From: Quercus robur
Taxonomy: Eukaryota; Streptophyta; Magnoliopsida; Fagales; Fagaceae
Assembly (NCBI RefSeq): GCF_932294415.1
Contig: NC_065536.1
Span: 4,970,974-5,034,973 of the forward strand
Length of the DNA: 64,000 bases
Direction: 5' to 3'
The translations under genes and the position numbers were made by a program. Under the pieces are notes generated by a model, which was given only the letters and a program-made list of their open reading frames with translations, was not told the origin of the DNA and did not search any database. How positions within the stretch are numbered: position 1 is the stretch's first letter; the number at the start of each line of letters is the position of its first letter. Shown here in pieces: positions 1 to 64,000 of this stretch.

Positions 1-631
1 TTTCTTCCACTTTCCCTTGGAAGGGCATTTGGAAAGCTAAGGTTCCTAAAAGGGTGACTTTTTTCACGTGGATAGCAACTCATGGTCAGATTTTTACCTT
101 GGATAACCTTATGCTTCGTAGTCACCGTTTGGTGAATCGTTGTTGTATATGCTGTTGTAATGTGGAATTTGTGGATCACTTGTTACTTTTTTGTCCAATA
201 GCTCATTCTTTGTGGATGTATATGCTTCGACTGTTTGGGATCGATTGGGACATGCCAGGTTCAGTGGTGGACTTATTATTTTGTTGGTATAATTGGCTTG
301 GGAAGCATAGTTCTAATATTTGGAATTTAGTTTCAGACTGTTTATTGTGAACCATTTGGACCGAACAGAATCGACAGTCTTTTGAGGATGATGGGAAGAC
401 TGTGGTTCAGTTATTAGAGCTTTGCCAATGGACCCTCTTTGATTGGTCTCGTTGTTGGGGTTTCTTGGATTGCTCTACCCTTATGGATTTTCTTTCGTCT
501 TTTTGAATAGATTAGGGGCTACTTCTATCTTTTTGTTTCTTTTTTCCTTTGTTCACTACCGTGAACTCCTTGTATTTTTCTTACTTTTCTTTTATTAATA
601 ATATTTTCTTCTTACTTATCAAAAAAAAAAA
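1..631 (+). mobile_element. 3' end of an L1-type LINE (zf-RVT region)
   Basis: From base 3 one frame is open from the window edge and reads as the reverse-transcriptase zinc-binding (zf-RVT) part of a plant LINE ORF2: a WKGIWKAKVPKRVTFFTW stretch, then a Cys-rich CCICC segment and an HLLLFCPIAHSLW block. A TGA at 348-350 interrupts the frame where the family normally has Trp. Beyond it the same frame continues with LINE-like sequence (TIWTEQNRQSFEDD, then LFDWSRCWGF) to a TGA at 504-506. A short T-rich 3' UTR and an A-run at 621-631 mark the 3' end. The 5' part lies outside the window. It appears to sit inside an intron of the STR6-type gene that follows. Confidence 0.85.
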
Positions 632-878
632 TGTTTATGTCAGCAGTTTTGTTGTTTGGCTGTCATATTGTATAATGTTATGTGATATGACATGTTTGAA
701 CTAGGGAGATCTACTAGGACTCTAAAGATGATACCAAGTTCGAAGTTATACCTATTTCTTCTAAACTTTCTTCTAAACAGTTGTTATTTGCAAAAATATT
801 TGGCATGTTTTAATAGAAAAACGTACTCACCTTGGTAATATGGCATAAGGACATGGTTCTTGTTGATGATGATAGTGA

Positions 879-3334
<2,456 letters not shown>

Positions 3335-5198
3335 TAGAATTAAACATCCCATTTGGTACTCTCAGAGTCTCAGTGCAAGATTTTGACTCAATTTGTTTGC
3401 AGTTATGTAATATCAAGGGTGGGTTAGTGATTACTGTTTATAAAGGAATTTACATAGAACATTTTAAATACCATCTTTACATCTGGGACTTTAGAATTCA
3501 AAAGGGGAGGAAATGGTTTCATAATTCACACCATATGAACATTCATTGGTCATGATGATGCTATCAAATCTATGCTTGAGATGAAATCTTGAAATCTTGT
3601 TTGGTCTTTACAAACTCTGTAAGTTGCATAAGATGGATTTCTCATTGCAAGGAAATAGTGACTAATTGGTAATATAGGCAATTATATACTAAGATGGTGT
3701 TGATACTTGCCCTTTTTTTTTTCTTTTAAGTGTGCGTTTAGGTTAGTTTATTTGCTAATTTGTTAAAAGTGGATAAAAGTAAATTTGGACCTAAAAAAAA
3801 GTGATATATAAACAATTAAGCTAAATATTCCCAGATAAATGCAGAGCCAATCGAAATCTTATCACCTCCCAAACTTGGCAGTTACTGGTGCCAGTCACAA
3901 CTCACGCCTAGAATGGTACTCCCTTTGAAACAATTGTCACAGTTGGTTCACAAGAAATATTATTCCTAGAAGTAAGCTAGGGTTATGAGTATGTACTGTG
4001 TGCATGTAATTTTATAATGCAACATTATACTTGGCATATCTAAAAAAGAGTGACATTAGGGAGTATAGATTGATGCATCATCAATCATAAAATAGTAATT
4101 AAGACATTTATTTATTATGTGTTGTGTTGAAATGACATCAACCGTAATCATTGCCATATGGGGCACAAAATGGTCCAAATATAGCCCAAATTTGGCTTAC
4201 AAGACACGTAGGAGGATCAAAATACAACAAAAAATGTTCCATAGAGAAATTCCTTGCCTTTGCCAAAAGGTTAGCATAGAAGTTTCCTTTGCAGTGTGTG
4301 TTGGAGATAAATATCCTCAAAAAATTGAATCGAAGATATGCAATCATAAATTGAACTATTATAGTTTGGCTAACCTGACTACTTAACTAGTCTTAGATCC
4401 TTGCTCACTATAAAAAAAATTCAAATACATTTTTTTTTGGCCTGAAATGCTCTTATAGATGAACTATTTATATAAAATTACCTTGGATTGATATCTCTAA
4501 AATTTCAAGGGTAACTCTATTATAAAAATTTTATAATCTTGATCATTCATTAACAAACGAGTCATTTAGATTTCGTTACATTATTAACAACTTCAAATAG
4601 ATGCTAAAATAATAAATTTTAGTTTAAATATTGATAACATAATAAACTCTAAACTATTTACTTATCAATGAATGATTCAGATTTTAAGAACTCTATAAGA
4701 CTAGATACTCACATCCGTGACCCTGTCACACTCGGCAATATATGAAAATTATTATAATTTTTTCTTATGGATGCTGTTTATACTTTATACACTTTCATCT
4801 ATTATTATGGATAAAGAGTATATCAAAAAGAGTGTATCAAAAAGAGTGTATCAGCTCTTACGCATGTCTCTTACGCATGTCGTTTGGCCACTAAGTCCGA
4901 CAAGTTGTTTTCTACAGCCCTTATAAATGTTAGGCTTACACCCCATGCGGCTTGTCGTTTAGATAACAGGAAGGAACAAACACCATTGGGCTTCTGTGAA
5001 AACGCTCACCGTTTTCAGTTCCCGACCACCTTAACCTGTGAAAAAGTCACAAACTTTTACGAACCCTTAAACCCTTTCAAACTGAAAATCTCAGTGACAC
5101 CAAAGTTTAATCACTTTGTAGTTTGTACAGTGAAACAGTGTATCGACCAAAGTGAGTGAGAGAGAACATCAAAAAGAGAAGAAGCAGTCAGCAACAAA
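3335..5198. other. Intergenic spacer between the STR6-type and ICP55 genes
   Basis: The first few hundred bases are probably the 3' UTR of the STR6-type gene. The rest is AT-rich with no credible gene. A 14-bp unit (atcaaaaagagtgt) is repeated in tandem near 4822-4850, followed by a doubled cttacgcatgt. The last part must hold the ICP55 promoter and 5' UTR, but no convincing TATA box was seen. Confidence 0.6.
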
Positions 5199-8100
5199 AT
5201 GCAGATTCTTGTAAGAAAACTAATGCAGAGAATCTCTCACAAACAAGTATGTGCTTTGAGAACTGAATAAGTATTCATATTAGTTTCCTTTTTTCTTTTC
5301 ATTTTATTATTATTGAGTTTATGTAAAATTTGGACTGAATTATGAAGTGGGTATTTCTCAAATTGTCCCATTTGTATTGAATGTTGGTAAAGATGGTAGC
5401 TTTAAGGGACTTACTTGTATGTTTTGGTCTATAACATTTTCTAAAGCAATTTTCTTGGGATTTTTTAACAAAGAGTTCTTATTGCTTTTTATTTTTTTGG
5501 TTTCTCTAATACTGGGATTGAAATAGCACATTGGTACTGCTCAAATAGTCATTTAGTATCGTGGACTAAAGCTTAGATTTTTGTTGAACAACTACCGTTT
5601 AGCTTTTGGTATAAAGTTTGATGAGAATTTGTTGAGTATGTTAAATGGAATTTTCAAAGTTGTATTGGGATTGGTAATATATTATGTTTATGGAAATTTA
5701 CAAATTTGGTTTTTGCTGAAGTGTAGTTTTCTGGCCTTGTCTCAATATTGTACTTGGCGCTTGTTTTAATTCTTGCATATGAAATAAGAGTGTCAATCAT
5801 CTACTCTCTATGGTGAGAGTTATTCATGAATTTGATAGCAATAAGTACTCTTTTCTTATGGTCCTCGTTGTTGTTGCTGCTGCTTTTATCTTCCTCTCTT
5901 AAACATTTTGTCAAAAATGTAGTTTGTGGGTTCACTTTTCGTGTAGTCTCTGATGCTTGTGGGTGTCTAGTTTGTTCCAGTGCAAGTTTTATATTGTTTT
6001 CTCCCTCCCTTTAGTTTCTATTCAACATGAAGAATTCAAGGTTTTCCCTCCAAATTCACATGGTGCTCCCTCCCTAGGGTAGAAATGTTCTGTCAATAAA
6101 ATCGAGCAATTGGTGGTCTAGTTCATGTTAATGATCCAACTTTTTTATGATGAAAAATTGGATAACTTGTTTGTTATCTTCACAGTTCTATTCTAATTTG
6201 GTTTCATATGAGTTGACTCTGTAGGCTACAGGTTGTCGTGCATATTGTACGAAGATGGTTGCTGATATTGGACAGCCGACTCATGCATCTCATCCTCAGG
6301 TTCTCCTACTTAACATCTATGTGTGTTTATGTGCATGCACAAAGCGACTAGGAAATTGCACATACTAGTCACATCACTATGGCCACCTTCTTGGGTAGTA
6401 TAGTGATTTTCTGTGCGTATATATATCTATATATTTGATGAATGATTTTGCTTTATGAATTGGTATTGTTATTAATTTTAATTTTCCCCAGTAAGATTCT
6501 AATTTTCCCTAGTAAAATTTATGGACTTGATTTTGTTTGCCTTTTTTCTTTTCAGTTACTGAAAGAAGGGGAGATTACACCTGGAATAACTACCGAGGAA
6601 TACATCTCAAGGAGAAATAGGTTGTTGGATCTTCTTCCAGAAAATAGTCTGGCCATAATTGCAGCTGCCCCTGTAAAGATGATGACAGATGTTGTGCCTT
6701 ACACATTTCGACAAGATGCTGATTATTTGTATATTACTGGCTGCCAACAACCTGGTGGCGTGGCAGTTTTAGGTCATTACTGTGGTTTACGCATGTTCAT
6801 GCCAGAAGCAGACTCTCATGTATGCTCAGTCTTCTATGAGACAATGACAGATTTTTCTTCATACCCTATGAAGTTCTGTTGCATTTGCATATCTACTGCA
6901 GTTGTGGCATTAGATTCCTATGATTTTTGGTTTAGACATGCAATCTTGCATGTAATTATATCCAAACATGTATTTTTCTGATCATTTTTTTTTTGCAAAC
7001 CCAAAGTTGCATATATGATACATGATGTTATATTACTATCCCTGTTGCAGGGCTGAGAAAGCTGTCATTTAGCAAGGGTAGTTACATTAATCTACAGATG
7101 TTTTCTTAGTTTTGGCTATTGTATATAATACATAGATAAAGCAGTAATTGAAGAAGTCACTAAATTGTTTTCTTTATTATTCATATAGGATGTTATTTGG
7201 CAAGGGCAAATTGCTGGAGTTGATGCAGCATTAGAAATTTTCCGTGCTAAGAAGGCATATCCAATGCGCGAATTACATAAGGTGTGTTGACTACTGAGGT
7301 GACATTGAAAAGTAGAGAATTCGATTGAGGAAATTGTCTCCATTTTTTCTGGTAGTAGGCATTAATCAATTAATATTTTGGCATGGAAGGTTAAGCATTA
7401 AGGACATAGAGGTATCATTAAATTGGCTGCTATATCTCTTCTTTTCCTTTCCAATATGACATGCATCTTCCTAGCCAAGTAGCATATATATATATATATA
7501 TATGGATCCATGGTGGTGCACCATACTGGAATCACAATACAATTTGTTTGAAACAATTAACATAGTTGTAATTTGTAGTAAACAGTGACATTTGATCAAC
7601 TGTCATCAGTTAACTACATGACCAGATCATTGTCCTTTTCTTTTCTCCTCTCTTTTTTTGGGCATTTGGTGAGCTTACTCATTCATACCAAAGTCTGACA
7701 GCTGGTCTCACAGAAGAATTTTGTCTTTATCTGATTTTTTAGTAATCTGAATTGTAAATGCTACTCTAGTGTTTAATCAGAAGTTGACATGACATATAAA
7801 CTAAGCCTTCACAGTTTTTCCTATCCTATAATCTTCATAAAAGTTCAACACTATGGCTGCTCATGTGCTTATAAATAACGGTAACATTTTTTTTACTGAC
7901 TGCAGTACCTTCCAGATATGATATACGGACGCTCCAAATTGTTCCACAACAGGCAGACAGCCATACCAACATATATGAAATTGGAGTACTTTCAAAAGCT
8001 TGCTAAGAATGGCAAAGTGGGAGACCTGTCTACTTTGACTCATGAGTTACGTTGGATAAAGTCACCAGCAGAGCTCAAGTTAATGAAAGAATCTGCATCA

Positions 8101-11100
8101 ATTGCTTGCCAGGTACTCATAGGTCTATGCTATATCTAATTTTGGTCTTTGTAAATGAGCAGTTGCTGGGCATCAAATTTTTTTTTTCCCGGTTGAATTG
8201 GTGTTATAATGTTTATATAACGTGACAGTATTACTTTTCATACCATAGTTATTATTACTTGTTGGAAGAGATCAAAATTTTCTTACATAGAGTTAGGTCA
8301 CTTAACCCTACAAGTCTGTTTTCTCCTTGAAAAAGATAGACCAGGTTTGATTCGCCACCATTCTAAGAAGAATTTCTACTTTATGGTTCTGTTTGCTTTT
8401 ACAATTAGTTATGTAATTAGTTAAGCCAAAGAGCTCTAGCTCACATGGCACTTTTTTATCCCATAAGAATGGGTAGAGGGTGTGGTCTTGGGATCAAACC
8501 CACTAGGTGCATGCATAACTTAGAACAATAACAACAAAAACGAAGTCTTAGTCCTAAAATTTTGCAATCAGCTATGGATCCTCAATAGATTAGTTAGGGC
8601 CGGCCACATGTATTCTTTTCTTCAATTTGATTCTATTTGAAGTCATATTGATGAGGCTTCCCTCCTAGATTAGTCCCACTGTAAACCTTAGGCTTCACCA
8701 CCTAAGTTTGTTTGGATTCAGGACCAAACGCAATGCAAACTTTGCATGAATAATCACTGAATAATATTAATAATCGTCTAAATAGTCTGATTACAAAATA
8801 AATCATCTAGAGCTTTATATAGAGCTTCCAGGAAATCTCTAGAGATAAAGATAAACATCCTAAAACAAATTCTAATCGAACTCAAATACTAATCCAAATA
8901 CTAAAGTAATCCTTATCTAAGGATATGAAATTCCATCCCTATCATAACTCAAACTAAATAAATAAAAACATTAAAATCTAAAATTATCCAATGAAAATCC
9001 AAAATAAAATATTGAGATAGTTTCTGGTTATGCTCCTGCATCACATACTCTTTGTTATTTCCTTAATTGACATATAATAATAATAAAGGAAAAGTAAAGA
9101 AAGAACACAATCATGTAGCCAACAAAAATCAGTTGGTTTACTTATTTTAAAAAGAATTCATGTAGCCAACACAATCAGTTGGTTCAAGGCCTAGTTAATT
9201 CAAATAGATGTCACATAAAAATTTGGAGCCAAGAAATTTAAATTTTGAGTGGGATATGGGTCAATTATATTTTCTTCAGTCTTGCTCATTGTGCTGAAGT
9301 TCATTCATTTACACAAAAGAAAGGGGATTGGGCACTGGGCGGGGAAGCAAGCCTTCTAGTAAGTTAGTCTTGCTTCCACTGTGAAATATATTTCTTCGCC
9401 ATCAAATTGTAGTACTCACAGTACTTTAAACTGATGCTATGTCTCTCTAAAACATGAATAACTTGGTAATGTAAATTGGATTATTCTAGTAATAAATTAT
9501 ATATATATATATAATATGTATTTTGGTCTTGAATAGGCACTTCTGCAGACGATGTTTCACTCCAAGACATATCCTTATGAGGGCATGCTGTCAGCAAAGG
9601 TTGAATATGAATGCCGAATGAGAGGTGCTCAAAGAATGGCGTAAGTTCTTTTCCTTTCTGGATCATTGGATCCAAAAGAATGATTTAGTTTCTAACTCAG
9701 TTTATATGTCCAACTTTTGTAATCAAAATTGTTTCCTGAAGTTTCAAACAAGCCTGGATGTCTGAGTTGTCAATATTATTTAATGCTAGGTTCTTGCCAA
9801 TGATTTATTAATTTTATAATCACTGACCAGATTCAACCCTGTCGTTGGTGGTGGGCCAAATGCTAGTGTTATACATTATTCTCGAAATGATCAGAAGGTG
9901 AGTCCATTAATCAAAGCTGGTATCTAGTTTTTATTGTCTTCTTAAAATCAAGGAACTAAATGATATTTTATTAGATATGAAAAATCCATGCTTGTAATAG
10001 TTTTTATAATTTATTTTGCAGATTAAAGATGGGGAACTTGTTTTGATGGATGTTGGATGTGAGTTGCATGGTTATGCCAGTGACCTTACTCGTACCTGGC
10101 CACCCTGTGGAAGATTTTCTTCTGCTCAAGTATGTGCCATCAAAATTTGGTTTCTCTTCTGCTGTAGAACGCACTGCTGAATGTTCTTCCATTATCTGAT
10201 ATATGACAAAAGCTTGATAAGATATATTTGCCCCATCTTGTATATCAAATTAAAAAATATTAACTAAATTTTTTATGAAGTTTGTTTCATGTAATTTTCT
10301 AGTGTTTTTTATGCAGGGAGCCAAGATTTTATGTTTTAATTTGCAATTAATATTGTTTTTGAATTTGAATTTTGAATTTGGTAATTAATGTTGAGGGTTT
10401 TTAGGGATTTAAATTATATGTTTTCCATATTGGTGTAATCCCCTAAACCATATATAACTAATACTCCTGTAATGGTGAAAGACAGATGAATTTGAATAAG
10501 AATAATTGATATGTGTTGAGAATGTCTCCTCCTTTGTTTTCTCTGTTTGGTGGTGATGCCAAATGCCCTTAGATGGTGATGCCTAGGGTTTGCAGACAGG
10601 TTCTAGGTGGTGAAGCCTAGGGTTTGTTTTGTTGATACTTTTGTTCCTCTTTTATTTCCAATTTCCTATCTGTTCTGCATCAGTTTTAGTAAACAAAATG
10701 ACCATTCTTGAAACAGTTTTTAAAATCTAGGTTCACATGCATTTATTTAAGCACCATGGTAGGAAACAATTTTTATTACTCTAGGCTTATGCACTCCCCC
10801 CATTCTCCTTCCCTTTCTGGTTGGAATTTGCCAACTGCAAACCAAATTGCATTGAAAAGTTTCATATAATCTTAAAATTCCTTGTAATCATTCTCTGTCA
10901 GCTTTCTTTCTTTGAGTTTTTCTATTTTGTATCAGCTTTTGTTATCTGAATATTCTGTTATTACAACCCCTTATGCCTGCAGTGTGTTTATTTCAGGAAG
11001 AACTTTATGATCTTATACTAGAAACAAACAAGGAATGCCTGAAGCTTTGCAAACCTGGTGCTACCATAAGTCAAATACACAATTATTCAGTATGATCATT

Positions 11101-14100
11101 TGAACCTAAATTGTTTCCTTTTCTATGGTTTTGCTTTTCATCAGCTGTCTTTAGAAAAGATTAAAATTTCATCCATTAAGAACTTATCCAAAAAAGGGGA
11201 AAAAGAAAGAAAAAGAAAATCCAGAAAGTATGAGAGCAAAGAATAGCAATTTCTCTCTGCTGCTCAAGTTTAAATCTTTGTTGCATTGTGTTTTATATCT
11301 GTAGCTTTCTCTATTTTACTTTGTTACATTATCAGTTGAAAGGCACCTATATATGTAGGGAAATTAAAATTCACAACCATCCGACCTACAAAACATTTTT
11401 AACTTGTCAGGAATTATGCTAATGTTTGTGGTCATCACAATATTTCATTGGCATGGCAATTACCTAGTTGGCCCTACTTAGTGTAGTCAGAGGTGAGCGC
11501 CCAAGTGCCTTAAACAGGCTGTAGGGCACTTGAGGTGAGAACCTCAATGAAATTCAGCCAAAAAAAGGTCAGTTTTTGTAATTTGGTGAAAAAGGATAGT
11601 TCTATACTTAAATTCAAGTTAGCAGGTGTCTCTTTCTCTTGCTTTGTTCTCTCACCTCTCTTTCTTTCTGCATCAGTTTAGAAATAGTTATTTATTTATT
11701 TATAATTTCAATCATATAAACTTTTGACTGTAATAGTTGTTCTCCTTTCCTTTTTTTTTTTTTTGAAATTCTTTTTATTTATATGAGATTGTTATAAATT
11801 CTGTTCTTAGATTAATTAATAGAGCCTCCTACCATTTGAAAAAAATTAAACTGTGCCTAATAAGCATTAGTAACAAATGATTTGAATTCATTATATGTAT
11901 ATTAACTATATTTAGAGTTTGGCATATTGCTTCACTCGGGTGAGTGTGTTTTTGGCACCTCATGTCTCAGTTTATACAAGGACTTGGCACCTTAAGGTCG
12001 CCTTTCACCTTTGACCACACCCCTACTCCTTGTGGAAGTATGTATTACTTTATGGTCTTGCCTTCTATCTACTATTTGCTCGAAGGTTAAATAATGTTAA
12101 ATTGTAAATAAATGATGTAATCTCTGTAAAACTGTATGGTTTTCATAGGCGGAAATGCTGCGCAAAGGATTCAAGGAGATTGGAATTTTAAAAGATGAGG
12201 GAAACAGTTTATACAATATGCTGAACCCCACTTCTATAGGTTTCTCTATGCCCCTCTTTACATGCATTCAAGTTAATTTATATATTTTTTATTCTTTTTA
12301 TATTTAGTCAAATGTTAGGAATGCAAAGATATAGCCTTAAAATATTGATTACTCTTCAATGGCCACTTGACGCATGACACCGTAGGCTTCCCACCTAGAT
12401 TAATCACACGGTAAACCTTAGGCTTCACCTCCTAAGGTTGTTTGGATTCACTATCAAACTCAATGCAAACTTTGCATGAATAATCACTTAATAATATTAA
12501 TAATTGTTTGAATAGTCTAATTACAGAATAAATCATCTGGAGCTTTATATAGAGCTTCCAAGAAAATCTCAAGAGATAAAGATAAACATCCTAAAACAAA
12601 TCCTAATTGAACTCAAATATTAATCCAAACTAATCCAAATACTAAACTAATCCTTATCTAAGGATATGAAATTCCATCCATATCATAACTCAAACTAAAT
12701 AAATAAAAAAATTAAAATCTAAAATTATCTAATGAAAATCCAAAATAAAATATTGAGATAGTTTATGGTTATGCTTCTGCATCACCACTATAGTATTTCA
12801 AATGTGTTAGTTTATTATATATAGAATTGGTTCATTAAGAAGATAAGAATTACTAAATTGCTTATGCAATTAGTCACTTATTATTATTATTTTTTATAAA
12901 AAATTTTTTCTGTCCAGGTCACAATCTAGGAATGGATGTTCATGATTCTTCCATGATCAGCTATAGCCGGCCCTTGGAGCCAGGTGCTGTAAGTTCCCTC
13001 CCTGATTGAACAACAATTCGACTTTCTCTACCTTGGAGATATTGTATTTTTTTGGCATATTGTGGCTGAAATGGTGATACTTTAATATTAGCACATCCTT
13101 TTTGGGTGGGGTGAGTGTGTACTATTTGTTTTGTTTGTTTGTTTAAAGTGTGTGTGTGTGCGCTCTTTTTTATTTTTATATATATTTTTGTCTCAAGATG
13201 ATTTTTTTAGCATTGGCACCTAGAGGAAATTATTCATAAAAATGAAAAATAAAAAAAAGGTTCACGGCCCTCCCTTTCTCAGGCACATTTCTTTTCAAAA
13301 AAGAAAAGAAAAGAAAAGAAAATACATCGTATTAAATATCCTTGTGATATAATTGATCACATGGGAATGGGATAGAAAAGCCAGCAAATTATATGTGTTT
13401 TGTGATAAACAGCCAACTGCAAGTATGTCTGTGTCCGCTTGTATCACTGTTAGCATACTTTGATTTTTTTGCTGCAATTTTGACCTTATTTTTGTTCATG
13501 GGTAGGTGATAACAATTGAACCAGGAGTCTACATCTCATCTTTTTTGGATGTTCCAGAGAGGTACTTGTTGAAATTCATGACATAATTGCTACATCTAAT
13601 TTTGTACTTATATATTGAGACTTTTATGAACTTGGCTGTTAGCACAGTTTGAACTTTGTAGCTATCTTCTTATTTGCTCAAGCAGTGCAAAAATAATGGG
13701 GTTTTGCCCACCAGCCTTAACTGCAAGAGTATTCTTTATGAAAGAAACTGTAAATTGCTTGAACATTCAATGTTTCTTTTGCTCTTATCTCCTCTCGTCC
13801 TATGTGGTGGCATGCCTGCTATAGTGAATTGAGTGGGAAGCCTTGATACAAGAGTGTCCAGCTTTAAATTTTCAGCCTTGTTTTTGGTGACTAAATTCCT
13901 ATTCCTTCATAATTTGCGGTCTTCCAATGTCAGATATATTTTCCTTGAACTTTCATTGTAGGTTCCCTAATATTACTCTTGATGTGTAGCTAATTGCCAA
14001 TCAGTTGCTTTTATTGCCATTGCAATTAGCTATCTATCTCTTTCATGACATGTTATTCTTAATTTCCATCTTTCACTGAATATCAAATCTGATACCTCCT

Positions 14101-15133
14101 ACCTGGATGTGATAACATTAAGCCATAGGTTTCTAGTTTCTTAGCATTGAATGTTTTGATAAACTATACATGCTATTCATATATGGGTTGTGTTAAGGTG
14201 CCCGTTAACAACAGCTTTTTGCACATCTTTTTTACTTTCTGCAGCTTTTTATTCTTTTTGACAGTTTTTTAGCAATTTTTTTTTATCCTTTTTGGCAATC
14301 CTTTTAATAATTTTTTGTCCTTTTATTAACACAACCCATTAAGGGAAATCTTGACAAGCACTGCATGGTGCCTGTTAACATTTCCCTTCATATATTGAGG
14401 ATTGAGAATGTATGATGCAGGTATCGAGGCATTGGGATAAGGATTGAGGATGAGGTCCTCATTACAGACACTGGTCATGAGGTATAAATTAGATTGAAGT
14501 TCGTAATAATTTTATTGGTTGCCTGACTGCTGGAGAAAATTTGGTTTTTCCAGTCCTTTTGAGCCTTACAATTATATATATATATATAGATATATATATA
14601 TTAAAAGAAAAGTGTTCTTTATTTGTAGCAGTTGCAGCTTTTACTGATGTTTACTGACTACCATCTTGGTCATTTTTAATAACAGTTACTATGTTTCATC
14701 TTTTACATTATTCCTTGATAATGATATTAAAGTAATATAATTATTTCATATTATCTTTTTTTATTGGTTGAAACCAGAGAAAACCAACAGTTTTACCAAC
14801 AATTATCGTTAATGAGAACCATCATTATAGTTTGTAGCTTGATCTAGTTGATTAAGATGTCATTTGAAAGTTGTTGCTATGTTTTAAGCTTTGTAATTTT
14901 CTCTTTCATTGGTGCAGTAATATTCGACATTTTTTTTTTTTTTTTTTTTTTTTGTATTTAAGTAAACGAAGATCCCATTGATTATTTATAAGAATTCACA
15001 CTGTTTTTTATATCAGGTCCTCACCGGGTCAATGCCAAAAGAAGTTAAACACATTGAATCATTGCTAAACGACTTCCACCCTGGAATGGGGATGGAGAGC
15101 CATAACAATATCAGGGCTGCATCCAATAGATAA
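5199..15133 (+). CDS. ICP55: Intermediate cleaving peptidase 55, mitochondrial Xaa-Pro aminopeptidase (M24B)
   Basis: Fourteen exons can be chained with GT/AG borders and matching phases: 5199-5246, 6225-6299, 6556-6819, 7189-7281, 7906-8112, 9537-9640, 9831-9897, 10022-10129, 10997-11089, 12149-12239, 12918-12988, 13506-13561, 14421-14481, 15017-15133. The product is 484 residues, close to the roughly 490 of Arabidopsis ICP55. The N-terminus ([16 protein letters not shown]) is basic and Ser/Arg-bearing like a mitochondrial presequence. An aminopeptidase-P N-terminal domain follows ([40 protein letters not shown]). The pita-bread domain keeps all five metal ligands: D296 (LMDVG), D307 (SDLTRTW), H385 ([10 protein letters not shown]), E412 (IEPGVY), E435 (RIEDE); accessory H392 is also present. 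ICP55 trims one residue from presequence-cleaved mitochondrial proteins, stabilising them (family knowledge). The gene looks intact despite repeats in several introns. Confidence 0.95.
8425..8540 (+). mobile_element. tRNA-derived SINE in ICP55 intron 5
   Basis: The segment has an A-box-like start (gagctctagctcacatggca) and, about 45 bases on, a B-box-like ggtcttgggatcaaaccc, the spacing of a tRNA-type pol III promoter. It lacks a cloverleaf fold and an anticodon arm, so it is a SINE and not a tRNA gene. A weaker relative lies at 31190-31290. Confidence 0.6.
8520..8637 (-). mobile_element. RTE-type LINE (or Au-like SINE) 3' tail fragment
   Basis: On the minus strand this reads a conserved plant RTE 3' end: catgtggccggccctaacta, a gaggatccatagctg block, then a TTGTTGTTATTG-type tail in place of poly(A). 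A second, more diverged copy in the same orientation lies at 38915-39060. No coding part remains. Confidence 0.5.
8638..9043 (-). mobile_element. Solo LTR, copy 1, in ICP55 intron 5
   Basis: A unit of about 400 bp repeated at 12368-12784 in intron 10 of the same gene. Its right end is CTGCATCA and its left end begins with TG. The minus strand carries a TATA-like ctatataaag, so the LTR is probably oriented opposite to the host gene. No internal retroelement sequence lies beside it, which fits a solo LTR. A matching target-site duplication is not clear for this copy. Divergence from the other copy is modest, suggesting a moderately young insertion. Confidence 0.6.
10309..10682 (+). mobile_element. 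LTR-like fossil in ICP55 intron 8
   Basis: A 370-bp block begins near TGCAGGGAG and ends TTCTGCATCA, with a TATA-like accatatataactaat and a downstream block of ggtgatgcctagggttt repeats. The motif ggtgaagcctaggg also occurs in the LTRs at 8638 and 12368 on their minus strand, so this is probably a related family in the opposite orientation. The pentamer GTTTT flanks both ends and may be a target-site duplication. Exact borders are uncertain. Confidence 0.4.
11478..12020. mobile_element. MITE-like element in ICP55 intron 9
   Basis: The ends form an imperfect inverted repeat: gtagtcagaggtgagcgcc on the left and, read on the other strand, tggtcaaaggtgaaaggcg on the right. The interior is AT-rich and non-coding. 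The class cannot be set from the sequence alone, and no clear target-site duplication was found. Confidence 0.42.
12368..12784 (-). mobile_element. Solo LTR, copy 2, in ICP55 intron 10, with target-site duplication
   Basis: This 417-bp unit starts TGACGCATGAC and ends TTCTGCATCA. It is flanked by the perfect 5-bp duplication CCACT (12363-12367 and 12785-12789), the size expected for LTR-retrotransposon insertion. It is the close relative of 8638-9043 in the same orientation. The minus strand has the TATA-like ctatataaag. No internal region remains, so it is a solo LTR. TG...CA ends and an intact target duplication point to a fairly recent origin. Confidence 0.72.
14183..14339. mobile_element. 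157-bp MITE in ICP55 intron 12
   Basis: A perfect 14-bp terminal inverted repeat, ATGGGTTGTGTTAA at 14183-14196 and its complement at 14326-14339, brackets a T-rich non-coding core. A direct repeat of ggtgcc[c/t]gttaaca lies just inside the left end and again at 14367-14381. No target duplication is clear. It lies between ICP55 exons 12 and 13. Confidence 0.6.
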
Positions 15134-16474
15134 ATTAAAGAGCTAAGACAGTGATTTATTGTAAGAGGAAATCAATCCCGAGGCTTTCTCCGGTGCTTGG
15201 GTTTCATTTTTGAAGCATTTTGTTGTTTGGAGAGGGGGGGGGGGGGGGTGACTTATATTGCACGTTGAGGCATATTCTTGCACAAATTGTGCACAGGTTG
15301 GGTTTAATTTGTAACCTTATTTTTGTTTAAGAAAGTTTTTGGATGATACTTGAACCATTAATAAAGCTAGTTGAACCCCCAACATTCAACTAAATTTTGT
15401 TAGGTTTGCTTGATGTGCTCAACTGTCCAATTTTGGTTTTATATTGAATATTTTTCAGGGTTTGCTTCTATATCAGTGTCATGACCCTCAGAGACCATAA
15501 AGGAGGCAGTTGGCTGGTTTGGGTTGTCATGTATGTACGAACATGTGTTATTTGGTAGAATTATTTAATACACATTCTTCTCACCTAAATGCAACTTTAC
15601 ATGTAGGTTTCATACATGAAATCCACTTTTATATGAGAGAGAGACATAATACACCAAGTATATGGTTCAATTTTTAGTTATTTGTGTATTTAAGGGAGGG
15701 GGGTGTCTTGTGTATCTGAAATATGTATAATCTTTGTGACAAATGTGTGAATTCCATACAGTAGAAAAGCCAGATATTTTTTGGCGAGGGGGTGGTGGTG
15801 TTAACCTTTAGTCTTGTATATCCATTTTGAATTAATATGAATTATTCTAAATCTAAAACAAAACAAAAAACAAAATAAAAAACAAAAAAGTAAATCTCAA
15901 AATAATGCTTATTTTGAAACTAAATCTTTAGTGAAATATGATATACTGCTTTATTAAAATGATTACAATGTATATTCTTAATTTTAGAAAATAATTCTTT
16001 TTATAATACTAATAAAAAAGACAAATGTACGTATATCCCTTCAGTTTTGTCTATTTTCTAATCACCTCATGCGTTTTACTATTTTAATTTTAATTTTTTT
16101 TTTTGGTTGATGAAATGCGTTTTACTATTGTTTTAGTTAAAAGCATGCGACTTAGGATTTCTTTAATCACGCCACTTTCATATACTGCACTTGAATATTA
16201 TTATTGGAATTCATAGGACAATAAACCAATAAGTATGTCATGCATAATTTAAAATTTACATTATTATTATTATTATTATTAGTAAAATTGGAAGACATGC
16301 TATCTATTTGTGATAGGATGGTAGCTTGGGGTTGGCAAGGTAGTAAAATGTGGGTGAGTAGTGGTATGCTCTATTGTGCGCTCGTGGTACTCTTGAGCTT
16401 ATTTAACTTGTACCTTGGTGCGTGGGGTGATGATTACACAAATAAGTCCCCTTTTTCTTCGCTGAAAAAAAGAA
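15134..16474. other. ICP55 3' UTR and gene-poor spacer
   Basis: After the ICP55 stop there is a run of about 17 G at 15232-15248 and an AATAAA-type signal near 15359, suitable for polyadenylation. The rest is AT-rich with a TTA microsatellite near 16261-16281. No coding region is supported. Confidence 0.6.
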
Positions 16475-17125
16475 AAGACAAAATGTAGGGACCATTTGTT
16501 CTATGGAGTGTTCCTTCTCTCTTCATGTATGGAAGCGAGTAGGTGTTGTTTTGGTAGAAATGCCCCCATTCAATTGTTTAGAGTTAATACAATGGGGCTA
16601 TTTCCAGCTGAATAGTAAGAAATTTGCAACAAGAGTGGTTAAAGTTTCTATGGCAGCAATAGTACATCACATTTGGAGGTTGAGAATTCAATTACTGCAT
16701 CAGGGGCCCTTGATTTCATAGGGGCTCTAAATAAAGAATATCTTAAATGATGTGAGATGGAGAGGACTAGAGTTTTTCTTCCTTTTAATCCTTTAGTTAC
16801 TGATCATGCTCTATGCTTTAAATTAAGAATTCAACCATAAATTGCGCTCTTTTGTTTTGTGGTCAATGTGGCAAGAATTGAAAGTATGTCTGGAGTTTGG
16901 GAAATCTATTTGTGTGACCTTTTTTATTTTATTTTATATATATATATATATATATATATTGAGGTTAGATGGGTAGGAGATTATGAGTATCTGGGATTTT
17001 TTTGGGGTTGTTTTGTCAATATGGTGTTTGCAGCTTAGCTGCTTGTGTTCTTTGAGTTGTTTGAGCTGTATTTGTTCCACTTTAGTTAATAAGATTTGCT
17101 TATTCATTAAAAAAAAAAAAAAAAA
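16475..17125 (+). mobile_element. Degraded LINE 3' end
   Basis: A segment near 16475-16720 translates into the zf-RVT C-terminus of a plant LINE (GTICSMECSFSLHVWKRV-like context, then KKFATRVVKVSMAAIVHHIW). The reading frame is broken upstream. It continues into a T-rich 3' UTR with an (AT)n tract and ends at an A-run at 17109-17125. It is 5'-truncated and non-functional. Confidence 0.6.
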
Positions 17126-17445
17126 TTTAAAGAGCTATATTATATTTGATTTTGTCTCTTTTTTAATCCCTTTATTTGTAAAAGTGAATTATATATATAT
17201 CTTGCTATTCATTATTTGTCATGTACATAATGATTTAAAAGCCATATGAATATAGTGTAAAACACTTCGGTTAACAAATTGCTGAAAGCATATTTAACTA
17301 AAATTTTGATTAAATCAATTCTAATTTGTAAAGACGTGATCAAAACAATGGAAAACTAAATGGCATAATAAAAAATGAATAGAAGTTTGAGAGAAATTTA
17401 AAAAATCTTTATATAAAACAACTTATATATAACACCACTTCACTT

Positions 17446-17593
17446 AACATATATTTTGAGAAGAGTATAACTTAATTTATTTGGGTGGTATACTATTATC
17501 CATAGACACGTTTACATTGAACATATATTTTGAGAAGAGTACAACTTAATTTATTTGGGTATTATCTATAGACATTTTTACACTAACAAGAAT
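17446..17593. repeat. Imperfect tandem repeat, period about 74 bp
   Basis: The segment aacatatattttgagaaga with its following 20 bases occurs at 17446 and again at 17520, each followed by a related tatccatagacacgtttaca-type tail. Two copies only. Confidence 0.6.
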
Positions 17594-17638
17594 ACGATCA
17601 TTTTGAAAATTTCAAGGGAGTCATGAATATATATTTTT

Positions 17639-18083
17639 GGTTAAATTGCAAACTACACTATTAAAATTTGGGATTGTTTGGATTTTACACTATGAAATTT
17701 CAGAATTTAAATTTTATACTTGAAATTCTATTTTGTTTGTATTAGTAGCCTCTTCATCTATATTTTATGATGTGTTACATAAACTTGCCACATGTGTTTA
17801 TTTTGTCTAATAAAATAATGTCACATAATTTTTAAATACTAAAAAAAAGGTTAAAATTTAAATAATTAAAAATGACATGGCATAATAAAAATGATGTCAC
17901 ATTGTTTTACTGGACAAACTAAACAAAAGTGGCAAGTTTATGTGGCACTTAACCGAAAATATGGACGGAGGGGCTACTGATGCAAGCAGAATAGAACTTC
18001 AGGAGATAAAATTCAAATTCTGATACTTTATAATGTAAAATCAAAACACTCTCAAACTTTAGGGTGTACTTTATAGTTTAACA
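17639..18083. mobile_element. MULE-type MITE with long terminal inverted repeats
   Basis: The two halves are diverged inverted copies of about 190 bp each: ggttaaattgcaaactac on the left pairs with the complement of gtactttatagtttaaca on the right. Inner blocks such as acataaacttgccac and agtagcc[t/c]ctcc recur on opposite strands. Long TIRs and a non-coding core suggest a non-autonomous Mutator-like element. A 9-bp target duplication could not be fixed because the flanks are T-rich. Confidence 0.6.
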
Positions 18084-18501
18084 TTTTTTCTATAAAAAAA
18101 ATTCTTGTATCTATAAATATATAATTACCAACATAAAATTTACTAAATGAAAATGGATTATCACAATAAGCTGACCAATAGAACTATAGAAGTTCATAGG
18201 TGTGCCCTTCAATTAGGTAAAAAGTACAAAATTCAAATAAGTACTTTCTTGATGGTTAAATTACATTTTTTTATTCTTTGGTCGAATAAGACAGTTTAAG
18301 AACCATCTTTAGCATTTTAAATGTTAGTTGTTATATGCCAAACCTGTGCCTTAAAAATTCACTTTGAAGTTTTTTTTTAGATTAAATTCACTTTGAAGTT
18401 GGTCCTGCAATTTATTATTTTTCAAATTGGAACCAAGAATTCTTTCAATTGTCAAACTTTGATGTGATGGTAAGTACTTTCTCCTCAAAGCTCAAGCTAT
18501 A

Positions 18502-18765
18502 GTGCCGTTTGGATCGGTGTTTGTCCACGTCTGGCGTTTGCATTTTGCGCTTTTTTTGTTTTTGTTTTTGCATTCAGCTTTTAGATATAAATTTTACTGT
18601 TTATGTATTGTTTATTATTGTTTATGTACTACTCCAGACATGGAGTATTTATGTGCTGTTTACATGTTTAAAAATATTAAAAATGAGTTCTACAATATTA
18701 TTTATACATTTAAAAATTATTTTACTATAATATTTTCAGTTTTTAATTTTCAGTTTCAGTAAATA
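18502..18765 (+). mobile_element. MITE of the GTTTGGAT family
   Basis: It starts gtgccgtttggatcggtg, contains the diagnostic tacatgtttaaaaatatta and attattttactataatattt blocks and ends in a cagtttttaattttcagt tail. The same layout is seen at 27226-28318 and 55525-55860, so these are members of one family. The right TIR is eroded here. Confidence 0.55.
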
Positions 18766-18770
18766 TATTG

Positions 18771-19980
18771 CAAACTTGAGCTTAGAAATCAAGACTGACG
18801 TAAGGAAGATTTCTGTACAATGAGTAGGACATTAAAAAAAGAAAAAGAAAAAAAGAATACCCTACCAATATTCAAATTATATATATTTTTTACCTCTCAC
18901 AGCACATTTACTTTTTTTAAGGTAGGATATACACATTTTATTATAAAGTGAGTGTCATATATTATATATCCTAGTTTGTAATTCTATGCTTATACATGAA
19001 TACCCTTAAAAATAATAATAAGATGTATAATATAATTAAGAACGAACACTATAGGTTGAAACTCTAAAAAAAAAGATATATAATATAATTCCTATATATA
19101 TAATTTAAATACTATTGATAGTCATTTTTATATTTTGTTAACTTTTTAAAAAAATTTATAAGGATATTATTAGGTAAAAAATGTAAATCGTCCATTTTTT
19201 TTTGGTATAATTATTGTGATGCACTTTTTTTTTTTTTTTTTTTTAATTTTTAACGATTCATTTATTCTAGATTCTTTGGTTTTTGTACTTAATAACTCAT
19301 TTGGATGAATATTTATGATGTGATTTCACATTTGATTCTAAAATTAAGAAATAAAACTCTTTAAGAATAAATAATTTAGGACATATGGTGTAAAATTGGG
19401 ACTCCAATTTGAAATTTTAATTTAAGTTTTTCTTAATTTCATCTATTATTATATATAGATTTTTGATAGGATATGTAATATTAATATATCATGATTGCTA
19501 CATACTTTTTTTTTTTCTTAGAAAAAAAAAGGTGAAATCATAAGAGTAAGACTCTTTCTTTATAATTCTAAGTAGTAAGATAAATCCTACTCGTGCATGA
19601 TCTAACCATCCTGATATCAGACATTATTCGAATTCAAGCGCTAAATACGAAGTGAATGATGTGCTTCATCACTAAATTTCACATTGAAATTTCGCTAACA
19701 TGTTTTAATATTAAAAAAATAACAATAATAAAAATGAAGTAGAAGCATAATGGAATGCAGATTCAACGTACTCATACTCAATTTGTCAAAGATGTTTTGA
19801 CAAAAAAAATAAAAATAAAAACAGAGTAATTTAGGTGGATGTTTTTTTTTTTTGGTGATAAATCTGGGTGGGTGTTTGTTAGTGGATGCTTGTCAACCCT
19901 AATAAATAGATTAGTGTACCCAACCATATTACATGTGGAGTTCTCTCATTGGCTACTGCCTCATCACCACCGCTTCCCCC
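18771..19980. other. AT-rich spacer upstream of the DUF538 pair
   Basis: Homopolymer runs and short AT repeats only. No gene, RNA or bounded transposon could be supported. Confidence 0.5.
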
Positions 19981-19985
19981 TTTAA

Positions 19986-20095
19986 TTCTGCCATAATTGT
20001 TCAACCGTCTCATAAACACAGCCCATCCTCCGTCAAACTGCCCCCTATACTTCATTGTTCACCTAAATTATAATGTTGACTCTCACTTTGTTTGG
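19986..20095 (+). promoter_or_regulatory. Distal upstream block of DUF538 gene 1, conserved in gene 2
   Basis: This block (attctgccataattgttcaa, then cgtctcataaacacagc and gtcaaactgccc, ending near gttcacctaaattataatgt) is repeated with few changes at 21753-21856 upstream of the second DUF538 gene. It lies about 630-740 bp before the first ATG but about 1,300-1,400 bp before the second. Conservation may reflect the shared duplication, regulatory function, or both. Confidence 0.45.
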
Positions 20096-20539
20096 TTTTG
20101 TTTTGTTTTTTTTTTCTTCTATCTTTTTAGAAATGTTAATGGATGGACATTGAATTTTTAACCAAAAAAAAAAAGAATTTTTAACCATTTTTTATATTTT
20201 TCATAAAAATAATATTAAAATCTTCTCAAAATAATATATTAACAAATACTCTAGAAATATCTACTATCAAGATTTTTTTTTCTCGACATTTAAAAAAGAA
20301 ATCGGTCACACTGAAAGTGTGTAGCTAAACAAACCCAAGGAGCATTCATAAAAAAAAAAACATTCACATCAAAAGTGTGTAGGTAAACAAACCCAAGGAA
20401 CATTCAATCTTGTGATGATCATAAATTCATGATCTTGGTCTAGTGCTGGAAAAAACTTAATGGCATAAATCAATGTTTCACCTGTATGGTAATAAATATA
20501 ATAATTACAAAAGCAGTTCTTGTCCAAATTGCCACGGTT

Positions 20540-20615
20540 TATGTCGGTAATGGCATGATGGGAATTTTGTGAAAAAACTAAGGGCAAAAGTACAGCTTCA
20601 CCACTATATATCTAT
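20540..20615 (+). promoter_or_regulatory. Core promoter region of DUF538 gene 1 with TATA box
   Basis: A conserved block (tttatgtcggtaa, catgatgggaattttg, agggcaaaagtacagcttca) runs into ccactatatatctatt, whose TATATA at about 20605-20611 is a good TATA box roughly 120 bp before the ATG. The equivalent block for gene 2 is at 22950-23040. Confidence 0.6.
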
Positions 20616-20726
20616 TATCAACCGCACCTATATCTCAATCCATTCTACATTAATTCACAAACACACTCACTCAAAAATAGACAAAGGATACAACCCAGAA
20701 GAAGTTTGAGGAAAACCAAGAAAAAA

Positions 20727-21194
20727 ATGTCTCTAATCACAGAGGAAATCAAGGCCAAGGCTGAGTACTACCAAGGAGATAAGCTCTGTCAGGAGAAATC
20801 AAAGTTTTTGCTCACAGATATGGGCTTGCCTAATGGCTTATTGCCTTTGCAAGACATTGAGGAATGTGGGTATGTGAAAGAAACTGGCTTTGTGTGGCTA
20901 AAGCAGAAAAAGAGCACAACCCACAAGTTTGAAAAGATTGGCAAGCTTGTTTCTTATGCCACTGAAGTCACAGCCTATGTTGAGCCCAAAAAAATCAAGA
21001 AGCTAAGTGGGGTTAAGACCAAGGAGCTTTTGGTTTGGATTACACTCAATGAAATCTTTGTGGATGATCCTCCAACTGGAAAGATTACTTTCAAGACTCC
21101 TACTGGGCTGTTCAGGACATTCCCAGTTTCAGCTTTTGAAGTTGAGGAGGAAGTCAAGGAAAAGGAAGCTGTGGAAGCTGTCAAAGAAATCTGA
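20727..21194 (+). CDS. DUF538 protein, SVB/SVB-like type, copy 1
   Basis: A single exon of 155 residues. The start chosen is the ATG of MSLITEEIKAKAEYYQG, since the upstream in-frame extension has no ATG and the second copy starts at the same residue. It covers the whole DUF538 domain: an N-terminal helix with AEYYQG, the GLPNGLLPLQDIEECGYV motif, FVWLKQKK, and a beta-rich C-terminal half ending PVSAFE. It has no signal peptide and a charged Lys/Glu-rich C-terminus. DUF538 proteins are structurally related to lipid-binding BPI folds; SVB affects trichome size and branching in Arabidopsis, and the biochemical activity is unsettled (family knowledge). An AATAAAA signal lies near 21311. Roughly four fifths identical to its tandem partner by hand count. 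Confidence 0.9.
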   Translation: MSLITEEIKAKAEYYQGDKLCQEKSKFLLTDMGLPNGLLPLQDIEECGYVKETGFVWLKQKKSTTHKFEKIGKLVSYATEVTAYVEPKKIKKLSGVKTKELLVWITLNEIFVDDPPTGKITFKTPTGLFRTFPVSAFEVEEEVKEKEAVEAVKEI

Positions 21195-21752
21195 TTTTCA
21201 GGAGAAGCTTGAGTTCTAAAAAGACTTTGTTCCTAGGTTCTTAAATTTCAATCTTCGATAATGTTGTGATGCTTTTTTTTTTATTGAAGTCTTTTACTAG
21301 TGTTACTGATAATAAAAATGTGAACTTTTCAGAATTTTATGAAGAGTTTCATTGTTTGATATCATAGCTGTTAAAGATTATAGCTTGAGATCTATGCTTG
21401 GTAAAGGGTTACCAAGATTTGCTTTTTTTCAACTGGTCCCCAATTAAAGAATAATGATAATCAAGCAATCAAACTCTTTGAATAAAAATGCGATTTTTTA
21501 AATTACATATTTTTAAATGTGTAAAATTTAGTAAAATTTCTTAATGGTATATATTGGTTCGCTAATTAAAATCAAGTATATAATTGTATCGAGTCTATTG
21601 ACCAATGAATTACACCATTGTATTTAATTGTTCATAAAAGAGATTACATTATTTTTGTTAACGAAATGGTATTTAGTTACAAACTTACAATATCTGGGAA
21701 ATATAAATTTAAAGAAATTTAAACTATCAGTGTACAATTTTTTATTATTAAA

Positions 21753-21856
21753 ATTCTGCCGTAATTGTTCAACCGTATCATAAATACAAGCACCATACAG
21801 TGTCAAACTGCCCTGTTATGGTTCACCTAAATTATCATGTTGCCTCTCTTTTTGTT
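21753..21856 (+). promoter_or_regulatory. Distal upstream block of DUF538 gene 2
   Basis: The counterpart of 19986-20095: attctgccgtaattgttcaa, gtcaaactgccctg and gttcacctaaattatcatgt follow in the same order. It marks the left part of duplication unit 2. Confidence 0.45.
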
Positions 21857-22306
21857 TGTTTGTTTGTTTTTTTTTTTTTCAGGAATTTTTTTTGAAATGT
21901 GTAGATTAGTTTTTATAAAGCTATCAACATTTGACCAAAAATTGACTATATATATATAAATAGAAAAATAATTGACTATCACAAACTTTTCATTTCACAA
22001 TTACAATTTTATATGTTAGATTTGACAGTGGTAATAAATACACATTTAAATTTATAAATTATAACTTGAACTATAAAATAATTCATTTTCAAATGGAGAA
22101 AATTCTAATACTTATGATGTAATATAACCCAATCTAGTCATTTTAAAATGGATGAATACAATTCTTGGTATTTTAGGATGAAGTTACTTAGGAAATATAG
22201 ACGACTTCAGTCCTTATTTATTTTCACCCTAATCTTCATGATGTTGCCCATTCAGCCATTTTCTTCAGCTAGAAACACTTGCTTAAAATGATACACACAC
22301 AAGAAA

Positions 22307-22376
22307 AATGCATAGCTACTCAAACCTAAATACCCTTCAATAATGCATAGCTACTCAAACCTAAATACCCTTCAAT
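22307..22376. repeat. Two perfect 35-bp tandem units upstream of DUF538 gene 2
   Basis: The unit from 22307 (aatgcatagctactcaaacc, continuing to cttcaat) is repeated without change from 22342 to 22376. A related doubled motif (gtgtagctaaacaaaccca) sits at 20317-20345 and 20375-20405 before gene 1, there with a period near 58 bp. Confidence 0.75.
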
Positions 22377-22949
22377 TTGGATTTGGATAAATGAATGATA
22401 ATTGTAGATATAATCAATGTTGGATTTTGTTAATAAGTACTATAAAGCCACATATTAACAAATAATAGATATTCAATTATGAGTTATAATATACACTTTC
22501 AAAAGTTAATTTTTTTAGTAATTTACTAATTTGCACACACTAATTTGGAGTTGAATGAATGACAATGATTATAATAATCTTACTTTCTATATTCCACTTT
22601 ATACTCATCAATTGTGGTATACCGTATTTGATTTTCTTTCTTTTCCATTTTAATCTATAATTAGTTTGATTCTTAAAGAAAAAAGAAAAGTTTATAAGTA
22701 AAAATAATGCATTGCAATAGTATTAGGTATTGTTAGTAACAAGGTACCTATTAATGAATAAAAAATATTTAATTATGAATTATAATACACACCTAAAAAT
22801 TTAGAAGAATTCAATTTTCGTTAAATTATTAACACATTTATTATCATTGTATGTACTTGTTTTCAGTATTTATACACAATTTATTTCCCTTTTTTTTATT
22901 ATTAATATTAAATGTGTCTTAACTAAAGTTACCAAACCCATCATATATT

Positions 22950-23040
22950 TATGTCGGTTAAGCTAAGCTTAATAGCATGATGGGAATTTTGAAAAAAAAA
23001 AAAAAAAAAAGGAAGGGCAAAAGTACCGCTTCACCACTAC
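22950..23040 (+). promoter_or_regulatory. Core promoter region of DUF538 gene 2
   Basis: The same series of blocks as before gene 1 (tttatgtcggtta, catgatgggaattttg, agggcaaaagtaccgcttca). The A-run between them is longer and the TATATA of gene 1 is replaced by ccactacctagactacagta, so the TATA box is weaker or moved to tatttatca near 23051. The two genes may therefore differ in expression strength. Confidence 0.5.
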
Positions 23041-23148
23041 CTAGACTACAGTATTTATCAATTTTCAACTCTACCTCTTCCTCAAACCATTCTACGTTAT
23101 TCACAAACACAATCACTTATTCACTTTGAACAAACAGAGAACACAAAA

Positions 23149-23586
23149 ATGTCTCTGGTTACAGAGGAAATCAAGGCCAAGGCTGAGTACTACCAAGGGC
23201 ATCAGTTCTGTCAAGAGAAGTCAAAGTTTTTGCTAACAGAAATGGGCTTGCCCAATGGCTTATTGCCACTGCAAGACATTGAGGAATGTGGGTATGTGAA
23301 AGAAACTGGCTTTGTGTGGCTAAGGCAGAAAAGGAGCATAACCCACAAGTTTGAAAAGATTGGCAAGCTTGTTTCTTATGCCACTGAAGTCTCAGCTTAT
23401 ATTGAGCACAAAAAAATCAAGAGGCTTAGTGGGGTCAATGACAAGGAGCTTTTGATTTGGGTTACACTCAATGAAATCTTTGTGGATGATCCTCCAACTG
23501 AAAAAATTATTATCAAGAGTCTTACAGGGCTGTCCAGGAGCTTGCCAGTTTCAGCTTTTGAAATTGAGGATGGAAAAGATCTCTGA
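23149..23586 (+). CDS. DUF538 protein, SVB/SVB-like type, copy 2
   Basis: A single exon of 145 residues starting MSLVTEEIKAKAEYYQG. The whole DUF538 core is retained, including GLPNGLLPLQDIEECGYV and the LNEIFVDDPPT segment. Changes are concentrated in the C-terminal third (KIIIKSLTGLSRSLPVS in place of KITFKTPTGLFRTFPVS), and the acidic/basic tail of copy 1 is replaced by a short DGKDL end. It is the downstream member of the tandem pair in the same orientation. The 3' flank matches that of copy 1 to about 23990, so the whole gene with both flanks was duplicated. The frame is intact. Confidence 0.9.
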   Translation: MSLVTEEIKAKAEYYQGHQFCQEKSKFLLTEMGLPNGLLPLQDIEECGYVKETGFVWLRQKRSITHKFEKIGKLVSYATEVSAYIEHKKIKRLSGVNDKELLIWVTLNEIFVDDPPTEKIIIKSLTGLSRSLPVSAFEIEDGKDL

Positions 23587-23589
23587 TTT

Positions 23590-25035
23590 TCAGAAGTAGC
23601 ATGAGTTCTAAAAAAGCTCTGTTTATTGTTGTGATGCTTTGTTACCTTTTATTCCAGTGTTACTGATAATAAAAAAGTGAACTTTACAGAATTTTATGAA
23701 GATCGAGTTTTTGATACCTTAGATAATAGATTATAGCTTGGAGGATAGTTGTTTGATCCATGCTTGTAAAGGTTTACCAAGATTTGTTTTTTCAAGCAGT
23801 CCCCAATTGAAGAATAATTTTAATAAAGTAATCATACTCTTTGGATAAAAATTCAAACTCTTTTTATTTTTATTTTTATTTAATTACATGATATATTATT
23901 ATTAAATGTGTAAATTTTAGTTATGGTATCGTAACGGTGTATGTTACGTTCTCCGACTAAAATCAATGCATAGATGTCTGCTCAATACATGAGTATATTA
24001 TAAATTCATATGAAAATATCTTTATAATTCATGTATAATAGTCTTTAAAAAAAAAAGTTTTATGTATAACTCTATCGTAGTATTATGTGTTAAAATTTTA
24101 GAGTTCGGTTAATATATATTCTTAGGATTTATATATATTAACCATCCATTTTGTGAAATTTTTTATGAAGAATTGAAAAAGTTATTAAAAACAATTAATC
24201 ACTTTTTCATTTTTCTATAAAATATTTTTTAAAATGGTTTACTAATATATACCCTAAGGGCACATGTTAGTAAAACCCATTTATTATATAACATATCATT
24301 GAAAAAAGATGAGATCAACAAGTAGATGTCTTGCTGAATGCTTGGGTATATTATAAGGTCATATAAAAATCTCTTTTTAGTTCATGTATAATAGATTAAA
24401 AAAAAAGTTTTTGTGAAACTCATGAAGTAGTATTATATTTGCTTAGGTGGAAGGTTAAATCAATATATTCTTTCATTCTCAAGAAATGTGCCACATTTCA
24501 AACCTTAGACTCTCATAGTTTTGAATAAACGTGTGGAATAAAATGATTAGTTCGGAATTTGGGATAACATAGAAACTTTTGATTTTGAAGATTTATCACC
24601 CAATGCCTTATTTTACTTGGCATTTACAAGTTGGCAAGTCATTTATGGTGGACAATATTTTGGATTTTTTTTTTACTTATTTTATATTCTTTGCTAAGTG
24701 GTGGCCTAAAAATGTTATTAAAATTTAAATATTATGGAAATAAATAATTTATTACTGAACATAAATAAATATTAAAAAAACTTATTGATTCACTAAAACC
24801 ATTGCTTAAGCGGAAGATTAAATGAATCAAATTATAAAAAAATTTCCTTAGGTGGAAGGTTAAATGAAGAACAGTACCTACTTACCTTTCAAAGAAGAGT
24901 GACAGATGGTACTAATTAAAGGATGATGTTGAATCTTCTAAAAAAGAGGAGATGAGGAGGAAGACTAATGAAAGAATTATCAAAGAATGCATTACATCGC
25001 AAAATCTCATACTCTCACACGAGGTTATTTTCTAT
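23590..25035. other. AT-rich spacer with a local direct repeat
   Basis: After the 3' end of duplication unit 2 (to about 23990), a segment at about 23966-24083 (gatgtctgctcaatacatga, ttcatgtataatag, then an A-run and agttttatg) recurs diverged at about 24322-24435. The rest is AT-rich with no gene. Confidence 0.5.
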
Positions 25036-25144
25036 GGAAAATTATTATGTACTCTCGAAGTACCATAAATGCGTACTCCCTCCTCTCACATTAATGGTGG
25101 GACCCATCATTCATGTGAAAGGAGGGAGTACCTAATAATTTTCC
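25036..25144. mobile_element. 109-bp foldback (MITE-like) element
   Basis: The outer arms ggaaaattattatgtac (25036-25052) and gtacctaataattttcc (right end at 25144) pair with one mismatch. Inner arms gtactccctcctctcacatt and its complement pair around a gggaccca centre. The transcript would form a near-complete hairpin. No coding capacity. Confidence 0.65.
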
Positions 25145-27044
25145 CTTTTCTATTTATAAATATATATATTGAAACCGCATTACATTGTGTATTTATTATT
25201 AAATTTAATTGAGGTACTTAGTTACAATATCTAAGAAATGTAGTTTTGCCCTTTTAAAATTTATAGAAATTTAGATTAGGTAATATACTTTAAAGATGTG
25301 TACCAATTTGTTGAGTAAATTGCAGCAAAAGATAGAGCTACAGATACAATACAAGCTGTTAATAGGGAGAAGTAATAAAAAAAAAAAGAGCATATTAAAA
25401 AAATTTTGGGAATAGAAAAGAAACCAGCTGTCCTGTCTTTCTCACTTTTTGACACATCATGGTCAGGAAGTTCTTCTTCTGTTTGACTCTAATGAAGTTT
25501 CGCTTTTTGTCAACGATATATCTAAAATCTAAATGGATAATATGCTACATGGACTAGTTGAAAAAAACAGGGACCATCGGTAAAGTTGCTATTATTGAAC
25601 TAACCTGCAAAAGAATAGTGTTTTTTTTTTGACTTGGGGAATATGAATCTAGAATGTCTGCTGGAAACATAAAGGAAAAAAAAAAGTAGATAGATGTAGT
25701 AATGATACAACCATAAAACTGGTGTGTAGCTAATTAAGAAGAAAACTTAACTTAAAAGAAAGACTAATCCTTCTTGCTCTTGTTCTTGTGCTTCTTCCTT
25801 TTTGGTTTGATGTGTTTGGCATTATGTTTGAGGGCAGAGGGAAGAAAAGGACAACAATTTTGTTGTTTGGTTGGAGGGAATTAGGGAGGAGGAAAGGAAA
25901 AGTGATGAGCAGTTTTTCTCCCTGACCCTGTGACCCACCGTCTTAGTTCTTCTCAAATAATAGAAGAGTGAGTGGGACTCACTGTCTCACACAATGTTTA
26001 TTTTCCATTCCCTTCCCTCTCTTTTCCTATCCTTCCTTTCTTTTTTATTACTTTTTATTTTATTTAGGGCTTGACTTGGGTCCAATGCCTCAATTACATC
26101 GGATCCCTTATAATGGCAGCACATGGTTAAAAAGCAAATACATGTTATCATTGTAATGATTCAATACATTAGAGTACTGGATCCAATCGTTGCATTTTTT
26201 TTTTATAAAAAAAAATGGTTTTTTTAAATGAATAAACAGTTTCATTCTTCAATTAGCAATTTACAAGCAGTTCAATAACTACACAGCTGGTTGCAGCTAA
26301 TAAGAAACAAACACCCAGCTCAACATTTCAAGGCTTACTCAATTCTGAAATTTACAACAATTATTGGCTACACTTGACTGTTGACTCTTAGCACAGTATC
26401 AGAGATAGTACAAGCAACAAATGAAAAAACTACCTTGTTCTAAACAGAATTACATAAACTGCCATCTTACTCAATTCTGTTTTTAATTTCCCATCTTATA
26501 TCACTCTCACAAAGTCTTCTTATAATTAAATATTCCTTGATGGATAATAGTCTTTGGGGTTCAAATGTGGTAGAAAGCAGCACACGGAGCTAATCTACAT
26601 GAAATTGATTTCAAGCTCGAGTCTTGCCTTTCATTTAACCACACATAGTAGGGGGTGGCTGGTCCATCAATATCAGAAAATAGGGACCACCAAAACCAGT
26701 TTTTGGTTGATGTGCCATATGTCTTTATGCAGGAAACTCACATTGATTAACGCCCTTGAGAAGAAAGGGAATTCTCCACGTACTCAAGAAATGGTTTTAT
26801 TTTATTTTATTTGCTGAATAAGAAATGATTATTGAATTCTCCATCAATCACAAATCACATCTTGAGAATGACATGAATTTACATTTAGCCAACCATTAGT
26901 GAAAACTTCAGTACCATATGTATATTTTACAATTTGAAATTACAGATGATTGGGCTAATTAATTCTTGTGCAAGGTTAGAAACTGAAACTTAAGTAAGAA
27001 GAAAAAAAATCAAATTGTAGTTCAGACTAACTTGTTTTTGGGTG
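25145..27044. other. Gene-free spacer with a diverged duplicated segment
   Basis: No credible coding region. The part at about 26831-27020 (gacatgaatttacatttagc, later gtgcaaggttagaaactgaa) resembles 37085-37270 (gacatgaattaatatgccaa, gtgcaaggtcagaaacagaa) in the same orientation. That second region overlaps the 3' part and last intron of the Agenet gene, so this may be a decayed duplicate of that flank. Confidence 0.45.
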
Positions 27045-27181
27045 ATGTGTTTGTTAATTTTGTTTTAATAACATTGTTTGTACTTTTTAAAAATACGTGT
27101 AAGTGAAAAAATATATAAAAATACATACAATATTGTTTAAACACTAAAAAATGTTATTTAAAATTCTTTACCAAACACTCC
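27045..27181. mobile_element. MITE family A, copy 1
   Basis: A 137-bp unit beginning gtgtttgttaa and ending ttaccaaacactc. Its core holds ttgtactttttaaaaatacg and tattgtttaaacactaaaa, shared with 28814-28949 and 31536-31673. Confidence 0.6.
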
Positions 27182-27225
27182 CTAAATTTTTAAATCCTTT
27201 GTACATGTTTGAGCAATGCCTTCAT

Positions 27226-28318
27226 TTAGTATACGTTTGGATTGCACTGAAATGAATGTTTGCGTTTCTTTCAGTGGACTAGGGCGGCGCTATTTTATAT
27301 TCAGGGGGTTCAACTGAACCCCTTGAGTTCAAAAAAAAAAAATTATATATATAATATATATATTTTTTAGTTTAATACTTTAATTTATTTTAAAAAATAT
27401 TTTTGCACACCCTGACTTAAATTTTGCACACCCTTATTACAAGTATTTCTAACTCTAAGAGTAAAGAGTCAGTATTTGTGAATAGTAAGTATCACTCTTT
27501 TTTATAAATTTATATTATATGTGTGAATGTGTCTAATATTGATAGTGTGTATTACTTTTTGTTATAATGCTATTTTTGTGAATTATGATGTGTGTGGACA
27601 TTTATGTGTACAATATAAATTTATATAATTTAATAATTAGGAAATAGAGATGGTTTGTTACATGTGTGTGCATTGTTATTATGTTATAATAACTTTTTTT
27701 TTATAAAGTTAGTAAAATTTAAGAAAAAAATTGTAAAATTAGTGATTGTCCAAGCATTTGACTTGTTAGACGCAAAGTGTATAAGTTTATATATGAATGA
27801 GTGTGGTTGTGTGCTTTAATAATTAATACGAAGCTAATAAGTTTAGTTTAGTCATTTAGTTTAAAATATTTTATAAAAACAATAACAAATAGATAATAAC
27901 AACTGCATAAAAATAAAAATGTTAGATAGACTTAACGAAATAAAATAGTCATAGCCTTATAGTCATAGCTACCCACATTGGGCATAGATACTCATAATGA
28001 ATTATCATATAACAATTTAAAATTTGAAAACTTGTAGAAGAAAATTATAAAACTTCATGTATTAATTTTATTTTGTCGATAATTCGATATATTCAAGTTC
28101 TTTTTTTATTAAAATTTTTTAATGACCCCCCTAAACAAAATTCTTGGAGTCGTCACTGTCAGTGGATCCTGTACACTGTTCATAAGACCCACAAGTTGTC
28201 TAATTCAGTAAAATTTTTATTAAAACTGAATCTCACGGCACTATTCACATATTTAAAAATCATTTTACTATAATATTTTTAGTTTTCAGTAATAAGTAAT
28301 ATCCAAACAGACCCTCGT
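27226..28318. mobile_element. GTTTGGAT-family MITE interrupted by a hAT-like insertion
   Basis: Left part 27226-27278 (acgtttggattgcactgaa) and right part 28159-28318 (ggatcctgtacactg, then cacatatttaaaaatcattt and ttttcagtaataagtaatat, ending ccaaacagacc) join into one family member like the one at 55525-55860. The intervening 880 bp are a later insertion. Confidence 0.65.
27279..28158. mobile_element. Non-autonomous hAT-like element with 8-bp target duplication
   Basis: It begins ctagggcggcgcta and, on the opposite strand at its right end, begins cagtgacgactcca; these resemble the hAT-type end CAGTGGCGGAGCCA. The octamer TCAGTGGA flanks it at 27271-27278 and 28159-28166. An 8-bp duplication and such ends are the hAT signature. 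Inside the left end is gggggttcaactgaacccc, a near-palindrome. No transposase remains, so it is a deletion derivative. Confidence 0.7.
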
Positions 28319-28813
28319 TCCATTTTGACCACTTTATCTGTCATCCTACAGTTATATACTCTTAAGCCTTATACGATATATATTTTACAGTAATACACTT
28401 TTTAAGTCCTGTTTATTATATAGTACTTCATTAAAAAAAAAAAATAAAACTGTGTTACTCCATTAAAAAAATAAAACTGTCACATTATGAAACAACCTTT
28501 CCCACCAACACCCCACACACGACACATGGAGGAGTCATAATCTTCTGACAAGTAGCTAATCAAATACTCCTTGTCATATATGCTTTGTTCACAGAATTGC
28601 AACAAGCTAGCCAGGGCTTTCTGTAAACTTTTATTAAATCAAAGCGTCAAAATAGTACATGAATTCTTCTCAAGAAGCTTCAATAAAATTCAGTGGAATA
28701 CTACCAAAATCTAAACAACTTTAAAGTCCATCTGCAGAGCACATGAGAAGCTAACTCTTCTATACACCCAATTGAAACTACAAAAACTCAAATAAATTTC
28801 TGTAAGAAACTCT
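28319..28813. other. AT-rich spacer
   Basis: No gene supported. A short segment near 28590-28625 (caacaagctagccagggctt) resembles 37377-37395 and may extend the diverged duplication noted for 26831-27020. Confidence 0.4.
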
Positions 28814-28949
28814 GGCCATTTGGTAATGTTATTTTTGTAACGTTGTTTGTATTTTTTAAAAATATATGTAAGTAAAAAAGTGTGTAAAAATACGTGTAAT
28901 ATTGTTTTAATACTAAAAATTGTTGTACAAAACACCTTACCAAACAGCC
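28814..28949. mobile_element. MITE family A, copy 2
   Basis: A 136-bp unit starting ggccatttggtaatgtt and ending ccttaccaaacagcc. The terminal inverted repeat is about 11 bp. Same orientation as copy 1. Confidence 0.65.
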
Positions 28950-29570
28950 ATTCTATATCTGCAATAATAATACTCTCTAATCTCATACCACAATGACTAA
29001 AAAAATAACTGAGAGCCGCATAGAGCAGCATCACACTTTATTAACTCCAACATGGAGAGTTGCTTTACCACCTCTCTGTTTTAGTCTTTCACCTTATGAC
29101 TCATGACCACAACTTTTGCTACCACGGCAGTCACTTTTATATATTTTTTCTCTATCACTCCTAGTATGTTACATTTATGGTTGTAATAAAAGTTGTGAGT
29201 TTTTTATTTTTATATACAGGTCTAGAATTTTAGCAAAAAAAAAAATATATATATATGCAGGTCTAGAATTTTTGTTTCCGAAATAGGTGGGTAGGGAAGA
29301 ATTCATGAAAAGACTAATGAAATTGAACCTCCAACTGACAATATTAATAATGGGCTGATTTCCAAAGCGTTTTTCCCTGCATCTTGGAAAATGCCAAACT
29401 GGTCAGTTTGATGAAAGTCTTGTTTTGGATTCGGTTTCATCATTCATGTTTGGCAGGTTATGTTCAGAATCTTGGAGGTGTGGATAATGCCAAGCGTATA
29501 TATATATGATGCCAGAAAGGCATACGATTGCTTTGAATGCTTTGATTGTGTAGTTGGGCAGGACAGTTCA
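28950..29570. other. Spacer before the gene scraps
   Basis: No intact coding region. An (AT)n tract and repeated gcaggtctagaattt near 29217-29275 are the only local structures. Confidence 0.4.
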
Positions 29571-29772
29571 TGTGATTGAGGCTTCTCAGTTGTTTAATGA
29601 GATGCCTGAGAAAGACATGGTTTCTTGGAGGGAGTGACCAACTTGAAATTGATGCAATAGCATCCTGTGTTCCACGGAGAACTACAGAGCCAAATATGCC
29701 AATAATGAAGTTTATGTTGATCTTGTTGAAGAAATGGATGCAGCTACTAGCAAGCATAAGATCAGGTTGGCT
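29571..29772 (+). pseudogene. Decayed exon scraps: PPR-like, then AP-3 mu adaptin-like
   Basis: Bases 29571-29636 read VIEASQLFNEMPEKDMVSW, a typical PPR repeat end. From 29637 the frame reads QLEIDAIASCVPRRTTEP, then after a one-base shift YANNEVYVDLVEEMDA to about 29745. This second part matches my recollection of the linker and start of the mu-homology domain of plant AP-3 mu (SCVPWRTT...NEVYVDLVEEMDA), with Trp replaced by Arg. AP-3 mu sorts cargo to the vacuole (family knowledge). The scraps are broken by stops and shifts and have no splice structure, so this is a fossil. In Arabidopsis the AP-3 mu gene lies next to the PGN gene, and PGN lies just downstream here. Confidence 0.6.
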
Positions 29773-31535
29773 TGAACATGGCTAGAACTTCAAGTGATAC
29801 TGAATTTGATGATTTGGATTTAGCAAATTAATTATGACATTTATTTATTTTCACTCCACTTGAAATCTCAATTCTAGAACAATGAATAATTTGCTACACA
29901 TGGATTCAACTAGAAAACTATAATTGGTGTGACGAGAAGGCAATACGCCATTTCTTAGTAATTGATTAGTCTTTACATAAACCAGGAAAAAGGGGTATGA
30001 AACAATGATGTTTTATGCTTGTTTTAAAGGTGTTACTTCTCCATGTTGCAGCAATTATGTTTAATAGTTTTCTTTTCTCTCATAGTGTACTTGATTGATT
30101 TTTTTTTAAAATAAAATTTCTTACTTTACTTATCAAAAAAAAGAAAAAAAGAGATTTCTTTTCTCTTGTTTTATCGTATTTATATTTTTATATCGTTTGG
30201 CTGGGCAATTGCAAGTGTTTAATGTGGGCTTTTGGGGTTTGAGTTGGCTTGCTTTGTTTTGTGCTAGATTGGGCATAGAGGAATTGTTGTTTATAGATGT
30301 GGAATAGTGGTGGATTTCATTTGGTTGAGTTGGATCAGTGGATGTACCATAGTGCAATGGTTTTTTATTTACAATGCTAATCAAGGATATAAAAATAGAA
30401 TTTTTATTCAAAAAGTGTTACACTTATTGAATAAAAAAGTGTTACACTTTTCTCTTTTGTGGTAATAGATTCATATAAAAAAACTAAAAAAAAAAAAAAA
30501 CCTTTTTGTTGTGGAATGTTAGCTAGAATTTTTAATTTTTTAAAAACTTATCATGCTTGTAATAATAAATTAATAACTAAAGTTTCGACTAAAATTTTTG
30601 TTTATTCTCTCAGTCGTGGCAGGTATTTTAAAAAAAACGCAGTTCTCCAAGTCAGCTATGTCAGTACCAATTTCAGTGAGAAATTTTGGGTACAAAAATT
30701 TGAGAAAGCTTGAGAGATTATTGAGATATGCAAAAAGGAACTACAACTCATGTTTGATGCCAACTACAAGAATTATATATTCACCATCCAAAAACGTGAC
30801 AAACTTATTCTGGTCTCTGTTCACAATCCTTACACCCTGAAATCCTTGTAATCTCAGTGCCACTATCCCATCTCAATCATTGCATTGAACCAAAGAACCA
30901 AACTGATGCCAACTATAAGAATTATATATTTACAATAAAAAAGCATAGCTTAAAATTATTCTCTTATCACAACTTCACGTGAATGTGATAATCCTTTTAA
31001 CAAAAACTTGATTATTCTTTTCTGCACAACAATCTACTTTAATTAATCAGAGCTTGCTATCTTTTAACATTCCACAATCATGTGATATACAATCAGTGAT
31101 GACTATTGATACATCTCCCTTGTGAGACTTGAAGGAATGTAGTGCTTGTGCCTTAATTGTGCTAGATAAAAATAGCCAATAGTTCAATAAGCTCTAGTTC
31201 AAATGACACTTCATTCTCTTATAACTTATAAGAGTAAGGTGGAGAGTGAGCGTATGAGTTGTGTGAGACAAAAATGACAATTTGGGGTTAAGACTTATCA
31301 ACGGTAGACTTTTCCGATAAGCAAAACTCCATTTGTTGTCCAAATGCTACAGATAGACCATTGATGGATTCATTCATTACCGCACTTGATGTCAAATGGT
31401 TGGGGAATACATGTTGTATTTCCAAGGCACAAATGACAATGCATCCAATGATTAATACTGTTTGAAGTCAAATCACTATCACATTTGGAAATACTATAGA
31501 ATTTCACCAGAGAACTAGATTACCTTTAGAAACTT
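29773..31535. other. Spacer without a gene
   Basis: AT-rich. A short repeat gatgccaactacaagaatta at about 30756 recurs as gatgccaactataagaatta near 30905. A diverged SINE lies at 31190-31290. No coding region is supported. Confidence 0.45.
31190..31290 (+). mobile_element. Diverged SINE related to 8425-8540
   Basis: The A-box-like agctctagttcaaatgacac and the following cttataacttataagagtaa parallel agctctagctcacatggcac and cccataagaatgggtag in the intronic SINE. The B box is eroded. Confidence 0.38.
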
Positions 31536-31673
31536 GGTCCCGTTTGGTAAAATTGTTTAACATGTTTTCAGTTTATAAACAATATTACCCACATTTTCAC
31601 ACACTTTTTTTATCTACATGTATTTCAAAAAAATACCAATAACGTTACTATAACAACGTTACCAAACGACCCC
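31536..31673. mobile_element. MITE family A, copy 3 (opposite orientation)
   Basis: A 138-bp unit starting ggtcccgtttggtaa and ending ttaccaaacgacccc; the ends form an inverted repeat of about 14 bp. Its complement matches copies 1 and 2. It has the clearest TIRs of the three and is probably the youngest. Confidence 0.65.
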
Positions 31674-32673
31674 TTGAATGCATTGGGAATGTGTTTTGGC
31701 AGAATCGGTTCCTATTGTGAGCTTGGACACTGGTATATACAAGCAGTGAAATGTGGAGGCATAATTGTAGGGATATTATTCAATGAATTTGTGTTTGTGT
31801 GTGTGTGTAATTGATTCCTTGAAGTGGGTTTATTCAGCTGTTTCAATGTTGTTGCACAAATACTGTCGCCAAGTTAAATGTACCGCTGTTTATGTTGCAG
31901 GTCTTTTTTGGTTGAGATAGGTACTCGCCAGGATGATGGTTCTTCCCTGAAATTAGTATCATGTATGTTGGAATATAATGAGTGATCCTCCCATCCCAAA
32001 AAGAAAAAAAAAAAAAAAAAATGGGGGTTAAGCTCACTCCTGTTAATTGTTTATGCAGGACCCTGTTTTATTTCAATTTTGAAGTTTGCAGCAGCACAAG
32101 AATTGGTTTTCCACTGTCTAATTGGCTTATACCTCTCTGTTTGGTCTGTTCCTGCTTGTACTTGCCATATGTTTAAAATGCTGACACCATATTTATATAA
32201 CACTATATTTCTCGATTCTTGATAATGCTTTTCATTTCTTACTCCATCTTCTACAAAAGAGCGCAACTGAAAATAACTTTGAAGAGGGAAAGAATGTAGA
32301 TATTGCATAACCAAACAATACTAACAGTACAACTTAGTACATTGACACTATCTATCATTTTTAATTTGGTTGCAGCACAAAATGAAGAGTTAATTAAAAG
32401 AATATCTTAAATTGTTAGTACAGGTTAATTAAACAATGCCCTTTTTTGATGTTGCTAAGTTTCTTCTTCATTTCTTTTTTGCCACTTACTGGATTCAAAT
32501 GTATCAAAATTGAAAGTTTCAAGAGGAATACCAAATCCCCTCATACACAATTCCTTCTTCTTTCTGTCTGTGTATACCCAATTTAAAGTTGTGTGGAATA
32601 ACCAAAAATTGTTCTAGAATCATTCCACCTTTATCAATATGGTATTCAAACCACCCCACAACTTCCATTTTTT
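31674..32673. other. 3' flank of the PGN-type gene
   Basis: No coding region supported. The part next to 32674 should contain the PGN-type 3' UTR on the minus strand. Other contents are a TG-rich tract near 31793-31808 and an A-run near 32006-32021. Confidence 0.45.
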
Positions 32674-34658
32674 TCAAGTTGCATCTTCTTGGTCATGTAT
32701 TAAGCAATCCAAATCTGGTACATACCCTGCTTCTTTCATATGCCAAATCAACAAATCCAAAACTCCATACACCCACTTTATGTGAGAACCCATCTTATCT
32801 CCAACAACAAAACTATAAACCTGGTCTCTTACCTCAATCCAACTCCTCCCTGCCTCTTTCTTACTCCCCATCCCTCTCATCAGCTTCCTCATATTTGCAT
32901 ACTCCCCCCACTTACCTTCAGCTGCATATATATTTGACAGCATCACGTAAGTCCCCACCATATTTGGCCTCAAATCTAAAACTCTGCGAGCTGCCAATTT
33001 GCCCAAATTCGGAAGCTTATGGGCTTTACAAGCTCCAAGAAGTGCCCCCCATACAGACTCATCAGGTTTAAATGGCATACTCTCTATTAGCTCATAAGCC
33101 TCCTCAACTCTCCCTGCACGCCCTAGCAGATCCACTACACAGCCATAAATCTCCTGATTTGGAGAAATATTATAATCACCCACCATTGATTTGAAATACC
33201 TCAAACCTTCATCTACAAGTCCAGCATGGCTGCAAGCACTCAGAACTGCCATATACACAATCTTATCAGGTCTAATACCAGACCTGATCATCTCATCAAA
33301 CAATTCAACAGCCTCTTTTCCATATCCATGAGCCCCATATCCAATCATCATAGTAGTCCAAGAGACCAAATCTCTGCAAGTCATTTCACTAAAAACTTTG
33401 CGTGAATCACTTATGCTCCCACACTTGGCATACATGTCAATAATTGCATTAGCCAATGCCAAGTTCCCGTCAAGGCCTCTGCGAACAATTCCTCCATGAA
33501 CCTGTTGTCCGCAATTCAATACTGCTAAATTTGCACAGGCAGCTGTAACACTGGTAAATGTGAAGCAATTTGGACTAAAACCTTCTGACTCCATTTGTGA
33601 AAAGATATGTAAAGACTCAGTAGAGTCCAACCTTTCATAACCAGTTATCAAGGTATTCCATGTAATTAAATCTTTCTCATTCATTTCATGGAAATACTGA
33701 TTTGCCTCCGATAAACAACCACACCTGCAATACATGTCTAGTATAGAATTCATGACAGGAAGATTGGTATCGAACCCATGTGTAATCACTGCTGAATGTA
33801 TTAGCTTGCCCAAAGTGTATGAGCCGATTGAGGTGCAAGCTCTAACGGCAATTGAAAAGCTAAATGGGTTGAGTTCTGCTTCCTCCTGTTTGTCAAATAA
33901 ATTCAAGAACTTAATGTATACTGTGAGATATATAAAGCTGAATTCTTTTTAAAAATTGAAACCTTTTCAATTGTAGATACACAATAAAAAGTGAGCTTTG
34001 GAACCCAAGTGTTTTCATAGAATTTGAGGTTGTGTCAACTACTTACCAGCAACATTTGCCTGAAAACTCGAAGCCCACCATAGCCATCACCTCTATGAGT
34101 GTAACCAGTGATCAAAGTAGTCCATGAAACAGCATTTTTAACATCTATCTCCTGAAAGACCATGCATGCCTCGTCCATGCTAACACAACACGTAGCATAC
34201 ATATCCATGAGTGCATTATTAACATACATAGACTCCTTCATGCCATGCTTGATGGCCAAGCCATGGACCAATGCCCCATATGAAAGAGCCTTCATGCTCT
34301 TACAACCCTTCAAAGCACTGGACAAAGTAAACGCATTTGGCTCCACTCCATTCCTTACCATCTCACAGAACATAGCCCATGCATGGCTGTAGTGGTTGCA
34401 AGACGTGTATCCAGCAATCATGGCAGTCCATGCAACGACATCTCTCTCAGGCATTTCATCGAACAGTATCCGGGCCTCTTTTATCAAGCCCCTTTCAGAG
34501 TATGATTTGATGAGGTTTGTGGCCAATACGGAAGGACCCTTTGGTAAAAAAGGTGTGTTCGATTGGGCGGTGGAGTTGTGGGCCCATTGAAGGGAGTTTC
34601 GGATAATGGGTGGGATTGCATGGAAATCAGCCGTAGAAAGTAGTCTTTTAGTGCTCAT
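32674..34658 (-). CDS. PGN: Pentatricopeptide repeat protein, PGN type (PLS subfamily, E class)
   Basis: Two exons on the minus strand: 34658-34047 and 33885-32674, split by a 161-bp intron with a GTAAGT donor and CAG acceptor, phase 0. The product is 607 residues; Arabidopsis PGN (At1g56570) is about 611. The N-terminus (MSTKRLLSTADFHAIPP) is basic and hydroxylated like a mitochondrial presequence. P, L and S repeats follow in series (ILFDEMPERDVVAWTAMIAG, VFQEIDVKNAVSWTTLITG, YFHEMNEKDLITWNTLITG, VFSEMTCRDLVSWTTMMIG), then the E/E+ region (ESVWGALLGACKAH, GRSWIEV) ending YVPDLDCLIHDQEDAT. There is no DYW deaminase domain. PGN is a mitochondrial protein affecting germination under salt and ABA signalling (family knowledge); by class it should act in organellar RNA editing or processing (inference). 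Frame intact. Confidence 0.92.
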
Positions 34659-34944
34659 AATTCCATGCCAAGTGAGGACCCAAAAATGCGACTGTTAACT
34701 GAAGTTTTTATAGCGGAAATCTGGGCATTCCAAGAAGGTCTTCATCAAGTTTTTATAGTTTGGTCTTGTTGGTTAGTGGGCCTGTAAGTCTGTTTCAGTT
34801 TATGATGTGTTCCTGTCTGGTATGTTGTTGTAAGGGAGTATATTATGTAAGTATAGGACCCATAGGGTTACCAAATCATTAGTGGACCCCTCAAGTTTGT
34901 GTTTTTGGGCCTTTGGGGTCACTAATATTCTATTCTTTAAAATA
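34659..34944. promoter_or_regulatory. 5' flank of the PGN-type gene
   Basis: This short gene-free stretch lies directly upstream of the minus-strand start codon, so it should hold the promoter and 5' UTR. No clear TATA box was recognised. Confidence 0.4.
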
Positions 34945-35139
34945 ATATTGCCCCAAAGGTTGATATGGTGGTTCATAAGACTTCATGATATTCATGAGAT
35001 TTTGGATTCGAAACTTTTTGTCAACATTTTAGAGCTACTCTCATAGGATTTCTTTTGTAATAACTTGATGCGTGTGAGACAAACAAAGGGCTACATACAC
35101 CCGAGCTCATTTGTCAAAAAAAAAAAAAAAAAAAAAAAT
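34945..35139 (+). mobile_element. tRNA-derived SINE with poly(A) tail
   Basis: An A-box-like gttgatatggtggttcat and a B-box-like ttttggattcgaaac stand about 40 bases apart, and the element ends in a run of about 22 A at 35117-35139. That layout is a plant SINE. Confidence 0.6.
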
Positions 35140-35748
35140 GCTCATCTAACTATTTTCTTCCTTCTTTTTTTGAGATTTTCCCCCCTCATCCTTATTAATC
35201 GGCTGAATAACCCACCCTTGTTGAATTATATATATTTTGTGGGATGTCATGCACCAGACATTCACACTCATTTTGCAACTCATGCTAAATGAGTAGTGCC
35301 CCAGTATAGCCTGATGGCCCAAGATTGTATGAACTATGAACCTAATTTCGCATCTTTGAATCTTTGATGGTTGACAATTCATTTGATTGATCCAAAACAT
35401 AAAAGGCCTCTTTAACCCCATTATAGACTCACCTCCTGTGATGATGCATGGGTTGGTTTATGGGTGGTACTTTGCTATGCAACATAAACATCTGTGGCTC
35501 GAGAGGTAACATTGATGTTACCGTCAGGAAATCATGCTAGAATCCAGCACAAGGTTTGCACCAAAGTAGAATGCCAAACATGGAAAAAAAACAATACCCA
35601 ATCGTATTTTTGACCAGCTTGCAGGTTGGGCATTGCCAGGAACACATTCTTTTACATAAGTTGTTGATCTTTTACATAACTTGTTGCAGTGTCAAGCTTT
35701 GAATGACTATTTCTAATATAGATCATATTAATGAGTGCTTTTAAGACA
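35140..35748. other. Spacer without a gene
   Basis: No coding region or bounded repeat could be supported here. Confidence 0.4.
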
Positions 35749-36326
35749 ATTGTTAATAAACTTGTGGGCCAGAAAATTCATGGCCCAGGCCCGCCCTATA
35801 TCAAGGACCAGGACCTGATCTGAGGAGACCTATTATCAAGGAGGAGTTTAATGCACGGATAGGATAAGTGAAAAGACTGCTCATACTGTAGTAGAGAACT
35901 CTGTGCCTGACAAGCTCCTATTCATGACCAAGCTATTCAACCTTTACGTCTACTCCCAACCACTTGAGGTATGCGGATAGAACAAGTCTTCTGCCCCGAA
36001 GGTAAAGCTCACACGTGGACCCTAAAGAGAGGGAGGAATACGAGTATAAAAGGAAACGAAAGCCAAGGAGAGAAGGGGGAAAAAGAACTTAATGCTCCTC
36101 GGACTAAGTCCGAGGAGTCCAACCCCTCAGGCTACGACGCTGTAGGGCTTGGATGTTTAGGCTGACCCCTTTTTTACATGAGTCCTTCTAAACTCAGGAC
36201 CGGACCATCGCCCCGTGATCAAAAGCAAGCCTTTTAAGCCCACTCTCTACAAATCATATTGTTGGGGCCCTGTGCATACGAGCCCAATGTCATTCATGGG
36301 CCGTTAAATGAATTGTGTCCTTACAA
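35749..36326 (+). mobile_element. Probable solo LTR, GC-richer than its surroundings
   Basis: About 578 bp starting TGTTAATAAACTTGTGGGCC and ending TGTCCTTACA, with a TATA-like gagtataaaagg near 36042 and a GC-rich downstream part with a local inverted repeat (ctcctcggactaagtccgaggag, 36091-36113). Such LTRs are common gypsy-type remnants in tree genomes (inference). No internal region flanks it and no certain target duplication was found. Confidence 0.5.
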
Positions 36327-37103
36327 AACTATTTTAAGAAAATTTTTATACCATTTTTATGAGAAATTTAAAAAGCTATCAAAATATTAATTTTTTTTTC
36401 TTTTTCCATAAATATTTTCTTAAAATAATTCACTAACAATTGTTCTGAGGCATTTGTTAACTTTTCCCTTCTAATATAATATTTTTATTATATAACAATC
36501 ACAACTCTAGATGTATATATTGGCTTTGCACAGCCAGAGTAGACTTCAGATAGAACTCTTAAAGACAACTCTAGACTCCAGATAGAACTCTTAAAAGACA
36601 AATCTATTTGATGCTTAATACAAAATCACAGGACTAATTTCAGTTGAGTAACACTCAATCACATGTATCTAAACTTTAAAAAAAAAAAAAAAAGAATTTC
36701 CAGCCATCTAACCTTAAAGAGGCTTCTGAAATTAATTTGTTTTGCAGGATGAATGATTAGGAATAAACAGTATTAGAGAAACCCTTTTCATGCAGAAAGA
36801 AATTGAGAACAGTCACTGACTCGCTGGTCAGTCGCCAATACAATACAAGAATTTACCTGACATCATTAGCTTTTTGCTTTGGATCATAAAGTCAAACTCT
36901 GCTTCCAATTAATTGGTAAAGTCTAAACAAATCGTTGAGAATGCCTAATGATAGGTTACCAAGTTGAAAATGACTACTAAAAATTGCAATTTGTTTATCC
37001 AAAAATCATCAGTTGATTTCCACTGCTACAAGAAGCAGAGTCCTTCAGATGTAATGCAATCTTTCCTGGTACACAAGGGATGCCTCCTTGATTTCTCAAG
37101 CAA
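36327..37103. other. Spacer and probable Agenet gene 3' UTR
   Basis: AT-rich with no coding region. The part next to 37104 is the likely 3' UTR of the minus-strand Agenet gene. A short direct repeat (agatagaactctta) occurs at about 36547 and 36580. Confidence 0.4.
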
Positions 37104-38193
37104 TCACAAGTAAAGCAACTTCATCAGAGCCTGACATGAATTAATATGCCAACCATCAATATAAATTCAATACCATATATATATAGGATTGCTTGGGTTA
37201 AATAATACTTAACTTGTGCAAGGTCAGAAACAGAAAATTAGAAGGAAAAAGAATCATATAGGTAAAAAAAAGTGACAATCACTTCCTTCCCATTGCATTC
37301 TCACATGCATGGAGTAGTCGATTCTTATGGTTGGTGGGGCTGCTTATCAGATAATACTTTTAGATCAAAGAATCACAACAAGCTGGCCAAGGCTTTAGCA
37401 AATTTCACTGAGGTTTACCTCTTTTCTATTCTTTTAATTCACTTTATTTTGACCAGCTTCCAAATTTTCCAAATAGGTGGATTGTGGCAGAGTTAAAAAT
37501 AATTAATTAAATTCAAGTTTCAAAGAGAAAATCTTGGATAATAACCGAACTTTGCACTGTCAATTATTTAGCTCCCTGCCCAAAACCTGAATTTGACCAA
37601 ATGGTTGTGAACTTACCTTAAATTTCTAGTAACATTGAGCAAGCCATGCCAAGTTTGCAAAATGGACAGCCCCATTTAACACCAAAGTACAAAATGAGAT
37701 CAACAAAGGTTCTCAAGTTTCAAGTATAGAGAAGTCATACCTGGGAAGCCATAATCCATTTTCCATCAATCCAGTCCTGATGTGGCCTTAAGTCAGAATG
37801 CTTAAACTCTATTTCCTCATCCGTGTCCCTAAAGTAAACTAAGTATTTTGAGCCACCAAGAACCTTAGAAATCACACCCACCCACCACCCATCATTGTAC
37901 AAAGCATCAACTTCTTCAAAAAGACTAAAACGATCAACAACAAGAGTTTCTGGTGGACATGGCCTAATATGCAGGGTATCAAACTCTTCTCTCAGAAAGC
38001 CTGAATCATCATCAGTCCTCAGGCTCTGGTACTGGACAAGGAACTTGTCCTTTCCCACTGCTTTAACGACAGTTGCAGCAAACCAGGCACCTTCAAAACC
38101 ATCATCATCACTGCTAACCTCAACTAGTGTCCCCTTGCTGAACATTTTTTGTGCTGTTGCGTCATTAGCCTTCACCTCCTTTGCGATTGACAT
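37104..38193 (-). CDS. Short tandem-Agenet (Tudor-like) protein, ADCP1/AGDP1 type
   Basis: The main exon runs from ATG 38193 to 37741 (151 residues) and ends at a GTATGA donor. A plausible last exon at 37130-37104, after CATGTCAG, adds ALMKLLYL and a stop, giving 159 residues; this exon is tentative. Reading through the donor would stop two codons later. One Agenet pair is visible: about residues 18-80 (FSKGTLVEVSSDDDGFEGAW, VQYQSL, LHIRPCPP) and 86-146 (EEVDALYNDGWWVGVISKV, YLVYFRDTDEEIEF). A CAG acceptor at 38197-38199 lies three bases before the ATG, so a 5' UTR intron is likely. Agenet pairs bind methylated histone tails; ADCP1 (At1g09320) reads H3K9me2 with three pairs (family knowledge). 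Only one pair exists here, with no further Agenet sequence within several kb, so it is a reduced gene or a distinct short form. Confidence 0.8.
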
Positions 38194-38299
38194 GTTCTGC
38201 AATTCAATTTTTTAAAGCTGACAATGTGAACTACATTAAAAACCTGAGCCAAAGATGACCTCTACAGGGAATGCATAAAACAAAGTAGAATATGCTAAT

Positions 38300-38825
38300 C
38301 TAAGATGCATGGGTATGGGTACAGGGACACAACATTTCTTGAAAAACCTAGGGTACGATATGTTAGGGATACGTGTATTAATTACTTATTAAATATATTT
38401 TATTTATATTTTTAATATATTATTAAGCATTTATTTTTCACATATTGTTAAGCATATATCAATTTAAGAGCAATAATGAATAATAAAGTGAATCCATTGC
38501 CATTAATGGATGTCTAGAATACAAACCAAGATCCAAAAAAAAAGTAAATAAACGATAACTAGATAAGTGTTCAACACTGAAACTAATATGTAAACAATAT
38601 AAATGAAAATTTTACAAGTTTTGGCTATCTCTTACTATTGGGGGTTGAGTTACAATGGTATTCAAGCTGTATCACAGGTGTATTCTGGCCGTATTGGTAC
38701 TTTCTTTTCAAGAAAAGAAGAGAAAAAAGACAAGGTATGTATCTTAGAGGTATCAAGTACGATACTGGTATGATACATATCGGATACATGAATATGAGCA
38801 AAAATGAAATATCCGTGCATCCTAG
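38300..38825. mobile_element. MITE upstream of the Agenet gene
   Basis: The ends ctaagatgcatgggtat (38300-38316) and, on the other strand from 38825, ctaggatgcacggatat match at 14 of 17 positions. The interior is AT-rich and non-coding, with further gtacaggg/gatacatg-type blocks near both ends. It probably sits in the 5' UTR intron or promoter of the Agenet gene. Confidence 0.55.
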
Positions 38826-38914
38826 ATCCTATTAATGAATATTATTAAATCAGATATTATTAATTTTAAGAGCTTCAGGCATTCAACCATTGACCACACA
38901 CTAGCCAAAGAAAA

Positions 38915-39060
38915 GGAACAATAATAACAACAAAGCCTTAATTCCAAAAATTTGGTGTTGGTATGGATCCTGGATCTCAACAGACTAGTCAAGGCTTGCC
39001 ACATGTACTCTTTTCCGTTGTTCTATTTTATTCGGAGTAATACTCTCCCTTATTTCCTTA
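38915..39060 (-). mobile_element. RTE-type LINE (or Au-like SINE) 3' tail fragment, copy 2
   Basis: The minus strand reads gtacatgtggcaagccttga, a gatccataccaacaccaaat block, ggaattaaggctttgttgtt and a TTATTATTG tail, parallel to 8520-8637. No coding part remains. Confidence 0.5.
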
Positions 39061-40082
39061 TGGCCTGTTTGGAAGTTTAGAGAGGGAGGAGAGTAGAGGG
39101 GAGTAAAGGGGAGAAGAGTAGAGGGGGAATGTTCCCCTCCACCTTGTTTGGATGTTTTAATTGACATGACTTTTTTATTTTTTGTTTTTATATATTACAC
39201 ATATAAGAACTACATTTATTGGGAAAAACCATCAGAGTCAACTCCCGAATGAGTTTATTGTTCTCAAGCACTAAAGTATGTCTAAACAATCAAGAAGTTT
39301 CTCCTCTAAAACATTCTTTTGACCAATGTAAACATGCTGAGGTTTAGAAACTCTACCAATCTTTTGGAAAAGAGAAGAACCCTTAAGAGTGACACAGTAA
39401 TATGTAAATTACCAAATAAAAAGATTGATTTTTTTGATCTTAGAATCATTAGGCAAAGAGTGTCGAGTTAACTCATAACAGAAACCAACTAAATCTTCCT
39501 AGAACCATTTAAAACCAAACCAAACAAAAACACCACCACCATTTCAAATAATAATAATAATAAAAAACCATTATTTCCACAAAAATTAAAATTAAAAATC
39601 CCAGAACCATATCCATCAAAACTAAACCAAAACACAAGACACCAAACTGAACCCATCATCGAAAACTTATCAAAAAACACAAACCGAAACCTTAAACCCC
39701 AACTGAACCTTCCCACAACCATTTCCAGCCAAACCAAACAAAACCACAACCACTATCCAAAAGAAAAATCAATTTAACCCAAAAAACAAAAAACGAAAAA
39801 GAAGAAGAAAAGAAAAGAAAGTCCCACCTCTTTTTCTTGCTCCTCAAATGGCGGAACCCCTCATGAAATCATTCCCTATGCATCCTCAGGTCCTCCTTCG
39901 CAAACCCACTCTTCTCCTTAGAGTCTCTGAAAAAAACCCCGAACCCCAGATCACTGTTTGGGGTTCTGACAGAGAGGTACAGAGAGTGAGAGAGGTACAG
40001 TGGTACTTTATGATTGAAAAGAAATGGATGGTGACTAGATTTAAATTTTTAATGACATTAAAAATTTGAATTTGGGTTGGGC
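39061..40082. other. Spacer between the RTE tail and the palindrome
   Basis: It contains a purine-rich G/A tract (39075-39140), an A/C-rich stretch (39490-39800) and a GA-rich stretch before 39848. An ATG at 39848 in good context opens a 73-codon frame, but nothing in it is recognised. Confidence 0.45.
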
Positions 40083-41166
40083 CTCTAGAATTGAGTCTTT
40101 TGGGTTAAAATTGCAAATTTTAAAGTTAATTTGCGTTATAGCTACTGTTCGAAGTTAATTGGGAATCTGAGGAGAGAGACTGAATTTCGGCAATGGCGTT
40201 GCCGAAATTCAGCCAAAAAAGATGGAGAGAGAATAAGGCTACCGAAATTCAACCAGAAAGCAGGAGAGAGGAGAGAGAATAACAAAAAAAGTAGGAGAGA
40301 GAATAACCAAAAAACAGGAGAGAGGAGAGAGAATAACCAAAAAATTTTTTTTTTTCCCCCACAATTTCGGTAATGGCATTGCCGAAATTGTGGGGGAAAA
40401 ATTTTTTTAGGAAAAAAAATTTTTTTTTCCCCACAATTTCGGTAATGAAATTGTGGGGGAAAAATTTTTTTAGGAAAAAAATTTTTTTTTTTCCCCACAA
40501 TTTGCCATTGCCGAAATTGTGGGGGAAAAATTTTTTTAGGAAAAAAAATTTTTTTTTTCCCCACAATTTCGGTAATGCCATTGCCGAAATTGTTGGGGAA
40601 ATTTTTTTTTATTTCCCCACAATTTCGGTAATGCCATTGCCGAAATTGTGGGGAAAAAAAAAATTTTTTTCCTAAAAAAATTTTTCCCCCACAATTTCGG
40701 CAATGGCAAATTGTGGGGAAAAAAAAAAAATTTTTTCCTAAAAAAATTTTTCCCCCACAATTTCATTACCGAAATTGTGGGGGAAAAAAAAATTTTTTTC
40801 CTAAAAAAATTTTTCCCCCACAATTTCGGCAATGGCAAATTGTGGGGAAAAAAAAAATTTTTTTCCTAAAAAAATTTTTCCCCCACAATTTCGGCAATGC
40901 CATTACCGAAATTGTGGGGAAAAAAAAAAATTTTTTGGTTATTCTCTCTCCTCTCTCCTACTTTTTTGTTATTCTCTCTCCTCTCTCCTGCTTTCTGGTT
41001 GAATTTCGGTAGCCTTATTCTCTCTCCATCTTTTTTGGCTGAATTTCGGCAACGCCATTGCCGAAATTCAGTCTCTCTCCTCAGATTCCCAATTAACTTC
41101 GAACAGTAACTATAACGCAAATTAACTTTAAAATTTGCAATTTTAACCCAAAAGACTCTCTAGAAT
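40083..41166. repeat. 1.1-kb nested palindrome (foldback element)
   Basis: The outer arms are almost identical inverted copies: agtcttttgggttaaaattg at 40095 onward is mirrored up to 41156, with one substitution in the first 250 bases and one indel of about 30 bp in the GAGAGA block. Inside lie nine short palindromes of the type ccccacaatttcgg...ccgaaattgtgggg, at about 40360, 40431, 40495, 40559, 40615, 40686, 40752, 40814 and 40880, separated by A- and T-runs with a period of 55-72 bp. The centre is near 40620. Several frames stay open across it, but they only repeat translations of the same motif and are not genes. A foldback or MULE-like transposon is the likeliest origin. No target duplication was identified. 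Confidence 0.85.
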
Positions 41167-43019
41167 TCCCACGTATAAGCTAAAAAGCGTAAAATTTTAG
41201 GTGATTTTTTTTTCATTATTAAAATTAAAGCTAAGATTTTTTACCGTTCATAATTTGATACTGTTGAGTGACAAAAAACATTTACATCAGCCTGAAATTT
41301 TAGTAAAAATGCATAACATTCTCTATTCTTTCTTTGTTTTTATTTAAATATACTTATCTATTTATTATTAGTTTTTTACACAAAAATTTCTCCATCTTTT
41401 TCTCTTTTTCAGTTATACTCTCAACATCATTTGGAGAGGCACAACCTCCTCATATGTGTTCTTTTTATTATAAAAAATCAGGTCGTTTAGGATCTTCTCC
41501 ATCCAAAGGTGTGTCAATAAGAATGTAAGTTCTTGCATTTTAGAAGAATTTGATTGACATTTGGCAATAAAAACGAGATCATTTAAGTTATGGTCTCGGT
41601 TTTTGGGGTTTTTAGGATTCTGTTAAGGGGTTTGAGATATTGAAGTGAAGTTCGAAAGGGGTTGTTAGGGTTTTAGATGAGAACAATTGGGTGAATGAGA
41701 GGAAATTGATAGGGTAGCTTAGAGTTGAGAGGTTTTTAAACCAAATGTCAAAGTGGTTTTAAAAGGTTGATTAAATCAAGATTAAAAGGGGTTGTTTGGG
41801 GGGGGGGGGGAGGTGTTTTAAGGGAGAAAATAATTGAGTGAATGAGATGGAACAAGACTCTCTCCCTTCCATGATTAAATTACACTTTAACCAATAATAA
41901 AAAAAAAAAACAATTAAGATTTACTATTGCTTACAAAACTTTTAGCTAGCTCAAGCCCTGCTTGCTATGGGTTAGTGATGATAAAAATACCTTGTTCCAC
42001 CCCAAAGAGGTGAGGGAAAGCGGACTTGTTTTGGTCACTCTATTCCACCACAAATGTATATATGCATATTTTGTTTAATATATATCTAAATTATGAATGC
42101 AAGTAATTTGAATCTTTAATATGTATATCTTAATTGTAATTTATCTTTTTATACATGTACTATTACTAATGCTAATAGATTTGTCTCTCGTTTTCTTTTA
42201 AGACTCTCTAGCCGCATTTATCTTTTTGTTTCAGTGTTTTAATTCAATTTAAATTACTTATTTAATATTTTTATTATTATAATTTCAAGAATTTTATGCA
42301 AAATTTATGCTAAAAAACAAAAACCTCAATCCTTTGAGTTTAAAAAGATTGTCTCATTTGTTTGTTTGTTTGTTTGTTTTTTTTTTTTTTTTTTGATGGT
42401 GATTGTCTCATTTGTTTGTTTGTTTTTTTTAAACAACAAAAAAACTATCTCATGTGTGCAATTTCCTGAAAGGCAATAGAGAAAAGTGCAACTGACAGAA
42501 GTGATCTTGTAATTTGTTTTTATGGTGAAACTATAAGTAATAAATTAAGGTTATTTTCTATTTCTATCCTTACACTGTGAAGATAAATAACTTTATTAAT
42601 TTATTTAACACAATAAAGCTTCAAAGCTTCTAAAAAAAAAAAAAAAGCTTCAAAGCTATTATCATCACAATCTCTACACCACAAATCGAGAAACAACTAA
42701 CAATCCTTCATACTCCAGTCTCTTATAAGTCCTTCATTTACGTTTCTCATTCTCCTTATAATTATTTAGCCACAAAATAAAAATCCCAAATACAAACTCT
42801 TTTACTCAAGCCATTTGACCCATAACTTGTCTATACCACTGCAAAAGTGTTTTATGCAACTTTATTAATGATAAAAGATAGACAATTTTATTAATGATAA
42901 AGAGTATGTACAAGACAAATTCAAACAAGTGTAAGCATCTACACAGAATATAAATCATCAACTAGTTAAAACATATAAAATATGGATTGATTCTTTTGAC
43001 TTCCAACGACAATTAGCTC
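41167..43019. other. AT-rich spacer
   Basis: No gene supported. It contains a G-run at about 41799-41811 and a doubled gtctcatttgtttgtttgtt tract with a T-run at 42351-42430. Confidence 0.45.
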
Positions 43020-43500
43020 CTGCTGGACATGGGCAAAGAAATCCTGTTTGCTTTCTTATAATCTTGCAACAGGATTTGAGCCAAATCCAATATTTGCTAG
43101 AGTTGGGTATTTTCAAAGTAATATTTAGTCATAGAGTTCCAAATGGCTCATACCAACATAGCCCACATTTCAGTATTTTCAATACTGCACTCCATGCAAT
43201 CTCTACTAAACAGACCAAAGAGGTCAATATCTGTATCAGTAGGCCTTTTTTGTATTTTGCCTCTCACCAAAGCCCAAACATTTCTAGCTAAAGGGCATGA
43301 CCACAATGCATGAAGCGTTGTTCCATCCTCCTATTGACATTTTGATTATGCTACTATCTTCCTAGATCTCAAATTTTGAAGAGTAGCCAACGAATTAGAG
43401 CATTCCACGCCACACACAATGTTTTACTTTTGATGGAACATGTAGCTTCCACAGTTTCCTCCATATTCTTCTATCCCTCCATGCCGAAGATCTTTCGCCA

Positions 43501-43535
<35 letters not shown>

Positions 43536-43560
43536 GAATTAGTTATCTTGACAGCCAATT
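43020..43560 (-). mobile_element. Old LINE relic (ORF2 C-terminus), in duplication unit 1
   Basis: The minus strand translates to LINE zf-RVT sequence: a KLH.PSKVKHCVW-like start in the right part, then DGTTLHALWSCPLARNVW and MECSIENTEMWAMLVWAIWN. Frames are broken. The right part (from 43331) is repeated in unit 2 at 46855-47110, so insertion predates the duplication. A (TA)n tract at about 43503-43531 interrupts it. Confidence 0.65.
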
Positions 43561-43561
43561 T

Positions 43562-43746
43562 AAGGTCGGTTAAGGATCTATTTATTTTGTTGAAACTGAA
43601 AACTTTTTACTAAAAGTACTTTAGATAAAGATAAAAGTTAGCTGAAATAATACAGTAGAACCTATAAATAATACCAAAAAAGTATAGTAGAACCCATGAA
43701 TAATAGTAAAAATAAACTGACTTTTAATTTAGAACCAAACGCACAC
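43562..43746. mobile_element. MITE present in unit 1 and absent from unit 2
   Basis: Unit 2 reads gacagccaacttataagccg without interruption at 47026-47045, whereas unit 1 has about 180 extra bases between gacagccaa and cttataagccg. The insert ends aaccaaacgcacac and has tttactaaaagtactttaga inside. TTTAAG on the left and TTATAAG on the right may be the eroded target duplication. Confidence 0.6.
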
Positions 43747-44069
43747 TTATAAGCCGATCATGTTTTCATCTAAGTTTGAACTGTTTGATAGCTAATCCCA
43801 AGCTGGTCTGGGAAGATTTAATTGATTGGTGGCCTTCAAATTTGAAAGGAAAAGACTTTAAAGCTGATATCTTTTGCAGTTTGGTATAGGCACAACTGGA
43901 GTAAGAGGAATATTGTCAGTCTAAGGAAAGCTGCTTATGTTTAGCCTTGATGCTTTGCCTTTGTTAGGTGTGATTGTGTGCTTTTATTTATTTTTTGGAT
44001 GCTGTCCATTGGTTTATTAAAAAATTTCATCAAAATATTTCTTTAACTCTTTTTATTTGATACTAGTTA

Positions 44070-44135
44070 GGGTGGCACATGCTACCTCTTGAGTGAAAAA
44101 ATTAAGATAAAATTTCTATTTGAAAAAGTATGAAA

Positions 44136-44168
<33 letters not shown>

Positions 44169-45554
44169 ATGTCACATACAAAGTTAGGGTAGCTATTTAA
44201 CATATGAATATATATTTTATTTTAATAGTTTCTTAGTACTTATTTGTTAATGATAATATCCACTCACTAAAAACTTTTAAGAATGATAATGAATATCATC
44301 ATCTTTCAACAATAAGCAACTGAGTTTTGCTAAGACATTGTCACAATATTTAAATTTTCATAATAAAAGATGTCATATGCTACAATTGAACCCTTTCATC
44401 AAATACCTTCAACCATACACAATGAAAATTTTTTCATTCATACTTTCTTCTTTATCATTCTACATGAGTCTAGGTACAATGTTTAGTTAGCTTGGTTTTT
44501 AATGAACACCCATTTTAGGTAAGGAAAAAAAAAAAAAACAAAAAACAAAAGGCATGTGTCTCGAATTTTCCATTAGATAAATTATAAGTTTCAAAGATTT
44601 AAACCTAGAAAATCAATGTTCTTTAGGTAATAAATAAAATACCTTATATCATCATTTCAACTTTCTAATCATTACTACTATCTAAAACTCAAAATACGTG
44701 AAGAAATTTTTTGGAATATTAAAATTTAGTGGGAGTATTTTAGACATTACACAATGTAATATTCTAAGAATCATAAACTTTCATTAGGGTTTAACTGAGA
44801 GAATAACAATATGACATATTTGCTCTTTTCCAAAACACTAAGGGGAGAATTGCTGTATTTTAAAGTTTAAGGAGGAACTGTGAACTATCTCAAACATAAA
44901 TGATGAAAGGTGTTTTTATCCTAAGTTTTTTTTTGGTGTAAAACTATGTGTTTTTACTTAAAAATTGTATGTAGAGATAAAAATACATTAAAAAAAGAAT
45001 AAAATTTAGTTATAAAATTAGTTGTAGGTTTATGCTACAACCTTACTAAATATCTTTTTATTGGAGGTGAGTTGTAACTTTAGGTTACAACCTTACTCAA
45101 TAAAATAAATATTACTACATATTTTGAAAATCTAACCATTGAATTCATATTTTTTATGTTCTTAATATGCATGTCAAATTTTGTGTCAATTTGATATTAT
45201 TTACTATATGATTTATAAGCTTATATTTTATGCATAATTTTAAACTACAAAAACTTGCAACTTAAATAATTTATTGATGACATAACTATTAGTCTTTAAT
45301 TTTCTTAAAATTTTGCAAGCATGGAGGATATAAGAATAAGATGTAATCCAATGGTGGATTTGTCAAAATATTGTGAAAATGTTATAGGTGTAGTACTTTT
45401 TTTTTTACAATACCTTTATTTTTATTTGTGGTTGCTTTCAGTATGATATTTTATTATTTTATTTTAATATAAAAGAAATTTATATCTCAATAATTATGAA
45501 AATATTGTGACAATTTATTATGTCAATATTTTATTATTATCATTTAAGCAAGTA
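44070..45554. other. AT-rich part of unit 1 without a clear partner
   Basis: No gene. A (TA)n tract lies at about 44138-44161. A short inverted motif (gttgtaggtttatgctacaac, 45022-45042, and gttgtaactttaggttacaac, 45071-45091) could form hairpins. Confidence 0.45.
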
Positions 45555-45719
45555 AAACATCCCACATATCCATCTAATTTATTAAATGCTAAATTTATGC
45601 CTTCTATTATTTCAATTTTCTAAAATAAATAAATAAATAACCCATCATATTTAGGTAATTGAAATAACAAAAGGCATAAATTTAGTATTTAATAAATTAG
45701 ATAGACATGTGGCATGTTT
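45555..45719. mobile_element. 165-bp foldback MITE with about 63-bp arms
   Basis: The left arm starts aaacatcccacatatccatc and continues through ctaatttattaaatgctaaa and tttatgccttctattatttc. The right arm is its complement with about eight mismatches, ending at gacatgtggcatgttt. A spacer of about 40 bases separates them. Flanking TA on both sides may be a TA target duplication. Confidence 0.7.
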
Positions 45720-46854
45720 ATATTGTGGAATATATAGTAGAGAAGGAAGAGTGGGACAGAAGATTTGGACTCGCGTAAAAGTAGTTAAATTGAAAGAAAT
45801 TCTACGCTCTTTATGATGGGGCCACATTTTATTTCGATCAAAATGTATGATTTTCTACCAAACCTTACGAGGATGGCCTAAATGAGCCTCGCTAATTAAC
45901 TTCTCCATTTTATTGCCGTAATTTGAAAACCATTTATAATATATGTGTGCTTGTTTATATATGCGCACGTGCATGCACACACACACACATATATATAAAT
46001 AAAAAACACTTGACTTTTGGTTTACTATATAGAATTTTTCCATATAAAGTTTTTAGCATCACAATTTTACACATAATTATTCTAATATATGATTAGAATT
46101 AAAATATTTTCTAGATTTAAATATTTTTTTATAGGATTCTATATTTAAATCCTTCATTAAAATCATAGCACATTATATTTTCTTTAATTTATAAATATAC
46201 AGTTATATATATAAACATAATTATAATAAATGCTTAATACTATAACATATAATTCCATATAAAAACATAAGCATAATAATTCATATTAATAATTATCATA
46301 ATTATTAAATTTCATATTTAGAAAAAAATGAAGAAGAGAAAAAATTATATAATGTGTAACTTTTGTGTGCATTGCATGAGTTGCTAACTAGTTAAGAACA
46401 TAGGTAATGTTACGCATACTACAATTTTTATCACCTAGAGGCCCTAGAAAGCTAGAACTTACAAACTAATTTGTTTCCAATCATCAAAACACATTTAAAA
46501 GATTCATTTATTAAGTGGTTAAAGTTCGCCAATTATAACATATCAATTTGTAACCATGCATTATATAATAAAATTTGTAATATTTTCAGCATTTTTATAA
46601 GAATAAATCATAGTTTTCACATGATCTTACATTAAAATTATTTATTATGGCAAAATGGGACGCGGAAACCCACTTAAGGCTTGGGCATAATGATTAACGA
46701 AAACATGATCTAACAATAAGAATATTTTTTTTTTTTTGTTGCTTTAGTAATGTTTCCTCTATTATATATACTTGACTTGGATTCATTGATATGATATATT
46801 CTTTGCTTGTACTTACTTGTTACTCAAATTGTTGTCTTTAACACACAATGTTTG

Positions 46855-47110
46855 ATTCTGCTACTATCTTCCTAGATAAAAAATTTTGAAGAGTAGCCAA
46901 CGAATTAGAGCATCCACGCCACACACGTTAACACACAATGTTTTACTTTTGATGGAGCATTTAGCTTCCATAGTTTCCTCCATGCCGAAGAGATTTCGCC
47001 ATGCATAGAGGAATTAGTTATCTTGACAGCCAACTTATAAGCCGATTTTACATGTTTTTTCCTCTCTCGATAATGAAGATGGAAGAACTGTTTGATAGCT
47101 AAGCCCAAGC
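46855..47110 (-). mobile_element. Old LINE relic, unit 2 copy
   Basis: The minus strand reads HVKSAYKLAVKI and WRKLWKLNAPSKVKHCVL, the region before and in zf-RVT of a LINE ORF2. It is the duplicate of the right part of 43020-43560. Confidence 0.6.
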
Positions 47111-47357
47111 TGGTCTGGGATGATTAATTGATTGGTATCTACTGCAAGTTGTATCTTTAAAGCTATCTTTTGCAAGTTGGTATGGGGCCTATGGGCACAA
47201 CTGGAGTAAGTGGAATGTGGTCCGTCTGAGGAAAGCTGCTTGTGTTGAGCCTTGTTGCTTTGCCTTTGTTTGGTGTGCTTGTTTGCTTTATTTTTTTGGA
47301 TGCTGTCGATTGATTCTTTTTTTTTTTTTTTTGGTAGAAAAAGGAATAGCATTAAAA

Positions 47358-50300
47358 CTAAGGAGCAAAACCAGGAACTACACAATGTCTGCTACTATAC
47401 AGACCACGGCTATCAGCCTCTAGAATAGGAATAAGGTCCACAGGCGGACCATTCCATAAAACAAAATTTGAATCTAAGTTTAGTCCGAAACTAGCAAGCC
47501 AGTCAGCACTTTTGTTTGCTTCCCTGTAGACATGAGATATAGAAGCTTGAGGGATTTGGTTCATCAAGAGCTTACAGTCATCCAATATTGAAGACACAAT
47601 AGTGTTAGCTGCAGACTGATGAGAAAATGCATCCACTATGGCACTTGCATCTAGCTCAATAGCCACGGCTTGGACATTCAACTGCCGACATAAGAGAAGG
47701 CCATCCCGCAACGCCCATAACTCAGCAGTGAAGCTGTTTGCTATGCCAATCCTTCTAGAAAACCCCCTAATCCAGCTACCATACTCATCTCGCAGAACAC
47801 CTCCACCACCAGCTAAGCCCGGATTCCCCAAAACTGACCCATTAGTGTTTAATTTCAACCAGCCACTACAAGGTTTTTCCCAGCGCACCTGATTCAAGAT
47901 TTTCCGTTTTGTCACCAGCAGCTTGCCCGCACAGTGAAAGTATTCTAATGCTTGGTAAAAGATGTCTTTGGCAATACTAGACTTTATATTCTTGTTCTCA
48001 AAAACCAGCTGGTTCCTACCCTTCCAAATAGTCCAAATAGCAAACATAAAAATCTAGTTCCAAGGAGCTTGACCTGAACTTCGAACTCCTTTATCCTTAC
48101 AATTAGACATGAGCCAATCTTGCATGTTAGCCGAGAAGAACCTTGTGTCCAAGCAGCTGATTCCTAACTGATGCCAAATAGTCTTGAGGACATGGCAGTC
48201 CCGAAGGGCATGAATGATGGATTCTGGCCTATTATGGCAGTGGGGACAAATATTATCAACTTGCAGCCCCCTGGCTTGTAAACAATCTCTTACCCCTATA
48301 TTGTGGTGCATGCACTTCCAAATGAAAGTTTTAATTCTCGGCAAGGTATCTAACTTCCAAATCCACTTCCCTTGGAAGGCCGGTTCAGGGAGAGGTTCAC
48401 TAGCAAGGAGATAAGCACTACTAAGATCAAAAGAACCTTTGGGAGAAGGTTTCCAAGCTAATTTGTCCTGATTTCTTGCAACACACGAGAAAGGGGTAGC
48501 TTGAATTACTCTTTTAACATCATCAGGAATCTCTATTTGCAGCAAATTCCAATTCCATCCTTCCAAGCTAGCAACATCCTTCACTTCTAACAAATTAGAC
48601 TCGGTGGTTAGGGGGCCTTGGATGATATTTCTTAAGATGCCGGCCTTAGACCAATTGTCATGCCAGAAGCTGAGGTTGCTGTTATACCCCGGAACCCAAG
48701 TAATTCCTTTCTTGAAAACAGGTTACCCTTTCTTCATACTCCTCCAAGTTCGAGAGCAAGGCAGCCTAGCTTCATCTCTGGAATTTAAACGCCGATTAGT
48801 ACAATATTTCATCCTCAACACTTTGGCCCATTGAGAATCTTTCTCCGTATGAAACCTCCAATTTAATTTAGCAAGAAGAGCCGTGTTCCTTCCTTTTGCA
48901 GCTTGGATACTCAACCCACCTACATCCTTAGGGGTAGTGACCTTTTTCCATCCCACCCAGTGCATACTCTTCTTATTGGTTGAGGAGTTCCACAAGAAGT
49001 TTCGGTTTACTTGGTCTATGCCTTCTAAAATCTTCCCTGGGAGCTGGTTGCATTGCATAACATAAGCTGGGATGGTAGAAGTGGCTGCTTGGATCAGAAC
49101 TGACCTCCCGGCCATGGAGAGGAGATTTCCTTTCCATCCTGCAAGTTTCTTTTTCACCCTTTCCAACACAAAGTTAAAATCCTGACTTGATGCACCATTA
49201 TGCTTAATGGGAAAGCCGAGGTATTTCCCTAGATTAGGGGTAGACTGAAAACCGAGGATGTCACTCAAGGCTTCTCTATCACTACGGTCCACATTGGGAG
49301 CAAAGAAAACCCTGGATTTAGCTTCACTTATGGTTTGACCGGATTGGCTACAAAAGTCATCCAACACTTCTCTAATTACAAGACAATTTTCCATATTTGC
49401 CTTGGCAAAGAGGACAAGATCGTCTGCAAAAAATAGATGCGAGAAAGTTGGCCCTCTTCGGGAAGCTTTAATAGGAATCCAAGACTTGTCATCACACCTT
49501 TCCTGGATTAGTTGCCCCAAATAGTCCATACACATGATGAAGATATACGGAGATAGCGGATCGCCTTGCCTAATCCCTCTAGTAGGATGAAAAGGCTTAG
49601 AGCACCTCCATTAAAGAGTAAAGAGGTGGAGACCGAAGTGATGCAGCTCATAATAAGATCAATTAAATTCCTTGGAAGATTAAACCGGATCAACATATCC
49701 CTAATGAAACTCCACTCCAATTTATCATAGGCTTTTTCTAAATCAATTTTCAAAGCCATATAACCTCCTTTGCCCTTAGCTTTACCCATAGTGTGGATCA
49801 ATTCTTGAACAATAATAGCATTATCCACTCCTCTTCTTCCCGGAACAAAAGCCGACTGACAAGGACCTATTAATTTATCCAAATAAGGTCTCAACCTCCC
49901 CACTATGATTTTAGTAATGATTTTGTAAACCGAATTGCATAAGCTAATAGGTCTATAGTTACTAATGGATTCCGGGCTTTGGATCTGAGGAATAAGGACA
50001 ATACTTGTGTTATTTAAATAGTCTGGAATTTTTCTGCATAGGAAAGCCTTCCTAATCTCCTCTTTAACAGAATCCCCCACTGTGGACCAGAATCTCTGGA
50101 AAAATCCAGCATGCAGTCCATCAGGACCTGGAGACTTAAAAGCCTTAAGAGACCACAAGGCAGTGACTATTTCAGCATCTATCACCGGCTGGTCTAAACT
50201 GTGCTTCTCCTCCTCCGTGAGACTACTTTGCCACCCCTGCCGGAGGTTATGATTCCAACCAGCCTTGTCTTGGCTGGTAGTATACAGCCTTATAAACCCC

Positions 50301-51487
50301 TCTCTAAAATGGTTCATAACTTCTCTTTCCTTCGTTAGCCAGTCCCCTACCTCGTTTTTAACCATGCAAATAGTGTTCCTTTTCCTCCTAGCAAGGGCAG
50401 AAACATGATAGAAAGAGGTGTTACGATCACCCAACACCATCCAATTAATTCTAGACTTTAAGGCCCACAACTCCACCTCTTGATTCAGCACTACATCCAG
50501 ATCTCTAAGAAGCTGGTTTTCCAAATCTATAAGGGAAGATTGGGGGTTGGAAGCTAAAACCCGCTGGATTCCATTAAGCCTTGCCATTAATCTTCTTTTC
50601 TTCTCAAATATATTTCCAAACTGATTTTTATTCCATATCATAGCATCAGTTGTGAATCTATCAATAGAAGTTGCAAGATTATCATCCTGATTCCAAGCCT
50701 TAGTCACCACTTGAGGAAAAGAAGGGTCGGACAACCAGAAGCTTTGGAATCTAAAAGGCCTATTGCGAAAATTGGTCTGTCTAGGGACAGTTTCAAGGAG
50801 TACGGGACAATGGTCGGAATGACAACGAGTAAGGTGGGAGACCCTAGCTTCAGGATACAAGAGGCACCAACTAGGATTCATAAAAAACCTATCTATTCTC
50901 TCTTGAATGAGGTTATTTAAATCCCTTCTATTACTCCACGTGTATCTGGGACCCGAGAATCCCAAATCCACCATATTGCACTTATCAAGACAATCTTTGA
51001 ATAACAGTGATCTATGAATGCTAACAAGCCTTCCTCCAAACTTATCTTCATCCAACAGGGGTTCATTAAAATCCCCAGCTATTACCCATAGCTTATTATG
51101 AAGATCGGCTACTTTAATTAAATTTTCCCACAAAGTATTTCTCTCAGCAATCCTAGGACTAGCATAAACAGCAGAAAAAATCCAAGAGAGTTTAGTAGCA
51201 AGTACCTTCACTTCCACATGGATTTCTTGCTCTGTATCTGCCAAATGAATCACCTCCACAATATCAGCATTCCAGAGCAGCCAAAGGCCTCCTGCGTACC
51301 CAATTGTTTCGGTATGGATGGCGCCATCAAAAGGAAGTCTATTTGATATTTCCTTTGCACGAGCTCCACCAAGCTTGGTCTCCATAATCACTAACAAAGC
51401 CGGATTATGATTTCGAGCTAGCTCTCTTACATGATGCTGAAATTTGGGCTTCAGCACGCCCCGGCTATTCCAAATTATTATATTCAT
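47358..51487 (-). pseudogene. LINE ORF2: endonuclease, reverse transcriptase, RNase H (three lesions)
   Basis: It starts at ATG 51487 (MNIIIWNSRGVLKPKFQHHV). The AP-endonuclease domain keeps METKL, GDFNEPL and the HSDHCPVLL catalytic block. Reverse transcriptase follows with SFKSPGPDG-like KAFKSPGPDGLHAGFFQ, NYRPISLCNSVYKIITK, KIDLEKAYDKLEW and the FADDLVLFAK active site. After that come zf-RVT (CPHCHNRPESIIHALRDC) and RNase H (AELWALRDGL, IELDASAIVDAF, REANKSADWLA). Lesions: a frameshift near 49597, a TAA at 48723-48725 and a TAG at 48054-48056. In RNase H the usual catalytic Asp is Asn (KLNTNGS). About 1,375 codons in total, the usual size. This copy should not make a full ORF2 product. Confidence 0.9.
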
Positions 51488-51518
51488 AAAAACAGAGAGG
51501 AAAGAAAATAAAACCAAC

Positions 51519-53369
51519 TCAAGAGGAAAAGCCGGAGCCTCCTTCATCCTCAAACTCCATCCTATCTTCTCCCTTCTTTTCGCCATCCTCCCTTCTACAA
51601 GGATCGTCCGGACCACCCATACAAGCTTCTTCATCCTTCTCTTCAATGATTCCATCTAAAGAGCAATTGGTTTCCAATCCTCCTCCAGATTTTGAAATAA
51701 CCACCCCAACACAGTTGTCGGCCACCTCAAGGATTCTGTTACCGTCCACCGACGGGCTTGGATGATTGATCTTTCCTTGATTTTGAATGCCCAGCTCACC
51801 TTGATGATTCCTCACCACCTCGTCTTTGCAAAGTATACCCGGATCGGTGTGCGCTGCTGCTGAAAATTGGAACAACGAGCTTGCATCTCCTCCATTGTTG
51901 CCGAGAAGAGTCACTACTTGTGTTTCTGCGAGAGGCGTCCTGCTGCTACTAGCAGCTTCTGTATTCAAATGGACTGAAGCCCTACTTCTGGCCAAGGCTT
52001 TTTTTGCCTTCACTGAATGGTTATCTTGGGCTTTAGGAGGAAGCCCAGCCTTGTTAGTTCCACCCCCAAACTTCAGATTCGGGCCCAATGACAATAAGTC
52101 CTGCCCAACCATGTCCAACGTAGATTTGTAAGCAAAGCCCACCTCAGGATTCTCCTTCCATACGTTATTCCCGTTGCTGGCCTTATTCCTTGCCAAGGAA
52201 TCTTTCTGTTTTGCGCTCTGTCTTGATTTCGTGGGGTCCGGCTGTACCATCCCCTTTGTGGTCCCATTTGGTCTTGCTCTCCTACGTGTAACCAGCATCC
52301 ACGATCCAAACTTGTCCTCATCTTGCGCCGTTCCACTACTCTCAGCCACGTCACTGCCAGCCCCGTGCCAGCCAGTATCATGCATTCTTCGTGGGCTAGT
52401 ACTTTGTGCTTTAGTACCAGCCAACTCCTTCTCCGGCGACACATCTTTCTCCGGTGATGGCTCAGTACACCGAACTGAATATGGACACGCCTCCTTTTTG
52501 TGTCCAATCCTGCCGCATACGAAACAGAGCTTGTTGATGCCCTCGTACACCACTGTTTGCTCAAATTTCCCAATGAGCACAGTATTGATTAGCGGTTTAT
52601 TCGCATCTACCTGAATGCATAACCTCGCATACTTACCCCGAGCTTCCATGGCGGTATGAGTATCAACTCTCAAAACTTTCCCAATGGCTTCCCCGATCTG
52701 TTTAAGAACTTCTGCCTCATAAAGTTCAATAGGCAAACGATGTAATCTAACCCAAACAGCTATTGATGACACGTTAGCTGCATCCGGATTGAAAAATGGT
52801 TCCCATGGCCTAATAGATAAATAATGCTCTCCTATGAACCATGGCCCTTTCCTCAAAACTGCATCCAAGTCTTCCTTCATTGAGAACCTCGTTAAGAAAA
52901 ACTCATTTCCAAGGTCCACACAGTCTAGTCTCCCATTGGGTTTCCACAGTTGCTGGAGTTTGTTTTGGATGTAGGTAAAACCTATTTTCCTTCCATAAAG
53001 CTTGACAATCAGAGCTTTCGACCACGACCCCCTTATACGTAGTTTAGTTTCCTTAGATAGCTTTATTGCCGCTAAACCTTCGCGTAAACCAGAAACTTCT
53101 TCATCGGAGTCAACATCATCCTCCATTTGATCGTAAAAATCGAAGGCTTGAGCATAGGCTCCTGGTATTTCTCCTACCAATTTTTCCTTGAAAGACTTGT
53201 TGGGTGAAGCCCAAGCATTGTTATTCTGTGGGTAAGATCCATTCTCGTTGGCCCCTTCTCTGAAATCAGCATGATTGACATCCTTTACCTTCTTCTTGCT
53301 TCTCAATAGTTCAACTTCCTCTTCCCTTGAGAGAGCACGGCTTCCTCTTCCCTTTAGAGAGCACGACAT
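51519..53369 (-). CDS. LINE ORF1 protein (DUF4283 plus CCHC zinc knuckle)
   Basis: An uninterrupted frame of 616 residues starting MSCSLKGRGSRALSREEEVE, 42 bases inside the element's 5' end. Residues about 106-265 form a DUF4283-type nucleic-acid-binding domain (RGSWSKALIVKLYGRKIGF, FFLTRFSMKEDLDAVLRKGP, VWVRLHRLPIELYEAEVL). A CX2CX4HX4C zinc knuckle (CFVCGRIGHKKEAC) lies at 282-295. The C-terminal 300 residues are low-complexity and polar. ORF1 proteins bind element RNA in the ribonucleoprotein needed for retrotransposition (family knowledge). The intact frame contrasts with the damaged ORF2. It is a transposon gene, not a host gene. Confidence 0.9.
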   Translation of the reverse strand: MSCSLKGRGSRALSREEEVELLRSKKKVKDVNHADFREGANENGSYPQNNNAWASPNKSFKEKLVGEIPGAYAQAFDFYDQMEDDVDSDEEVSGLREGLAAIKLSKETKLRIRGSWSKALIVKLYGRKIGFTYIQNKLQQLWKPNGRLDCVDLGNEFFLTRFSMKEDLDAVLRKGPWFIGEHYLSIRPWEPFFNPDAANVSSIAVWVRLHRLPIELYEAEVLKQIGEAIGKVLRVDTHTAMEARGKYARLCIQVDANKPLINTVLIGKFEQTVVYEGINKLCFVCGRIGHKKEACPYSVRCTEPSPEKDVSPEKELAGTKAQSTSPRRMHDTGWHGAGSDVAESSGTAQDEDKFGSWMLVTRRRARPNGTTKGMVQPDPTKSRQSAKQKDSLARNKASNGNNVWKENPEVGFAYKSTLDMVGQDLLSLGPNLKFGGGTNKAGLPPKAQDNHSVKAKKALARSRASVHLNTEAASSSRTPLAETQVVTLLGNNGGDASSLFQFSAAAHTDPGILCKDEVVRNHQGELGIQNQGKINHPSPSVDGNRILEVADNCVGVVISKSGGGLETNCSLDGIIEEKDEEACMGGPDDPCRREDGEKKGEDRMEFEDEGGSGFSS

Positions 53370-53426
53370 TTTTTAGACTGTTATTTTGGTGTTGTCGGGA
53401 AGTGAAATTACGCTGTCGATTGATTC

Positions 53427-53893
53427 ATCAAATAAAGGCATCATAATATGTCTTTTAACTCTTTTGATTGAATAAGTTCAAAGACAAAATTATAGAGAAA
53501 TTTTATATCCACTATAAATTTTAGATGGTAAAATTTATAGTGGATATAAAATTTTATTTGCTGTTATTAGTGGGCAAGAAAAATATTTTCAGTGGTAGGT
53601 TCAGATTAAACTAATAACAACTTGTGAATATAACATTCCTCTTAATAAATAAATAAGTTAGAAAGTACAAGTCTTTGAGGGTGTAAAAGTAGTTAAATTG
53701 AAGGAAATTCTACACTTTATATGATGGGGCCACATTTTATTTTGATCAAATGTCTGATTTTCTATCAAACTTGATGAGGATGGCCTAAATGAATCTTATT
53801 AACTTCTTCTCTTCTTCTTTCCTTTTTTTTTTTTTTTTGTGTGTGTGTGTGTGTGTGTGAATTTGAGAACCATTTATAACATATGTGTGTTTG

Positions 53894-53930
<37 letters not shown>

Positions 53931-54353
53931 GTTTACTTTTGGTTGACTATATAAAGTTTTTCCTTATAAATTTTTTATATATCACAATTTTACACATAAT
54001 TATTCTAATATATAATTAAAATTAAAATTTATTCTATATTTAAATATTTTTTATAGGATTCTATTCATTAAAATTATAGCAGTATAGCACATTATATTTT
54101 CTTTAATTTATAAATATATAGTTTTACATATAAACATAATTATAATAAATGCTTAATACTATAATATATAATTCTATATAAAAATATAAGCATAATAATT
54201 CATATTAATAATTATCATATTTCATATTTGGAAAAAAATGAAAATAAGAAAAAATCACATGATGTGTAACTTTTGTGTGCATTGCATGGGTTGCAGACTA
54301 ATTAAGAATAAATGTAATGTTACACATACTACAATTTTTATCACCTAGAGGAG

Positions 54354-54385
<32 letters not shown>

Positions 54386-54904
54386 CTTATCACCTAGAGG
54401 CTAGAAGGCCAGAATTCACAAACTGATTTGTTACCAATCATGAATCAGCAAAACACATTTAAAACATTTATTTATTAAGTGGTTAAAGTCCACTAATCAT
54501 AATATATCAATTTATAATTATACATTATATAGTAAAACTTGTAGTATTTTTAGCATTTTTGGAAGAATAAATCATATTTTCCACATAAACTTGCGTTAAA
54601 ATTATTTATTGCCGCAAAATGGGACGCGGAAACCCATTTAAGGCTTGGGCATGACAATTAAGGAAAACATAATATAACAAAAAGAATCTTTCTTCTTTTT
54701 TTCTTTTTTTGCTTTTTTGCTTTTTCGTTGCTCTAGTTATGTTTCCTTTCTTTTTTTTTTTTTTGAAAGTGTTATGTTTCCTTTCTTATATATACTTGAC
54801 TTGGATCCGTTGATAACTTGATATAATATATTCTTTGCTTGTACTTACCTGTTACTCAAATTGTTGTCTATAAAGTTGAACAGTTTGTCTTATTAAATTT
54901 ACAG
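53427..54904. other. Right part of unit 2, AT-rich with microsatellites
   Basis: No gene. It contains a T-run followed by (TG)n at about 53823-53859, (AT)n at about 53901-53926 and a long T-run at 54354-54380. Confidence 0.5.
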
Positions 54905-54971
54905 ATAATCAAACGGATAGTTGAGACACCAACTGGGCAAGCTGGTACGACTGGGCAGTTGATCTATTCAG
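54905..54971 (+). other. Candidate orphan exon
   Basis: Right after the duplication ends, an acceptor (aaatttacag) and a donor (gtatgag) bracket 67 bases that read IIKRIVETPTGQAGTTGQLI in phase 0. The composition is less AT-rich than its surroundings. I do not recognise the peptide and see no partner exon nearby. It may be a leftover exon of a disrupted gene or chance. Confidence 0.3.
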
Positions 54972-55257
54972 GTATGAGCTTTTTGTAATAGCATTTCCAA
55001 TTCTCAATAAATATTTATTTGAGGGAAAATAAAAGGAAAGAGATAGGGGAGCCCTCTATTTTTTCACTGATATACAATAGAACCCTTTATTGGATTTAAA
55101 TAGTATACTTTAAGCTTCAAAAAAAATAGTATACTTTAACTAAGGGATCAGACCAGGGCATGGTCCCTATTAATTAAGGGTTAATATTCAAATTAATCTC
55201 TTTACTATTATTTCAATTGTCATAATAGTTTTTAAAGTTTTTTTTTTTTTTTTTTTT

Positions 55258-55860
55258 TTTTTTTTCCAATTTTGTTGCTCGCTCATTAGATTTGGTCATT
55301 TCATCCAAACTAGTTAACAAATGAGGTATTTGTTTGGATACGGATGAAAACTCATGCATCTGCGTTTTCTTTTTTTCTTTTTATTTTATTTTATTGAGAC
55401 TCGTGTTTCACGTGGGACACGGTATTGTTAGTGGATCCCGTGCACATTTTTTTTTTTTTTTCCAATTTTGTTGCTCGCTCATTAGATTTGGTCATTTCAT
55501 CCAAACTAGTTAACAAATGAAGTATTCGTTTGGATACGGATGAAAACTCATGCATCTGCGTTTTCTTTTTATTTTATTTTATTTTATTTGAGACTCGTAT
55601 TTCACGTGGGACACGGTATTGTTAGTGGGTCCCGTGCACTGTGCACGGGACCCACTACCTCTTTGACCAGCAAATATTTCACAAGAATGTATCACACTAG
55701 TGGGTCTCGTGCATTGTTTACGGGACCACAAACTTCTTTTTTCAGCAATTTTTTTATTAAAAATGGGTTCCACAACACTATTTACATATTTAAAAATTAT
55801 TTTGTTACAGTATTTTTAGTTTTTAGTTTTCAGTAAAATAAGTGGTATCTGAACGGACCA
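55258..55860 (+). mobile_element. GTTTGGAT-family MITE with a 196-bp partial tandem duplication
   Basis: The full copy is 55525-55860: cgtttggatacggatg at the left, ggtatctgaacggacc at the right, and between them acatatttaaaaattatttt and tttttagttttcagtaaaat. The block starting ccaattttgttgctcgctca at 55266 is repeated from 55462, exactly 196 bases on, and includes a truncated first copy of the MITE's left half. Both junctions lie in poly(T) runs, which suggests slippage or unequal exchange. Confidence 0.7.
55624..55656. repeat. 33-bp perfect palindrome
   Basis: The arms AGTGGGTCCCGTGCAC and GTGCACGGGACCCACT pair perfectly around a single T at 55640. It lies inside the MITE; a weaker second copy (gtgggtctcgtgcattgttt) follows at about 55700. 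Confidence 0.85.
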
Positions 55861-56532
55861 GAGTCTTTTAAAGTTTTTATTTTCTAAATAATACTTGTCA
55901 AATAACAAGATCTATTTAATGACGTATCTCATGCATATTTTCAATTAAAATTTTAATTGGCATCATTTGACGAGAGATTTGGACAGAAGGATATTAAACG
56001 TTAGACACTAATTTTTAGTTTTTGCCTATATTAATTTTTGAATAGTGAGGTATCAAATTATTAGAAATTAATCTTTAGAGACTAATTTAACAATTGAGTA
56101 AAAATCAATGAGCTAAATTGAGTTTTAGTGCATATTAATTTTCATTATATAAAAAATCTCGTTATTTACAAAGAATATTTAGTTTTTTTACCTAATACTC
56201 CATTTGCCTCAGTTTTTACATGAAAAGCTGAAATGCAATTTATGGACTTTTATAGTTTTTATACTCTCAAGTCACTTTTATATAGATTATTTGGCATCCA
56301 CTTTTATGTGTTAAATATAAATATTTTTCACATTAATTCTGAATATAAAGTGTAAAATAAAGTAAGTATAAAATGATATTTTCTCTTTTTTGATAACTTT
56401 TTTCAACACAATAATCAAGGCAAACAGATGAAAATAAGGTTTTTCTTTTTCTTTAATTTTTTAAGGAAAAAATAGTATTGATTTATTTACTGATTTTTAT
56501 TTTCACAATACTAGGCAGAGTGATAACCGACT
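55861..56532. promoter_or_regulatory. 5' flank of the ankyrin-repeat gene
   Basis: AT-rich with no gene. It should hold the promoter and 5' UTR of the ankyrin gene. A cag at 56516-56518 lies about 15 bases before the ATG and could be the acceptor of a 5' UTR intron. No clear TATA box can be singled out. Confidence 0.35.
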
Positions 56533-57151
56533 ATGGAAGAAGGAAGGCAGAACATAATGAATCCTAAAGTGTTCCGTGCTGCTTTCACTGGTGATTCAAG
56601 TTTCTTTGAGAATTTGACAGATCCAAATGGTAGTAGTAGTAGTACCCTTCCCCAAGTGACAATCGAGAAGAACACTGTTCTTCATGTGGCACTGCAATTC
56701 AAACAATTTGATGCTGCAGAAAAGATAGTTAATTTAAGTTCAAGGCTTGCGTATGAAAGAAACTCCAAAGGCAATACTCCGCTACATGTTGCTGCGAGGG
56801 TAGGAACTTCTTCAACAGTAAAGCTACTAATAGACCATGCCAAAAGACACGATGTTGAAATTGGTGGTCGACAGCAGCTTCTAAGCATGGTGAATCAACA
56901 TAGGGATACTGCCTTGCACGTTGCTGTGCGATATGGTAACTTTGAGGCTGTGAAAGAACTAATTAAAGAGGAGGATCCAGCAGAACTGGCTATGAAAGTA
57001 AACAACGCTGGGGAATCCGCGCTGTTCCTTGCTGTGGATAGACAAGACTACGACATGGCATCTCATATCCTAAGAAATGCTCCAGACTGCTCCTATGCTG
57101 GAAGGCACGGCATGAATGTCTTGCACGCACTTGTCATTAATACAAGTAGTT
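56533..57151 (+). CDS. Ankyrin-repeat protein, ACD6/ITN1-like, first exon only
   Basis: Exon 1 starts MEEGRQNIMNPKVFRAAFTG and ends at a GTAAGT donor at 57152 in phase 1 (206 codons plus one base). Ankyrin repeats are clear at about residues 47-76 (NTVLHVALQFKQFDAAEKIV), 80-113 (NTPLHVAARVGTSSTVKLLI), 124-157 (DTALHVAVRYGNFEAVKELI) and 159-190 (ESALFLAVDRQDYDMASHIL), with a fifth starting at GMNVLHALV. The N-terminal helix and repeat spacing fit the plant ACD6/ITN1 type, in which a membrane-spanning PGG domain follows; these act in defence and stress signalling (family knowledge). No PGG exon is visible in the remaining 6.8 kb, so the gene continues past the window, has a very long first intron, or is truncated. 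Confidence 0.75.
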
Positions 57152-57659
57152 GTAAGTTCTGCTCTATTCTGCTCCTTAAATATTTTGCACTTTTCTTTTA
57201 GGATGTGTTCTTTTCGAGGCGTTAATGTCATGGCTATATCCCATGCGTGATGCGTGTTAGCAAATCAATTACATTCATTTTCATGTTTTAAAAAGTTAAT
57301 TAACATTTTGAATCTTTGATTGTTGAGATAGTATGTCTAGTGATGGTTTCATACACAAATAATGTTATTCCAGCCATAATTTATCACTTTAATAAATTGT
57401 GTCCCTAAATTCATCTTCACTAATTTTATTATAAAAAATAACAAATTGATGTAGCATGTGAATGATGCGACCACATTACCAATTCAATAAGATAATTTTT
57501 TTAATAGGAAAAAGTTAATAGAAATTTCTTAATTTCAATATTTTTAATAGGAAAAGTTAACAAATTGATGGACCATTTTTAGAAAATTTTTATGAAAAAA
57601 GAAAAAAAAAACTTTTTTTTTCTTTTTAGCTTTTTGTATTTTTCATGAAAGTGATTTTT

Positions 57660-57835
57660 TTTTTAATTTAATTTAATTTTTTTTTATACAAGATAAAATT
57701 TATACTCTAGTCTAATATAAGTGTATATGTATGTGAAGCTCTCTCTTAGAAACTTGAACTTCAGCCCTTGCCTCTTACACCCCATAAGCACTTATAGAGT
57801 GACCACCGTACCAAAGATACGCAGTGATATTAAAA
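57660..57835 (-). mobile_element. tRNA-derived SINE, copy 1
   Basis: On the minus strand an A-box-like tggtacggtggtcactctat and a B-box-like gggctgaagttcaagttt stand in pol III spacing. The element ends in A-rich sequence seen as T-runs at 57656-57689. A diverged sister is at 58121-58310. Confidence 0.6.
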
Positions 57836-58120
57836 CTTTTCTAAAATTGTCGATTAATAAATTCTTTAAAGACACCTATTAATTAGACCATTATGACAAA
57901 TTAATGCATAAAGCTTATATAATAGAGTTGGTGATATCCCTACTCTTTACAAATTTCATGGGTGGCATCCCTCTCCGGTATAGAGCCGACATGCTAGTAA
58001 TACATGACCTCACTAAAGCCTAATTGATCTTGGGCTGCTAGAGAATTCTGAAAATAGGCCAAAGCAAAGTTCAACCCAAATTCAAAACTTGAAAAGAGCA
58101 TAAAAGGAGGTAACTTTATT

Positions 58121-58310
58121 GATTTTCAATTTTTTTTTTTAATATAAGATAAAAATTCTGCTCTAATCTAATTTAAGTGTATATATATATATATATATAT
58201 ATGTAAAACTCCCTCTTAAAAACTTGAACCTCAACTTTTGCTCAGCCACTCACCCCCTAGAACTTTGTAACTATGAAGTGACTATCACGCTAATAGTATA
58301 AGATGATGTT
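58121..58310 (-). mobile_element. tRNA-derived SINE, copy 2
   Basis: The minus strand reads gatagtcacttcatagttac (A-box side) and gttgaggttcaagtttttaa (B-box side), with a poly(A) tail seen as T-run 58130-58140 and an (AT)n tract at 58181-58202. It is in the same orientation as copy 1, 470 bp away. Confidence 0.6.
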
Positions 58311-58474
58311 TAAACTTAAAGATATTAGAGCCAAGCTTATATGGAAATAGCTTGGATCCAATATTCTTGTGCACTGAACTTCTTGAAATTCGAACACATG
58401 CCACTTGTTCACATTCTAATAAGTCTAGTACATAAAAACACTAGATTTAAGATTTAAGCTTTGTCCAACTTATA

Positions 58475-59465
58475 GCATTTATAATAAAACATCTATAAAA
58501 TTTAACTTTTAACAACTCAAAACATTACTTTATCTATTTTAACAACTCAATTTATAATTCACTCTGCCGCAAACATTTTATATTTTTAGCCACTCATTTA
58601 AAATAATATAAATAACTTATTAAAATAATGATAAACAGACAAAAACTATCACAACACAGCAGCAACAGCTACCTCCATCACCTCCACCGTTGCCCCACCA
58701 GCCACAACCACAAACCACAAGAGCCACAACCGAACAACCTTCCTCTTCCACCACTTCTCAACCTGCAACCACCAGCCACAGCAAAAAAAGAAAAACCCAC
58801 GAACCACAAACCAAATCATTCACGACCCACGGCCAAAAGAAACCCATGAACCAAATCAACCAAATCAGCCACAACCCACGATCCACGGCCAAAAAACCCA
58901 TGAACCAGGAACCAATCGGACCTATGAACCAATCGGAACCATTAAAGCACAGTCACCCACAACCCACGGCCAAACCGATGGCGACACCATCGAGCACGTC
59001 CTCACCTACGAATCTGACCACCACATAATTCAAACCCATATCACAGCCAACATAAACCCACGAATCCGATACCCAACAAAAACCCATGAATCCCAGCAAC
59101 CCGGCACCACATGAGCCACCCACGGCAACCAACGACCCGGCACCACCGTGCCTCATGACCTCACCCACCAAATCAGACCCACGAACTGCCGGAGCACAAC
59201 CACGAGACTACCAAGAACATTCACAAGTCACGGCAGAGAGAGAAAAGAGAGCAGAGAACAGAGAAGTGAGAGAGGAGAGAGAAGAAGAAACGTTGGTAAT
59301 AAAAAATTGATTTTAATGTTTACCTTCAACCTACAGTGAGCTGAAAGCAAAAATATAGCTAAATATTTGAGGTGGAGCAACTTTGCTGTAGGCATGTTTT
59401 TATGGTTTGAGGTGTTAAAATAGCATTTTAGCAATTTTAATTGCTTTATTGTGGTGCTCTTATTT
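58475..59465. mobile_element. Large MITE-like element with GC-richer, ORF-like core
   Basis: The AT-rich ends carry related blocks on opposite strands (ctattttaacaactcaattt at the left; on the minus strand ctattttaacacctcaaacc at the right). The core (58630-59290) is far less AT-rich and made of short repeats of the acccacgaacca type, ending in a GAGAGA tract. Overlapping frames of 60-112 codons on both strands are low-complexity (His, Pro, Thr, Gln) and are not believed to be genes. TIRs are imperfect. Confidence 0.45.
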
Positions 59466-59709
59466 ATTGTAGAGACTAGACCGACTTTGTCAAACATCAA
59501 TCATCAAAAGTACAAAGAAAAGCAAACATTAAAATAAGTATGTTGACATAAATTTATTATTTGAAATTAATATACTATTAGTTATTAAAGCTTCAGCAAA
59601 AAAAAACCATTAGTCATTAAAGCTTACCTGTTAAGTATTTTTTATTCCTGATCTTTTAAATGAGTGTTTTTAATTCCTAAAATTTTAAAAAATGAGTGCT
59701 ATATGTTTT

Positions 59710-60600
59710 CGCATTTTACTTTCCTTAGTTTTTTTGCCTATGCGTTACTCTACCAATGTAAAGAGTAACTGAAGAACAGATGACCACGGCTTTCAAGAAA
59801 AAAAATCTATAAAAGACACAGGTTGTATCACCTGTATAACCCCACTTGTTTGGCCTAACCCTTGTGGTCAATCTGTTTTTGAGGGCTAACCACAAAAAGA
59901 AAGCATGTCTATGGACTGCCATTAAGAACCATACAAGTCTACTAGTCCATGCTACCTTTGGGAGTTCATGTCTAATATCATTCCAAGCTCCAGAAATAGT
60001 AATGTACCAGAGTTGGAAGACAGCCAACCAAGTTTATAATGGTCAAAAAATTCCATTAAAGACAACATACTTTGGATGGCAACCAGAGCATCAGATCTAG
60101 CATGTTTCCACCACCAAATCATACACCTTAGCACACTAAAAGCCAATGCGTTTAACCTACTAGCAACATCATATATCACCCTAGAACCAAGCCTGGTATT
60201 TTGGACCCCATCTAGATGCTAATGGTCCAGCCATAAGAAGATAGACCCCACCTAAACACTGCTACCAATTACGTGCCCTTAACCACTTCTCTAAACTTGA
60301 GCATTTTCTTCCTTCCCCATGAAGACTCTCATAAGGCTTTCATTTTAATTAGCAGTTTCCTTGGCCCAAGCCACCCAACTTGATCCAGCCTTTGCAAACA
60401 AATTAAAGATGTGCTTCATTATAGATCTAATTTCCAATTCTTTTAAACCCAAGTCCCCCCTCATTCTTTGTAACACAGACTTGCTCCCAAGCTACCTTGG
60501 CCCCTTTTGCATGGTTATCTCCACCATTCCACAAGAAGCTACAGAGTTTCTTTCCTAAATTTAATCACTTATGTCTATAGCATTACTTAAACTAAAAAGC
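59710..60600 (-). mobile_element. Degraded LINE relic (end of RT to zf-RVT)
   Basis: The minus strand reads in order FLWNGGDNHAKGAKVAWEQV and GGLGFKRI (end of reverse transcriptase, about 60400-60560), then SGAWNDIRHELPKVAW and HRHAFFLWLALKNRLTTRVR with KWGYTGDTTCVF (zf-RVT, about 59800-60000). Frames are broken several times. Both ends are missing. Confidence 0.7.
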
Positions 60601-61163
60601 TTTGTCTATTAGTCACGCATGCCTTGGGCATGCACTTGGTTGGAGCACCCCACCAACGTGGGAAAGTGCTCGGCAAATATGAAACCAAATGCCTAAAGAT
60701 CCCTTGGCAACTCTGAAAATCTGAAAGGAAACGTGTTTATTTTCCTTTATGTACAATTATATAATTTATCGACATGACTCATTTAAAATGTTATAGTTTT
60801 CTTTTGATACTAAATTAGTTTAAAATAGAAATTTCTTTCAACCCAATACATATCAATTTATAACACTATCTACATATATTATATATTTACACAAGTTACT
60901 TGACTCATTTATAAAGTTGTGTGAAAAAAGTATATGTGGATAGTTTTTTAACTGTCACGCAAGGGGTTGGAGGAAGTTTCCCTCAAACTCACTTGGCGGT
61001 AAACTCTTTCCTCAACTTATTTTTTATATAAAAAACAAACTAATGAAAAAAAAAAGTTTCATTGGAATGTTTAAAACATATGTTAAATTTGTGTTTTTAT
61101 TGGCTTAATTCCATGACAACTTTTTATATATTTATTCTCTCATTTTTATGAATATTTTTAGGT
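60601..61163. other. Spacer without a gene
   Basis: AT-rich. The only less AT-rich piece (60940-61010, around caaggggttggaggaagttt) is not recognised. Confidence 0.4.
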
Positions 61164-61960
61164 GTTATTGTATTTGGGGTGGAATGTACTTGAGCCTAGT
61201 CAAACCTTGGTCAAACTTGCATTATGTGACTTGCATAACCTGCTAGTGACACGTGGCAGACAAAGCTGGAAGCTTTGTTAAAACACAAGTTACGGCCTAG
61301 CCAGGTCACGAGCACCATGTAGACAGAACTTTTTGATCTTTTTTTTTTTTTTTTTTAAATGAACTTTTTGATCTGTTAGGTTATGCTTTTCTAGCTTTAT
61401 CACATATGCAAGTAACATACTTTGTGCACGTTGGACGTGGGAAATAAGTGCGAGTTGAGTATATATACCTTGAGAGAGTCCATTTTGTTCATCCCAACCA
61501 ATTCCAAATTGTAGAGAGGAAGAGAGCCTTAATCTTGAACAAAAAAAATTCTTGCATGTTCTCTCTAGCTTCTCCATTTCTCTTAATTACATATTCTTGA
61601 GAGAAATTTATAATCTTCACCTCTATTATCAAAATCAAAGTGTTGTGAGTTGTTTGAAGGCATGGAAATCATTGGAACCTAAAATCCAAATCCTACTAGT
61701 TTGGTGGCTTTCCGTTGGCGGTTCGATGGTGGTGACTTCAAAATACTAGTGGAAGAAAGGGTTCCGTGAAGCCAATTGTTAGTTAAAGCTTGGAGGGCGC
61801 AAGTACCTAAAAGATATGAGCTTTGAGTGTTCATAGTCATTCTTGTACTGCAACTATTCATACTAGTGGAGTTTTCGGACAATAATATTGACAAATACGT
61901 TTCTTTGCCCATATGCTCGTGTTTTCCTCTTCGTAAAGATGTCTCGCTATTTACGTTTGG
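61164..61960 (+). mobile_element. Possible copia-type solo LTR
   Basis: It starts tgttattgtatttggggtgg, has a TATA-like gagtatatatacc near 61457 and contains cttggagggcgcaagtacct and actagtggagttttcggaca, a block I associate with copia-type LTRs of trees. No internal region is seen and the right end is not defined. A few bases of coding-like sequence on either strand are not supported as genes. Confidence 0.35.
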
Positions 61961-62208
61961 CTTGCTTTTTTTTTTGCATTTTCATATTGCTTTCCTATAT
62001 ACTTAAATTTATATTTGAATATGCATGTAATATGAAATTTGACTAATCATGTACATTTGGGCTTAATGCTAATTTAAGATTAAAAAGTGATTAATCCCTA
62101 AAATTTATTTTGGGTCTAAACATTTTCTAAAGTGTAATTAGCATTTTTCAACTTATTTCTCTAGTATGATTTTTTCTTAACTTACTGCTTTTGATTTATC
62201 CAATGCAG

Positions 62209-62406
62209 ACATTAACAAGAACGAATTGCTCTCCCTCAGCGAGATGGATAAAGACGGACAAGTATCTGCATTTTATCGTGTCCTCATAACTATCATTTGG
62301 GTCTTCAGTATACTAATATTTCCCTACCGGTTTCGGGAAGACGTAATGTATAAAGCGAAAGCTAAAAATCGTAAACTTCGGCGCACATTTGGAGACATTA
62401 AAGAAG
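62209..62406 (+). other. Candidate orphan exon with one membrane segment
   Basis: An acceptor (tccaatgcag) and a donor (gtaaaaac) bracket 198 bases that read INKNELLSLSEMDKDGQVSA, then YRVLITIIWVFSILIFPYRF (a likely membrane helix) and a basic tail (KAKAKNRKLRRTFGDIKE). EMDKDGQVS recalls an EF-hand loop but is incomplete. The exon enters with two bases, so it is phase-compatible with the ankyrin exon ending at 57151 (giving Tyr at the junction), across a 5-kb intron. The family is not recognised; it is not a PGG domain. Confidence 0.35.
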
Positions 62407-63714
62407 GTAAAAACTTAAAATACCTACCTCTAGTTTAGAGCTTTTTATATTTATTTTATTGTAAACTATAATTTCATCTTAGGTTATTACTTATTAGCCC
62501 TAGCTTTCGAGTGGAGTTTACCGTGTTCATTTATGTTTGAACCTCATTTCCTCTTTCTTATATGTGTATGTTTGTTGCTAAAAAAAAAAGTTATTATTTA
62601 TTAGTTATTATAGTACATAGCAAAACAAAATCCTTTTTTTTTTTTTTTTTTTTGTACTTCACCATATGAAAAAATGAAAAATCATTTTTTTATAGAAAAA
62701 AAATCATCTTGTATTCTGGTCCATGTAATAGTTACTATAGATACTCTCCCAACTTTTGATAATAATAATAAAAAAATAAAAAATAAATAAATATAGAAGG
62801 TAATAGTTACTGATTCGTCCGAAATTTTGTGTGCGTGTGTGTTTTTTGTGCGTGTGTTAAGGCATCTCAAAATGTGTTGGTCCAAGAAATTTTTAAGATC
62901 TTTATTGTTATTATTATTATTATTATTATTATACATGCGACAAAAAAAAAAGGTACTATACATGTGAGATACATGGGTTAAACAAATATTAATGAAAATT
63001 ACAAAATTCATATGTAAAATAAATAAAATATTTTAATAGTATAATAAATTTGAAAAATATAAAATTAAAAAAATAATGTTTCAAGTTACATGGTGGAGGT
63101 GTATTGTTTACAACCGAGTTTTATTAAAACAAAAGATTATAATAGCATAGTAAAAATTTATTTATAATTTTTTTTTATAATTTTATAAACTTTTAATGTG
63201 AGTATTGTTTTATAATTTTTGGCAATAAGAGTTTTACTTGCAACAAAGCATGTGGATAATTTAATGTATTTACATTTTACAGTGTATTACATTGCATAAG
63301 CATGACATTGTAGGGTGCTATTTTAATTTATCATACTAGCATATAACCTATACTATGTACTTGTATATTTAAAACTATCTATAAAAATCCTTCTTTGTCC
63401 CCAAAAAGAAATGTCTATTACTTATTTTTAAAAAGCTTAAACCGAATCACTTTATATTACATTAGGGCACATTTAGTACATTATAATTGTAACTACATAA
63501 GATTAGGAATAAGTGTTACAAAGAATACAAGAGACTATAGGGGAATAACTATTGCTATTCATTTGTTTGGTAATAACACACAAAATAGACCCATAAATTT
63601 TATTGTAGGAAAGAATATTCAAATCAAATATCTTAGAACACCATTATTTATAAAATCATATTTACAATTTTTGTGGTTCTAGCGTATCATCTTATTATTT
63701 CTAAATTCAACAAT
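62407..63714. other. AT-rich spacer
   Basis: No gene is supported. It holds a T-run at 62633-62654, an ATT microsatellite at about 62905-62931 and other AT repeats. Confidence 0.45.
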
Positions 63715-63890
63715 TTGATAATTTTTTTGAGAGATAATTTCAACCTATGACGTTTGATTAACAATCATAAAAAACGGACGTCATTCTATTCGATAATCTA
63801 GTCCCAAATCTCTTATTCGATGACAATAGACTTTACCAGTTGAGCTCACTCATCCTACCACACCTAATAACACCACATCGGCATTTACTT
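63715..63890 (-). mobile_element. tRNA-derived SINE
   Basis: The minus strand reads gtgagctcaactggtaaagt (A-box region), then cgaataagagatttgggac (B-box region, eroded), and ends in ctctcaaaaaaatt. The A-box region resembles a tRNA D-arm, but there is no tRNA fold. A T-run follows at 63891-63910. Confidence 0.5.
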
Positions 63891-64000
63891 TTTTTTTTTT
63901 TTTTTTTTTTGAGAATCACATAAGCATTTTACTTAAAATTTAAAATATGGTATTTATCAAGATTTTATCCTATGTAATCATATATATGTATTTATGTTTC
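63891..64000. other. AT-rich window end
   Basis: A T-run and AT-rich sequence. Nothing else is seen. Confidence 0.4.

Follow-up and report, generated by a model that had tools for sequence, protein, structure and literature searches.

A 1.1-kb palindrome built of hairpins in Quercus robur is very probably a non-autonomous foldback Mutator-like element

In the stretch of Quercus robur DNA analyzed here, a window of 64,000 nucleotides on contig NC_065536.1, a large palindrome occupies positions 40093-41158. Our analyses indicate, with high confidence, that it is a non-autonomous foldback Mutator-like element (MULE) of 1,066 bp. This assignment rests on a target-site duplication, on a terminus and hairpins that the element has in common with transposase-coding relatives, and on the existence of intermediate copies. 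The foldback MULE is a known kind of transposon, and the sequence-only reading, an earlier annotation made from the letters of this DNA, had described the same structure as a palindrome of palindromes, with an internal layout for which it knew no named family.

The element is bounded on both sides by an exact 9-bp direct repeat, TCTAGAATT, found at 40084-40092 and, identically, at 41159-41167 (both on the plus strand), as expected for a target duplication at this copy. The left outer arm spans 40093-40340 on the plus strand and the right outer arm 40936-41158 on the minus strand. Both begin with the same terminal tip, GAGTCTTTTGGGTTAAAATTGC (40093-40114, plus strand, on the left), which has matches throughout the genome. 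Each arm carries a hairpin, h, with the sequence CTGAATTTCGGCAATGGCGTTGCCGAAATTCAG, which starts 87 nt from the tip and lies at 40180-40212 (plus strand) in the left arm and at 41039-41071 (minus strand) in the right. The left outer arm further contains purine-rich GAGAGAGAATAAC repeats (40251-40344, plus strand). The 1.1-kb inverted repeat and the near-identical long arms reported previously are both present, and the arms proved to be 99% complementary across 197 nt (40093-40289 versus 40962-41158). The mirror is imperfect: compared end to end, the two halves share 87% identity, order their units differently and are set apart by one core unit and a 24-nt stretch of outer arm. The plus strand is predicted to fold into one long hairpin at -827.3 kcal/mol, a value that describes only the capacity of the strand to fold.

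The core of the element consists of nine hairpin units with a common stem, AATTTCGG...CCGAAATT. Four are full palindromes (F): U1 (40356-40396, plus strand), U4 (40559-40598, plus strand), which has a GTTGGGG variant, U5 (40615-40653, plus strand) and U9 (40880-40919, minus strand). In the other five, 7-9 nt are missing to one side of the centre; these fall into two alternating kinds, namely a (U2, 40429-40459, plus strand; U7, inverted, 40752-40783, minus strand) and b (U3, 40493-40525, plus strand; U6 and U8, both inverted, 40686-40718 and 40815-40847, minus strand). The core of U2 is the reverse complement of that of U7, and the core of U3 is the reverse complement of those of U6 and U8. 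Read from the outside in, the left half runs F-a-b-F and the right half F-b-a-b-F. The earlier description of one palindrome motif repeated nine times is therefore right in its count but not in implying identical units, given the four full and five centre-deleted forms; CCCCACAATTTC is present exactly in eight of the nine. All nine core units and both arm hairpins were picked up by a hairpin counter, which gives a total of 11 for the element; 50 first-order Markov simulations of the element averaged 0.04.

The genome, searched as 786 Mb in 42 contigs, contains many related copies. A DNA search in which 40 of 416 candidates were scored returned at least 258 matches. The terminus, allowing up to three mismatches, occurs 198 times in forward and 191 times in reverse orientation, compared with 1 and 3 occurrences of a reversed control. 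Our set of 29 elements comprises the window copy and 28 elements read from places matched by the DNA search; an insert nested in L018 and an outer element around L025 are left out of it. The 9-bp duplication anticipated at other copies was recovered in 17 of the 29 as an exact repeat, and a further 10 have an exact repeat of 10 bp, giving 27 of 29 together. The two elements without an exact duplication are L019, with 4 bp only, and L035, with 9 of 10 matching positions. Duplications of 10 bp are found in four of the ten large elements described below and in six of the 19 other elements.

The right arm of L018 (C2:45967012-45969781) contains a younger nested relative of 0.55 kb, at positions 1774-2324 of the locus, with the terminal inverted repeat (TIR) GAGTCTTTTGGCTTAATATTG and the duplication CTTATTCTC. 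Excision of this insert together with one CTTATTCTC yields a clean empty site, which is the arm of the window copy, L010, L011 and L015, barring single-base differences. The family thus inserts into itself. At L025/L026 (C35:34523080-34539326), a 14-kb element lies inside a foldback relative of 1.83 kb, whose duplication is T-rich. At L012 and L037, two family members are separated by just 54 and 29 bp, which points to insertion in clusters. Another type of terminus, GAGTCTTTTGGGTTAATATTGC, occurs on C1, C2, C4 and other contigs, with its own pairs 12-14 kb apart in addition to short pairs.

Ten of the 29 elements are 12.1-14.0 kb long. Their arms align with each other across 1.2-3 kb at 85-94% identity and are built in the same manner as those of the window copy, with 5-14 hairpins per outer 2.5 kb in all 20 arms; the coding stretches contain no hairpin in any of the ten. 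In tblastn searches, transposase and plant-mobile-domain (PMD) queries, both taken from one of the ten (L027/L028), match all ten large elements. Two frames of 911 aa have Pfam matches to MULE (2.5e-16 and 6.4e-17), SWIM and DBD_Tnp_Mut, and the second gene of L028 matches PMD at 7.1e-50. This second gene (L028:915-3353) has a split plant mobile domain and is accompanied by a 332-aa frame without a Pfam match; matches to the second gene are found in all ten large elements. The unbroken 911-aa frame is kept in five of the ten. Genome-wide, at least six full-length, stop-free transposase matches are present among 58 matches, for which 50 of 1,689 candidates were scored. The large relatives are MULEs, and they are perhaps autonomous.

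The window copy can be compared with the features by which MULEs and foldback elements are recognized. A MULE target-site duplication measures 8-11 bp, and that of the window copy is 9 bp. Long terminal inverted repeats are present, 197 nt in the window copy and 1.2-3 kb in the relatives, and a transposase was identified by Pfam and tblastn in relatives with the same ends. As for the foldback character, the minus-strand self-alignment of the window element covers positions 1-1066, and the numbers of internal repeats in the arms vary, as revealed by the differing counts of a and b units among the copies closest to it.

These closest copies can be recognized by the centre-deleted units. With up to one mismatch, unit a has 18 matches in the genome, all of which fall inside eight elements (L009-L012, L014, L015, L018 and the window copy); the idea that unit a is a free satellite was rejected on this distribution. 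L013 contains unit b and lacks unit a. Counting the eight copies with unit a and L013 with unit b, nine copies of the subfamily are known, among which the numbers of a and b units differ; the token strings that record unit order miss some units, such as U4 of the window copy. In L011, L015 and L018, about 0.7 kb in the middle matches a module of the large-element arm at 87-95%, and the window copy, L009 and L010 are without this middle module. No a or b unit (up to one mismatch) was found in the ten large elements, and no direct parent of the window copy was found among them, the outer arm being 3-10% different.

The simplest path through these forms is one in which the coding region would have been lost first and the inner arm module second, leaving little beyond the two arms, and the number of units would have changed last. 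The inner units may be relatives of hairpin h that have multiplied, slippage or unequal exchange adding and removing copies, and they probably multiply a binding site. The window copy itself probably moved in trans: a transposase supplied by an intact relative would recognize the shared terminal ~120 bp, made up of the tip and hairpin h, and thereby mobilize it.

Foldback elements of this general kind have been described before, and the comparisons that follow are limited to the portions of each cited source available to us. The FARE foldback elements of Arabidopsis have long palindromic repeats at both ends. They are now classed with MULEs (PMC4486113), and their likeness to the oak element, in long palindromic ends, foldback structure and MULE class, is one of description only. 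Tm1, a Mutator/Foldback family of root-knot nematodes, resembles the oak family in its duplications of 8-10 bp, mostly 9 bp, in its composite TIRs with internal repeats that vary in number, and in having small copies together with a transposase-coding one; the TIRs of one Tm1 element are 93.15% identical on average (PMC3169594). However, the Tm1 repeats are tandem and 13-15 bp long, whereas the oak units are palindromes of 31-41 nt, and the Tm1 transposase is Phantom-like, while the oak relatives encode DBD_Tnp_Mut, MULE and SWIM domains (PMC3169594). MuTAnT of Medicago truncatula is likewise a foldback MULE with modular TIRs, a 9-nt duplication and one transposase-coding member, although the first MuTAnT element measures 292 bp with 144-bp TIRs, in contrast to the kb-long arms of the large oak members, and was inserted in TA repeats, whereas the oak duplications are varied (PMC4486113).

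Multiplication of terminal sequence is also seen in the tandem-TIR MULEs of plants, for which it was proposed to raise recognition by the transposase; in those elements, duplication involves all or almost all of the TIR (PMC3310237), whereas in oak a short hairpin within the arm is multiplied. PMD genes in MULEs are known, and the VANDAL, MDR and MUDR groups are similar to the oak family in their SWIM-finger transposase, PMD and 9-10 bp duplications, but the TIRs of PMD-carrying groups are given as 14-500 bp, compared with large oak arms that align over 1.2-3 kb (PMC6446971). A counter-silencing role was suggested for transposon PMD proteins (PMC8616336). VANDAL21 is of MULE type and, similar to the oak family, has non-coding repeats that turn over between copies; these repeats are tandem and bound by the anti-silencing protein VANC, whereas the oak units are palindromes (PMC5735166, PMC10398659). 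By analogy, the VANC-bound repeats of VANDAL21 set a precedent for how such an array might work, not for its sequence. As for arms made of hairpin arrays on the kb scale, no description and no named family was found in a literature search that is a weak guide, most subscription papers lying outside it and the sources being available in part. The kind of element is known, and the earlier remark that no named family with this internal layout was known agrees with the literature searched.

The hairpin h provides some indication of what the array may do. All 58 arms of the set align at h, in 13 versions, and 19 of the 20 large-element arms have its start 87 nt in from the tip (the token search missed the right arm of L031). 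Allowing up to two mismatches, the h pattern has 192 and 196 matches on the two strands of the genome, against none on either for the control; the pattern is nearly palindromic, so some sites are counted on both strands. A comparison of the main family with a second one, called family b, gives differences at 4 of 33 positions in h, located at its centre and ends, against 14 of 64 in the stretch before it and 3 of 22 in the tip. Within the main family, the variation per site and arm is 0.012 in h, 0.025 in the preceding stretch and 0.008 in the tip. The hairpin is not invariant in the main family, and single arms break or change its stem pairs. In the left arm of L023, a G to A and a C to T change at paired positions leave the stem complete; these changes are confined to one arm, and chance or the decay of methylated C are possible causes.

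From this pattern we infer that h may be a cis-acting site of which the array is the multiplication. The array would then be a multiplied subterminal hairpin and perhaps a site of protein binding, an idea that derives from the conservation of h between the two families. A more far-reaching version, which is speculative and in our judgment rather improbable, likens the arrays to the VANC-bound repeats of VANDAL21. The arrays would serve as a landing platform for the family's own plant-mobile-domain protein, acting against silencing; coding-free foldback copies, almost pure platform, would be its parasites or hairpin-RNA triggers against it, and the turnover of the arrays would record an arms race.

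A silencing function has also been weighed for the window copy by itself. In maize, Mu killer silences MuDR in trans. A hairpin-RNA locus in oak could work similarly if read-through transcription gave double-stranded RNA and small RNAs that silence the ends of autonomous relatives in trans. We consider this unlikely, and it could hold together with the transposon reading. The long predicted hairpin is consistent with it, and of the 227 24-mers in the first 250 nt of each of the 20 large-element arms, 48-127 are exact in the window copy, which could, if transcribed, direct silencing to the ends of its relatives. Furthermore, siRNAs are associated with long MULE TIRs in the available portion of one study (PMC6446971). 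However, the window copy has no 21- or 24-mer in common with the coding stretches matched in the ten large elements, and the score for silencing would be alike for any foldback copy. A known structured RNA was rejected, with no Rfam match at the gathering score in 39900-41400.

The non-autonomous foldback MULE that we favour appears to be young, and the near-identity of its arms is attributable to recent insertion. Over the outermost 175 nt, its left arm has the same sequence as four arms found in other copies, which supports the recent origin suggested by the sequence-only reading. The same reading had offered ongoing homogenization, and gene conversion or fold-back repair within each copy would indeed maintain the identity of arms. 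In its favour, the mean difference over the 29 elements is 2.6% between the two arms of an element, versus 7.6% between elements, a mean raised by the two family-b elements and reduced to 4.9% without them; the distances and the tree of arms include the left arm of L012 and the right arm of L018 with its nested insert. Subfamily marks are present in both arms, and the two arms of L022, of L043 and, in a tie, of L035 are nearest to each other. Against it, 21 of the 22 variants private to one element lie in a single arm and just one lies in both, indicating that arms drift apart after insertion. In 26 of the 29 elements, an arm of some other element is nearer than the opposite arm of the same element. 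L009 and L010 have, in the corresponding arm, the C/T difference that separates the outer arms of the window copy; this difference has thus not been erased. Ongoing homogenization was rejected as the cause of arm identity on the private variants, and we regard it as improbable, although the subfamily marks in both arms make it likely that arms were equalized now and then when subfamilies were founded.

The element is located 1.9 kb from a frame with an Agenet domain (37735-38202, minus strand, 4.6e-32), on its 5' side, in accordance with the earlier placement upstream of a neighbouring gene, a putative heterochromatin reader. Proximity and orientation would suit a host regulatory element of the Agenet gene that is transposon-like in look only, but the insertion scar in the window and the terminus and units common with elements at other loci make this very improbable. 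Elsewhere in the window, LINE-like retrotransposon frames were noted by eye at 47358-53369 (minus strand), and a 196-bp unit is present in two tandem copies with 95% matches at 55251-55639.

Large palindromes are a classic site of inverted-duplication assembly errors, but an artefact from joined reads of both strands is scarcely credible and was rejected, since the terminus recurs genome-wide far above its control (198 and 191 versus 1 and 3), the halves of the element are unlike in unit order, the target duplication lies outside the palindrome, and independent copies at other loci have different unit strings, each with its own duplication.

To conclude, if neither the multiplication of binding sites nor silencing proves true, the palindrome is an ordinary transposon insertion. 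One oak genome nevertheless displays the whole series, from elements of 12-14 kb, including some unbroken transposase frames, through intermediates to pure foldback copies, all with ends built of hairpins. With this series it becomes possible to test whether protein binding or the instability of palindromes alone accounts for the multiplication of subterminal hairpins, and whether relatives are silenced by natural foldback copies.
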